From: Fistulifera solaris
Lineage: Eukaryota > Bacillariophyta > Bacillariophyceae > Naviculales > Stauroneidaceae
Length of the DNA stretch: 64,000 nt
Reading direction: 5' to 3'
NCBI GenBank assembly: GCA_030295235.1
Contig: AP026126.1
Coordinates: forward strand, 1,736,001-1,800,000
The first letter of the stretch is position 1; each line of letters starts with the position of its first letter. The position numbers and the translations under genes are program-made. Below the pieces are notes generated by a model. It ran no database searches. It saw nothing but the letters and a program-made list of their open reading frames with translations, and was not told the origin of the DNA. This document shows, piece after piece, positions 1-64,000 of this stretch.

Positions 1-1060
1 CGACTATTGCAACATGTCCGACTATTGCAACATACATGTCCGACTATTGCAACATGTCCGACTATTGCAACATACATGTCCGACTATTGCAACATGTCCG
101 ACTATTGCAACATGTCCGACTATTGCAACATGTCCGACTATTGCAACATGTCCGACTATTGCAACATACATGTCCGACTATTGCAACATACATGTCCGAC
201 TATTGCAACATGTCCGACTATTGCAAATTGTCCGACTATTGCAACATACATGTCCGACTATTGCAACATGTCCGACTATTGCAACATGTCCGACTATTGC
301 AACATGTCCGACTATTGCAACATGTCCGACTATTGCAACATGTCCGACTATTGCAACATGTCCGACTATTGCAACATGTCCGACTATTGCAACATGTCCG
401 ACTATTGCAACATGTCCGACTATTGCAACATGTCCGACTATTGCAACATGTCCGACTATTGCAACATGTCCGACTATTGCAACATGTCCGACTATTGCAA
501 CATGTCCGACTATTGCAACATGTCCGACTATTGCAACATGTCCGACTATTGCAACATGTCCGACTATTGCAACATGTCCGACTATTGCAACATGTCCGAC
601 TATTGCAACATGTCCGACTATTGCAACATGTCCGACTATTGCAACATGTCCGACTATTGCAACATGTCCGACTATTGCAACATGTCCGACTATTGCAACA
701 TGTCCGACTATTGCAACATGTCCGACTATTGCAACATGTCCGACTATTGCAACATGTCCGACTATTGCAACATGTCCGACTATTGCAACATGTCCGACTA
801 TTGCAACATACATGTCCGACTATTGCAACATGTCCGACTATTGCAACATACATGTCCGACTATTGCAACATGTCCGACTATTGCAACATACATGTCCGAC
901 TATTGCAACATACATGTCCGACTATTGCAACATGTCCGACTATTGCAAATTGTCCGACTATTGCAACATACATGTCCGACTATTGCAACATGTCCGACTA
1001 TTGCAACATGTCCGACTATTGCAACATGTCCGACTATTGCAACATGTCCGACTATTGCAA
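1..1060. repeat. 18-bp tandem satellite array
   Basis: The unit is CATGTCCGACTATTGCAA. A partial unit (1-12) is followed by 56 units, with ten 4-bp CATA spacers at 31, 71, 165, 187, 245, 807, 847, 887, 909 and 967. The centre (249-806) is 31 identical units without a break. Two units (227-244 and 949-966) begin ATTG instead of CATG. An 84-bp block with the same order of spacers and variant unit occurs at 165-248 and 887-970. The array ends abruptly at 1060 and probably continues left of the window. Because 18 is a multiple of 3 and the unit lacks stops in several frames, long repeat ORFs appear on both strands; they look like by-products rather than genes. Confidence 0.98.
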
Positions 1061-1727
1061 CATGTTTTACTACAACTACAATGAGGGACGAAAATGCTTT
1101 CTCTCTCTTGTTAAAGCGTCAGCAATATCTAGTTTTTTACTGTATTCTTTACCCTGATTGTTTTGCTTATATCCACTTTTTTACAAAGTTTTTGAAAATT
1201 ATCATATTTACCCTGCACCCTCCGGCTGATTTCAACGGAAAAACGACGCTCTGTTTTTGAAAGGCGAAACTCAACGAAGCGCTGTGCTACGAACTTTAAA
1301 ACCTTTTCACCCGAACCCCAACGAGGAAAAGTATCAATTGTTCATACAAGTGGAAGTGTTGTCGTTTTTCGTTGGAGGGCTCAAAGAACTTATTGTCCAG
1401 AATTTCTGGAACTTCCCAGATTTCTGTATGAATGAAATATTTCTCATAGTGATCTTTTGGTCATCACCTGGTATTTACTTGTAATACAGCTTCCAACATG
1501 ATCAGCATGCAACCGTTTCGACAAAGAATGAATCATCATCATCCTTTTGCGTCATTTCTATTGCTTAATTAGACTATGGTGTGGCAAGAAAACCAATACT
1601 ATAGTGCGCTTCATTTGTCGAACCTCACCGCAAAACGGCCCCGTCTCCGCTTACACTTTTTGCATCGACCAAGCCCCTGCTCGGCCGCCGATAACGTTAC
1701 TTCTCGGATAAGAAATCTTTTCATAAA
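1061..1727. other. Intergenic, no gene seen
   Basis: AT-rich sequence after the satellite. A 75-codon ORF at 1257-1484 has no coding character. A near match to the TACC(A/T)GGTA palindrome (CACCTGGTA) is at 1465-1473. At 1650-1659 the minus strand reads AAAGTGTAAG, the left box of the dispersed element described at 44737, but the right box is absent. The 3' part should hold the promoter and 5' UTR of the gene starting at 1728. Confidence 0.5.
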
Positions 1728-2549
1728 ATGCCTAGTGAAATGTATCCGTTCGTCTTTTACCTTCTTTTTGTTGTCGGTGTGCAGGGGTTTGGTCTGTATC
1801 CAGAAATTTACGCAGGCAAGAGTGCCCTGAAAACGTCCTCTTCGGACTATTCTGTATCCGACCAACAACGACGAGACCTGTTCGTCGCTTCTACATCAAC
1901 CACTTTCGAAAACGTCGACCAAGCTCTCGTATACATTGATCCTGAATGTGATCGCCGGTTTTTACATGCCGTTGTGGCGAGTGACTACCGATTGCTTTAC
2001 AAAGGACTGTCTATGGTGCAGGATCAAATCGCTCTCCGCAATGCACCCGACAATTTATTGCAGAGTAGTGAGAATGCTCCTTTGTTTCGGACGTTGGAAG
2101 AAGCAATGCAACAACAGCCCCTTCAGCCCAGTACCAGTCAAATAGCGGTCGCCAATTCGCTGGCTGCGCAGCGTATGGGAACTACGGTCTGTTCGATCTG
2201 GCCGTTGGGTCCCAATGTTCATTTTGCGTGGTTGGAACATGGAACTTCTTTTCGTGGGACCTGGGATACGAAAATGATTGTAGATGGTGTCGATTGTGGT
2301 CGTATGTCTCTCGAAGATGCCCTGGAAAGCAACAAAGAGATAGTGTTTCGTTCCGAGCGATATTTGGCGGTTCCTTTGTCTATGGAACAGGAATTGGTGC
2401 AAAAGCTGAAAAACTCGTTCATCATTTGGAAACAAAAACGAAGGACATCGACGGAGTCACGAAAAGTGTTACATTATCTTCTTGTAGTTTATCATATCAC
2501 TAATTTACAATTTTCATGTCTTGTTGCATCCTGTACAGTTGCTAGCTAA
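1728..2549 (+). CDS. Secreted hypothetical protein
   Basis: No family recognised. The first in-frame ATG opens a hydrophobic signal peptide (about residues 6-20, FVFYLLFVVGVQGFG), so the protein probably enters the secretory pathway. The body is soluble, with a conserved-looking stretch around residues 150-220 (VCSIWPLGPNVHFAW). The C-terminus is uncertain. After the A5 run at 2409-2413 this frame becomes less coding-like, while the frame reached by adding one A gives an amphipathic helix (LVHHLETKTKDIDGV). A possible short intron (GTAG...ACAG, about 2484-2538) lies just before the stop. It is convergent with the phosphodiesterase on the other strand, 45 bp apart. Confidence 0.6.
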   Translation: MPSEMYPFVFYLLFVVGVQGFGLYPEIYAGKSALKTSSSDYSVSDQQRRDLFVASTSTTFENVDQALVYIDPECDRRFLHAVVASDYRLLYKGLSMVQDQIALRNAPDNLLQSSENAPLFRTLEEAMQQQPLQPSTSQIAVANSLAAQRMGTTVCSIWPLGPNVHFAWLEHGTSFRGTWDTKMIVDGVDCGRMSLEDALESNKEIVFRSERYLAVPLSMEQELVQKLKNSFIIWKQKRRTSTESRKVLHYLLVVYHITNLQFSCLVASCTVAS

Positions 2550-2594
2550 AGGTAGAACAGTCTCCGCACCGCTTCTGACCAACGTGAGTTTTCC

Positions 2595-3380
2595 TTACAT
2601 CAGATCGAAAATCGCCAACGGACGCCAGAATTTCACTCCTTCTACCGTCGAAGGGTCTGTTTTCCATAGACCTACTCGAGTCGCTACAAAGTTTTCTACC
2701 CTTTGAACTTCATCCACTGCCGGAATATTCTCGGTCCCATAATACAGCGACAAATGGGGTACCCCAGCGGGTTGCGGAAATTCCCAGAACCCATCATCCA
2801 TGCCAAGAATCTCTCTGCAATATTGGCATAGCTCCCAAAACTCTTTTGATGCATTCACTGAAAGATACAGTGCTTGACTCCACAAATTCTTCGACTGAGC
2901 TTCTGTGAGCTGGATCGGGATGCCACCCACACCGGAGAGACCCAGCTCGAGTGCTTTGATCACTTGTTGTACTTGTTCGGAGTTCTCGCACGTAATTCCA
3001 CCTACGAGCGTGACATGCGGTACAAAGGATGCACTCGCACCAGGTCGGTGGGTAAAGGCGTCAATCTTTGATTGTAGTTTCGAAGAAACGTCCTCGGGTG
3101 GTAGCAACCACAACGACAGCTTGACTTCTCCCTGTTCTCTCAGCCGTGGATGTTCGGTGAGTATCATAGTTGTCGATTCGAGAGAAACGTCGGGCGCCAA
3201 GATAAAGAGAATGAACGCGAGTACAGGGAGAATGTACTTGATAAAATACGTTCTTCGACAGAAGACAGCGTGTCTGCTTCGAACAAACGACGATGGAATG
3301 CAACTCGAAATTTGGTTATCTTCTTCTCCAGGTAAAGAGTTAGACAGCGATCCGTATTCTGTAAAACGCATAAAACGCAT
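2595..3380 (-). CDS. Cyclic phosphodiesterase, 2H (LigT-like) superfamily
   Basis: 261 aa. Two H-x-T/S motifs define the 2H phosphoesterase fold: PHVTLVGGI (His about 122) and PHLSLYYG (His about 209), with the flanking residues of plant-type CPDase. Family members open 1'',2''-cyclic phosphates such as ADP-ribose cyclic phosphate left by tRNA splicing; the substrate here is inferred. The first ATG gives an N-terminal membrane segment (about residues 47-62) before the catalytic domain. An internal Met at about 72 (MILTEH) would give a soluble form about the usual CPDase length. No intron or frame break seen. Confidence 0.85.
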   Translation of the reverse strand: MRFMRFTEYGSLSNSLPGEEDNQISSCIPSSFVRSRHAVFCRRTYFIKYILPVLAFILFILAPDVSLESTTMILTEHPRLREQGEVKLSLWLLPPEDVSSKLQSKIDAFTHRPGASASFVPHVTLVGGITCENSEQVQQVIKALELGLSGVGGIPIQLTEAQSKNLWSQALYLSVNASKEFWELCQYCREILGMDDGFWEFPQPAGVPHLSLYYGTENIPAVDEVQRVENFVATRVGLWKTDPSTVEGVKFWRPLAIFDLM

Positions 3381-4080
3381 TCATATCTGTCATCGCCAAT
3401 GGCTCAAGTCGACGATGTCCATTTTGCGAAAAAAGCTGCTCTGCATTTTCCAAAGAAGGTTCGTGCAAAAAAGCTCCGCAACGACTGGTCGACGACACTC
3501 CGACTCCGAAACGACTCAAGTACACTAAGAATCATTGTAGCAGTCCCGAAAGCATGTCGCTCGTCTGTCGTGCATCTCCTCCATTTACAGTTCGCTTTTT
3601 TTCGGTTCGTGTCCGTTTCTGTTCTTTTCCTTTCGTCCCGTCATCGTTTTGATCATCAAAAGCCATCCTATGCAGTGTCGGTGCATAGTGAGAGAGGCAA
3701 CGGGAACTAACATTGAACAGCTGCCTCAAACAGCGTGTTGCAGTACAGCGATCAAAAGACACAAAGTAAAGAACACGCTTGGCAGACGCGCTGCCAATCC
3801 GTCTTGGCGTGAAGTATTTACATAACAAATGATACCGTGCTTGAAATACAGCCAGAAAGTATCTCACACGGCGGAAAGGATCTGCAAATATTGACATTTA
3901 AGAGGTCGGACCTCTTGAAGAATTATTGCGGCGCAGCCTAGAAGCGGAGTTGACAAGTGACAAACAACGGAGCATTCATTTCAATACCAGGTGTTGCAGT
4001 GCACACGGATCATTGGTGGTGCTCGGATCGTCTTATTTGTTTCGACGCTGGCTCCTATCCTCTAGCAATCGTTGTCGAGA
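3381..4080. other. Divergent intergenic region
   Basis: Separates the phosphodiesterase (minus) from the SET protein (plus) and must hold both promoters. Small ORFs on both strands (for example 3399-3710 plus and 3532-3897 minus) are arginine/serine-rich and resemble no protein. TACCAGGTG at 3986-3994 is one base from the recurrent TACC(A/T)GGTA palindrome. Confidence 0.5.
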
Positions 4081-4677
4081 ATGATTTGCAGTGTGTTGAA
4101 GAACACGGTCGCCATCCGTCCCGTCCGCACATTGACGTTTCGGTCCTTATCTTCGGTTGTTGCTCCCGACATCAATGACTTGGAACAGGAACAGATCAAG
4201 CAAGCCAACGAAGCATATCATGGTATTGTCGAAATTTCTGTTTCGGGAGATCGTGGATGGGGCGTTTTCGCTTCGCGTGATCTTGTCAAAGGAGAACGAC
4301 TCATCAAGATTACCCCCTTTAGTTTCACCGACACGCCGAATCAGCATTCGATCCAGATTGACTGGAAGAAGCACATGAACGTGGATATTCCCGCTCGCTT
4401 TGTCAATCATTGTTGCAACGAAGCCAACGTTGGGATCAAGATCCGTGACGAAGCCGCTGACTTTTATGCGCTCCGTGATATTGAATCGGGCGACGAATTG
4501 TTGTGGGATTACGAAACGACCGAGTATCGTGTTTCGGAGAACTTTCCGTGCAACTGCGGTTCTTCTCGTTGCCGTGGAACGATCCGCGGCTACTACGCCC
4601 ATGGCAATCAAGTCATGAAGGCCTATGGTCCGGACTTTATTGCTCCTTATTTGTTGAAGAAGACTCCTTTGAAATAG
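4081..4677 (+). CDS. Small SET-domain protein, organelle-targeted candidate
   Basis: 198 aa from the first ATG. SET motifs in order: GWGVFASRDLVKGE (SAM-binding GxG region), RFVNHCCNEANVG (the NHSC-like pseudoknot motif), GDELLWDYETTEY (catalytic Tyr region), then a post-SET zinc cluster CNCGSSRCRG. These define a lysine methyltransferase fold, and the protein is little more than the SET domain. The N-terminus (MICSVLKNTVAIRPVRTL) is basic and Ser-rich with few acidic residues, like a mitochondrial presequence, so a non-histone substrate is possible. Substrate unknown. Intron-free. Confidence 0.85.
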   Translation: MICSVLKNTVAIRPVRTLTFRSLSSVVAPDINDLEQEQIKQANEAYHGIVEISVSGDRGWGVFASRDLVKGERLIKITPFSFTDTPNQHSIQIDWKKHMNVDIPARFVNHCCNEANVGIKIRDEAADFYALRDIESGDELLWDYETTEYRVSENFPCNCGSSRCRGTIRGYYAHGNQVMKAYGPDFIAPYLLKKTPLK

Positions 4678-5150
4678 CCAGATTGGTGATGCATGTGTCG
4701 GGCGTTTTTTGCTTTCAGTAGAAAGGTAATTGTAAGCGAAGGGCTAGTCGTAGGAGCCTAGCGTAATTGCCAACTAGAGTGTGTTGTGATTTTTTTGGTC
4801 TTGATCCATATTTTGTTCCGTGATTAATTCACGGTGTCGTGTGTCGTGTCCCATCGCTGTCTCAAACCCGCGTGTCCGGATCTTGTATATTGCTGAGTAC
4901 TTTGTTTACCACAGCACGAAAAGGAGGAGATTTGTGCTTAGCGCTTAATAACCGCTATGATATATCCAAACAAGTAAAAATATTGAATACAGTATTTGTG
5001 ATTATTCAGTTCCGGGCAAAGCACAAATGCTCGCACTTCAAACTTTTTGCGATGATGCTCGTCAACCCATTAAACGCACAACCGTCCTTTCAATCAATAC
5101 TTTTATAGACGGATCGATCGACCCATCCTTCATTGACAGTTTTAAAAGCC
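4678..5150. other. Intergenic, promoter of Kelch-BTB gene
   Basis: AT-rich, no convincing ORF. TTGTAAGCGAAG at about 4730 partly resembles the left box of the dispersed 53-bp element. No other feature seen. Confidence 0.4.
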
Positions 5151-7174
5151 ATGGAAGAATTCAATCATCAGGCTGATGATTTAACTGCAGAAACGCGCAA
5201 TAACCGTCCGCCCGCTATAGCTGCAGGTGTACCGCCAGCAGAAGTGCAGGCGCCGTCCCGGATAGAAGAATTTGCTGCTTCGAACATTGCTTCCAATTCT
5301 CAGGCTCGTCTGCGTCAACAAGCGCACGCAAATATACCGAGTATACACCACTTTCACGATCCGCCGTCCGCGGTCCGATTTCAAGCTCCTCCGCAGCGAG
5401 TCGTTGCTCCTTCGATCGCCCCCCTGGAAAGAAATAATGTACCAGCGGACCGTCGAGAGGCCCGCGCTCTTCCCCCGCCCGTTCGACAAGCAAATCGAGA
5501 CATAATCATTCCGGAACATTCCGTCGATGGAGATGCTGGTACATTGTGCAGTGAAAGCAACGAGGATGAAGTGTTTGGACCATCGGGCTGGAGTCAAGTC
5601 GAGATGGCTCGCGAACCAGGAGGCGCACCATCAATAGCTCCTTCTCCGCGTTCCTTACATGCTGGTGCGGTCTTGAATGGAGCAATGTATATTTTTGGTG
5701 GGTACGACGGTACGCAGCGTGTCAATACGTTCCATGCCTTTTCGTTCATCGAAAAGCGCTGGTCACCCGTACTTCCGTCTCCTCATTCGCCTCCTCCGCC
5801 GAGTCCTCGCGATCGGCATGTCGCTTTCGTGTTCGGCAACTCGTTTTACGTACATGGTGGATTCAATGGTCACTCACGGGTCGCCGACATGTTTGGGTTT
5901 GACTTTAGTACGATGACTTGGCGTGAAATCAGCATGTCGGGTATGACGGGTCGTGTGCCCTCACCGAGACACTCGCACTCGGCCGTGGTGTATGGCCATT
6001 CTTTATTCATCGCGTTTGGATATGACGGAAGTTACAAAAGTGATATTCATGAATACGATTTTGTAAATTCGCGTTGGAGTGCTGTTGCTGCTGGTGGTCG
6101 TCGGTGCGTATTTGCCATTCGTCTCTTTTTGCATACAAAGATTTTGTCAAGAAAGTTGATTCATTTTCAATCCTGCCTTTTACAGACCCCGCCCTCGCTA
6201 TCGCGCCACAACGGAAGTTCACAAGAATTACATGCTGGTGTTTGGAGGACACGATGGAGTTCGTCACTTATCGGACACCAATGTATTTGATCTTGAAACA
6301 AAAACCTGGTCGACTTTGATTACAGAAGGACCGACGCCAATGCCTCGAGACTCGCACGTATCGTGTATGCATGGTAACAGCATGTTTGTCTTTGCTGGGA
6401 GCACGGGTTCCGCTATGAATGACTTTTATGAGCTGCAATTGCCAGCCGGTACGCTGGATTCTTCAGCGGCGGCGCGATGGCGACCTATCAAGTCGTCGTC
6501 ACGTGACTTTGAACCTCGGCCTAGATTTTGTCATGTTGGTGTTGTACACGATGGAAGCTTGTATTGCTTTGGCGGCTATGATGGAAGAGATCGTCTCAAT
6601 GACTTTGTTCGTTTTGATTTTACGGTCTATGATTTAAGCTTTGAGCTGCCTCCTTCGACGCTCGTTTCGGACTTGCGATCGATGATAAACAACAGCACCT
6701 TATCGGATGTAACGTTTCTTGTGGAAGGACAGCCTGTTTATGCTCATAAGTTGATGCTGATGCGCTGCCCTTACTTTGAAGCTCTTTTTCTATGCAAAAT
6801 GCGCGAATCTCGAATGACGGAGATACCCGTTTCGCAAGTGAGTTATCCTGTCTTTATGTCGATTTTGGAATACCTGTACACGGATCAAGTGAAGATGTCG
6901 ACAAGCAATGCCATGGATATATTTGTTGCTGCCGATTTGTTCTGCATTCCTCGCTTGAAGACGATGTGCGAGAAGCACATGTTACAGTCTATAACGGTTG
7001 ACAATGCGGCTTCTATCTTTTATGCTGCTGATATGCATAGTGCAGCCGCGTTGCGTCAAAAGGCAAAAAAAGTACGTCGTCTCACATTTTGAAGAGGTAT
7101 CAAAGTCTAGCACCTTCGAAGAAATGGGGCGGAACAACATTGAATTGGTCTTTGAATTGTTGCAAAGTCGATAA
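5151..7174 (+). CDS. Kelch-repeat BTB/POZ protein
   Basis: Exon 1 is 5151-6103, the intron 6104-6185 (82 nt, GTGCGT...TTTTACAG), exon 2 from 6186. A disordered N-terminus (about 170 aa) is followed by Kelch repeats with the YIFGGYDG, YVHGGFNG, FIAFGYDG, LVFGGHDG and YCFGGYDG blades, then a BTB domain (DVTFLVEGQPVYAHK) and the start of a BACK-like helix. This is the LZTR1-like order; such proteins act as CUL3 ubiquitin-ligase adaptors (family knowledge). As read, the protein ends at 7092. Removing one A from the A7 run at 7065-7071 extends it to a stop at 7172-7174 with the family-typical tail FEEMGRNNIELVFELL, so the A7 is probably one base too long. Start is the first ATG (MEEFNHQ). Confidence 0.88.
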
Positions 7175-7836
7175 TTTTAGAGGCGTTGGATCAGCTATTC
7201 ACAAGTTATCAGAACAGGTTTAGGATAAGTCTCATGATAAGTCACAGGTCCCATTTAATGGTGGTGATTGATTACCGAGATTGCCATGCTTACTAACATG
7301 GTTTGTCGGAATATTTTAAACCTTGATCATCGAGATTTTCCACGCTTACTACAATGCTGTCGGAAGACTTGCCACGCTATTGTTGTGCTTGGTTTCGTTA
7401 CTTCCTCTGTCAAAAAGAGTAAAAGCCTGGTACCGTACCTGGTAGATAGATACTACGTAGTACGGAGTATTTTTGTTTAGGCGATGAAGCTTTCGTAACC
7501 GGGACCGAAGGGCATACCCAGATAGCCCGTAACCCTAGCCGACACTCCCTGCAGTTCGAGACAGCGACACTCTTACATTATGTGTCTCGATTTGAATGAC
7601 TGTAGCGTAACATGTATTGCCTGTCGTGTGCTCGGCACTGATTTCACCTATACGTCGTCTCATTCCGTTAGGAAGACGAACACTATCCAACCACGACGAC
7701 GAAATCCATCACAGCATTTCATTGTTTCTTTCTCATTGAATAAATCCGCGACGTGCGTAGATACATTGTTGTGTAAAGTATCGTTTACATTAATCCTCCT
7801 GGCTGGTTGTCTGTAGACTGTTGAAAGTGTGAAAAT
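7175..7836. other. Intergenic region
   Basis: No convincing gene. Holds the recurrent palindrome at 7436-7444 and, near 7450, a small ACTACGTAGT palindrome. The 3' part is pyrimidine-rich and probably the promoter of the gene at 7837. Confidence 0.4.
7426..7444. repeat. TACC(A/T)GGTA palindrome site
   Basis: CCTGGTACCGTACCTGGTA: one exact 9-bp palindrome (7436-7444) beside a half copy, with the GGTACC core. Member of the dispersed intergenic family best seen at 12781. Confidence 0.7.
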
Positions 7837-8452
7837 ATGGGCAACGGAGACTTAGTAGATAGCAACATTGCATTCAGTCCTGGTTCCGGCATGGAGATCA
7901 TTGCCGGGAGCCCGACAAAGCGCCGTGTCGTCAAAGCAGCAAAGCCATCTCCCTCAACTGAACGGGAGACTTCTGCATTAGGTCTTGATGCTGTAGACGA
8001 CACCACGAACCTCTCACCCAACAAAAAATTCGTCGACAAATTAGACAATCTTTCTGAAAAAGATGACGATGATCATGTCGAGTCGTTGCAAACCCGAATC
8101 GAATCAATGGAAGAGCGCCAACGTCTACGTCGCGAGCAGGCTTTACAAGAGCGGCGCACTAATCCGAAATCAAAAACGCCCAAAGAATCTCCGCAACCGA
8201 ATCCTTTTTCAAGATTCATGCGCGTGTTCTCAGTCGAACCGGCTTATCCTGAGCACAAACGATCTTATCAGGGGAGAAAACGTTGGCGAAGAGCCTGTGG
8301 TAAAGAAACCCCGATCAACTGATGCCGAAAGTGATAGCGATGATGATCATTTACCGTCGAGCTCCGCTTTCTATCCTATGGCATTGGGTGCTGCGGCTGC
8401 TTTCATTGCAGTAGCTGTCATGGCAATCATGCGATTCAAGCTGAAGAAGTAA
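7837..8452 (+). CDS. Tail-anchored hypothetical protein (reading frame split)
   Basis: ATG at 7837 (MGNGDL; Gly2 could be myristoylated, inferred). The first frame gives a charged, disordered region with phosphorylatable SP sites and a short coiled coil (MEERQRLRREQA), and runs to 8322. The second frame, to 8452, ends with an acidic stretch (DAESDSDDDHL) and one C-terminal membrane helix (ALGAAAAFIAVAVMAIMRF) plus KLKK, a typical tail anchor. The two must join. Dropping one G from G4 at 8271-8274 gives a smooth join (SYQG then ENVGEEP). A short intron ending at the TTTTTCAAG near 8211 is the alternative. No known family; membrane placement, ER or other, is inferred. Confidence 0.65.
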
Positions 8453-8559
8453 AAGAAAAGTATAAGTGCCTTATCAGATTGCTTTATAGCTTATGAAGCC
8501 ATAACATTAGAAATCAACACATTATCAGAACTTCTCAGTCCTTCATACGCACGTTGCAT

Positions 8560-10902
8560 TCATTTGCGAGCAAACATCGCAGTTCGAAAAGGTAGAATCT
8601 GTTGCCCCATTGCTTCGATGAGTCCTGACCATGGCGGTTCGTCGAAGCTTGCGTCACCTAGCTTTGCTATAGCTTGAAGCTTGATGGGTAGAGCGACATA
8701 CTGAGAATAGTCACCGCCGAGAGCATCATCGTTGGTAGCAGGGGCCATGCGATGAGTTTCGCTCAAATACCCAAGATTTTCCATTAAAACTTTGACCTGT
8801 TTCGCGTTCTGTTTCTTCACAAACACAACACGAACTTCGGGGTTCGTCTCGACAACTTTTGACATTGCTTGTAGCGACTTATCGTGGATTCTTAACATCG
8901 TATTGTCGTTCTTCGTCTTGTCGTTTGGTTCCAGAATTTTATCGGCAGTCATTTCCAGGCCAAAGGACGTCGCGAAGCAAGGACGAAATGAAAACCCAGC
9001 TGTACCTCCACCCACGCAGGCTAGTCGGATCGTCCCGTGATCCGAGTACGCTCTCTGTGACAGTATAGCTAACGAGTGCGAAACCAAAGGACCCGTTGAA
9101 GCGCACTCCGGAAGCTGCATATTAGTTCTGCTGCAAACATTCCATGTACCTGTTTCGTTAATAAGCTCCATGACATGAATGGGGTGTCGAGAAACGCCTC
9201 CGTCTTTGGTGGGCTGTACCCCGCCACTGAGGAGAACTTGGGGTTGGTAGGATGAAGATTGGACACGCTCTTGTAGCATGCATGCATCAAGGCCGAATCC
9301 GCATAAATTGCTGTCGAGAAAGTCCAAATTTAATGCAGAAGTGTCCTTTATTCCCGAAATAATACATATGCCAGAACTCGTCCCATGATTTGAAAAAGGC
9401 GCTAGAGGATCCGATGTTTCAAGTAACCCGCCAAAAACCATAATATGGTCTGATGTTGCACAAGAGGCATGGTCAAACCTGCGAAATGCGTCGCCGAATC
9501 TGTCGAGCTTCTCCCATTGCAGAAATAGGTTTGTGGAGCCATCTCTTTGAATACTAAGAATAAAGAAAGAGTCTTCTACAACTGAATCACAGTCCCTACC
9601 TCCAACTAGAAATGCAAGATCTCCTGAGATACTTGTTAATGTATGACCCCAGCGAGCACTCGGAGGAGTACCCGCGATGTCTTTCAGCTGGTAAAATGAT
9701 GAGCCTCCGTTGGGTGTATATTCAAACAGAATCAAATCAGACTGTGGAGCGCCTGGGCTTTTTCTGCCTCCGAAAAGGAGAACGAGATCAGCTGCCGTTT
9801 CGTCGTAAATTGTTTGTTGCAATATGCACGATGCAGATCGCTCACGTGCGCTCCAATCGATGGGATCTGCCAGCAACCCGCGAATTCTGCCATTTTTCGT
9901 ATCTCCTCGCATCAAAGGGACTTCCGTCCATGACTGATCCCATGCACCGTCTACAGATTGCCTGAGTCTATACACTCGGCTTGATCTTGCAGCCCCAGGA
10001 GGTGTATTTCCTGTTGATAGCGTGAACGGTCCTGTTCCATAGCCCCCAAATGCTATTATGTCCGTAGTTATTCCGCTGCCATTTGAGGACGTCACCGACA
10101 CACAGGTGTGTCCCCAAAGGTTCAAATTCGGCAATTCGTGAAAGTTGGTGATCGACATGTTGGAGAGGCGCTCTAATGTGAATAGCGTTTTGCGAATCGA
10201 TTCACCAAGATCATCAAGACGTTTCCAGTTTTTCTCCAGCCGATCGTTGCACTCATCCACTAGCCCGGATAGGTATTCCGTCGATAGTTGCCACGGACCC
10301 GATCGCATCAGAGGGATTGCCAAAGCCAGGCTGTAACTTCGGATAGCCACGGTAAGCCGAGAAGCAGTAACAACAAGTCCAGACTCTCGAAAACCCCGCT
10401 GTAAAGCAATCTGCAATAACTGTTTACCTCGCTCCAGATTTCCAGCCGCTACGTGCAAAAGCATCGGTTCAAACCGGAAACTCATCATCGAATGTTGTGA
10501 TGTTGTGCTTGACTTTTTGTCCTCGCTGACTTTCAGTTGTGTCAAAACTTGGTCCAATGATACTTTGTCGTGTGCGGCGAGAAGCCATTTTCCTGTTCCC
10601 TTGCCGCTGGCCTCGCCGGCTGCTGCAGCGACCTCCGCCTCCAGATACGTCTCGTCGATCACAGAAAGGTCAGCCCCTGTCGGATCGAATAATGCGATTC
10701 GTCCAGAGCAGGAAGATAGTGTAGCAAAAGAAGGATGTGCATTGATGAGATCGACCAGATCTTGAATCGGAGCGTCAACCGAACCCTTGGGAGATTTATC
10801 GCGTTGATTGCCTTCGTACAATGTCGAAAGCGTCTTCTGTCGTAGTGCGTTAAAGCTGGGAAGAAGTTCATTCGGTTGATCTTCATAGTCTGGTTTTAGC
10901 AT
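8560..10902 (-). CDS. TYW3: TYW3-Kelch-TYW2N fusion, wybutosine synthesis
   Basis: 780 aa, intron-free. Residues about 1-190 match TYW3 (SSCSGRIA at about 63-70, GKWLLAAHD, then HVAAGNLERGKQLLQIALQR at about 150-169), the SAM-dependent methyltransferase of wybutosine formation on tRNA-Phe position 37. About 250-640 are Kelch blades (IIAFGGYGTG, LLFGGRKSP, FLVGGRDCD, MVFGGLLE). About 665-745 resemble the N-terminal part of TYW2 (VKVLMENLGYLSETHRMAP, VALPI). Plants carry TYW3, Kelch and TYW2 in one protein; here the TYW2 transferase domain is missing, as a TGA follows at 8560 and the next gene ends only 107 bp away. A complete TYW2 must be elsewhere or the chain has lost it. Confidence 0.85.
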   Translation of the reverse strand: MLKPDYEDQPNELLPSFNALRQKTLSTLYEGNQRDKSPKGSVDAPIQDLVDLINAHPSFATLSSCSGRIALFDPTGADLSVIDETYLEAEVAAAAGEASGKGTGKWLLAAHDKVSLDQVLTQLKVSEDKKSSTTSQHSMMSFRFEPMLLHVAAGNLERGKQLLQIALQRGFRESGLVVTASRLTVAIRSYSLALAIPLMRSGPWQLSTEYLSGLVDECNDRLEKNWKRLDDLGESIRKTLFTLERLSNMSITNFHELPNLNLWGHTCVSVTSSNGSGITTDIIAFGGYGTGPFTLSTGNTPPGAARSSRVYRLRQSVDGAWDQSWTEVPLMRGDTKNGRIRGLLADPIDWSARERSASCILQQTIYDETAADLVLLFGGRKSPGAPQSDLILFEYTPNGGSSFYQLKDIAGTPPSARWGHTLTSISGDLAFLVGGRDCDSVVEDSFFILSIQRDGSTNLFLQWEKLDRFGDAFRRFDHASCATSDHIMVFGGLLETSDPLAPFSNHGTSSGICIISGIKDTSALNLDFLDSNLCGFGLDACMLQERVQSSSYQPQVLLSGGVQPTKDGGVSRHPIHVMELINETGTWNVCSRTNMQLPECASTGPLVSHSLAILSQRAYSDHGTIRLACVGGGTAGFSFRPCFATSFGLEMTADKILEPNDKTKNDNTMLRIHDKSLQAMSKVVETNPEVRVVFVKKQNAKQVKVLMENLGYLSETHRMAPATNDDALGGDYSQYVALPIKLQAIAKLGDASFDEPPWSGLIEAMGQQILPFRTAMFARK

Positions 10903-11382
10903 TCTGACATGATGCTATGGTTTAAGAGTTCGTGATGTGATCGAACGATGATAACTCACAAGATAAATCAATTGTACCAGTTTATCGCTAATGTCGCAAC
11001 CCACCATTCCTTGTTTTGTTTTGTGTCTTGTCCCACGGATTTTTCCCTCCAACATTCACTGTCTGTTAAAGTGTTCAAGAACAGGCTGTGACTTAACTGG
11101 AGAGCAGTCCCGGAAGCTGCCGGCCATATTATCTACTATTGAATTATAGGTAAAGTCGATAGCTTTTCGATCAGCGGTACAAAGAACTTTGGATTTATCG
11201 ATGTTATTCGGCTAGAAGGATGGTGGAATATTTTTAAATTATGCGAGACAAAAAAATGACTCATTGACGCAAGATGCATCCCATGGCATTCGAGGTCGCA
11301 AGTATCGACGCTGTTGATTCGTTGCTGCTTGTGCTGTACTTCTATTTTATCATCAGCAACCGGCACAAAGCATGCCTTACAG
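10903..11382. other. Intergenic, nothing recognised
   Basis: 480 bp between two minus-strand genes: promoter of the TYW3 fusion at the right of the gene block and 3' region of the hydrolase do not overlap here. AT-rich, no supported ORF or repeat. Confidence 0.4.
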
Positions 11383-12357
11383 CTAATAGAGCCGTACAAT
11401 GCTCTTTACAGGTGTCCCATCTGACCATTCTCCCATGTCGAATACAAGTTCCGTGACACTCGTTCCACCAATTACTTGGTCCAGAGCCGACCACGTGAAT
11501 CTCCAATCCAAACTGTCCTGCTGACATTCTCTCCTACGAGCAGCCGCCTGCAAATGATTTGCCTTAAGGTGGGGCTTACCGTGCTTGTCGGTCTTGGCTT
11601 GGTACCACGCTTTGGCTGTGCTACCGAGAAGCTCGTAGGATTGTAAAACATTCCCGACGGAAACAACATCATCTCTATCTCCGTGCAACACCACGACTGG
11701 AAAAGTGGTGTTCGGCGCTGCTTTTGGTACGTTGACGTCTTCACCAAGTCGCAAGAAAATGAATTTCGGTAGTATTCCAGGAATAGCATGGAGACCGGCT
11801 GGTTGCGGACTGACAACCACGGCAGCGTCTACGGGGTGAACAGTATTGAGGGAGCCCCACATCATGGCAAACGCACCTCCCATTGAATTTCCATAAAGAA
11901 AAACCTTTCCGAAAGGTGGTAGTTCGTTGAGTACGTCCGTGACCACCTGGGCCGTCACTTTCACCCATTTTGCCGGAGATGGTCTTCGAGTGAGTTGCAG
12001 TATCCATCCGATGGGCGTCCCCAGAAACCGTTCGCACGATCTGTCTTGCATTTGCGGATAGACCACATAGTTCCCCTGCTTCACCAGATGCTCAATGTGT
12101 CCTTCGTAAGTTGAAGGATCGGTAGCTCCGTAGCCGTGCAGATACACAATGACATCCGGTGCGTCTGATTTGGTAACCTCGGGCGTGTAAATCCAAACTC
12201 GTGTGCCATCTATACAGCTTCCTTGGCGCTTGACCGAAAAATTTGGTGAAATGTAATCAAAGTTCGGCTTGGTGGGTGGAAAAGGCGCCGCTCTCAATCT
12301 CGCTACCACACATTGCATGGCAACAAGGAACGACATCGCAGAGAACTTCCATAACAT
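11383..12357 (-). CDS. Secreted alpha/beta hydrolase
   Basis: 324 aa, intron-free. The N-terminus (LVAMQCVVARLRA) is a likely signal peptide. Catalytic features: oxyanion-hole HGYG (about 74-77), nucleophile elbow GNSMGG (Ser about 158), acid in HGDRDD (about 226-231) and a candidate His in KANHLQ (about 268). The sequence (LYGNSMGGAFAMMWG) is typical of small serine hydrolases such as esterases and dienelactone-hydrolase-like enzymes. Substrate cannot be told. A C-terminal extension follows the last core strand. Confidence 0.8.
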   Translation of the reverse strand: MLWKFSAMSFLVAMQCVVARLRAAPFPPTKPNFDYISPNFSVKRQGSCIDGTRVWIYTPEVTKSDAPDVIVYLHGYGATDPSTYEGHIEHLVKQGNYVVYPQMQDRSCERFLGTPIGWILQLTRRPSPAKWVKVTAQVVTDVLNELPPFGKVFLYGNSMGGAFAMMWGSLNTVHPVDAAVVVSPQPAGLHAIPGILPKFIFLRLGEDVNVPKAAPNTTFPVVVLHGDRDDVVSVGNVLQSYELLGSTAKAWYQAKTDKHGKPHLKANHLQAAARRRECQQDSLDWRFTWSALDQVIGGTSVTELVFDMGEWSDGTPVKSIVRLY

Positions 12358-13078
12358 TACTCTTGGTTAGAATCGCCTCTTGATAGGAATCAAAGAATGA
12401 AACAGCTCTTTGATAGATCGTTGTTGTTGTGCTTTTTTGTTTGAATGATACATGCTTTATGATACCGTGATGTGCATAGATTGATGATGTGATTTTCCCG
12501 TTGTCGGAGAGAAATATTGCCAAACATTGAAACAAGTTCGGTTCGCGTTGTCGTGCTGTCATTCTAGATTACATTGTGTATCAGAATAGGCCTTTTGCAT
12601 TCAACAGGGGCGATTCTCATTGACAACGAGAGTGTGAATGCCCAAAGCGTCATCGCTTGGTGGAAAAAAGAAGTCGCCAGAAGCGAAAACGTGCAACTCT
12701 TTGCTTGTCGTACTGGTAACCAAATTCTTCCTACAACCTAGACTCAAACTTTATAGTGCGCTGCCATCCGTACGTCCACCGGGTACCGGTACCGGTACCG
12801 GTACCTGGTATCGGTGCACATGCAGCCGCGAAATCATCATCGGGAACGCATGAAGTGGATGAAAGACGAAAGACCAGAAAGACCATACCAGGTACCGTAG
12901 TAGGCGGAAAAGGAATTACCTGGTACCGGTACCGATTGGGCCCTAAGAACTTGGTTCATTAGCTTATTGCGTTCTTACTTTCAGACCAACGAAGACCCAG
13001 GGAAGAGAGTGCAGCGAAGAGGCACAAACGAGAGTCTTTCCCTGGTCGGGCAACTAGTTTTTGCAGTGACGCTTCGTC
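12358..13078. other. Divergent intergenic with KpnI-palindrome cluster
   Basis: Promoter region between the hydrolase (minus) and the GNAT gene (plus). No supported ORF. Its main content is the GGTACC/TACC(A/T)GGTA cluster annotated separately. Confidence 0.5.
12781..12925. repeat. GGTACC tandem and three TACC(A/T)GGTA palindromes
   Basis: Four overlapping GGTACC palindromes form a perfect (GGTACC)n tract at 12782-12806, running into TACCTGGTA (12802-12810). Further exact copies lie at 12886-12894 (TACCAGGTA) and 12917-12925 (TACCTGGTA, again followed by GGTACCGGTACC). The same 9-mer recurs at 7436, 36513, 41430, 58709, 58959 and 60329, always outside genes. Function unknown: a protein-binding site, a recombination hotspot or a cruciform are possibilities. 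Confidence 0.85.
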
Positions 13079-13860
13079 ATGATGTCCTTTTCTTCAAGTC
13101 GGCTGCCTTTCTATTATGTCGTGCTCTTGCTGTTTACTCGAAATTGTATAAACGTTCTTGCGTTCGGAGTAGCGTCAAACCGTCTGCACACTGGTAGCCG
13201 AATATCGGGCCATTTCAAATCATCGACTATAGTATTACATGCACATGAAGAGCTAGACGCTGAGCCGTTCAACTATCGAATACGAGACTGCACCTACGGC
13301 GAGCTGAACCAGGTCGCCGATGTCATCATTGCTGCTTTTTATTCCAATTCAACAAATCCTTGGAGGCAACTGTATAGAATGGGCGAACTCAATCGCGTCC
13401 AGCAGGCTTATCCGTACAAAAAATCGGACCATCGAATGTTTGTGGCTCTTGTACAAACTGAAAATGCACTCCGCGACGAAAAGATCGTCGCGTTTGTCGA
13501 CGTTGATGATCGACCCGTTTCGCCCCGGTTCCCATCTCCCTACAAAAACAATCCTCGTCCTTATTTGTCCGATTTGTGCGTCCATCCCGATTTTCACAGA
13601 AGGGAATAGCACGCTCCATGGTGGAGCAGTGCGAGAAGTTTTGTTGCGAAGATCTACAGAAGAAAGAACTCTTTATTCGTGTCGAGAAAAGCAATCAACC
13701 AGCTTTACTCATGTATCAAAGTATGGGATATACGACAATGGATGATCTCGACAATGGACCCATCATATTGCTTCGTAAGTCGTTGATGGAAAATGACAAA
13801 GAAGTAAGCCATCAGAATGCGGATCGTCTGGTAGAGCAACAAGCGGAGATGCACACGTAG
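13079..13860 (+). CDS. Plastid-targeted GNAT N-acetyltransferase (frame broken)
   Basis: The N-terminus MMSFSSSRLPFYYVVLLLFT continues to VLAFGV, a signal peptide followed by an F-containing motif as in diatom plastid presequences. The GNAT core follows: the first frame ends YLSDLCVHPDFHRR-E-stop at 13609, exactly in motif A. The next frame continues GIARSMVEQCEKFC and then the motif B end, SNQPALLMYQSMGYT. Adding one G to GGG at 13602-13604 joins them perfectly (HRRGIARS), so this is most likely a homopolymer undercall. Acetyl-CoA-dependent acetylation is inferred from the fold; substrate unknown. Confidence 0.8.
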
Positions 13861-13911
13861 CACCAAAATCATGTTTTATAGTTTTGTTTGTCAATAGCCA
13901 GTATTCGAACT

Positions 13912-16503
13912 TTATTTAAAGTCTCCGTCAAAACCAGTGAAACCGGTAAGCTTGAAAATAGGATAAAACGGTTTTTCCTGAAGCTGTGAACACCAATTCC
14001 AGGCGCTTGTTAATCTTCCATCGACGCAGCTACCGGCATCGTACCATAGATCTGAACCACTTCCATCAAATGCAGAGCGGAAGAAATCATATAAGATATC
14101 TTTTCGCAACTTTTCGACACCGCCAAAGCCGTTGTTGATCATGGACAGAATACCTTCGTCGTCTTTACAAATCCGTTCCAAGTTTTCGAGACAGCTTATG
14201 ATAGGGCCTAGGATGCGAGGGACTGTCATTTATAAATGGGTTAGAGACCAAGAAAGCTTTTTTATTGCAAAACCATTCAATGAAAGTCACTGCATACCTT
14301 GTGTGTATTTGTCGATGAAGCTGAGTGCATTGGGGACATTGTGATCACCCATGTGAACTACGCTGGAACCCACCCAGTGGCCCACACTGTTCCTTACTCG
14401 ATTCAAAACTTCCTGCATTGCCCTGTAGGCACGAGGAGATTGTTGCACGCGCTGCATACCCTGTCCCGTGTCCTGTAGCGAATAGGTCACAGATTCGCTC
14501 AAGAGATCCTCTTCCGCCATGGCCCAAAGGCGGAACATATCATCGATAATGTCACGCCAGAGTGTGAGACTTTGCAACGCGTAGTAAAACTGTCTTTCGT
14601 GACTGTGAGAAAGGCGTGAACCCGCTTCACCACTAACGATGCTGAGCGAGTAACCCTCTTCGATTTTATTTGGTGAAAAATTCGACTTCAAGAAATCAAT
14701 AATTTTGTCGATAGGCACTCTGTTGCTGTTGAGAAACGAGTTGTTGTCGCATATCGAATAGAGACAAAGATGGATATCGTCTTGACTCAATCGAGACGTC
14801 TGATACTTTCGCTTCAAAAGGATCACGGCTCGTTCTTTCTTACGAATCTCCGTATCGATGACCGACCGCGGTCGACCGAGTGCCAAAATTTCAATTGTTG
14901 CCGTTTCGATGAGCTCGTCGGACAACAAGCCTAGACCGCCTCTTTCCTCCAAAAACTTGTAGACTGACTCAATCGGACCTTTAACCGAAAACCCTAAATG
15001 AGGCATGACAGTCGGCGAAACTGCATCCTGAAGTAAATAAATAAGCTTCCCATACTCTGTCCTCATCTTTTCCGGATTCATTATCTTATGTCGCCGCGCG
15101 ATCTCAAACATTTGACGGAAAAACGATTCGTAATCACTGTAATTTTCGGCTTCCATAAGTTTTTGTGCTGCTTCGTAATCACAAGCCGTCACTAGTCCTC
15201 GTAAGACGGAAGTAACGCCTTTCAGTTGCGCATGCGTGCGCCTCGCTCCACTGGAAAAGCAACGATCGACCTCGGATGTGTAATCACAACAATACATGGC
15301 CGCTTCTACGAGTCGTAGCATTTTGCGTTCCCCGAGACTCAGACGCAGTGGAATATATTTGGAGCGTTCCTTGACAGAAGACTGTGATCCCGACGAATAT
15401 CGATCGTTGGTTGATCTGATTTCGAGTTGCTCCGCACCAGCTTCCAAGAATGTGAGCTCGGTATCTTCTTGATCGTGGAGAGTCGCTATAGCTTCGACTT
15501 CTTTTGCCGACGCATCGATGATTTCTTGCGCGTTCTCATCCGAGGAAAAGGCAACCGTGTATTGTGTGGTTTCAACAATTTTCAGTAAGACTGGCTTCAA
15601 TTTGTCTTCGTCCAAATATCCATTCTCCACGGCGTTTTTATTCAAACGGATCGTGACGCAAGTTCCAGATTCTCCACGCACGTGCTGAAATTGATTAAAT
15701 CCGTTCTCGGCAGTCGGTGAGGCTCCTTCTTCAAATGGTCGAACCAAATTGAATTTCTTGAGAGAGTCCCAATATCCTTCTTGCTCGGGTGCGCGGTCCA
15801 TGCCGACCTCAAATACATAGTAATCATCGAATTTGGCTTTAGTGCAAACTCGCACTCCGGTTCCGAGAGAACAGAAAGCGGCATAAAACCCACCGAGACT
15901 TTTACTCCGACAGTCGAGTGTGGTGGCTGAGGCGGCTTCGGTGGGTTCTTCTTCCATCGGACTCGTGACATCGGAATCAGATTTTGCCTCCTCCTTCTCA
16001 TCCTGATCATTTTCCTCTGTGTCGGTGGCGACCGATGATTCATCTGAATGATCCTCGTCGTCGTCGTCGTCAGGGGATGTGGAGGAATCGTCCAAGACGG
16101 CAGATTTTATGTTTTTCGCTGTACTGCTGATTAATCCCGCCCTTCCGATACCTAGTGAATTGATCAAATCTGTTCGTGTCATACCTGCTCCCATATCTGT
16201 GATGGACAAGGTCTGCTCGGTAGGATTGGCAGTGATACGTAAACAAAGACGATGTTGAAAGGCAGGGTGTTTTCGGATATTCGCAGGCGTGGCAAAGTAC
16301 ATGGCGTCCATAGCTTCCACAGCATTGCTAACCAAGTAACTTAATGCATCGGAAAGTGAATCGATGAGAGTCGTTTCCGAGCGCATCGCCACTTCAAGGC
16401 GCTCGACGAGAGGTTGTGGTAGTGGGTAGGTCGCTTGTGAAATATTCGTTGTCGAGTGTGTCGGAAGTTCTTCCGCATCTGTTTTGTTTTGCGGAGACGT
16501 CAT
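13912..16503 (-). CDS. HSP90-like ATPase fused to DUF2009
   Basis: About 843 aa; intron 14223-14297 (75 nt, GTATGC...ATGACAG), joining KYTQ to VPRIL. N-terminal GHKL domain: SDALSYLVSNAVEAMDA (about 51-67), DMGAGMTRTDLINSLG (about 103-118), then a long acidic insert (about 138-195) and LGGFYAAFCSLGTGVRV, all matching the Hsp90 nucleotide site. Asn60 and Asp103 are kept, but the Hsp90 catalytic Glu position is Tyr56, so ATP binding without hydrolysis is possible. The C-terminal 500 residues match DUF2009 (RRHKIMNPEKMRTEYGKL, RLSHSHERQFYYALQSLTLW, AFDGSGSDLWYDAGSC), a eukaryotic family of unknown function. The middle and client domains of Hsp90 are absent. Confidence 0.85.
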
Positions 16504-16947
16504 TGCGGATTGTCAGTGTGCATGTATTGTTCGAATGGGCGATCGCTAAGCCGCTATTTGACAGATTTGTGGTCCACTTCACTCCGACGGATGCCCTTTT
16601 GAATAATGGATGATGATAATCACAAAATAATTGTAATTGGGCGGCAAAATTTCTCGTCACGCTTTCCTCCCGACCGCTCGTTAAGTGAAACGAGCTCTTT
16701 CACATTAATCCCTATATCGATTTGACTTACCGGTACTGCCGTTGAAACTCCAGAATTTTAACGCCGTTTCCAGGTACATTCGCAATAACAAAAACCTTTT
16801 ACAAGTACTTAGAAGACGTTAGAGATCTGCTCTAGCGTCGTTGGCTACAATCGTTTCATCACAATCTATTCTCTTTTGGCGGAAATTGCAGTGCACGATC
16901 AGCCCATTCATGATGACGATATTCTTCATTAATTAACTACGGAGTCT

Positions 16948-17000
16948 TAAGAAACCCAAAGTAGACCGTCAATATTTCCAAGACTGCATTTCCGTTATGA
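16948..17000 (+). repeat. Degenerate copy of the 53-bp dispersed element
   Basis: Right half reads CAAGACTGCATTTCCGTTAT then GA (consensus CAAGACTGGATTTCAGTCAT then GA). The left half is weak. It lies 172 bp before the clear copy at 17120, matching the paired arrangement at the other loci. Confidence 0.45.
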
Positions 17001-17119
17001 ATCGATATTCTTCCGAGTGAGACTGCAACCTAACACTTTTTCGTTCTGCCATTTCATATTGCAATACACAAGTCGATTAGGATGTCGGAAAACGGAACGG
17101 ATCATTGTCTTCCGTAATT

Positions 17120-17173
17120 ACTATCGACGCCAAGTTAAGGCGGCCTTTCGCCACGACTCCATTTCAGTCATGA
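17120..17173 (+). repeat. 53-bp dispersed element, copy A
   Basis: Begins ACTAT, has CAAGTTAAGGCGGCCTTT in the middle, then GCCACGACTCCATTTCAG and ends GTCATGA. 54 bp. Located upstream of the HSP90-DUF2009 gene, which starts at 16503 on the minus strand. Confidence 0.75.
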
Positions 17174-17889
17174 ACACATCATCACCCGCTGTGCGAAATG
17201 AAATAAAAATCTATTAGCCATGCTAGGAGCATGTTATTCGCGGTCAATCTCTTACAAATTACAATCGTTTCTGCTTTTTGGATTCTAGAAAAGGAGACTA
17301 TCTGCTTGTTGAATATCTTGGCGTTGCGGACCTGGAGTCATTGGTGGATCCACCAAGGAACAGTAGAGAAGATCGGTGTGCTCGCTCAAAAGTAGACTGA
17401 TCTTGTGTACCCATTTCGTCATCACAGCAGCAACGATTGAATGTCGATCGTCAACAGACAAGCGAGTCAAGGCCTTGACACGGTTTCGGAGACGCAGCGG
17501 GTCCATCAAACTCTCCAAGTTTCGCACTAATAGCTCGTCGTTGCAAGGGTATTCCGTACGATAAGACTTAAATGAAACATCCAAATGAGCAGAACTGGAC
17601 GAATAGGGTCATCTAACAGAAGACATGATTTCTGGAGCGGAACTCCTAATGCATTACATTCGTCGTCTCAATCCTGGTGTGCATGTATCGTTGGCTCATC
17701 GTACACAGTTGCAACAACAACAACCGATCCACTGGAGAAACTGGTCAGTATCGATCGTCGACCTCCATCGAACTTGCAACTGAACCAAATGGATCGGGAG
17801 AGCGACTGGACATATCTGGCGGTCGAAACCGTGGGAATGGTTTCAAGGCGTAGATGTGGATGGTGAAACTCCAGTAGTGAGTGCTTGGT

Positions 17890-19780
17890 ACCCGGGCTTC
17901 GCTACATACTCGGATATGATGTCGTCGACACTTTACAGTCCAAACAGTTATTCATAGTTGGCGCTGGAGTCATAGGTTGCGAGCTGCTGAAGAATTTGGC
18001 TTCAATGAGTGTTGTTACCAAGGGTGACGGAAACGTGTGCTTGGCGGACATGGATACAATAGAAAAATCGAATCTCAGTCGACAACTTCTACTCAGAGAC
18101 AATGAAATCGGCGATTTCAATAGTGCAGCACAAAAAGCAGCGCGCCGCTTTTCCTGATATCAAGATTGAATCTCATACTAGCAGGGTAGGTGCAGGGTAA
18201 AGTACTCCGTTTGATGATGCGTTCTGGTCAAGTTGGATCGACGTTGTCCTGAACGCATTTACAGATGAACAGTGTGTTAGATACAGTAAGGCATTGGTTG
18301 ATGCTGGGACGATGGACTCCAATGGAAATGTACAAGTCGTTGTTCATAATCAAAGTGAATCTTATGCTTCCAGTGTTGATTCTGCGGAACCCTCGATCGC
18401 TGTTTACACGCTGAAAAATTTTCCATACGCTATTGCCCATAGCATCCGGTGGGCATGAGACCTATTTGATGAACTTTTTCAAAGACGGTGTGATCGTTCC
18501 AACCAGCTCATTGAATGCACTAAAGACACAACAATTGACGACATAATCGTTAAGTTGGTCAGCAAGAGGGTTCAAGAGATTGCTGTTGAAGTGAACAAAG
18601 AACTTTTGGCGCTCTCTATCGGAGTGCATGAAACCTGAAAAGTCTTACTTTGAATTGGGCTGCGCCGATTACTGTTCAGTTCTTTCTGGTCGCACCAAGG
18701 AATTTGATCAACGAGCACCCTTTGAAAAGTCGCGATGAAGACGGTGAAGCATTCTGGTGTGCTACTAGGAGACCTCCGCGAGAGTTACCATCCGGTCCAG
18801 AAGATAATGGAGCTGACCAAAACGTTATCAACTCCAATCCTGTTGACTTGGTCCGAGAGGCAGCATGACTTCGATTCGAACGAGAACGGGCAAAACATCA
18901 ACAAAGAAAGACTCTATGTTTATCTCAGAAGATGCCACATCAATTCTGAGCGTCGTTTACCAGCAGAATCGAAATGAAGCTGATAATATGGTAGAGTCAG
19001 ATACATCCGCCGAAGAAAGAATGAGAACAGCTTTGGACCATGCACGCTCACTTCTCTCTAACAAAAAAGAGATGTCGACCATCGATTTTGAAAAGAACTA
19101 CGAGGCTAACGGCCATGTCGCATGTGTCAATGCAGCCAGCGATTAGTGCGCACTTTGTTATGGAATTTCGCCAGTAGATCAAATGGGAACTCGGCGAGTT
19201 GCTGGCAACATAGTACCCGCTATGATAATTACCACCACGCTGGTATCGAGTCTCGTGTATTGAGCTACTAAAATTGGCGCAGAATCGACCACTTCGAAGC
19301 AATCGAAGTGCTTTCATCAATTTAACTCGTTCTTTCTTCGAATTCACGGTTATTGTTCCAGCTAAGCCTATTTCGATCTACAGTGGGCGATCGTACATAA
19401 TATGGGGCCGATTAACGATAAAGGAAAGTAAAATGGCTGCTGCAAAGGGAGGTATTACATTGGGATCTATGATGCGAAGACTAAACGAGATGATATCCGA
19501 TGACAGCAAGAAAATAAATACTTCTTCTATGTCGCTGGGTCCTTACCTCCTTTACCCCAGCTTCCTGCATGAAGACGACGACGACGAGATACTCGACAAA
19601 TCGTTGTGGGAAGTAATCGAGAATGCGCTTGATGAGAACCATTCGTGTGAAATGGAATTTCTCGTGGCGAGGACAATTCCGGTCCTACTAGTTCGCTTGT
19701 GGAAAACGGCAGCTTAGATGTTACCGTGACTGTTCTAGGATGAAAATGGAGAGGAAATTGAGTCGCCAGCGGCTAGCTAG
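17890..19780 (+). pseudogene. Decayed 5'-truncated ubiquitin-activating enzyme E1 (UBA1-like)
   Basis: Homology to the second half of E1 in order but in several frames: GAGVIGCELLKNLASM and DMDTIEKSNLSRQ (adenylation domain), PFDDAFWSSW, VVLNAF, GNVQVVVHNQSESYASS, TLKNFPYAIAHSIRWA then a stop, FWCATRRPP, FEKNYEANGHVACVNAASD, ISPVDQMGTRRVAGNIVPAM, and DENGEEIESP near the C-terminal ubiquitin-fold domain. Stops and frame changes are numerous and not only in homopolymers. The catalytic Cys of the family motif CTLKNFP is Tyr here (TAC, 18405-18407). The inactive N-terminal adenylation half is missing. A functional E1 must lie elsewhere. This is true decay, unlike the single-base breaks in other genes. 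Confidence 0.85.
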
Positions 19781-21757
19781 ACCTCTTCACTTCCATTTTG
19801 ACTATTGCTAGAAATGCAAAAGAGAAAGGAAAATCTATGGGAATGGATTCATTTTCGACCATCATCAGCGAAAACGTCGTCGATGAAATGTCACGACATT
19901 ACCTTCCGATCTATCGCTTCTTCTTCGCATGTTCTGTGTAGTAGATGAAGCTCAACAAATCACTGGACCAGGGTACAAATCAGGCATCTTAGTCAGACTG
20001 AAATATGCTTACAATAAAACAACCGCGTCCGCAACACGATAATATCCACTTGACGAAGGGCTTCGGCTTTCTTCAAGGATGTCTAAGAATGGATTGGACT
20101 ACTTGGCGGATTGCGTCGCCGACGCCGTAATCGACGCCATCATTGAAGGGCGTCAAGGATACGCTCTGCCATTCAAAATGCAATCACCAGTAGCGAGTGA
20201 ACGGGGAAAATACCGCAGCGTTGTGTTATGTGAGTTGGCGGCCACGGCGTTGATGAGACGTTTTCAACAACCCTGTTCAGTAGACCCATTCCACTGTGAT
20301 TAATTTAGCCGAACAGCTAGAAATGTCTTCCTGAAGAGAAAAAGGAATGATATATTTGAAGACTAGAGGAATGGTTTTGCATTGCGATCTGTTGGTTGTG
20401 GCAGCTTCATGACACATTGCTCACGAACAGTTTATGGAAGCATCACGAAACGGAATTATGGACAGTGTTAGATGGATGAGCGTCTCCGGTCGCCATTGCC
20501 CGCCACGCGCATCCATCAGCTGTATTTTATATATTAATTAAAATTATTTGGTTTTGAAATGAACAAGTGTTAGCATGAAGGTGTTGTGGTATACATTTTT
20601 CATTGTGCTGGGACATATGGGGGACCCTTGCTAGTGCCCGTAACCGCTAACCTATTTCTAGGATAACTCATAAGCACCGCAAGAGCTCCGAAGACGTTAA
20701 GCAGATGTCAACAAGCGATCACAAACGCCCATGTATCCGGTTGGGAGCGGAAAGGCGAATGTGGCTTTCATAAGCTGCTCAGCGGGTGAACCCCAAACCC
20801 CGCTCAACCGTTACCATTGCTTCACCAATCATTGGCGCACGCAGTTCTTCGGCACGCCTCATGGATCCCACAACTCAGGTGAAGAACTTTTCCCAGCACA
20901 ATGCTCCAACTGCGTGTTTTCCGGTAAGGCAGGAAGCCTCGCAAACAGGCAAGCGAATCGTCGAGACGACACGTGGTTGCCCTTTAGCGAGACGACTCCT
21001 CCTTCCTCGGGACATACGCACCACAACCCTTCATGCGCTCCCACTAAGTATTCAACCATACGGTCCCAAGCTGTGATCGCAGGCCACAGCTTTGGCAACA
21101 ACTGAATACGGGGAGGACATCAAACCTCTCTCAGTCGCCTTTGAGAGGAGATGTGAGAAGAAGAACGCAGCGAAAAAAGAGGGAAACAAAAATTCAGCGA
21201 TGCTACTCCTATCGTAAAATCAAAATTATGTTTGTGTTCATAAACTCAGTTTAAAAATCATTTAGAGGGAGCTATCTAAGTATTTCTGTCTTGAGCAACG
21301 GTTTTTTCCAAATGTTGGGATCCCACGACCCACGAATGAATGCACGGTATACGCATCTTTATATTTTCAATAATGATAAACGCAGCTGCGAGCCCGGCCT
21401 GCTCGTATCACACAATCGGAATACGCGTTTGAAATCCAATTTTGACCAGGGAGAAAATAATGGATGTCGAATCATCCATTGGAGGCACTTTTTGTGCCTC
21501 GACGATGATAATGGTGAAATGTTGTTTTGTTTCTGTTTGCGTCGGATTATCATGCGCACTGTTCCAATCTTGTTGTTTCAGTCGCACTTCTTCGATGTGT
21601 AGCCCGTCTGCGTGTCTGCGTCTGAGTGACGGCGATGAGATTGAGCCGCAACTTGGGCTGCACTTTGCATTAGTCCTTTTGACTTGCTTTGTATTGATGT
21701 GACGCATTATTGCTAGTGGTAGTGAACACAATCTTCTGGAGCTGCTAAGAAAAGACG
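19781..21757. other. Long stretch without a supported gene
   Basis: Nearly 2 kb. Small ORFs (20079-20303 plus, 20731-21105 plus, 21291-21602 plus) show no motif that I recognise. The first (NGLDYLADCVADAVID) looks protein-like and may be a fragment of another dead gene. The last 300 bp should contain the promoter of the CIA30 gene. Confidence 0.4.
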
Positions 21758-22525
21758 ATGCGCATCAACGCCTTTCTCCTCCTTGCATCGCAGCTTGCAA
21801 AATTGGCTGTGTCGTCGCCACTAGAAAACGACGATGACATTCTCTTGGAAGATTTTGAGAAGCCCCATCGTCACTGGGAAGAAATGAACGATCCTGTTAT
21901 GGGAGGAAAATCAAAGGGAACTTTTACGATAGAAGAAAATGTCGGTGTATTCAAGGGAAATGTCGTTAACGTTCCTTTTCTACATGCCCCGGGCTTTATT
22001 CAGGCGCGAACTACCGATTCACAACCCTTCCCCGATATCTTTCATTGCGGCGCGTTCCGTATCAAAGTTCAATCCCTTACTGATTACGAAGGTCTGAGAT
22101 TCAGTTTTGGTGACGCGCATGCTCCGCACGGAAAGCGTTTTGCCTTTGGCTACAAAACAAGTTTGTCAGTACCGACAAATGAGTGGACTGATGTGGTGAT
22201 TCCCATGTCCGACTTTACCGATTACTGGGACGATGCGACCGGCGATGCCATTGTTACATGTCAGGAAGACTCAAAATACTGTCCCACCGAAGAAGCTTTA
22301 CGAAATTTAAAGAAGATGGCCATCTGGGGAGAAGGAGTCGCTGGGCAAGTCCACGTCGAAATTCAGTCGATTTATGCTACACAATGTGCTTTAGGAAACA
22401 GCAGATACGTGGAGCAAGAAGACGCCCCTAGCCTGGCGCAAATGTGGATATCGTCAATATTCCGAGGGTGGACGAATCAGGTTTCGTTGCCGGCGCACCT
22501 TTTGGTTTACTTCTTCCGAAACTAG
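21758..22525 (+). CDS. Secreted CIA30-domain protein
   Basis: 255 aa, intron-free. A signal peptide (AFLLLASQLAKLAVSS) precedes a CIA30 (NDUFAF1-like) beta-jelly-roll: EEMNDPVMGGKSKGTF (about 41-56), the family hallmark NDPVMGG, then VPFLHAPGFIQART and the WTDVVIPMSDF strand. CIA30 proteins include complex I assembly factors and many secreted or plastid relatives. The signal peptide without a clear ASAF motif suggests secretion or the vacuole. A Cys pair (TCQEDSKYC) could form a disulfide. Role unknown. Confidence 0.85.
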   Translation: MRINAFLLLASQLAKLAVSSPLENDDDILLEDFEKPHRHWEEMNDPVMGGKSKGTFTIEENVGVFKGNVVNVPFLHAPGFIQARTTDSQPFPDIFHCGAFRIKVQSLTDYEGLRFSFGDAHAPHGKRFAFGYKTSLSVPTNEWTDVVIPMSDFTDYWDDATGDAIVTCQEDSKYCPTEEALRNLKKMAIWGEGVAGQVHVEIQSIYATQCALGNSRYVEQEDAPSLAQMWISSIFRGWTNQVSLPAHLLVYFFRN

Positions 22526-23136
22526 AGTCAGTGATGGGGCGAGAATTATTAGTCCCCCATTCTTCAAGTCTCTAAGGGACGTTGTATGGTGAAACTCAAA
22601 TGTACACATCTATTGCGACTATGGACAAGGCCCAAGGTCAATTCGTGCGATCCTTTCGTTGACGCTAAGCTCAAAGTTTATTCTTACAACTAGCTGCATC
22701 ACTTCTTACTTACAAACTGCGCTGTAGAGAGATGAATGTAGTTTCGATGGATAGTCTAGGTCTAGCGGATGCGCAAGGAACTAACTCCTTTTTCTTGACT
22801 AAAATAAACTACTCGTCTAGTCCTGGTGGTATTGTTACAAACTGTAATTTGATGAAAGTACCGAGGAAACTTCGAGCGCCGGCTTCCCCAACTGATGATT
22901 TCTTATTCACATATTACATATGAAGAAGATCACTAGGTCGAGCTACTACCGGTAATAGCTAGAGTTTGAGAACACGCAATTAGGACTCATGACTAAACTC
23001 AGTCGTATTCACGATGCGATATCACGAATAAAAATCGTCTGGTGGAAATTCGAACGACGAGACGAAAAAAAGCATCGGAGGCATTTTACCTATTCTGTAT
23101 ATAATTATTATTAACTCCGAGTATTCACCATTCACC
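22526..23136. other. Intergenic, promoter of DDHD gene
   Basis: No gene. A weak minus-strand match to the right end of the dispersed element (TCATGACTAAACTCAGTCGT) is at 22987-23006, 130 bp upstream of the next start. CTACCGGTAATAG near 22948 is a relative of the KpnI-like palindromes. Confidence 0.4.
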
Positions 23137-25264
23137 ATGTCGCCTCAGTGGGAAGGCGTTTTCGATCATTCGATCGGATCACCGGAGCCTGTCTGGCTGG
23201 CCCGCTGGATCAACAAACCCGGAACAAACAAGTGGCTTCCTTTGTCCCCGGCGGATTGCAATACGCTGAACAAGGGAACGACTGACCCCGTCTTGATTGA
23301 AGGAGGACGATCTACTGTCTCAAATGGACGCATTTTTTATAATTTTGTCCGAGGAGCTGAACGTGAAGTCGATTACGCTACGTGGTTTATTGTTGACGAA
23401 GAGAACGGACCTATTCCAATTTTTGACAAGGGAGATGCAGAACAAATCGAAGCGTTGTATCACGCTGCTAACAAAGCAGATCACATACAAGAAATACTAG
23501 ACAAGGATGTTCTTTTACAGGATGGGCAGTACAAAGCAAAAGTGGTGAAGCTCAACTCCAACGGTACAAAACTAGCAATGCGAAAAGTACCCACGGGCTG
23601 GATAGGAACGCGATATCAGCTTCAGAGAGGCTACGGGGCGTACGATGGTCCTGTCGACTATGACACAATGTTAGGACCGGTTCGGCACTTGGTGTTTGTG
23701 GTACATGGTATCGGTGAACACGTAAGTTATCACTGCGAAGGGTGCTGCTTTTCGCTTTCAAAATCAGCACCTCATCGACGCTTTAGTTCTTTAGTAAGGA
23801 AGACGTCAAATGGCCTTCTATTGTTGAAGCTATGGATAAGATGCGGCGCGGAGTTCAGGAGAAGCAAGTAGAGGGATGGGAAGAATCTAAAGGACCATGT
23901 CCGGATCGTATCGAATTCATTCCGATTGAGTGGTATAACAAGCTTCATGACAGTAGCACGTCTCTCATGCGCTCCCTGCGAGCTACAACGCTGCAAACTA
24001 TCCCTGCTCTCAGATCCATTGCGAATGATGTGATTTTGGATGTATTGCTTTACATGACGCCAGCTTTCTGTGAGGCGACACTCGAGTGCGTCACCTCTCA
24101 ATTAACCGAATTGTATCACAAATTTCTCCACGTGCACCCCGATTTCTTATCCCAAGATGGAACTATTTCTCTTATGGGACACTCCCTCGGTTCTGTCATC
24201 GTATGGGACCTCTTATCGATTCTAAAAGACAAGGAGACCAAAGGAAAGCCTCAATGTCGAACCGAATCGTGTGGTCCCCAGATTCACGGAGTTGCGGTAC
24301 AAAGTGAGGACGGCCAGTCGAATGAGGTGGGTTACCAAGCATACGCAGGTTACGATATTACGATGGATGCTGAAATTCAGATGGGAACATGGGGACCGTC
24401 GTTGACGAAGCCTCTCGACCAAACTATTCCTTTCCGTCCTCATTCCACTATCCTTTTAGGATCTCCACTTGGTCTGTTTCTTACTCTTAGAGGTGCTCAC
24501 CCTGTGTTTGACGCGATCCGGCGGAATCACAAAGTAATTTTGGAGCCCTCAAGCGATGCATCTTGGGAGGGTTTGAAAGTGACATCGGAGATCTCCCCTT
24601 TTTCTTTACCGACCGGCAGCCTTTTCAATATCTTCCATCCCAGTGACCCTGTTGCATATCGCATTGAACCATTACTCCTCCCGGCAGATCTTGATCCAGA
24701 AAATTTGCCTACAGTAAGTTTGCGTTACTTCTATATTCTTTTGTGGTGACATTTGCTGTTATGGCTTATCAACTGACTTATCACTCATCCTGTACGTGTC
24801 TCTTCCCTTAGCCGTTGTATCTAACAGCCCTTGGAAAATCCGTTCGTTTGCACATCAAAGCCAAGCAGTTACATAGTCAACTTCGCAAAAGCGTTTTGGA
24901 CACAAAAATTCGTGGAATGTACTGCTCACCTCTGCTGTTACAGCATTGAAAATCGACAGCACCACTTGTGAGGCTGGAGATAGCGCGCCTAGCAACGGCA
25001 TCCTCTCACAGCCGATTGTCTTTCCTCTCGGGGGCACGAGCAAAAGAATTGATTTTTCGTTACAGCCCGGGGTCATCGACAATGAGTACATAAGGTAAGA
25101 TTGTCAGTACGTGTGAACAATAAATTTTTGTCTATGAATTTCTGACCGACTCCTGAACGCATGTCCAAAGTGCTGTGTTGGCGCACTCTGGTTATTTTAC
25201 TAACTCGGATATTCAAAGCTGGATTGCGTCACTGTTGCAGTCGAGCAGGTCTGCAGAGCATTAA
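23137..25264 (+). CDS. DDHD-domain phospholipase (PA-PLA1 family)
   Basis: Four exons: 23137-23721, 23787-24713, 24812-25094, 25171-25264; introns of 65, 98 and 76 nt with GTAAG-type donors. The N-terminal region has the family block GTRYQLQRGY and VFVVHGIGEH (oxyanion loop). The lipase motif GHSLGS has its Ser near residue 328. The C-terminal DDHD domain shows FHPSDPVAYRIEPLLLP and AVLAHSGYFTNSDIQSW. Family members (DDHD1/2, SEC23IP) hydrolyse phosphatidic acid at ER-Golgi membranes. Exon 3 changes frame at A5 24904-24908; adding one A restores the reading to the fourth exon. It is convergent with the DOCK gene, with 19 bp between the stops. Confidence 0.9.
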
Positions 25265-25283
25265 AGCACACTACCCATCAGTG

Positions 25284-28200
25284 TTAGAAGCTTACAAATC
25301 CGTATCGATCCGATCCCTTGGACATAATTGACTGAGAGCTTCCTCCAATAATACTATCTGCAATGACTTCCGAATCCAAATTAGGGTCGAATTGATTCTG
25401 ACTGTTGGCATCGCCCGATGATCGAAGTCCCTGAATGGCCGATGCATCGGAAGCGAGACAAAGTTCCTTTTCAATCGAAACTACCATGGATCTATAGCCA
25501 CCGCTAGAAAAATAGTTTTCTTGCGTGCATTGCTTTAGCCAGCGGGGAAACCCATTTTGAAGTATCACTTGCAAGTTTGGTTGAAGCGCCTTAACTAAAT
25601 TTGTAAAAGACCGCTGTAATTCACTCTGTACTGCAATAGCGGAGTCGGCACGAACACCTGCAGGAGAGGAGAGATTCGAGTGAACAGAATTTAGATCTTC
25701 TGATAAAACCTTTTTATGGTGACTCTGCGGATTCTGTTTGCTGTTAGAATCTTCCGAGGATTTCGCTGTATGCCTTCGTTGTCCAGTGCTAGAACTACCT
25801 GAAGGCTGTCGAAAATGCGGATCTTGACCTGTTAAAGAGCCCGGTGTCGTAATACCGAATCCTCCCGAACTTGTCGACCCTGTGCGCATGTGCTCTGCTG
25901 AGGACTTGTTATTGGCTTTCGAGATACTTGCAGTTGCAGGAACTTTCTTGTCACTGTCACGGGGTTTCCTCTCCTGAATGATTTCTAGTAGAGCGCTACG
26001 GTTTCGAGCAATTAGAACGTGCAAAAGCTCTAGGAACACCACAATCAGTTTGGCAAACTTAATCTGAAGTTTGTGGATCTCGTCTTCCGTATGTCGATCG
26101 AAGCTGGTAAGGAAAATGGCATCATCATTTTCCTGTTGGGGCTCTGATGTGTTTCGCAGTAGGGAAAGTCCCATTTCTTTGATATGGCTAGAGTGAATAC
26201 TATCCACCACAACCTTTGCTGCTTCTGTGCCGATTCCAGGATCCGCGTTAGTTCCAAGAACGGCCGTGCCGACAGTCGCCGCAGCTGTACTGAATAAGAG
26301 CGAGCACCACTGGCTGACAGCATCAACACCTGCTTCAAGTGGACTTATCGAGTAGACGAGCCGGTGGACGACAGGTTGTCTTGCCACGCATGTCGGAAAG
26401 GGCTGACTAACTTGAAGTTGCGTTACCTTCACACTCTTCTCAACAATGCCGGCGGTTGTCGCTGTTTTCCACCAATCCTTAGAACCTTTGTGTCGGTCCC
26501 GCGGTTGCAGAAAACAAAACCTATCCACGCCGGTCGAGTTACCTTCGCGAGAGCGTGTAACAACTGTATTGTGATTGTGAGCTTGCCCACCTACGCGAAT
26601 CCCAGTAGCTGGGTCGAAGGAGCTGAATACATTTACAGTGAAACTTCGACTATGTTCGCGGTGATGAGGATCGTGCTTGTCTTTGTTTCCAGAATGCTGA
26701 GTACCACAGCGTCGAAAATTTACCTCTCCGCGCAGCAAATGAGTCGGGTTTGCTGAAGCGTCTTCCACGTAGTGATAAAACCACTCCGGTAGGCCTCGTG
26801 CTAGACGTCGCATCGAGAATAATGGCCTCAGAGGCGTTACTTTCACTTTAACTGGAGCGAGTGGCGCTGGTCCAATGCGACCGTAGTTACCAACATTAAA
26901 AATTCCTTCTTCAAGTCTCTCTTCGACTCTTCCGTCTAGTACAAGATGAATTGGAGTGTTTTCCTGTATGATCGATTTCACGGTTTGCTTCAGCTCTGCA
27001 CCAAATTTTGCAAGGCAAAGAGAGCTTTCGGCTCGGTAGACAAACTCCATTCCTGTCAACTCATCTGGCGCTCCGCCATGAAACCACACACGATAAAATC
27101 TACCCAATGTCGACGTTACTTCCTGGGGCACATCTGGGTCTATGGTTGGCACTTGAGTCACGACGGCTCGAGAAAGATTTCCGTATATGCTTTGTAGCTT
27201 GTTGTAATTAAATCTTTCTGCAAAATATTGCGCAGCTAGGTTCCAAGCAAACCTGCTATTATCAATGATACCGGCCTTAAGAAAAAGCTCTCCTGCAGCT
27301 TCGGCTTCCTCGACCATATTTTCTTCCATTTGCTTTAGAGATAGCCATGACTTCACTGAATGATATTCTGATGGCAGGGCAACACCGCAAAACAGAGTTT
27401 TGGTGGAAGCGATGTCCCAGAATGAATTGTTTGCGCCTTCACCGACAGAATTCGCGACTCGATAAAACATTCTTCGAGAAGAAACGTTCCCCATTGTCGG
27501 TCGGCCGAGCAGAGACTCGCCATCATCTAAATCTAGATCTGATTGGTAGTTCTCAGAACCACCGTTTGCATATCCCGGATCTAAAAGGTTCTCGGTCCAA
27601 GGAAGAAAAGGGGTGTTGGTCCAAAGTGAACCGTGTAAAAGAGCTGCCTGAGACAAAGTGATGTAAATTTGAAAGTGACAAGTTGCTTCTTCAGCAAATT
27701 TTTTTCTGTTCGCATGGAGTTCGGCAAGCACTCTCAGCCAAGCACAGCGATGCTCTGGCAACTCCGTAGAAGAAAACACATCCGCAGCATCCAATAACGC
27801 ATCTTCGACAGCTTCGTAATGTGCGACGTCAGAGTTATCTTGTCGGGTCCCCTGGAACCCGAGAAACTGCTTGCTGTGTCCACTGGATGCGTTCACAACT
27901 CGCATTATGCTAATACGAGCCGCTCGGAGTTTGGATTCTGTTTCGAAGTCTAATTCCTCAGTACCGGCTCTGTCGATGTCAATCCGTAGTAGCGACAGAA
28001 CTCGGGTGGCGATGTATGCCCTGTAAAGAATTTTGAGTTTGCCTGCCATGCGAATCAAAGCTTCCCTGAAAGCCACGTTTTGACTAGCTGGTTGAGTTTC
28101 CATTCTGTCCAGTGTACGCCAAAATGGAGCAAGGCTTGCTTCGGCACTGACTGAAGGAAACGGCTCAATGGGAGACTTATTAATTGTAAGACGCTGCTCA

Positions 28201-31200
28201 TGGTAGTAGCGCGACGCCGCAGTGGCAAAGATTCTCTCCATGACCTCAGTTTGAACCGCAAGCAGGGGGAACACGAATTCGGAAGAAACTTCCAAAACAT
28301 TCCCACGTAGTTCTTAGGATTAGTTCGAGCAAATCTGTCGACTCAATTCTCACACTTGCACGTCGAGCGCCACAGTGAAGAAGAATAACTCGCATCCAGT
28401 GTTGCAGTGTTTCTCCAATTGCCTCAAGGAAATTACCTATTCCGAAGATCTTTATCACCTCGGCTAAAAGTGAAAGAGTCCTGATTGTGACGAGATCACT
28501 CTCCTCCAGAGAAAGCGCGTGAAGGTAGACAGAGGTTGACGATCTGACAAAAGCAAAACATCATCGGAAGTCAGTTTGAAGGTGTCATTCTGCGTGGAAT
28601 TCTCCCCTGAATCTGCGCCCGCTTTCGCTTGTCCACTTCTGCTACGGTGGACAGCAGGATTTAAAAGGTGCTGCCTTTTGGCGACTTTCGCATCATTCCA
28701 TACATCTCGAGAATAATGTGATGTACAGAGTTCACGATGACCATGGCTGCATCGTGGCCTTGCCACCGGCGTGCTACAGAGCTTGTAAATACAGGTCCAG
28801 GGGGCTCGTCCCCCTGAACATGGTTACCCCAACTATCAGAATTTGCATTCGAAGTTCGATTCATTGGTGACAACAAATATTCACGACGCCAAATTTCAAC
28901 ATTTTCCTGACCCTGGCTAGTTTCTTCGGGCTCGGCATACTCTTCTCCTTCGTATTCAAGGGTCTTCAATGCTAGATTAAGCATTGTAAACATATCCACA
29001 ATACTGTGTTCGCCCTCATTTACCACTTGATCTTCGCCCCCTTCATGGCTGAGTTCTGGGGAGTCTTTTTCGAAGCCATCAGATATCTTAGCAACGATTT
29101 CGTACTTTGAAGACTGTCCCCTGCCCTGTAGTTTATTACACAGATCTCGATAGTAAGTCCGTAGCAAACCAGGCGTAGCCCATTGAAGCACGTAAACAAA
29201 GCATGGAAGAAGATGTTTTCGCAGTGAATTTTTCGGAGAGAAATTGGACAGATAGCTTCCCTGCATCAAGAGCTTTTCCAAGAGAGTAAAAAACATAGTA
29301 GCGACTGGAGTTCTGATCCCGTTGGAAATACTCTCCTGACTACAACCCCAGATCAATTCATAAAGTAGAGATGCTGCTCGTTGCTGAATGTGTGTCTCGA
29401 CATGCTCCGTCCCTTTCAAACATACATCAACGAGTAATTCAACTAGCCAGTGTGGTCGCATTGAAGGAAAAGCACCGTCGGTACAAGTGATGACACCGAG
29501 GGTCTTGAATTGTGTTACCAAGCTTGAATTGAAAAACTTTTCGTCCATGCTCATAGATGGGATCTCCCACCAGGCTCTCCAATTCAGCATGTAGGGGCTA
29601 TTAATCTTGATAAGATCAACAAAACGAATCAGTGCCGTCGTTGCGTCAAGACGAAGTTTCGTGGTTTCCCATGAGCAGCGAAGACCAACTTTTGAATCTC
29701 TATCTTGGATATTCTCTTTGTCCAAGAATCGTGAAAAATAGGTTAGGATAAGTCTTTGGACACATGATGGTGCAAGATAACTGAACATATCACGCACGAA
29801 GAGAATAATTGATTCATTGACGTCAACACTCGTCTGGCGAAGATCCCACTCGTCAAAATTCCTTTGGTCAAGACATGCGTCAGTCAAAAGCCCTATAATT
29901 TGTTCCAGTGACGCCATTAGCGTCTCATCCAGTATTATCAATGGCGGGGTGGTCCAATCATCTTGCTTTGACAAGATTTCGCGGAATACTGAATGAATTC
30001 GAAAACCAAGGCTCTGCTTAATCACTTCGAGTAACACTGGAGCTCCAGCTACTAGAATGCTACTGGAACCTGAGAGTGGGCGAGGCAACGATTCTTCAGC
30101 ATGCAGTATCGATAATAATGAATTACCATTCTCCTGCGATAGCCCCCCGACAGCAGCCCCAGAGTGCTTTTGCTTGACAAGCAAATACGACCACTGGCAT
30201 ATAAGTATCTCATACACATAAGGAAACCAGCGAGCAGGTTTGTTTGGGTTCTTGCCCATCGCTACCAAACGATCAATGAAGTTCGGAACGGGAATACTCG
30301 AGAGTTCTTCTTTACAAAGCATTGTCATCGTATCTGCCACTTCCCGAGAATCGCCACGTTGCACACGCAACGAATCACCATTTGAACTGGATTTAAGAGC
30401 GTCCACCCCGTTCAAAAGTCCAGTCGATGCTTGACCGACTACGAATCCTGCGGTGATTCCGTGAAGCATTTCGACTAACTTCTTCCGAATTTGTATTGTG
30501 GGAACTAGATATTGATTCAGAGAATTGATGTATGAAGGTTACAAACCCAGCGTGGATCTTACCTAGCTTTGATGTTCTCTCCGAAAGTATCAAGAAAACC
30601 TATATTCAGCTTTTCAAAATCATCATCGCTTGGTGGAAGTGGCATCAAGCCCGCTTCCTTTTCGTTCAAGGAAGACGACGGAGTTACGTTAGGGTCCATG
30701 CCTTCTACCAAGGAGTCTGTTCTTGTCACATGTTTCGAATTTCGCCTAGCTGGGATCCGCATTTGACGCACACCGTGAGCGTGCTTTTGATTTGTAGGGT
30801 TGTTTGCGAGGGAGTTTCTTGTCCCAGCGTCTAAGTCAGCGATCTTGTTGTCTTGAGCTTCCTCCTCAAATTCCGGGTTGTCGTCTTCTCCGTCGTCGGC
30901 TTCTGATATTGTCATCAACGTTCTCGGAGCGGGCAAAGTCATATAACGGCGACTGCCAGTATCAGAAAGACTTGATAAAGCTTGCATCATCGTCATCGAC
31001 GTCCCAGATGTTTTAGTGCTCTGAAGTCTGTCAACATCTTCTTCAGAATTTTCCGCGAGAGAAGCCCGGAGAGCATTCTGAAAATCAACTTTAGAATCGA
31101 TCCTTACGTTAGCACCATAAGCAAATGGCTCATTTGATGTGCCGTCAAAAGGAGTGTCTCGTTCATTCAGTCCACGAACCGGTCCCGCTAAGGCTCCCGC

Positions 31201-34200
31201 CACTGTTGAAAGAAAATCATTATCTCGAAACTCAGATGTTGTGTTGCCTTGTTTAGTACGGTCGGAAAGCTCTAGGCGACTTCGTACATGTCGCCCTCCA
31301 TGAGGTTTTGCTCTCGCCAGAAAACCAAATTGATGATCTCTAGAATCAAGAATTAATGACCAGTTGTCTCGATCAATAGCTTCTTTCGACTGATCACCAA
31401 ACAGATTTTCTTCATCGAATAGTAACGATATCACACGGCCGAGATTAGCTCTATTCCACTTTCGCATACCGTCAGCCTCGGTCACACCGTTTTTTGAGAA
31501 AAAGACGCATGTGCCTTCCAACAAATGCAAAATTGCGGCGAACGAGTGTAGTCTTAAAGGGATTAAGGACGCAGGATTCGACCAAACTAAGCTGGCTTCA
31601 CCATGCCCCAAAGCAAATTGTCGCCACAAGGTCGGCAGCATTCTGAGGATAAAGGGCGAGAATGTTGGCAAAGAGCGATTCATCTTAGAAGATGTGGTCA
31701 AAGTAGAATTCACAAGATGAGTCTCTATTGTGTCATCTTTTTTTGGTACGGCCTCTAGTGCTTTTCTCAAAAGCGATTGCCTGTTGATCTTAATATCCGA
31801 GAGAAATTTTGTCTCCAGTCTATGCATGACGTTATTAGGATAGTCTGATTCCTCGTTTAAAGGTCACTGAGCGCTTCATCTTGTGAATGAAGCGACGTAA
31901 GCGCAACGATACGAACCTTTGAAGTCTGTTTAGAATAGTCTTGTGATCACAACTTTCATATTACTCAGAAAGCACAACTTACCGAGAGAGACATGGGCTC
32001 GTCTTTCGTAACGTTCGCGACGGCAATTGTTGAATCCGCTGGATCTGTAACACGTTCCTTATTTACGAGAGCGATGGGTTCAATATAGCTTTGTCCCGCT
32101 TGTAGAGACTCTGAGCCCGAATGCTGCTTGGCGAGAAGAAGAGTCGTTGTCGAACAGTCCCACTTCTCACAGAACGTCTTCGGAACTGCTTGGGCTTCGT
32201 ATGAGAGCTGCACATCATGGATACCGTTGCTAACTAGGCGACTCTTTTCGGACAAAGGCAGGAAACCGCAAATCATTTGCTCCAGACATGAATGAATTTT
32301 CGCCTCTTTGTTCTCTTTAACACGTGAAAGGGAAGCCACTGCTTCTTTTGTGGGCATCAAGACAGAAGCGTCCCATTTAACATGGTAAACGGTAAAGAAG
32401 AGGGTAAGCGATCGTGTGCACCCATCTTTTCTCTTTTGCGCGAGATCCAGTGGCAATTTCGTCTTGAACTCGTCAATAAAATAATGATGTTCTGTCGTCC
32501 CTTTCCGCGTAGCGCATGTCGTGAATGATTCAGAAATAAGAAATGGACCACGTCTGTGGTTGTGAATCGAAGACCCTCGTTCCGGCAAGTGCGCGAGATA
32601 ACCAAATCCATCCATCCACTCTAATTCGCGAACTTCAACTCCTAGGACTATCATATCCCTGTCACAATTGTGAAGGATGCGGGGTTGAAAAATCAACTCG
32701 TTATAGAATACTGTGTGAAAAAAGGCTCGATGTCCTGACCGGAAAGACGACCTTTCCGAGTCGTGCTACTTTCACCAGTTGTAGGAATCAAACTAAGCGG
32801 GATCGGTGCGAGTTCTTGAGCATATGAATTGGGTTTTGATACGAAGCTACCGTAGCTTTCGACACTGTCACGGCCGCCATCAACCGTCGCTTCAGTAGTA
32901 AGTCCAGGCAATACCTTGGCTGTTCGAACGGTGAAATCCGATGACAAAATCATCGGATTTTCATCTACATCATCACCCTCCCGCTTAACTTGGAGTTCAC
33001 CTGTAAAATCTACAAGTCTATCTCTAGCTAAAGAGCTTTTGTTGTCAACAGCATTCTGTAAGATGGGGCATAAATGAGTAGGCATGCGATTGACTTAACA
33101 GTCAAACAGACTGAACGTACATGGATACCTAGATATCCGAAGTTTCTCATTACTAGCATAGCGCTTCCACCATTGGTCATTAGGGCCGGACCTCCGACTT
33201 GTACTATGCTGGGATTAGCCCTGTGAAGAACAGATAGTTGGGAGAATAAGTATCCTCTTTAGCGAATGAAAATTCAAGCGTGACGTACCTAGGAAATAGC
33301 ATCACCATAATATGCTCAATGATCTGCTTCTCTTCGCCGTTGAACTGAAATAGAGGGATTTGAACAGCTCTACTGACAACAACAGCAGGATTTTCCGCAC
33401 CAAAGACCTGGAGGAGTGGTGCGACCCCAAATGCCAAGGGCACCAAGAGGTGTCCGTGGCTATATGAAGCCCTTTCTGCATTCGAACGTAAATGCTCTAA
33501 ATCTACGGCGTCGGAATTTGGAACCAAATAAGGTTCCAGGTCGAGTACGTCAGCCAGTACTTTGCGAACCATCAACACTGCGTAAAGATTGGAAACATTG
33601 AGATTGGATGGTAGTGGGAAAATACCACAGCGTGTACCTGTGAGCCTGTCGTCTGAGGCGTCCGATACGGAATAAGGCCATAATGCACCGGAGCAACGCG
33701 TAGCAACATTACCGTCTCCAACTACATCAAAGTATAACGCCTCTGTCACTTTTGCACACCTCTGAAGATCAGGAATCGGAGCAGGGGTCGGATCATTTCC
33801 TGGTACATCTGAAATCGTCTCAACGTGATAAATAGCAAGTGAACAAAACAGCGGTTCTATCTCTCCATTGAGGGATGGAAAACCCACAGCTTGAGTGTCT
33901 ATTTGAAGGTAACGGTAACCGTGCGGTCGATCGGAGAGGTATGGAAGACTCTGTTCCACTGGTGTAGCAGCATGGAGATGAGACAAAGGAAGGTTATTTT
34001 CGCGTAGAACATCTGGATTTGGTTCCAATCCAGTGAGAAGGGCTGTATTCCCTTTCTCAACAAGAGATGCTGGAGGTACATGCAGTTGCCTTCCAGCTAC
34101 TTTCTTATCTCTTCGAATAGCGTTCTTTGATTGATTGAACCACCCACATCTTAGTCGCGACTGGCGCCGTTTCATTTTCGGCTCTTTTCGTCTTACATGT

Positions 34201-35922
34201 ACAGGTGACGCCCTGGCTCTTCCTAAATCACTGGAATCGATGCTGCCTATGGTTCTCTTCGTTTGAACAGATGCAGAATCTGAAACTGAAGTTTCTTTTC
34301 GAGTAATGTTACAGGTTTGGCGTAACATCGCTGTTCGAGAGTTCCAACTGTGATTGTCGTCTGAACGCAGAGCAGGATTGGGGCATGCAACCGTACCGAA
34401 AAGGTCAGGGATAACAAAACGCTCAATTGTCTCTTGTGATCTTTTCAACTCGTTTGATCGTACTTGTTCTTCTCGTGTCTCATGAATACCAAGATCGGCC
34501 GAATCCGGTAGAGCCTTGTCATCCGCAGCGAACAATGGCACGCACCCGTTAGTCAATTCATAATTTGACAGCGGTCGAAGTCGAGAACCATCTTCAGGAA
34601 CCTGCTGCGACAGCAACCGTGATGCCTCAATCGGGATATCCGCAGTTCCACCTTCATCCATATCACCCGTTAGCAATGCAATAGCTTTACTCAGGTGATC
34701 ACTGATTCCAACCTGTTTTTTCATTTCGTCTTCATGCAAAGATTCGTCATCACTATCGACCACCCGTCTTGTAAGCGACTGACTTGGACGGAACGAACCA
34801 CTCTTACTTGAAACGAATGTTCCTCCTTCACTTTGCGTCGCCCATAATGAAAACAATTCCATCTCATCTTTTGCAGCCGGATCACTTCCAGGTTCATCTT
34901 CGGTTACGTTGACTTCCTCTTCAGACTGTGGCTGGTCTGCATCCTCAACAATATGTATACTTGATTGACTCTCTGATCTCGAATGCTCTCCGGACCGATT
35001 GGTGGACTCATCATCTTGTCGAAGCCACATGCTGAACAGTTGATTTTCGCTGACAATCTTGTCGGGTATGTTGTCTTCTTCCTCACCTATCACCTGGCTT
35101 TCTCCGACCCTTGGTCGTCTTAGATCCTTTTTGACATTGTGGCTGGAGCAGTAAATGAACGAGAAACAATGGAGGGCTTCCGGACGGGCTCCGGACGGTC
35201 TTTCATGTACGATTTGACACGCTTCGCTCGTTCATCGTGACCCCAAACAGGCTGATACGTGGAGACAAGATCACTGCCAACAAACTCAGGTTCGGTGTCA
35301 TTCGCAGTCTCTTTCATAATGTCGAGACCAAAGCCGAATACTCGAAGTGCCCCCACTACATTCCGAACAGCTGGGGGCAGTTGATTCAAACGCGGCTTGA
35401 TTCCTGGATTTCCCTTTTGAAATTCGTCAATAGCTTCCCGTAGCATATAACGGGCTTCCTTTATGACTCTAGGAGGTACAATGGGACCGAAGAAGAGAGG
35501 CCGATGCATCTCCACTTTTCACAAAACATGGGAATATCGTTTTCTGGCTTGATTCTCTGAGGGTTGCGTTCTGTGGAATTCACGAGTCCTTTCCCATCCG
35601 CAGGGATCTTGGCCTTTGATGATGTCTGCTCTACAACTGGTTCACTCAGAAGTGCAATCGCTGCATTCAAATTCGATTGCTCGGCTTCCAAGCGGTGCTT
35701 GGCATTCGCCCCCGGAGCAGGAAATCGCAAGGACCCGGAGCCGACAGTAGTTGTGTTATCGACAATGGAATCTAAAAATGCGTTGTCTGCGGAAGTCATA
35801 TTGTTCGTTGGTGTATTGTTTCCTGTTATTGCACCTGCAGTAGCAGGCGATTCATCTTTGACACCCACAGCCATCGCGGCAAATTGAATGATCTCCTTCT
35901 TCCGCGTATCCTCTTCTGTCAT
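25284..35922 (-). CDS. Giant DOCK-family guanine nucleotide exchange factor
   Basis: About 3,400 aa against about 2,000 in animals. Introns at 33221-33288, 33001-33128, 31917-31982 and 30505-30562. The long N-terminus (to about 33300) is acidic and disordered. DHR-1 (C2-like) lies at about 32330-32720: TVFYNELIFQPRIL and HHYFIDEFKTKLPLDL with FFTVYHV. An armadillo-like middle follows (SLHSQDEAL, LHGITAGFVVG). DHR-2, the Rho/Rac exchange domain, fills 25284-28300: VLAELHANRKKFAEEA and LGRFYRVWFHGG with ELTGMEFVYR. Frame breaks, mostly one missing base, sit at 35516-35519, 35128-35132, 32718-32723, about 31859, 28663-28666 and 28549-28552, with one extra base at 28302-28304. Phases also disagree by one across the 30505 intron. 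Confidence 0.85.
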
Positions 35923-36333
35923 AATTGTTACACTCTGTCGGACTTTTTATCTGTATATGAGAAACAGTGAACGAAAAGTCGTTTTTGTGGTACGCTCTAT
36001 TGTAGTTGTTGCTTGTCCATTCACCACAACAACCTCGTTGGACGAAAGAGCACAGCAGTATGCAGTGTGCAGCGTGCACCGCGAAGATCCTTGCTTCTGG
36101 TTAAACGTTTCATGACAGACAGTCAGTCAGTCTTGAAGTCTTCCAGCCTACACTTTGATCGACAATAAACTTTGAAGCCAGCGATAGCGACACCGAACGA
36201 TTGATCGAGCTGTGATTTAATAGTCTAATTGAAAATAAATTCAAGCAGATCCAGCAGAACAGTTGTTTGCGAGAAAGTTACGACACGACAGGGATGTGAA
36301 AAAACACAAGAATGAGGAGTAAACAGTGGTGGC

Positions 36334-36384
36334 TCGTGACTGAAATTAAGTCTTGAAAAGGTCGCCTACCCTTTTACTTACAGT
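36334..36384 (-). repeat. 53-bp dispersed element, copy E
   Basis: Read on the minus strand: ACTGTAAGTAAAAGGGTAGG, then CGACCTTTTCAAGACTTA, ending ATTTCAGTCACGA. 51 bp. Only one base differs in the terminal 12-mer. It shares GGTAAAAG and GCGACCTTT-type blocks with copy C1 at 55507. Confidence 0.7.
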
Positions 36385-36512
36385 ATACAACCAGAAGGGG
36401 ACGACAACCTATCGATTTTCGACATCGGTGACCGAGATGTGTGCATTTCAAATAATGTAAAGGAAATTTTTCATGGCAACTGGCAGTGCTGATAGCAACA
36501 CATTTTGGACTT

Positions 36513-36521
36513 TACCTGGTA
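36513..36521. repeat. TACC(A/T)GGTA palindrome site
   Basis: TACCTGGTA followed by TG, in the DOCK/glycerol kinase divergent promoter. The context TACCTGGTATGAA is shared with 41430. Confidence 0.6.
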
Positions 36522-36741
36522 TGAAAAACAAAAGAGCAACATCCATTGCTCCCTGGCCGTTGTTAGCTGTTTATTAAAATACGAAATGATGTCGCAGCAG
36601 CACTAAGATGCCTTGACTCTACTTAGAAAACAAAAGATTCTGTTCATCTCCGTTCGAACGAAACTCGACGTTGCAATCTCTTTGCAATATGTAATATTCA
36701 TTCACCTCATCTATCGATCTATTTTTCGATTCAAAAATACC

Positions 36742-38569
36742 ATGCTGTCCTTCGAAATGAATGTGGAAGTGTTTGATGATGTGTTGATTAGTGATTTGAA
36801 AGAATCCAAAGTTCTGATCGGAGCCATCGATCAAGGAACGAGCAGCACTCGACTTCTGGTGTTCTCCAAAGGCGGAAGAATTGCGGCGTCGGCTCAAATG
36901 GAGCACACACAGATTTTTCATGCCGGGTCATGCCGGCTGGCATGAGCATGATCCATTGGAAATATGGAACAACACGAAAGCTTGTATTGCAGCCGTGTTC
37001 AAGATCCTTCAAGAGAAAGGCTTCAGCGTGAGCAGCACCAGCGACGGTGACGCTAAAGCACTTTCTCTCGCAGCCATCGGAATTACGAATCAACGCGAAA
37101 CAACTATTGCATGGAATAAAGTTACTGGTAAACCGTACCACAATGCGATTGTTTGGGATGATACTCGCACAACATCGATAGCTTTTCATCTGGCGGCAGG
37201 AAACATCAACAAACTTCGCTCCAGAACTGGATTGCCTCTTGCCAGCTACTTCGCTGGGACAAAAGTTAAGTGGTTGCTAGATAATATAGAGGAGCTTCAG
37301 AGAGATCTGGCAAATCCAGTCACACGTGATCAGGTAGCCTTTGGAACTGTCGATTCTTGGCTCGTCTTTCAACTAACAGGAGCAGAAGCTTTATCCCCCA
37401 ATGCTGGAAACGTGGGTGGCATTTTCGTGACGGATGTAACCAACGCCAGTCGATGGCTTTTCATGGATCTAAAGTCACAAAAGTGGGACAAGGACCTGGT
37501 GGATATGGTTTGCGCATCGCACGATCTACCCATCGAGACAGCCTTACCGACGATATGCCCCAGCAGCCATGTGTTCGGAATGTGCGATGGTCAATGCGGT
37601 GTGGAAGCGTTGTATCAGGTCCCCATTGCTGCTATCTTGGGAGATCAGCAGGCTGCTCTATTCGGTCAGACGGCTTTCCTACCCGGCGAAGCTAAGAATA
37701 CGTACGGAACAGGTCTTTTCCTCATGATGAATACCGGAACGGAGGCAGTAGATAGCACGCACGGACTTCTCACTACGATCGCGTACCAGATAGGAACCAC
37801 AGGTTCAGTCAATTACGCTTTGGAAGGAAGCGTTTCGCATTCAGGAAGCACGATTCAGTGGCTTCGCGACCAGTTAGGTATCATAGCGAACGCATCTGAA
37901 TCGGAAACCGTTGCTAAAACGACCCCTGACAATGAAGGCTTATACATGGTACCAGCATTCTCAGGACTTTTTGCACCTTACTGGCGATCAGACGCTCGTG
38001 CCTGCATTGTTGGAATGACGGCCTCTCACCATAAAGGGCATTTTTGCCGTGCCGCTATTGAAGCTACCGCATACCAAACAAAAGATATTTTTGATGCTAT
38101 CACTGCCGACTCACGCGTGAGCCTCAAGACCTTGAAGGTTGACGGAGGAGGTACACATAATGACTTGCTTATGCAGTTTCAAGCTGATATAATTGGCGTT
38201 CCAGTCATCAAACCGGTGGTGATGGAGACCACATCCATTGGTGCTGCGTTCGCTGCTGGGCTAGCTGTTGGCGTTTGGGAAGGGTTGGACGAACTCCGCA
38301 AGCTATGGTCAGCGTCAAAGTTCTGCGAGCCTAAGTTGGACCCAATTACGAGAGAAAAGTATTGCACAGAATGGCAAAAGGCTGTAACAAAGAGTTTGGG
38401 ATGGATCGATGTAGGTGACGAGGATCAAGATGATGAGACGTTTTTGGATGCTCGATCTGGTGAAGAGACGCCGCTTAGGCCTCATAATAGCTTCCAAACT
38501 GTAGTGCTTCTCGGTGCAGCTTTAATGGCTGGATTTTTGTTGGGTAGAAAAACTAGCCGCTTAAACTAA
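36742..38569 (+). CDS. Glycerol kinase with C-terminal membrane anchor
   Basis: About 605 aa. FGGY kinase motifs: [11 protein letters not shown] (phosphate loop, about 28-38), [22 protein letters not shown] (glycerol site), [31 protein letters not shown] and [16 protein letters not shown]. It phosphorylates glycerol to sn-glycerol-3-phosphate. The end carries an extra acidic linker and a hydrophobic helix ([16 protein letters not shown]) with RKTSRLN, a likely tail anchor as in some animal glycerol kinases. The frame is broken by a 10-bp near-tandem duplication, CATGCCGGGT/CATGCCGGCT (36919-36938); taking out one copy gives [15 protein letters not shown], the conserved sequence. Start chosen at the first ATG in the frame of the phosphate loop; Met at 36757 is also possible. 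Confidence 0.88.
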
Positions 38570-39070
38570 TCAAGAAATCTAGACTGTTTTTACAATAGAA
38601 ACGAATTGCACACTAATATGACACATGAAAAGCCAGAAAAAGATGAAAATCTAATTTCTTATCAAAAATCTTCAAAAATATTTGCTTACATTGTCGACAT
38701 TCCGTTAGGAACGACCATACTACGATGACAGCACCGCTTCCCGTCTGCTCAGCGAAGTTAAGCATCGTCAGGCCCGGTTAGTACTACGGTGGGGGACCAC
38801 GTTGGAATCCCGGTGTTGTTCTTTGCCGATTGACCGCCGACCTCCAACAATCGTCACATCACCCATCAATCATCACATCGTACATCGTCATCAATAAAAA
38901 TAAATAATTTATTCGAAAAACAGCACGCTGTCATTCCTCTAGGCATAAAGAGTTTCAGGAAAAATTTTTGTGGCAGCCGTAATAAGCCTTAAATCGACAA
39001 GACTCGAGGCAAAAGAAAAGAGGTGATAGCGCCTATTTGCCCGATTTTCCTGCGTGTCAACATCGTCAAA
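38570..39070. other. Intergenic carrying the 5S rRNA gene
   Basis: Apart from 5S rRNA (38709-38821) nothing is recognised. The A-rich tract ATAAAAATAAATAA at about 38893 follows the 5S gene. Confidence 0.5.
38709..38821 (+). rRNA. 5S ribosomal RNA (possibly slightly degenerate)
   Basis: Contains the near-invariant 5S core GCGAAGTTAAGCATCGTCAG, GCCCGGTTAGTACTACGGTG and GGGGACCACG. Ends pair as helix I: GAACGAC (38709-38715) with GTTGTTC (38815-38821). Its 113 nt is about five shorter than usual 5S RNA. CACGTTGGAATCCCGGTGTT appears to lack a G in a run where other eukaryotic 5S genes have more. No TTTT terminator follows closely, so it may be a lone dispersed copy or a pseudogene. RNA polymerase III transcription is expected from internal control sequences. 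Confidence 0.85.
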
Positions 39071-39737
39071 ATGTTCTTGGCGCAACGATATTGTATATTA
39101 GCAATACTCTTGTGCTTTCCTTGTCTAATTGAATCCTTCGCTGCGAAGAAAAAAGGAGGAAATGTGGCCAAAAGCAGCAAGGGATTCGGAGTGCCACCCG
39201 AGTCACTTGAAAATGTGCTTTCCAAATTTCCAACACGCCTGCCAATTAATGCCGACGACCTCCCCCTGCCCGTGTGGATTGTCACAAACGTATGGCAATT
39301 GCTGTGCACCCTTTCACCGATACGAAAAACAATGCCTGGCGACATCCGATGTGCTTCGGTCTCGGTACTCGGCCTTTAAATATCGACTAATCCAATACGT
39401 GATGGATACTACGCACGAAACTTGCCGAGACTATCGCGAGAATCGCATAGCTTGGGCGAAGGACTTGCACAAAGCGGGAATGTTCGACTCCTACGAATTC
39501 GTTGGTTTAGAAGCCGGACCAGAAGTTCCAGGAAAGAACGAAAATGAGGGCTTTATCACATTTCAAGTAAGATTGCGGGCGAAGGGAGTCGGATTAGAGC
39601 AATCAAAGGGTTCTGAAACAATTGTGAAGGAAAAGTCCAGATTTTTGCGTGATTCCAAAACAGGAGTGTGGAGCTACGCAAGTGGCGAAGTTCGAGCAGA
39701 CGTTGCTGGTTTAGAAGATACTATTTTAAACCCGTAA
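39071..39737 (+). CDS. Plastid-targeted YchJ/UPF0225 SEC-C protein (frame broken)
   Basis: N-terminus MFLAQRYCILAILLCFPCLI then ESFAAKK: signal peptide with an F at the cleavage site, like a diatom plastid presequence. A SEC-C type zinc motif follows, PCPCGLSQTYGNCCAPFH, then SRYSAFKYRLIQYVMDTTH and an NTF2-like C-terminal part (FVGLEAGP, SRFLRD), the order of bacterial YchJ. The frame changes at C5 39262-39266; with four C the two halves read DDLPCPCGL without a break. Zinc binding is expected; the function of YchJ is not known. Start is the first ATG in frame. Confidence 0.82.
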
Positions 39738-40109
39738 AGTCCAGTTACGTCTCAACACGTACACAACTCAAATTCCTTCTAGCTAGGTACTGAAGGCGAT
39801 TTGTTTTAAAAGGTGATGCTCATCTACACTAGCTAGGAATGGGATTTTTAGTTATTGCCAGAGACCGAATGTGTTGTCATGATGATTCTTCATTGTCGGG
39901 GGCGTTCCCGTTTCAAGTGATGAGTCACGACCTGTTCGAACGGAAAATTCTTCTGAAAAATCTTCTCTTCGCAATCACAAATCACAACCCATCACATCGA
40001 CAGAATAGACATTGGCTCAGCATTGTTTCTTCTTTAGCGAAAATTGTTGTAGTCGAATTGCTCTTCATAATATCAGCGGTCCCCGCGTTATTAAATTTTT
40101 ACTACAATC
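39738..40109. other. Short intergenic region
   Basis: 370 bp between two same-strand genes. No supported ORF or repeat; promoter of the kinase gene. Confidence 0.4.
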
Positions 40110-41216
40110 ATGATAACAGGCTTCGCTCTACTGAACAGCCTTGTACTGCTCACCTTGACCCATTCCTTTGTTGTGGACAGGCCGACTATCCGATCAATGA
40201 TTACTGCGCAACTCGCTTCAGTTCTTTCCGATGCAAGCCTCCAAAGCGACTATTTTCTCGACGGCAGTGCTATTAGTACATCAGGGAAAGCAGCAATTCA
40301 TTCCGGATTTCGCAAGTGCCCCGTGACCGGAGAGCGGTGTGGGCTGCCGCTGGTCATCAAGTCTTCTACAAACATACAAGCTATACTCAGAGAACTCGAG
40401 AATTACAGAAAGGTATCCAACAATAACGTCTTTGCACAAATATGGGATAGTCTGATTCCGAAAGACTCGCAGGTGTATTTTGCAACAACAGCCGCCATCA
40501 TCATGGAAAAAGGCGATTGCGATTTACTCGATTATTTGAGAGACAACGGACCGATGGAGGGGGAAACACTACGAGAGGCAGCGACGCAGGTAGCAAAATG
40601 TGTCAAGGCGGTACACGATAGTCAGATGGTGTGGACCGAGGTCAAATCGGAAAATTTTGTTATTTGCAACGGCGTCATCAAAGGTATTGACTTGGAATCT
40701 GCTGTTCCGTTGGGGAGCAGTGTGATTGACTTTACACCCAAAACCAGTCCGCCGGAATTTGCTCTGGGTTTCCTCAAAGGTAGACCCAAGCAAAATGAAA
40801 TGGCGTTTGATTATGACGTGTGGTCGCTTGGGACAGTATATTACGAAATGGCGACGGGTGAGCTTTTTCATGACAAGAAACACATATTGGAAGTGGCTGA
40901 AATTATCATGCATTTGACACAGTCGGATTTAGACGCATTTTTGCTCCACAAAGTTGCAGATCCCATACTCCGAGATTTGATTGGAGCGTGCCTTAGCTTG
41001 GATCGGTCTAGACGGCCGACAATCCATGAAGTCCTCCAACATCCGTTCCTTGACGCTTCCTTTTCTCAGTGCACTACCACCATACAATCAGGCTCGCACC
41101 TAAATGTCCTTACAACGCAATATATGGACGATTTAAAAGGCGCCGCAAGTGACCCCTTTCATTCCCCTTCGAAGCAATCTAGAAAGTCTTACAGTCCATC
41201 CTTTTGCAGCCCCTAG
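40110..41216 (+). CDS. Atypical plastid-targeted protein kinase (possible pseudokinase)
   Basis: 368 aa, intron-free. The N-terminus (MITGFALLNSLVLLTLTHSF) is a signal peptide ending in HSFVV, suggesting plastid import. Kinase features: VIK (Lys84), an acidic partner near 95, IIMEKGDCDLLDYL hinge, VWTEVKSENF in place of HRDxKxxN, GIDLES in place of DFG, SPPEFA in place of APE and DVWSLGTVYYEM. Lys179 and Asn182 of the catalytic loop and Asp194 are kept, but the catalytic Asp is Glu177 and the Gly-rich loop is weak (STSGKAAIHSG). Activity is therefore doubtful; it may be a regulatory pseudokinase. Disordered Ser-rich tail. Confidence 0.8.
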   Translation: MITGFALLNSLVLLTLTHSFVVDRPTIRSMITAQLASVLSDASLQSDYFLDGSAISTSGKAAIHSGFRKCPVTGERCGLPLVIKSSTNIQAILRELENYRKVSNNNVFAQIWDSLIPKDSQVYFATTAAIIMEKGDCDLLDYLRDNGPMEGETLREAATQVAKCVKAVHDSQMVWTEVKSENFVICNGVIKGIDLESAVPLGSSVIDFTPKTSPPEFALGFLKGRPKQNEMAFDYDVWSLGTVYYEMATGELFHDKKHILEVAEIIMHLTQSDLDAFLLHKVADPILRDLIGACLSLDRSRRPTIHEVLQHPFLDASFSQCTTTIQSGSHLNVLTTQYMDDLKGAASDPFHSPSKQSRKSYSPSFCSP

Positions 41217-41675
41217 ATGTCAGTTCACTCCTTGAGTGCACTTTCTGGTGCAAGCAATCTTATTTGTAGATCACAATGTCCCATAGAGACAAAATGCAAC
41301 ATTTGACACTCTGCACACATCCACCTAACTTACTAAGTTACTTACTTGTTTTTGAAGCAAAGTTGATTACTAGCTCATTACATCACCGTTCGAGACGATG
41401 TGTAGCTACAAGGATGTTTGACGAGTGACTACCTGGTATGAAGGTCTTGAGAATTCAAACGAACACGGAGCTTTTAACCAGAGGTTGCGACTTGCGACTA
41501 AAAACACAATACCTTGACTTTTCGTTGACGTCATGTACACTATGAGATAGAGTCGATTACAGCATTTTCTCGTCCAGTAAATTTTCCACCAAGCAACTAT
41601 GGCAGCAGTCAGAAGATTATCTCTCTTCTTCTTCATCAAGGCATCTGCAACTTGTTGCATTCTAACATATTTGAA
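41217..41675. other. Intergenic region
   Basis: 460 bp, no supported gene. Holds a TACC(A/T)GGTA palindrome at 41430-41438. The start region of EFG1 is preceded by several upstream ATG codons. Confidence 0.45.
41430..41438. repeat. TACC(A/T)GGTA palindrome site
   Basis: TACCTGGTA followed by TGAAGG, between the kinase and EFG1 genes. Confidence 0.6.
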
Positions 41676-42848
41676 ATGGTCAAGGCCCCATCATCTCACG
41701 GACTGGATCGAAAGTTCAAGCCGTGGCGGAGAGGTAAATCGCAGAATTCCAACAAACGGTCGTCGCTCAAACAGCAACTACGAGGACACGAAAGACTCTT
41801 GAAGAAGTCCACCGATGATACGCAGAAACAGACCTTGCTGCAGAAAATAGAAGAATTGAAGCAAGAAATAGCGAACAAAGAAGTGGCAGAAAAAGAACGC
41901 AAAAATGCGAAGCAATCGCACGGAAGTCGTTTTTTGGAGCGACAGAAACTTGTTCGCATGCAACACAACGCACAGAAGGAACAAAATTCAGAACAATTGG
42001 ATCGAGTCGCATTAGATCAAATTTACGTCGGGCATTTTCCCTTGGATAAAAAGTATTTGAGTTTGTTTCGAAATGGTCAGCGCCGAAAGGACCCGCTGAA
42101 AGTGCTATCGCAACGGTCGCGAATACGACATCGAATATTGTTTCAACAGCTGGCTTTGGCCGAGCACAAAGATTGGATATCCAAGGATCAATATTCACGC
42201 GTCGAAAATATCAAGAAGAAGCTTTCCGCGTGGACTGTTCAGGAGGAGCGAACGTATTTCGGCCAGGAAGATGACGTAGCATCGAACAGTGTAGCCCCCA
42301 AAGATGATTCCAGATTCACTGTGGCTCCACAGCACGAGGCCGTTCTAGCAGCAGCTGAACGAGTTGAAAAAGAACTGGAAAATGAAGATGATCTCGATCC
42401 TGTCGAGGAAGACGAGAGCACCTCAGATAGTGAGTCTGAAATCGATCAACTTCAATCAAGCGTGAAGCCACAAAAGGACAGTCTGCCAACCTCTCACAAT
42501 GATCTGAATGAAAAGGATTCTACGGATGATAGCTCGTTTGATTCTTCGACAGGCAGTAGTTCGTCAGATGAAAGAGATGTTGTAAAGGAAGATACATCAG
42601 GTATGGGCACGAATGACAACGTTTCCCTTGTCGCAGACGAGGATGACGACTTCTTTGTCGATGTAGACGACAAGAAAGTTCCTGATGAAAACCCTTTCTC
42701 CAAGCCACGGCAAAAAGTTGAACCCTTCATCGCGCCAAAAGGTGACAAGTCAAAGGGTTGGTCTACACAAAAGCAACGACGCGGACACTGGCAAGGTAAA
42801 AAAGATCGTTCCGCAAACCTCAAAAAGAGGCGTGGAAATCATTATTAG
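41676..42848 (+). CDS. EFG1: EFG1-like 18S rRNA processing protein
   Basis: 390 aa from the first good ATG (MVKAPSSHG). The N-terminal half matches the Efg1 domain: KQQLRGHERLLKK, a coiled coil with QKIEELKQEIANKE, SRFLERQKLVRMQ (about 82-94) and DQIYVGHFPLDKKYLSLF. The C-terminal half is acidic and Ser-rich with DDDFFVDVDD and ends in a basic tail (GKKDRSANLKKRRG), as expected for a nucleolar protein. Yeast Efg1 acts in small-subunit pre-rRNA cleavage. Intron-free, no frame break. Confidence 0.85.
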   Translation: MVKAPSSHGLDRKFKPWRRGKSQNSNKRSSLKQQLRGHERLLKKSTDDTQKQTLLQKIEELKQEIANKEVAEKERKNAKQSHGSRFLERQKLVRMQHNAQKEQNSEQLDRVALDQIYVGHFPLDKKYLSLFRNGQRRKDPLKVLSQRSRIRHRILFQQLALAEHKDWISKDQYSRVENIKKKLSAWTVQEERTYFGQEDDVASNSVAPKDDSRFTVAPQHEAVLAAAERVEKELENEDDLDPVEEDESTSDSESEIDQLQSSVKPQKDSLPTSHNDLNEKDSTDDSSFDSSTGSSSSDERDVVKEDTSGMGTNDNVSLVADEDDDFFVDVDDKKVPDENPFSKPRQKVEPFIAPKGDKSKGWSTQKQRRGHWQGKKDRSANLKKRRGNHY

Positions 42849-42932
42849 GAATCTAGAGCAATAGTTTCAGCAAGATTCGATTAGTGCTGCTCTTCATTTG
42901 AATATTCTTATTTTTGCTAGCTCTTTTGAATT

Positions 42933-44563
42933 CTACATATGTGTCAAACCTATTCGCTCTTCCGAAACCTGAATTGCATCAGCATTTGGTAGAACCAGCT
43001 CTTCGTCGTCGAATACTTCGAGTTCATAAAAGGAGTTTCCAAGCTGATATTGTATCCAAAGCTTTGGCACCTTAGAAAGGGATGTCACAGTTCCTCCAGT
43101 ATTCGGCTCGTATCGCCAAAGCTCCCTGAGAAACGAAACGAGTGAATTCGCACTCTCTTTCTTTGATCCGTCTGATTGCAATTCGTCTACGTTTCCATCA
43201 GCTTTGCTTTCAACATCATAAAAACCCAGCATATTCCTTTTTGAATAAGAAGGTAAAACCAATCGAGTGTCTGTAACCCAGAATTGCAGTGGAATTGTTA
43301 CATCCCAAACCGAGTCTTCTCTCCCTTCTACATAGTAAAGCGCCTTCTTAATCACCAGCCCGCTTGAGCTTCTTTCGCTTTCCATACGAAGTTGCGCCTG
43401 TCGCCCCATGAATTCTTGCTGCATCTTTGCTTCTTGCTTCGACTTCTCCTTATTCAATTGCCGTTCCTTATCAATGGCCTCGTCTTTGTGTCCTTGTTTG
43501 ACAGAACCGATGACATCCGCAACGATATCTTGTATGATCCTGGAAAGCATTGAAAAGTATAGAGCTTGTAACGGATACATAGACCACGAAATTTTTGGAC
43601 CAGTTTGCAGTGAAGGTAGTTCGATGGGAACACGGAGAGTGAAATCGCCCTGAATCCAAGTAAACAACCACACCAGGCCGTTTGTCAGTGGATTTCCATG
43701 ACAAAGCCCCACGCTCAGTTGAATCGGTGAATTCTTCGATCCAGTCTGAAGAAGACTCCCGCCGACGTTCCAGTTGGACCAAGATCCTCCCCGCCACGAG
43801 GCAAACAGATTCAGGCCGCGATTTGGAGATGACAACCGTGGGCGAAGCGAAAGTGATAATGTTGGAAAATCCACCTTATCATTGCTCCAACCATAACGGA
43901 TGATCCATTGATGAACCGTTTTTGACTGTAAGCCAATATGCATCTTATATCGTGGACCGTCCTTCTGTATTGGCTCCATTTCACAAGCAGCACGGACTGA
44001 CAATCGTGGATCGATTTCACGGGTCGCCGAAACATTCAGTTTCCACACCTCTCTTTTCACAGGAATGCGTGTTGTAGGAAACCGACGGTGTAGAGTAGCT
44101 GAGAAGTGACTTTTCAAGGTGGACCACGTTCCTCCTATGTGAGCTTGATGGATCCCTTGTCCCGCACTGACACCAGCACCGAGTCGACAGCACGACCCCA
44201 CATGATACGAAAGATTACCGCTCGCCGTAGAATATCCCGTTCGCCCCCCTCATAAGGGAGAGTGTCTCCAATCCTCCATAGCAATTTGCAGCAATTGGAA
44301 ACCTCGAACGAATCAACATGGATGTACCTCTTTTCATAGATATTCCATCACCGGACCAGACGAGAGGAACTTCCATGACTGCCTTTTGACCTGTGCAGTC
44401 GACTTCTCGGGCTGGATCGGATCGAGAGTGATTGCAAAATTTACCCGCTGTGCTTTTTTCGGGCCTTTGGAACGGAAAGTCGACGATCGTCTGCATTATC
44501 GAAAACGACTTCCAGATCCTCGGACCATGACGGATCAACTTGATGCAACGACTCCTCTTCCAT
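42933..44563 (-). CDS. DNAJC11-like protein (DUF3395), J domain not found
   Basis: About 540 aa. The C-terminal 150 residues match DUF3395 of DNAJC11: GLVIKKALYYVEG, VWDVTIPLQFWVTDTRLVLP, SKRNMLGFYDVESK. The middle is a beta-rich repeat region (GYSTASGNLSYHVG, WSTLKSHFSATL). DNAJC11 binds the mitochondrial MICOS/SAM region in animals. The start at 44563 (MEEESLHQVDPSW) was chosen because it joins cleanly once frame errors are allowed: missing base at T6 44454-44459, missing base at T4 44384-44387, extra base at C6 44244-44249. No J domain (HPD) is visible upstream, so the 5' part is either missing or the protein lacks it. Confidence 0.75.
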
Positions 44564-44736
44564 CTCTTTTGATACTGCAGATCACTTCACAAAGGCGAAA
44601 CAGCATCCCAAAATGCGATGAAATATTGCTTTTTTTGTTTTTATTGGAAGAAAACGCAATGTTCGATGCTGAACCTTTTTGTCGATGATTGGTGTGTGGA
44701 TGTGAAATGAAGCAATAATAAAATCCCCCAGAATTT

Positions 44737-44789
44737 ACTATCTTGTAAAGTGTAAGAGACACTTCGTCAAGACTGGATTTCAGTCATGA
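44737..44789 (+). repeat. 53-bp dispersed element, copy B1
   Basis: Starts ACTATCTTGTAAAGTGTAAG, continues AGACACTTCGTCAAGACTGG and ends ATTTCAGTCATGA. 53 bp. Together with copies A, B2, C1, C2 and E it defines the family: fixed ACTAT start, AAAGTGTAAG left box, CAAGACTGG/CACGACTGG middle and TTTCAGTCATGA end. Confidence 0.85.
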
Positions 44790-44981
44790 ACAGCAAAATC
44801 TTGCAACTCACGTTTGACATCGTCGCATAATCGATGGTCGATGGTCAATAATTTTCCGTAACAAATGTGCATTCTAATCTAGCAGGGCTCATGATAACCT
44901 GAAGCTACTTCTAAATCTGAAAGGCATTGGACGATTTTCCCTTGGTTTGCTTTTTGGAAGCTGCGTTTCACCGAAATAAAG

Positions 44982-45035
44982 ACTATTGTGTAAAGTGTCA
45001 GCGAGAATTAGTCACGGCAGGATTTTCAGTCATGA
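44982..45035 (+). repeat. 53-bp dispersed element, copy B2
   Basis: Starts ACTATTGTGTAAAGTGTCAG, continues CGAGAATTAGTCACGGCAGG and ends ATTTTCAGTCATGA (one extra T). 245 bp after copy B1, same orientation. Confidence 0.85.
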
Positions 45036-45230
45036 TCATTTCGGCATGAGCTAAGAATACCCGCGGTTCACCTTCAAACCTAATCTATATCGCTGAATTG
45101 CAGTTGATAATCATCATGAAACACATATTATAATTAAATCATTTTCTTTATACGGTGTAGTTGAAGACTTATCATAAAACTGTAGTACGGTCACCGTGGC
45201 CTCCATGCCTTCAAATGACGTACGATGCTA

Positions 45231-46358
45231 TCATTTGTTGGGAAAGTTGTTGTAAAGAACCGTCGAAGCAGAAACCAAGCCGCCCACGCAATGAATGCCT
45301 TCGTGTAATTTCTTGCCTTTCAGTTTTATCCATAAATCAATGCCAGGGTTGTTACTGAAAACCAGAACATCAGCACAACTTTTCACAAGTGCGAGAAAAA
45401 GAATAAATTCCTTCGCTTTTGTTGTTTCCCATGCTTGAGATGCTTGGCCCTTGCTCTCGCCCTCGTCATCTACCTTATTTCGCACCTTTCGTAAATTGTT
45501 GGCTCTATACTCCAAATAGACTTTTAGATTGACATAGAGCCCGGCCAGTGCTCCGAAAAAGTAAGAACGATTCGCAAACTTGCTAAATGCTGTGGAAGTC
45601 TCGTTGCGGCGATTCTGCCTCGCAACTTTGTCCGTTCTCAAATCGTCCAAGAAGCCACAAGACGACAAAAAGGAAACGTTATCACCAGCCCAAAAACCCA
45701 AGAGACCAGCCGTCTTTAGAGCCGTACCCAGCGTTTTCCACAATGGACTTGAGAAAGACTTGTTACCTTCTTCTGACCCAAGCAGCGAGCAAATCGCAAG
45801 TGCGAGCGGCCGAAACACCCTGTCAAATAAAACGCTCTTGCCCTTAGTGCTTCCAGTGGAAGCGATCATTTCTTTCAGAGTCCTTCTTGAATCTGAATCC
45901 TTATTTTCATGGTTGAATTCAACCCGCTCGACAGTTTGTCGAAGCGATACACCAATGGCTCGAGGAACTTGCAGCTCTTGTATTTTACGAAATTCAATGA
46001 TGGAACGCCCAAGACGAAATGCTTTTCGACAGGTTGTGAGAGTTTCCTTCAGCGCTTTGAACCGTTCCGCGGACGGATTACCAGCCAGCCACCAACTCAA
46101 AAGTCGGGCAAGATATTGAAAAACTTTCGTAACCTTGTCACGGCCATCGAGGGTCAGGGCCAGCGCTATCCATGAATCGACGTCCGCAGCGGACCGCTTG
46201 ACTGCAAGACCTTCTTTCAAGCAACAAACTGGAAAGGTCGTGCAGACTTTTTGATTGTCTGAAATAGCGTCGACGAAAACCTCGGGTTCTTGGGTCTGGT
46301 TACTGTCTTTTGAATGACCATTGGTATTCGATTCTTGCGTGTTCTCCGTGGCCATCAT
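45231..46358 (-). CDS. PEX11: Peroxisomal membrane protein PEX11
   Basis: 375 aa, intron-free. PEX11 motifs: TLDGRDKVTKVFQYLARLL (about 68-86), the amphipathic helix region, ETLTTCRKAFRLGRSI, then LLGFWAGDNVSFLSSCG (the LGF..DN block) and two C-terminal hydrophobic stretches (YFFGALAGLYVNLKVY; FILFLALVKSCADVLVF). PEX11 elongates and divides peroxisomes. Length is larger than the usual 240-260 aa because of an N-terminal polar extension and a middle insert. Two ATG codons in tandem at the start. Confidence 0.88.
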   Translation of the reverse strand: MMATENTQESNTNGHSKDSNQTQEPEVFVDAISDNQKVCTTFPVCCLKEGLAVKRSAADVDSWIALALTLDGRDKVTKVFQYLARLLSWWLAGNPSAERFKALKETLTTCRKAFRLGRSIIEFRKIQELQVPRAIGVSLRQTVERVEFNHENKDSDSRRTLKEMIASTGSTKGKSVLFDRVFRPLALAICSLLGSEEGNKSFSSPLWKTLGTALKTAGLLGFWAGDNVSFLSSCGFLDDLRTDKVARQNRRNETSTAFSKFANRSYFFGALAGLYVNLKVYLEYRANNLRKVRNKVDDEGESKGQASQAWETTKAKEFILFLALVKSCADVLVFSNNPGIDLWIKLKGKKLHEGIHCVGGLVSASTVLYNNFPNK

Positions 46359-47018
46359 CTCTCCTTAGTTGCCAGATGTCGCTTGATCGAAAGATGTTGT
46401 TGCGCTTTCACTACTCGAATCACTCGATCCTTCCGCGTTGTTAATGTTTGGCGCCATTCAATAACTATTCAACGAAGAATCAGCACCGTTACGGTGATTC
46501 ATGTGATGGTTGTAACAACTTACCCTGGAGAACTTATCGAACAAAATCAACGCGCCCACTTGAAGGCAAAGAATATCATTGCGATAGTACTTTCTCACCA
46601 AGTGGTACTTATTCAGTATCCTTGATTTCTGTATTCGTGATGGGCGAAGGATGACGCGCACCGACAGAGACATGGAAATCTAGAGGGAGCCTTTCCCACC
46701 TTGGTGTTAAAAGTTAGAACACCAACGTTGATCTAACTCGTCTAACGCTCTTGTCACCAAAAGCGAACTTGTAGATTGTTCGTTCTTAGAAGGCAAGAAA
46801 ACGCAAGCGTCGTCTTTTACCTTTGATTTGATCGATGAGAATGCACGCACCTCTTTTTCAAATGACCAAATCCAACAAGTAAAATAGTAAATGCCCACCC
46901 GCCCGATATTAACACAGCACAAGAAGAAGTAAAACACTACCATGCAATGTAGTCAAAATAGCATTTAATTTTAATGCAAGAACTCCGCCCGAGAAATTTA
47001 AAAAAACATGTAAATGGA
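46359..47018. other. Intergenic, nothing recognised
   Basis: 660 bp. Small ORFs on both strands are low in coding character. Contains the PEX11 promoter and the 3' region of the cyclin gene. Confidence 0.4.
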
Positions 47019-48212
47019 TTATATCCCACCACCTAGCCCCGCTAATACTCGATTCGTAAGTAGATGCTGCGCTTCACAGACACTATAATCAGATTCGGTC
47101 GACATGTGATTCACAAATCCGCCATGTTGATAATGAACCAGTCCCGGAGTGGCGGGTGCATACAATCGATGATCCACCACCAAAATTGGTTCTTCCGGAT
47201 ACATCAAGTTGGGTGCGGTGAGGGTCGAAAGACCGATGGCACTTTCCCCGCATCGACCGAGTTGAACGGTATAGCTGCTTTTGGATGCGTCTGACCCCAC
47301 ATTCATCGCATCCATGCAAGGATAATGTGCTGGAACGTAATAGTTCAAAGGTATTTGGTGCTCCATGGCGGATAAATGATTAGGCTGGTTGCCGGCCACC
47401 AACAAAACATCGTTGAACAACTTGGCAGCAGCATTCGGAGGTGATGGTGTTATCCGCGATGGATGTTGACTGGCTTGTGGAGCCGGAGCATAGGTCGGGG
47501 TGTAATCACGGTAATCTAGCGCTTGAAATGATCCAAATGAAGTTCCCGGTGGTGCTGCCTGCATCACTGGCGACGGTTGTGGCACTTGAGAGACCAGGAC
47601 GGCGGGAGTTAGCGCATCGAAGGCCAGGGCGGTCTGAAACGAGACAGTCCCAGCTTGAGCCGCGAGCTCGACTCGATATTTCTCAAACACATCGGGGGTG
47701 ACGTGCAACGAGAAGTTGATACGAAACAGAAAGTCGACTTCCAAGCCGTTCATTTCCGACGTCAGAACACCTCCCACTTTCGCATAATATGCGTTATTGT
47801 AGTAGGCATCATCGAAGAACTTGGCAGCCAGTAAAACGGAAGTAATCACCACACGATGAACATTGAGCTCCGTGAGAAGAAAGTTATTCCGTTGAATCAA
47901 GCGATCGATGTAAATGAGCGCGAGCACAAAACATTCGTTCGAACAGGATGCGTACTTGTGAATGCTAAGAACGATAAAATGAGTTGCAAAATATAGGAAA
48001 ATTGCAGATCCAATCCAACACGATATTAACACGTACCGTTCGAGATACTGTTGTATCCCAATGGCGGGGGCTTTCATGGCGTGAAATTTGGTCACTTGTC
48101 CCGGATCCGCTTGCGCCATAGTCGCGTTCGCACTGACCAGACGATCCAGAACAGCTGAAAGGACTCTTACAATAACGAGACCTTCCGCGGTTTGTTCGGG
48201 AGTCGTCTCCAT
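47019..48212 (-). CDS. P/U-type (PHO80-like) cyclin
   Basis: About 373 aa after splicing. The cyclin box carries [50 protein letters not shown] and [17 protein letters not shown], the PHO80/cyclin-P signature. A 72-nt intron (47965-48036, GTACGT...TTCTTAG) interrupts LER|IHKYA; it is a multiple of 3 and has no stop, so the unspliced reading inserts 24 hydrophobic residues and the ORF looks continuous. The C-terminal half is Pro/Gln/Ala-rich, without a known domain. Partner would be a PHO85-like CDK; links to phosphate or cell-cycle entry are family knowledge only. Confidence 0.85.
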
Positions 48213-50048
48213 CGTGGTTTAATTGTTTGGTTTGCAGTATTTATATACAGTGCCAGAATGGCGAATTATTCCTGACACGACATGATCGAAACTTTCTGAC
48301 CGTGTAGCGATGTAATGAGGACAATAGAAACGTTTCCGTTATTCAAAGAAAAGGAAGATTTGAATCTGATAGATTGATGACGTGACGAATTTTCTGTCAA
48401 AAGGAAGAAGGGAAATAATAACGAATTCGTCAGCGAAAATTGAAAGGCAGAACTTGACAAATGGCTCCGCAATTTCAAATTCAAAGAAGATGCATCAGTG
48501 CTTCAATCTAAAGATATAAACAATAACGCAAAGACTAAGACTGATTCATTGACCAAGCAACGTTTTGAATGTGTGGCCCTGCCTCGATGAGAACGCAAGA
48601 AGGCAGAATTTGCATCGGAATTCATGACTGAAACCAGTTCACGAACCAGTTCACCACGTCCTCAATTATGTCGCCTTTGCAACAACGCCACGGCAAACGA
48701 TCGCAATCGCCGCACTCGAAATAAACTTTTTATTCAATATCGTTCCTTAATCACTCACCTTGTTTCGGATGTGTCAAAGGAAGGAAAGAATTTTGTTGGA
48801 GCTTGAAATTTGTCTTCAAAAATTGGATCGGTGGAGAGAGTGGAAAAGACGTCGGTAAAACAGACGCGAGAAGGCGAGAGCTCGAGGAGTTCGGAGGACG
48901 ACCGAACAAGCAAAGCGGAGGAGTTTACGTCGTGCATCCGCATGTAGGCGGTATGACGACAGACTACACTATACAGAAATACTGTACCTTGCGATTTCGG
49001 ACGGCGCGTGAATCTCGAACCTGCAACAAAGCCGGAGCCAGTAAAGTAGTGAAGACAGAAACTATCTGTCCGTGAGTGGGTGTCGACAAAAATGATACAC
49101 TTTAAGTACTTATTAATACGATCTGATTGAACCTTCTTTATTTTTATCACAGTCCCCGATGTTGCGCAAACTCGAACTTCCCACTGACGGTTCTTAAAAT
49201 AGAACGATCTGCTTTTGATTCCCAAGACAGTTGGTTTCTGCAATCCAGAAAGAAGACTTTCCGTGGTGTATTGTGTACTCTGAAAATAATGTTCTGACAC
49301 GCAGAAGACGACGATGGACGGGAAAAAGACGAACGCACTTGGAACTTTCCCCACAGAACTTTTTCTTCCCGGTCCGGCAACAGGAATTTGGGAGGAATGT
49401 GTGGTGGCAAAAACACCGACGAAAAGGTAAGGAGTAAACTAAATCCTTCCACGAATGACGAGGTCTTTTATGAGTCTAAGCCTCCGCAGGCAACAACATC
49501 AAAGCATTGAAAAGTGTATGAAGTAAAGACTAATCATGTAATTTAGACCATGTGTTTTATCTACTGCGCTCTTATGAACCTAAATAGACAAGGAGGGACA
49601 CTACATCATCGAGTTTTGTTGCAGGATCGGACGATGTGTTCGAGGGTAGGTTTTACTACCAGTATCATCAAAACCATGAAGCATGAAGTTACCTAGTAGT
49701 CACTTACTCTTTTATCTATAAACTGTAGCTAAGTTAGTCACGACCAATTTGCGGGCACGAGTCAGTCGTCAAGGATATTGATGCAGCTAAAGATGACGAC
49801 TTTTACCTGACTCGGGTAGAACATTCAATCACGGTAGGTGTTAACCTGCGTCATCTCTTTCGTTTTTACACCGCAACAGCAACACCACATCCACCAACCA
49901 ACGACAGCATCAAGATTTGCACATCACGAAACGTTTCAAACGGAGGTGACCTTGTTTCGGACCAAACAAGTGAATTTCGGAATATTTATCCTACAGCGCT
50001 GTGAATTGCGTCGAATTGAAAGTCGTTAGGTACCTTTGAAAAAACAGA
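48213..50048. other. Long intergenic region
   Basis: 1.8 kb. The cyclin promoter holds the core 12-mer of the dispersed element on the minus strand (48622-48633, TTTCAGTCATGA) without a good left half. A 199-codon minus-strand ORF (48755-49354) has no recognised domain and poor coding character. The right end is the ThrRS promoter. Confidence 0.45.
48622..48633 (-). repeat. Core 12-mer of the dispersed element
   Basis: Exact TTTCAGTCATGA on the minus strand, preceded by GAACTGG; the left box is not recognisable. It lies 410 bp upstream of the cyclin start on the same strand as the gene. Confidence 0.5.
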
Positions 50049-52129
50049 ATGAAATTTCAATTCAACATGTCACTTTTAGGGCTAGTGGCTTCGATGGCAG
50101 CACGACGAGGCCTGGCATTTGTGCCTTCCTTCCAAACGACGACACGAAATGCATTAATGAAAAATCATGTCATGCCGTTGACACGTCACTTCATGTCGAC
50201 ATTAGCACCGCCAGCCGAACAATCGGAAGCGGAAGAAATCGTTCAGCTACCAACCAACGAAGACGACGAAGAACTCTTGAAAATTCGTCACTCTTCGGCA
50301 CACGTCATGGCCATGGCGGTGCAGCAAGTTTTCCCGGAAGCGCAAGTAACAATAGGACCTTGGATTGACAACGGATTTTACTACGATTTTTATTTTCCCG
50401 AGACAGTCAACAAGGAAACAGGAGAAACAGTACCTTCGCGAAAATTGACCGAACAAGACTTGAAGGCCGTCAAAAAAGAAATGGACAAGATCATTTCCAA
50501 AGATTATCCCATTCGAAGAGAAGAAGTGTCGAGAGAAGAAGCCCAGCGACGAATTAATGAGATAAATGAGCCATTCAAGTTGGAGATTCTGGATAGCATC
50601 AAGACGGAACCTATTACGATCTATCACATTGGCGAAGAATGGTGGGACCTGTGCGCTGGTCCTCATGTCGAATCGACCAGCCGTATCCCGAAAAAGGCTA
50701 TTAGTTTGGATAGCGTGGCAGGTGCTTACTGGCGCGGTGATGAAAAGCGAGAGATGCTTCAGCGTATTTATGCAACGGCGTGGAAGGATCCTCAGCAACT
50801 CAAGCAATACAAGAAAATGTTGGAGGAAGCGAAAAAGCGTGATCATCGAATGCTGGGAAAGAAGCTCGACCTGTTCTCCGTTCAAGAGGAAGCTGGTGGA
50901 GGTCTAGTATTTTGGCATCCCAAAGGATCGAAAATTCGTCGAATGATTGAGGACTTCTGGAAGAATGCTCACGAGGACGCTGGTTACGACATTGTTTACT
51001 CGCCTCATATCGCCAACATAAATCTTTGGAAAACATCGGGTCACTTTGATTTTTACCGTTCTGATATGTTTGACCAGATGGACGTCGAAAACGAACAATA
51101 TCAAATAAAGCCGATGAACTGTCCCTTCCATTGCCTCATGTTCAAAGACGAGCTTCGGTCCTACCGAGACTTGCCATTCCGATGGGCGGAACTGGGAACC
51201 GTTTATCGGTAAGTCTATGCAATATGTTTTGTCGAAGTGCCTTTTCATACGGCTCTCACTTCTGTCGTTTGCAGTTACGAACGATCAGGAACTCTTCACG
51301 GATTGATGAGAGTACGAGGATTCACCCAGGATGACGCACACATTTTTTGTTTACCCGAACAGCTTGAAGACGAAATCGTCGGCGTTCTAGATCTAACCGA
51401 GCGGATCTTATCACGATTCGGCTTTGATAAGTACGATATCATGCTATCCACCAAGCCGGAGAAAGCTGTCGGGTCTGATGATATCTGGGAAGCTGCTACA
51501 AAGGCTTTAGAGGGGGCATTGAAAAGAAGGGATGGGAATATGGTGTCGATGAAGGTGGCGGTGCTTTTTATGGTCCGAAGATCGATTTGAAAATAAGAGA
51601 CGCTATTGGCCGTCAGTGGCAGTGCTCCACCGTGCAATGCGATTTCAACCTTCCAGATCGGTTTGGTTTAGAATATGTAAGCGCCGAAGGAACTAGAGAG
51701 CAGCCCATCATGGTTCATCGTGCTATCTTCGGCTCTATGGAACGTTTTTTCGGCATTCTCATTGAGAACTGCTCTGGGGACTTCCCTCTATGGCTAGCTC
51801 CAACTCAGTTCAAGCTTCTACCGGTCACGGACGCCGTTCAGAATTACTGCAACGAAGTTGCGGCTAAAGCAAGGAAAATGGGCATTCGGGTAGAGGTAGA
51901 TCGTGGCTCTGAACGTTTGGCGAAGCAAATTCGAAATGCAGAACAGCAACGAGTCCCAATCATGGCCGTTGTAGGAGTCAAAGAAATGGAGACGAACAAC
52001 CTGGCTGTAAGAAGCCGTAAGCTGGGAGACTTGGGTTCATTCAATGTCGACGATCTTCTCTCGGAATTAAGTCGGTGTTCTGCAGCAGCAGAGGAGATGA
52101 CGATGCAGGGAGACAAATCAGCAGAATAA
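50049..52129 (+). CDS. Threonyl-tRNA synthetase, organelle-targeted
   Basis: About 670 aa. One intron, 51209-51274 (66 nt, GTAAGT...TTTGCAG), within TVYRYERSG. The N-terminus (MSLLGLVASMAARRGLAFVP) has a hydrophobic segment then AFVP, a likely plastid or dual-organelle presequence. Editing domain: IRHSSAHVMAMAVQQVFP and the GPHVES metal site region; catalytic class II core: FWHPKGSKIRR, MNCPFHCLMFK (about 356), RVRGFTQDDAH (motif 2 loop), GGGAFYGPKIDLK; C-terminal anticodon-binding domain. There is no TGS domain. The frame slips near 51527 (AGAAGGGA); adding one base gives KRKGWEYGVDEGGGAFYG, so this is probably an undercall. Confidence 0.92.
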
Positions 52130-52443
52130 TGATAAGCGAGTATTGCTAGTATCACGACTCTTTCCGTTTAGTCTTTATCTCTTGACCAAAGCAAAGAGGA
52201 GTAGCTTGATATCAACATACTACACGACCTTGTGTTGCGAGGGCATATCATACGGTTCATCGAACGAACTTCTAAGCAACAACAATAGACAGCAAGTCTA
52301 CAGATCATAAACTACTTGAACAAAAAAAACGAAAGACGAGCAAGCCCAAGCGTCAAGATCAAGATAGACCGCTCTATTGTGTACCCTTTGAACGACTCGA
52401 GTTTCAAGGCGGGAGATGATTTCGCTACATCATTACATTGTGA
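52130..52443. other. Short convergent intergenic region
   Basis: 314 bp between ThrRS and eL37 3' ends. AT-rich, no feature seen. Confidence 0.4.
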
Positions 52444-52883
52444 TTAGCTGCTTTTGACCATCTTCTTTGCTTGGGTGCCCTCTCTGAAACCGTTCTTGAA
52501 TTTTCGTGTCATATCCTTCATGTATCGCATACGACCAACGCCTGTTGTACGACGACCTTTAGCTTTCAAAGCCCAGTTGTACGAACGCATCTTCTTGGCA
52601 GGGTATCCGCAAGAAGAGCAGGTCGCCTTTTGGATGTGATATGAAACCTTTCCACATCGTCGGCAGGTTGTGTGCGACTTCGTGTGTCGCTTTCCGAATG
52701 AAGTGGTACCTTTAGTCTGTTAAGCAATAATTCGCGAAGCGAAGAGGTATTAGAAATAATCATCACAAAAATCGGTCGACAAGACAGCCAATGAACCTTC
52801 CGTCCCTCTTAACAGCGACGCATCTATTCTTTGAGCTCTGCTGTAATCTCTGGATCACTTTAAAACCACCAAGAACTCACCAT
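52444..52883 (-). CDS. RPL37: 60S ribosomal protein eL37
   Basis: 91 aa. Exon 1 is only the ATG (52881-52883); the intron is 52717-52880 (164 nt, GTGAGT...TTAACAG); exon 2 is 52444-52716. The sequence [20 protein letters not shown], the zinc ribbon with CRRCG and CSSCG pairs, [16 protein letters not shown] and the basic tail are those of eL37, and the length is normal. Splitting right after the start codon is common in ribosomal protein genes and may tie expression to splicing. Too short for simple ORF finding. Confidence 0.96.
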
Positions 52884-53286
52884 TTTGTTTGTGAATAGTT
52901 ACACGATCTAGACAAAAACGATGCGTTCTCTATTCAAGGAGGACGGACGCTGTTGGAAGTAGCGTTGATGCAAGGAGAAAGAATAAACCTTGACAAATTT
53001 TTGTAGTAACGCGGTAAGATGCGTAAAATTAGGAATAGGGTTTTCACATAGTGAAATTGCACTGTACAATATCTGTCGGACCGGCTTTCCCGCAAATAAA
53101 CTATGGTTATTGGTTATAAAAAATGCTACAGTTTTACTCCTTATTGAGCAACAATATTATTTGCTGCAGCTTTACTCCTAATCTAGAAACAGGAAAATGA
53201 CAAATCGCGAAACGCATCGACCTCTCTACTGGTACATTAGCCTCAGAGTATCGTTATTGCTATTCTGGTGTCATTCCCATCCATCA
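52884..53286. other. Intergenic, eL37 promoter
   Basis: 400 bp, AT-rich, no supported ORF or motif. Also holds the 3' end of the SETD3-like gene. Confidence 0.4.
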
Positions 53287-55184
53287 CTATGTTAAAAGCG
53301 GTCTCAGCAGATCCGGATGACACGGTCTATCTCGCATTTGAAACGCAGGATCATCAGATCGCCTCGCATTATCGACTCCATTTTCACCAAAAGTCTTTCT
53401 CAACGCCGAAAAGGCTACCTGTTTTAACATTTCTAACGTTTGCATTTCACCCAAGCGTATATGTTCTACTGTCCATTTCCGTGTCCCAAAGGCTTCACGG
53501 TTTAATCGACCCACGAGCCTCCTCTGCTCCTCCAAAGTCGTATTGAAGCGAGATAAGGCGGTAGACGCGAATCGAGCAATACACATCTGCGTTCGGTACT
53601 CCAGCGCATCGTTCGTGGGAAGTAGTACAAACGTCTCGCCATCCACGGAAGACTCGCTCCTCAACGCATCTTGTATCATCCGAGTGGCATTGCCGTTGTA
53701 GTCCCGATGGGTCAACGAAATCAGACGACAAGTACCAAACAAGAGATTCCCATTAAATTGAAGGTCTCCGTCCAAGTGGGCGTCAGGTGGCGGTTCGAGC
53801 GTAATAGGTCCATTGGTCGACCGTCCCGGTTTGGAATCTTTGTCACGAGGTGACATCTGCGCAACCCAATGGTTTTCCTTACCAGCAATAGACATCAAGT
53901 AAGCAAATTTCCATTTCTTAAAGTTCCAAGCGGCTTCGTCATCTTGGAAAGGATCAATGCAAGCTTGGTAGCCGTCATCATATTGCAAATATCGAAGAAT
54001 CCGCGACGTTTCCTTCGACAGCCCTTGACTGGACCCTGATGCATGCACTGAATGCCAGAGTGCGATACTCGCTTGCGTCCACTCGCTACCATCACCATTC
54101 ACAAAACCATATCTTGCAAAAGATCCGAGTCTGTTCGCTTCCCATAGCTATCCATGACCTCAAAGCCGGGAGCGATGCTCGCAATAGCCGAAATCACAAA
54201 ACATTCCCGATCAGCGTCGTACGAAAATCCGACATTCGGCGATGCATGATGATCGTACAAATCCAAAACTGGAACCATGGCATGTGATCCGTGTTCGAGA
54301 GTCAACCCACCGACGTTTTGATACAATGCAATCTCGCTGGTAGTGAGCTGCGAAGGTTGTTCCGAACCAGACGCTGTGACAGGTAGCGGCCCAGTCCCGA
54401 AACTACGCGTCAATACATTCAAGCGCGCGGTCAGATATTCGGATCGGTCGATGAGTTGATTAAATTCTGTTGAAACTCGAGTAAACGCATCGTATTCGTC
54501 ATGAACTAACCGACGAAACATCATGACATGCGAAAACGTGGAGGAATAGGGCCCCAAAGCACTGTCCAGTTCGTCTTCGGGCCACAAAATGGGATGGAAT
54601 GCAGCATAGTCATCGTAGCTTGGCAATACGTCAGTCAAGTAGTTTCTTAAAATTGGGTTGAAGTCCGAGTTTTGTTGTATAGCTAGCTTGCGCTTGTACG
54701 CCAAATGCGCTGCTAAGAAAGCAGAATTCGGTAGCGCATCCCCATTCGTCAGTCTCGCAGTTAATAATTCGTTCCGAATAAAAGGATCTCGCAAAGCATC
54801 TAAATCCCACAGTTGCAAGTGCCGTGCAACCACCAAAATGACTTCCCCAGTTTTGATTCGTTTCGTGGCTCTCTGGGTCCTCCTGGACGGAGTTAACGAC
54901 GGATGGCAAAAGACCGCATCGTCGGCAGCAGTGCAAATTTGTTTCAAGAATCGATGAACGACGGGATCCAGAGATTCATCAAACCAATTCCACAATACTC
55001 CTATGACAACTGCCACTGTTAATACAGAACAGGCTCGGAATGTTGCGGGAGAGAGAACACCTCCCCATGGTCGACGACGTTTGCTGTGTTGAACCCTTTC
55101 CGAAGTATTTTCATTTGCTGATTTTCCTAGTGGCTTGCGACTTGCAACATATCTTCTTCGCGCTGTCATTTCCTTGTTATTCAT
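53287..55184 (-). CDS. SETD3/RBCMT-type SET-domain protein with membrane anchor
   Basis: About 632 aa. An N-terminal basic region is followed by one membrane helix (CSVLTVAVVIGVLWNW, about 51-66). The interrupted SET domain begins near RATKRIKTGEVILVV and ends with HGSHAMVPVLDLYDHHASPN (about 307-326; NHxxxPN-like), FEVMDSYGKRTDSDLF. The C-terminal part is the substrate-binding region. The family methylates Lys or His of Rubisco, actin and ribosomal proteins; the target here is unknown. The frame breaks at A4 54118-54121; with five A it reads DLFARYGFVNGDG without interruption, as expected for the family. Confidence 0.85.
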
Positions 55185-55506
55185 TCAATCAATTGCGTCT
55201 ATTACGTTGAAGTGCATTCACCTGCATCTTTTCACTCCCCGATATATCGGCCTTAAAGACCTATTTCACAGCATCATTTTTTTCGGCGTTTTTTACCGAG
55301 AGATTTCCAAGACTGATCCAACTGCCAGTCCCGAAGCCGTTCGACAGCATCAGAGATTGCCGTGAGCCACCAGTAGTACAAAAAATGGACAAAGTAAAGT
55401 ACCAAATGGAGCAATGACGTTATGTTTTACTTTTAAAGCTGCTTGAAAAATTCACCGCACGATCATTGACGTCGAGATTAAGGACGGATTGCTCTCTCTA
55501 AAAATG

Positions 55507-55559
55507 ACTATGGGTAAAAGTGTAAGCGACCTTTGACCACGAATGGATTTCAGTCATGA
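55507..55559 (+). repeat. 53-bp dispersed element, copy C1
   Basis: Starts ACTATGGGTAAAAGTGTAAG, continues CGACCTTTGACCACGAATGG and ends ATTTCAGTCATGA. 53 bp; closest to the family consensus. Confidence 0.87.
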
Positions 55560-55739
55560 GCCAGAACAGCTTTTTTACTCGTTCTTGTGTCTCTCGCATC
55601 TCTGCAATGGTGTGATTCCCCTTGTAAACAAACGCTTTGCTTTCAAGGCGGCTTGAAGTTACGACAAATTACATTTTTACGATGCAAATCTTGATCATAT
55701 TGATATCGAAATTCGTCCCGGATCGTTTGCCTCGGCTTT

Positions 55740-55792
55740 ACTATAGCCAATAACTGTTAACCGTTTTTGGCAAGACTGAATTTCAGTCATGA
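55740..55792 (+). repeat. 53-bp dispersed element, copy C2
   Basis: Starts ACTATAGCCAATAACTGTTA, continues ACCGTTTTTGGCAAGACTGA and ends ATTTCAGTCATGA. 53 bp, 233 bp after C1, 97 bp before the MATE start codon. Confidence 0.83.
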
Positions 55793-55888
55793 GACAGCAT
55801 ATTGTCTATTGACACCGATCCATCAAAACAAAAAAGACAAGGATTATTATTTTGACATTACAATCCTTATTTTCTTACAAGGACGGAT

Positions 55889-57612
55889 ATGACAACGTTT
55901 CGTAAGTTTGCTATGAAATTGTCGACACTTTTACTCCTCGCGTGTCAAGCAGGCGCTTTCGCTTCGGCATTTCATCCGGAATCGGCAATTGTCTCAATTC
56001 ACGGCCAAAGGCTCAATAACAGTAAAACCCGATTGACGAGCTGCAATGATGATGACCATCGTGCTGCAGAAGAAATTAGTCGAGGTGGTGCATCCGGATC
56101 ATTACCGAAAACTGTGCCACCTCTTCCGACATTCAAGCAATTTCGCAATTTTGCTTTCCCTTGTTTAGCTTTGTGGGTCGCTGGCCCATTACTCAGTTTA
56201 GTGGACACCTCCTTCATTGGATTGTCGGGATCCGCCGACCAGTCCGCCGCACAACTCGCGGCATTGGGTCCTGCCACAACTTTCTTTGACGGAGCGACCT
56301 ATCTTTTCATGTTTCTGAACGTGGCCACCACCAATTTGTATTCGTCGGCACGCGCCCAAACGGGCGATAAGAGCCCCAAAACCGAGTCCGTCGTACGAAC
56401 GGCAGCCAATGTGGCGTTTCGTTCGGGTGTCGGCTTGATGATTTTCTTATTGACCTTCTCGAAGCCATTGCTGAAACTGTACGTGGGTGAAAAAGCCGCC
56501 AGTTCACCGGGTCTCTTGCAGTCCGCGTGCGACTATGTGAATATTCGTGCCTTAAGTATGCCAACGACTCTCTTGTTGGGAGTCATACAAGCCGCTCTAT
56601 TGGGCGCACAAGACTCGGTGTCACCTCTCATTGCTATTGTTTATTCCACCATCTGCAACGTCGTGGGAGACTTTTTGTTAGTAAATCGATTCAACATGGG
56701 ATTGCAGGGAGCCGCCATTGCCACCACGGTGGCACAGTATGCTGCTACGGCAGCGTTGATTGTCACTGCCCGACGTAAGCTGGTGCGAGATAAGAACTTG
56801 GGTATAATCTCCAAACCGGTGGATGGCGCCGTGAGTGCGCGGACGTTCCTCGGCTTTGCGGCACCCGTATTAACACTCATCTTGGGGAAATTGGCAGCCT
56901 TTGGCTTCATGACCAATTCTGCGGCCGCCTTACCGGGTCAACCAACACCGCTGGCTGTCCACCAAATCATTCTGAGTCTACTCTTTTCTGCAGTCCTTTT
57001 CTGGAAGTCATTAGTCAAACAGCGCAGACATTCTTGCCGCAATTTCTGGCGCCGCCCCTCGAGTACGCGGAACAAATGAAGAAGCGAAATTCGTCTTATG
57101 TTGCAGAGAAAGATACGAGTCTAACTCCTTGGTACAATTCGGCTCAAACGTTTTCTACCCAACTGCTCGGTCTGGGTCTAGTGGCCGCGACCGTAGTCGC
57201 CAGTACCGCCAGCTTGATTCCGGCCTATTTCGGTCATCTCATTACACAAGATGCCACCGTGCAACAAGCGGTGAAACCTTTGGCCCGGTACTTGTGGCTT
57301 GGTACATTCTTTTGGGCCCCCACTGCGGTTGGCGAGGGTGTTTTGCTGGCCCGTCGTGAGCTGAGCTTCCTCGCGTCGGTGTATCTGGTCAGCACGGCGC
57401 TGTTACCACCCGCTTTATTGCGCATCAAGATTCTACAAGGCGATGTGAGTCAAGTGTGGGCTTGCTTTGCTGTCTTTCAGATCTTCCGTGCTTCGTGTTT
57501 TGCGGCTCGCATTTGGGGCGGTCCTTTGCTGTCCCGCCTGGACAATCTCTTGCGTGGCAATGGACCAATTCGTGTATCCTCGGTGAATGGACAATCCAAA
57601 GCAAAGAAGTAA
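55889..57612 (+). CDS. Plastid MATE transporter (EDS5-like)
   Basis: About 575 aa. Signal peptide [20 protein letters not shown] with ASAFHP at the cleavage site marks import into a secondary red plastid. The MATE core has about 12 membrane helices, starting [20 protein letters not shown] (about 91-110), with [29 protein letters not shown] and [12 protein letters not shown]. It resembles plant EDS5 and its chloroplast relatives. The frame breaks at T4 56997-57000 in helix 9 region; one more T gives [20 protein letters not shown]. Substrate unknown; organic anion or phenolic export from the plastid is a guess from EDS5. Convergent with the DUF493 gene. Confidence 0.87.
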
Positions 57613-57720
57613 CAATTTACATGAATTACTGACAGAACACTAGAAGTACTTTAATTGAATGGTTAGCTAAGAATGATTCAATTCTTGTAATAGCACGCGT
57701 TCCTATCGTTCCTTTTTCCA

Positions 57721-58500
57721 TTAAAACTTGAATCGCACCCGCGGATCTCGATCCACCGTCTCGTACAAAGCATACAACATGGCCGCCGATTGTACCGGTG
57801 CCTTGACCGTCACCGACGTCCACTTGCCCACCATGCGTACACTGTGCGATACATCTTGGACGGTGACTTCACACGCTTCTGCCACGACGGCAACCATTTC
57901 CTCCACAAACAACCCTTCGTTCGCGCCGACAATTTTTAACGTGAATTCGCAAGGATATTCCACTAAAGCCTCAAAGACACGTGATTTCTTCCCCGTGACT
58001 TCATCGGCGTACAATGTGTATCCCTGGTCGTCCGTTTCGGGATTGGTGATATCATTGACCGACGCCGGACCAATTCCCACAAAGGGTTTCGACGACGACG
58101 ACGACGACGACGAAGTAGTAGTCGTTTTGACGGGTGTTCCAAAGCCCTGTCCCACTTTATGCGTCGGAACACCATCAATCGTCGATGGCTGTGATGCTCG
58201 GGGAGGTTTCTTACGTCGACGTAACAAGTCTTCGACGCTTTCTTCGAACGTCGGAGGCAATGGATTGTCACTTTCGTCATTCTTCTTCTTATTATTAATG
58301 TTGTTGTCTTCCGGAACCGGATTAAAGAACGATCCCGCCGTTTTTTCATTCAACGGCATTTTCCGGCGACGACTGCTATCCCAATAGTTGTTGTAATTGT
58401 TCCGTGTTGGAAAGGGTGAAACGATCCACCCTTTGCAGGTAAAGAGTCCCACGGAGAGCAAAGCGAGGATGGAGAAGAGTGTCTTGCCAGTGGAATGCAT
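57721..58500 (-). CDS. DUF493 (YbeD-like) protein with targeting signal
   Basis: 259 aa, intron-free. The N-terminus MHSTGKTLFSILALLSVGLF is a signal peptide; WIVSPFP after it could be a plastid motif, though less typical. A disordered, Ser/Pro-rich linker (with a poly-Ser tract from a GAC-type microsatellite at about 58088-58112) leads to a C-terminal DUF493 domain: FEALVEYPCEFTLKIVGANE, EMVAVVAEACEVTVQD, KWTSVTVKAPVQSAAMLYAL. DUF493/YbeD has a ferredoxin-like fold with ACT-like regulatory relatives; function is not known. The 58.5 kb side leads to a KpnI-palindrome region. Confidence 0.85.
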   Translation of the reverse strand: MHSTGKTLFSILALLSVGLFTCKGWIVSPFPTRNNYNNYWDSSRRRKMPLNEKTAGSFFNPVPEDNNINNKKKNDESDNPLPPTFEESVEDLLRRRKKPPRASQPSTIDGVPTHKVGQGFGTPVKTTTTSSSSSSSSKPFVGIGPASVNDITNPETDDQGYTLYADEVTGKKSRVFEALVEYPCEFTLKIVGANEGLFVEEMVAVVAEACEVTVQDVSHSVRMVGKWTSVTVKAPVQSAAMLYALYETVDRDPRVRFKF

Positions 58501-58708
58501 CCGTGCTATGTGCTATCCTTTCGTCCTTAGTTAATGAAAAGTATAGTATGGAGGGGGGAATGCGGGTATGCAAGTGTGTGGTTGAAAAAGGGAAAGGAAG
58601 AGAGTATTCTATTTTTTTTCTTGGTTGCATGTTGTGTTGTTCAGAACTTCTGTGGTGGTTGTGCGACGAGGAGGTGCGATGATGGAAAAACAACGTGAGT
58701 TGAGACAA

Positions 58709-58740
58709 TACCAGGTACCGGTACCGTACCGGGGTACCCT
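58709..58740. repeat. GGTACC / TACC(A/T)GGTA palindrome cluster
   Basis: TACCAGGTA (58709-58717) runs into CCGGTACCGTACCGGGGTAC, several nested inverted repeats that could form a hairpin. Confidence 0.75.
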
Positions 58741-58958
58741 GTACGAAAAGGGAGGAGACAGCAAAACATTTCAGTATGGCTGTTTTTACTATTTCATAGA
58801 AAGAGGTGGAGTCGTCGTGACGCAGTGATAAGTAACAAAACCGGTACGATGATCTTGATGCTTTAGCCGCAAAAAAGTAGGCAGGCATCTCCGCCTGGGA
58901 CTCCGCCCGGAGCCCGGAGCCCGGACTCACAAGCGGCCAACGTTTGAGACTATCAGTT

Positions 58959-59003
58959 TACCTGGTACCAAGAATACAGTACCGTACAAGGTATGGTACC
59001 GGT
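58959..59003. repeat. TACC(A/T)GGTA palindrome cluster
   Basis: TACCTGGTACCA (58959-58970), then AGTACCGTAC and ATGGTACCGG to 59003. Confidence 0.7.
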
Positions 59004-59242
59004 GTCTAGCCCGGACTGGCCAGAAGACTGCCCGGGCGGGGCGGACTTGGGTCGACGCCGGACTGGAATTCTGTTTTGCAAGCAGCCGCAGCCATCAAAA
59101 CGGCGCTATATTGCCGGCATTGACGATAAGAATATCATTATCTCATTTGTCATTCCAACAAGCCGGTGCTTTCTGCACTATCCTTTTATTACCATTATTT
59201 GAACGCTCACTATAGTCTCTCAATTACTTTACATCATTAGAA

Positions 59243-60196
59243 ATGGACGTGGTTCGCTCGCAAAGAGAAATGGCGCGACGGAAGCGTACGGTTGAGATTC
59301 AAGACGGAAACATACCGCCCGAATCATCATCTCCCCCCAAAGTACCCAATGCCCCCGTCAAACCACGCAAAGCCTTGTCGATTCTGCGTCGACGACGATC
59401 CAACTCGGAACCTCCGCGTCGGCGGAAACGTTTACTCGAAGATCATTACCAATTTGATCCAGAACGTCGCATTGTTTTACCCGGTGTGCCCCGCTACGAA
59501 CAAGATTTCGCCCGCGATGCGCACGATTGTTTCAATCTCATCATGTTGTTGCCCGTTATTGTATTGGATATTATGAATTGGAATTGGGATACCATTTTGT
59601 ACGCGAAACGCAGTAGTATTGCGGAGGCCTGGACGGGCGAATGGTTTGATGTATTTTTTCACGTCACGGCGTTTTATTTTGTCGTCGATTTGATTTGGAT
59701 CAGTTTGGTGCCGTCCTGCGTCAAAAGTCCCGCGACCATTATACAGCATCATTTGGCGACCATTCTGTACATTCTCATTCCTTATCTGCATACAGAGTTT
59801 CGGTGGTGTATGGGCGCATGTTTGAGTGTCGAACTCAATACGTGGTTTCTCATTGCGCGGCGCGTACTCAACAAACAAGGACTTTCGCCCTGGACCATTA
59901 GTTTGTCCTTTTTATCCATTCGAGTCAAACTCATTTCCATCTTCTTTTATACCACGTGGATTGGTATTCGTTGTATCCTGTATCCCGTCTTGATGATGCC
60001 GTTCTATCAAAATTGGATTCAGCATTCGCAAAAAGTGGGAACTAAATGGAATTTGGTCATGCTGTGTGTGCCACTGCATGCATGCTTTTGTCTTTTGAAT
60101 TTGAAATGGTCTTATGATCTCCTCATGAGCAAAGTTCGGTATTGGCGACGCAAGGGTAGTGGCAAGTACGATACTTCGATTTCCAAGGGACTGTAA
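59243..60196 (+). CDS. TLC-domain multi-pass membrane protein
   Basis: 317 aa, intron-free. A basic, disordered N-terminus with an RRRR cluster (about 50-65) is followed by about six membrane helices. HHLATILYILIPYLHTEFRW (about 173-192) with the HH pair and VELNTWFLIARRVLNKQ match the TLC (TRAM/LAG1/CLN8) fold, which includes ceramide synthases and TMEM56/TLCD-like lipid regulators. The Lag1 ceramide synthase motif is not complete, so a TLCD-like role in membrane composition is more likely than ceramide synthesis. ER location inferred. Convergent with IPI3. Confidence 0.75.
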   Translation: MDVVRSQREMARRKRTVEIQDGNIPPESSSPPKVPNAPVKPRKALSILRRRRSNSEPPRRRKRLLEDHYQFDPERRIVLPGVPRYEQDFARDAHDCFNLIMLLPVIVLDIMNWNWDTILYAKRSSIAEAWTGEWFDVFFHVTAFYFVVDLIWISLVPSCVKSPATIIQHHLATILYILIPYLHTEFRWCMGACLSVELNTWFLIARRVLNKQGLSPWTISLSFLSIRVKLISIFFYTTWIGIRCILYPVLMMPFYQNWIQHSQKVGTKWNLVMLCVPLHACFCLLNLKWSYDLLMSKVRYWRRKGSGKYDTSISKGL

Positions 60197-60328
60197 TGCC
60201 GATCGGTTGTTCCTTATTGTAATCAAGAATCTTTCCAAGTGTTTCTATACGCACTTTGACCTAGGCCAGATGATACTTATAACAAACTTGTAAAAATGTA
60301 CAAAGTAATTAAACTCACAATTTCTATA

Positions 60329-60337
60329 TACCTGGTA
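60329..60337. repeat. TACC(A/T)GGTA palindrome site
   Basis: TACCTGGTA one base 3' of the IPI3 stop codon, between convergent TLC and IPI3 genes. Confidence 0.6.
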
Positions 60338-60338
60338 C

Positions 60339-61885
60339 TCATCCCTGAAGTCGTGCCATCAGCTTGTTGTTGACCGTCTCCCATCGCTCAATGGTGGATT
60401 TTGCCTCCGCAAGCTCATTGCGCAATTTACGAATGGTTTCTTCGGCCTCATTGCTGTTCGTTTCGGCGCTGGGGTGGGAAGGACGGCCTTGGACCGTCGT
60501 CGTCGAGCCAATGAGGATTTCACAAACGAGGGAGTAACGACGTTTGGGACATCCCAGGAAACGAAAGAATGCGGCGGATAATAAGCTACCATTCCCTTCT
60601 TTTCATCAACAACATGCTTTTGTAAGAGACGAATAAGCTGCGATGCCGTCTCTTTCTTCTTCGCGTGCTGCCGTTGCGATGTACTCGTAAAAAGAGGAGT
60701 CGATTCTGAAACGTCTTGATTTAAAACCGTAATTGAGGTCACCGGATGAAGAGAAATCACATTTTTCTTCTTTTGTGCATCAACACCCATGTGCGACCAC
60801 GGCTCAACAACTTTCACACAACTCTTGGACGCTAGACTCCACGTCCGAACTACCCCAGCTCCGTCCCCTGATATTAATAAGTGATCGTCGTCGTCACCTT
60901 TGGCGATTGCCAACGCCGTGATGGGGTAGTCGTGACCACAGAGTGACATCAAGTATGGTTTCTCTTTGTCTTCACGTCCGAATAATTGCTCAGCATACGA
61001 TCCTGACTGCAGTTTTTGTCGCTTCACACTCGCGCCCATCTGGGCGGTTTTGTGTAAAGCATATTCATCTGTGTCAATGATATGAATCATTCCGCTTTTG
61101 CTTCCCACAAACAAACGGTTGTGATCTTGTACCTCTAAAACATGCAGCGGATTGTTCAGCTGTATACACGCTAACACGTTGCCTGAAAATCCTTCATACA
61201 ATACCACTTGTCCATCTTGTCCGCACGATATTATTCGACCACCGCCGAGAGCCTTGATCCCTGTGACAGGTAAATGATGTTGTGTCCACGTTTGCCACGG
61301 CTGAACATTGGTGGTTGTTTCCGAAATTAATTCAATCCAAGAAAAAGCGTGAATCATCCCATCGTCTCCGCCTGTCACCAAGTCTCGACCAGAAAAGGCC
61401 ATGACCGCAACGGATCGATAATGAGCTTTGAAGCTTCTCACTAACCGACTTTGTTCCAGCACATTCCACAGATAAATCGTCCCTGAAGACCCACCAGCTA
61501 CAATATATGCGCCACACGGAGAAATGAGTAGACCTGCTGACATTTCGGATTCTGGCAAACGACACTTCCAGTGCAAAATAGGAGGTAATGCAGCAGCCGA
61601 ACGGAGGGTAAATAGCAGAGCGTATGAGTCATCTTTCTTGTGTGTGAATCCAAAAGCAACAGCCAGAGTATTATTCGGTGTAGACATGACATGATTCGGA
61701 AAGGTAGAAACGGATGCGACGCCTAAAGGCACCTTCCCCGACATGTCACCGGCAAGACGAAGAGACGACTGTACGCTGCCTGTATATGGACACATCATGC
61801 AGAGAGAACCTCCGCCACCGCCAGGCGTGAGTGATGTTGTCGGTTTGGTTGTAGAGATGCAGATTATTTTCTTGGGGATAGACAT
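60339..61885 (-). CDS. IPI3: IPI3/WDR18, WD40 subunit of the Rix1 complex
   Basis: About 515 aa. Residues 1-380 form a WD40 propeller with SPCGAYIVAGGSSGTIYLWN, FKAHYRSVAVMAFSGRDLVT, HHLPVTGIKALGGGRIISCG and CGHDYPITALAIAKG, the pattern of IPI3/WDR18. The Rix1 complex matures pre-60S ribosomes. As read, the frame runs to 60359, but adding one base at GGG 60530-60532 leads to another frame ending at 60339 with an alpha-helical tail (EAEETIRKLRNELAEAKSTI), the coiled coil expected at the IPI3 C-terminus. I take the latter as the true end. Confidence 0.87.
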
Positions 61886-62362
61886 TATTCAAAATGATTC
61901 AAGGACTAAGAATGAAGTGCCAAGCTGGAAGCTGCAAAAGAAAGAAAAAATGGTGTGAATTTTTTTTTGTGAATGGTTCTGAGATCGTCTGTCCTCCACA
62001 CGCAATGTTAGGAAATATTGATCAGCGCCCAGAGGCCGGCAGGCGCCGGACTCGGGTAAACAGTACAGTTACGGAAGAGTCCACGATTTCCAGTTAAATC
62101 ACATTAAGAAATTCCCTAGAGTACTTAAAGTCGTGAATTTTCAAAGTAGAAAAATATGCTTAATTAGGATAAAACCAATTGCACGTTGGAGTACCGCCTG
62201 CGATTTCATCATGATAGTAAAATCTCGCTCTTACAGTCACATAACGCCAACACGGCTTTTGAGCGAGCACTTGGATCACAAACCTCCACCTTTCGTACCC
62301 GTCCATTCAGAGCTTGGGAAACTTCTGTACAAACAATAAACCAAGCTTTGAAGTGATTAACC
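61886..62362. other. Divergent promoter region
   Basis: 480 bp between IPI3 (minus) and the acidic protein (plus). No supported gene or motif. Confidence 0.4.
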
Positions 62363-64000
62363 ATGGAAGAATTTGCAGCAATACGATCACCCATGTCGGA
62401 AAAACTGAGTCCGAGTTCTCGGTTCGAGCCAGCGCAAACGATGAGTGACGATGACAAGAGCATCGTGGACAAAGTTCAACAACAGCATACTTTACCAACA
62501 CTGTTCCGAGGGAGTGACGAAGAGAACCAAGCAGATGAGTTGACTGTTGTATCTAAGCTTGAGAGCGGTCGCACTCTACCGTATCAATGGGATGATCATC
62601 TCGATCCTTTCGTTTCGGACCCAAGCGCCCTCAACAATTTTTTTTGCAGTGTCGGCAGAAAAGTCCACTAAAGACGAAATATCACCTCTTCAAGAAAAGC
62701 GAGCAACACCTTTGAATTATACAGCGTCCTCGTCTTCTGTCAGGTCCGCTAAACAGATGTTGCGTTCAAGGAAGGATCAACGAAATTCGCAAAGTAGTAC
62801 TCGCTCGGTTTTATCCAAAACCACGCGTGATCTCATCTTCAATGAAAGCACAGACTCATCAGACAATGATAATGACGGCCCTCTTGCAAAGGTTCCTTCG
62901 ATGGAAGAAGTGCTTCCCCCACGTATTGCGTTTATTCATTCGCTACGTGAGAGTCTTGACGATCATGATGATCGACACAGCGTGAAGTCTTTTAAGATCA
63001 AAAAGACGCAAAGCAAACAAAGCCAAAAAGTGACAAAAAACTCTTCAAACATGAGCTACGCATTGGTCACTTCAGCAAGTAGATGGAGCAAGGTCCCCAA
63101 AGTAGACGACCAGGAGAAATTACCAATGCAACGTTCAGCAGGAAAGAATGAGATGGTTCGTCAGAATCCTTTTTCGATTTCAAACCCCTTTGCGAATAGT
63201 TGCTTGCCTTCTCAGATTACAAAAGATATTAAAGAGGAGAAAAGGGACGTTCTAACGATCCAGCCACCCAATAAACTCTCTTTTTAACTGAACTATTTCA
63301 GTGCGGAAACAAATACGACGACGACGTTATAAGTCCCCGAAATACTCAGATAATTCTCGACGTTTTTGATAAAACACTGTGCGGAATTCCAGCAAAGATG
63401 GCGAACATCAGCTTGGATGATCTTCTCGATGAAGAAGGGGAAGACGATCTGGACATGAAAAGGCCAAAATCAAGGAAAACCAGGCCACCATCGGAGAGCA
63501 AATTTAGTAACCCATCTTCAAGCGCTAACGTGGATCAATCTAGCCACCTCTATGGGTTATTGAAAGAGCACATGAACAGTAGCCCCGACGAATCGAAAAG
63601 CCATACTGTGGGACGCTCTGTCGACAATGATCCTGAAGTACAGCGTGAGCTACAACGGTTGTGTAAACTATTGGAAGCCAAGCTGGATGGACACGGGCCA
63701 GAGCCTGCCTATGAATCTGATTTCGACGATGCCTACTATGAGAGTGAAAGTGAAAGTGATTTTGACGATGATGAGGATGAAAAGCTCTTTCAAAATTGGA
63801 TGCGATCAGGCCCTATTATGGAGCTTTTTGGCATAGGTTGTCACGACAAAAATGGTGCTATGCGTGAGATTACTAACGATGATCGTATCATGTCTGGTCG
63901 CTCATATCACAGCAATGATAGACTTTATCCCGGAGAGGAGGATGAATACTATGACGAGTTTGACGAGGAGTACTACAGTGATGCTGAAAGCACGGAAAGC
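62363..64000 (+). CDS. Acidic disordered protein, partial at window end
   Basis: No known family. ATG at 62363 (MEEFAAIRSPM). The reading passes through three frames: the first to T8 62638-62645 (one T too many, or the TTTTTTTGCAG is a splice acceptor), the second to T5 63281-63285 (one T too few), the third open to the window end (SLDDLLDEEGEDDLDMK, then ESESESDFDDDEDEKLFQ). The protein is Ser/Asp-rich with KSTKDE- and SP-type sites and acidic clusters near 63750 and 63950, like many scaffold or nuclear proteins. C-terminus lies beyond the window. Confidence 0.65.

Follow-up and report, generated by a model that had tools for sequence, protein, structure and literature searches.

The monomers of the BIV160/Cg170 satellites of bivalves are 160-170 bp long. 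As far as the available text of PMC5139131 goes, these monomers are diverged and contain two well-conserved motifs, they occur in arrays as well as in the form of singles, and they are tied to small mobile elements. The Cg_HINE elements of the Pacific oyster, which are non-autonomous Helentrons, consist of short arrays that are dispersed through the assembly as central repeats, with a left module on one side and on the other a right one that carries a palindrome (available part of PMC7492417). In the excerpts of PMC3411249, PMC4537270 and PMC5844308, the TCAST satellite of Tribolium has repeats in euchromatin beside genes, which they were proposed to affect. The same portion of PMC5139131 describes the CENP-B box as a motif inside a satellite monomer that binds a transposase-related protein. 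All four systems share features with a sequence family of the oil-rich diatom Fistulifera solaris, the genome of which is referred to as allodiploid in the accessible part of PMC13276009.

The window, by which we mean the whole stretch of 64 kb that was analyzed, corresponds to C6:1736001-1800000 of the 51.7-Mb F. solaris genome, in which a 25-nt primer published for this species (PMC13276009) has a single, exact match. A preliminary description had listed six copies of a dispersed element of around 53 bp in this window, and all six are present there. The exact 12-mer TTTCAGTCATGA lies within five of them, all on the plus strand, and occurs once more at 48622 on the minus strand; the copy at 36334 (minus strand) ends with TTTCAGTCACGA, at one mismatch from the 12-mer. 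An nhmmer profile was built from 39 of the 42 exact 12-mer copies (three were too near the end of a stretch) in the window and in twenty 10-kb loci that had been picked by the presence of the 12-mer. From 264 kb it recovered 73 stretches (E<0.01). Its matches in the window are all six full copies, plus two partners that are worn and had been overlooked, and the one at 48622 (Table 1). The latter is probably not a member of the family and represents the 12-mer alone, given the low score and the fact that the surrounding block is almost identical in homoeologous C5. This block upstream of the cyclin gene (48560-48720) is possibly a conserved 5' UTR or a small upstream reading frame. The window copies are arranged as pairs, 173-246 bp apart, and are in fact worn pairs of repeat units of which little is left besides the core.

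Table 1. Copies of the core in the window (positions counted from its first letter) and places of a second tandem family.
Feature	Position	Strand	Basis
Full core copy (left box and dyad)	17120..17173	+	nhmmer 47.2 bits over 17104-17190; exact 12-mer at 17162
Worn right-box copy, upstream partner of 17120 copy (173 bp)	16975..17022	+	nhmmer 15.0 bits; repeat families D3/D4
Core copy, 12-mer with one mismatch	36334..36391	-	nhmmer 18.9 bits over 36328-36391
Worn copy of core, paired with 36334 copy (~224 bp)	36103..36179	-	nhmmer 21.7 bits; spacing
Full core copy, first of worn pair	44737..44789	+	nhmmer 45.5 bits; exact 12-mer at 44778
Full core copy, second of pair (246 bp on)	44982..45035	+	nhmmer 38.5 bits; exact 12-mer at 45024
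Full core copy, first of worn pair	55507..55559	+	nhmmer 53.1 bits; exact 12-mer at 55548
Full core copy, second of pair (233 bp on)	55740..55792	+	nhmmer 41.5 bits; exact 12-mer at 55781
12-mer alone, in conserved block upstream of cyclin gene (probably no family member)	48622..48633	-	nhmmer 16.5 bits
Second tandem family	L031/L030 C5 insert (C5 about 1882350-1883250); L011 about 5020-5170; L038 left flank		

The genome-wide scan yielded 993 matches to the exact 12-mer (486 + 507), compared to 4 (2 + 2) for the reversed control, which excludes a chance-level outcome. For the right box, with up to three mismatches, 2,402 genome matches (1,206 + 1,196) were obtained versus 0 + 2 for the control, an average density of one per ~21.5 kb, and for the left box, with up to one mismatch, 178 (95 + 83) versus 0 + 0. 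The element is thus real and far commoner than the window could reveal. The exact sequence CACGACTGNATTTCAGTCATGA gave 0 matches in viral_contigs and genome_contigs, neither of which is a diatom collection, and the 12-mer as a text string occurs in two papers that, judging from their titles, deal with unrelated subjects. The palindromic form TCAYGACT-N7-AGTCRTGA was found at 172 sites versus 0 in the control, part of which stem from a different repeat of ~1,060 bp. More explicitly, the dyad TCATGACTGGGAGTGAGTCATGA is located at C1:1575435, 1576498 and 1577564, at C1:2643302 and 2644362, and at C5:4851; within the two clusters on C1 it recurs about every 1,060 bp, and it belongs to another repeat, or to a gene family, whose arms are identical.

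The core consists of a left box, TTTACTATRGNCCAAAGTGTT, and, at a near-fixed distance, a right box that forms a DNA dyad, TCAYGACTG-NATTT-CAGTCRTGA, most often seen as CACGACTG...CAGTCATG. Its anatomy was analyzed in 141 copies, obtained from 158 profile matches by removing 17 with more than 6 dyad mismatches, a selection that favours intact dyads. The span from ACTAT to TCATGA was 51-55 bp in 104 of the 121 copies that have an ACTNT box, which bears out the constant length described before; such a box was absent from 20 of the 141. The earlier suggestion of two binding boxes at a set distance agrees with the left box, the dyad and their near-constant span, and the binding itself is a prediction. 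Dyad variants mostly have one arm altered at a time, and covariation of the arms was not observed: with 141 copies and 9 pairs, there were 5 Watson-Crick cells in which both positions had changed, and the changes were one-sided. This absence of covariation argues for symmetry at the DNA level, i.e. a predicted protein site, and against an RNA hairpin. Most simply, the dyad would be the site for a dimer. An RNA gene was rejected as well, as an Rfam search of the window at the gathering score returned a 5S rRNA alone and no family at the element copies, and a more permissive scan, applied to five loci with arrays, had nothing at E<=5 inside the arrays (two sub-threshold snoRNA matches both lay outside). 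The 5S rRNA gene (RF00001, 102 bits) is a single one, positioned between protein genes at 38707-38824. The left box may have been encountered before: a promoter study in the same species reported, in the part of the text available, the motif TABASTA (PMC5935921), whose complement TASTVTA agrees with the left-box forms TACTATA and TACTGTA. The two may be the same sequence, but motifs of this length often turn up by chance.

The distance between same-strand neighbours among the 141 copies was 204-258 bp in 70 of 81 cases, with three further distances at 417-427 bp and three at 624-678 bp, and the arrays contain one core per unit of ~220 bp. The family occurs as short head-to-tail arrays (one with up to 13 recognised cores, some of them weak), as worn pairs and as dispersed singles. 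Whole units, linkers included, are homologous between many arrays, so that the spacing can be attributed to tandem duplication. The 53-bp element is the best-preserved part of this tandem repeat and no free-standing unit. The proposal of an element with fixed ends had to be abandoned, since the homology of younger copies runs on both sides into the ~220-bp unit, and a MITE with 53-bp ends is out for the same reason. The flanking target-site duplications raised in the preliminary description were not seen beside the window copies by eye. Two other repeats were observed as well. An 18-bp tandem repeat forms a long array at 7-1260 of the window and is open in several frames, and a second tandem family, likewise dispersed, carries short inverted repeats resembling CCAGAAAATCTGGG and has dozens of genome matches that are about 70-96% identical (Table 1).

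To compare the core with its linker, profiles of both were made from one set of 27 units; the other eight of the original 35, three of which came from the window, had been dropped beforehand as worn. In a search space that was mostly picked by the presence of the 12-mer, the core profile (59 positions) found 67 copies and the linker profile (141 positions) 27; in the window, which was not picked by the 12-mer in the analysis, the numbers were 5 and 0, respectively. Between loci, the mean divergence was 0.19 for the core and 0.275 for the linker, and the core was the less diverged of the two in 343 of 378 pairs, these being the non-independent pairs with more than 65% identity out of a total of 465. 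Among 35 pairs of neighbouring units within arrays, the values were 0.062 and 0.075 (P = 0.065). A conserved box inside diverged monomers is thus found between loci, and the difference within arrays is slight; given the near-equal change there, selection on the core inside arrays is unsupported. The clustering of array ends near the core is a trend alone (19 ends, one of 20 being left out because it was at a stretch edge; P about 0.05-0.07).

In keeping with the statement that all copies lie between genes, none of 77 copy midpoints (E<0.003) fell within the hexamer-based coding calls, which cover 65% of 279 kb. Considering intergenes flanked by strong calls, 11 of the 35 divergent ones contained copies, as did 15 of the 75 tandem ones and a single one of the 39 convergent (3'-3') ones, counts that come from loci mostly picked by the 12-mer and in which the convergent intergenes are the shorter. 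Seven neighbouring genes in the window were scanned (DnaJ-C11-like, PEX11, cyclin, SET-domain, MATE transporter, DUF2009 and FGGY kinase) and no common function was found among them. Short palindromic repeats rich in GGTACC/TACCGG recur in intergenes too, for instance at 12774-12819 of the window and near both array ends of L036.

The allodiploid genome allows a comparison of homoeologous regions, of which C6 with C5 and C1 with C2 were used. A worn orthologue of the 44982 copy is present in C5, and its conservation is no better than that of the flanks. Around the core at about 4980-5070 of L019, directly upstream of a phosphoglucose isomerase gene, ~90 bp are kept in the homoeologous L028 and both flanks are not. 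An orthologue search with 12 C1 stretches (the best 40 candidates) provided matches for L009, L018, L022, L023 and L005; it was repeated without the L011 stretch after the second repeat therein had swamped the first search. The match of L023 with C2 shows an even 86% identity over 260 bp. Among the C1 matches listed there were 57 exact 12-mers, 39 of which entered the analysis (the 18 left out belonged to array repeats or lay beyond 1.9 Mb, the end of the C2 matches listed) and 21 of which could be placed by anchors. For 10 of these 21 the orthologous C2 interval has an exact 12-mer on the same strand, the mean of the shifted control being 0.44. Given this retention and the homoeologue matches, several copies are probably older than the split of the two subgenomes. 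Retention by selection is suggestive only, as the observed value is not clearly above neutral decay: P is 0.004, 0.07, 0.13 and 0.2 at assumed neutral one-branch rates of 20%, 30%, 34% and 37%, respectively. The neutral baseline pools unequal intervals and is lowered by that of L021/L040 (0 of 1,896); without it, the baseline is 850 of 7,511 (11%, or about 34% for one branch; P = 0.13).

Copy number and orientation vary between homoeologues. The intergene at 55.2-55.9 kb of the window has two plus-strand copies on C6 and its C5 homoeologue (L033) an array of five minus-strand copies ~228 bp apart, together with one plus-strand copy. The array of L021 on C1 is absent from the C2 homoeologue, where 191 bp take the place of ~1,756 bp. 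These 191 bp are of different sequence, perhaps with a worn remnant in it, and no clean target-site duplication was seen there by eye; a clean insertion with target duplication was therefore rejected for L021. At other arrays we found flanking modules. A right module of ~145-180 bp is common to arrays on C2 (L034), C12 (L036) and C26 (L054), where it ends at nearly the same place, and contains a strong hairpin well inside and a weak one near the end. It has seven genome matches at 75-100%, the query included, and the four on C5, C10, C9 and C16 count as matches of the module itself, the sequence beside them lying outside the comparison. A left module of ~50 bp is common to C26 and C22. Three of the examined loci have the right module and two have the left; both occur together at L054, the left edge of which is the end of the examined stretch. 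From these common modules it follows that at least a few arrays are parts of composite, multi-copy elements, for which a Helentron-like HINE with central repeats is perhaps the nearest model. A foldback-type element was rejected, as inverted-repeat scans of eight array or cluster stretches and one homoeologous stretch revealed no consistent terminal inverted repeats. The idea that the copies are remains of a small mobile element thus survives in spirit: they are relics of a dispersed family, of which a few arrays have modules, and the relics themselves are tandem-repeat units.

With slightly more than even confidence, we lean towards a dispersed, partly mobile, satellite-like family that is carried by mobile elements and has a two-box core for a putative dimeric protein. 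Composite elements, perhaps Helentron-like (HINE-like), would carry units into further intergenes, in which arrays would then expand and contract. A dimeric DNA-binding protein, for which a transposase or replication-initiator type of protein or a co-opted host factor are candidates, would grip the dyad and the left box. Because this putative binding would be needed for spread or array turnover, the core would stay alike among those copies that gave rise to others, and most single copies would wear away. Against spread as a repeat speaks the promoter of L019/L028, where the core is kept well beyond the flanks, which fits host use better, and at some promoters the core may serve the host in regulation. 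A more general version, in which a host transcription factor or chromatin protein recognises both boxes in front of genes and repeat-derived copies are now kept by selection at each place, would account for the avoidance of coding calls, for the scarcity of copies in convergent as compared to divergent and tandem intergenes (given the biased sample), for the footprint upstream of the phosphoglucose isomerase gene and for a 12-mer retention well over the shifted control. Nevertheless, we regard it as somewhat unlikely, since the 44982 copy is no better conserved than its surroundings, the retention has a P value between 0.004 and 0.2 depending on the assumed rate, copy number and orientation differ within the same intergene of two homoeologues and the scanned neighbour genes have no function in common.

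The conservation of the core could also be a mere effect of searching with it, the family being a passive satellite relic. The choice of 20 loci by the 12-mer and the similar rates of change of core and linker within arrays agree with this, but under even decay the linker profile, being 2.4 times longer, should have given more matches than the core profile and gave 27 versus 67; moreover, the same imbalance was seen in the window and the right boxes outnumber the control by 2,402 to 2, which makes the passive reading quite unlikely. The mean density of right boxes, and distances that stay close to 200-250 bp in worn pairs too, might bring to mind an origin of replication, an insulator or a site of chromosome architecture whose spacing of ~220 bp is set by chromatin. 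As tandem duplication of whole units with homologous linkers explains the spacing, such a role is very improbable. Finally, the near-fixed length and the dyad symmetry are what a MITE of 53 bp, or else a gene for a structured RNA, would display, an option that is scarcely credible given the homology past both ends, the absence by eye of flanking duplications at the window copies, the arms without covariation and the Rfam results for the window copies and the five array loci.

As one family has spread through a compact allodiploid genome, homoeologous intergene pairs constitute a natural experiment, in which satellite cores were kept, lost or moved and expression was shifted or not. Taken further, the two-box sites that derive from the satellite, over two thousand across both subgenomes, could be the binding sites of one mobile-element-derived dimeric protein that now helps to set promoter or chromatin state, with unequal repeat turnover altering the expression of homoeologues; this is a speculative proposal that we consider unlikely to hold.

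A diatom satellite was not met in a limited search of the literature, and one may be in print. The resemblance to BIV160/Cg170 is one of description and concerns an unrelated taxon; the F. solaris monomer measures ~220 bp and one of its boxes is a dyad. The likeness to Cg_HINE concerns the dispersed short arrays and, at the few loci where they were seen, the modules; a Helentron-type element would in addition have characteristic termini and insertion sites and an autonomous Rep/helicase partner. The bulk of TCAST is pericentromeric in Tribolium, whereas in the examined F. solaris sequence we found dispersed copies and short arrays. The CENP-B box, too, is likened to the core by description, the protein of the latter being putative. 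The structure reported here is already known in kind, as dispersed satellite-like DNA with conserved boxes has been described in animals.
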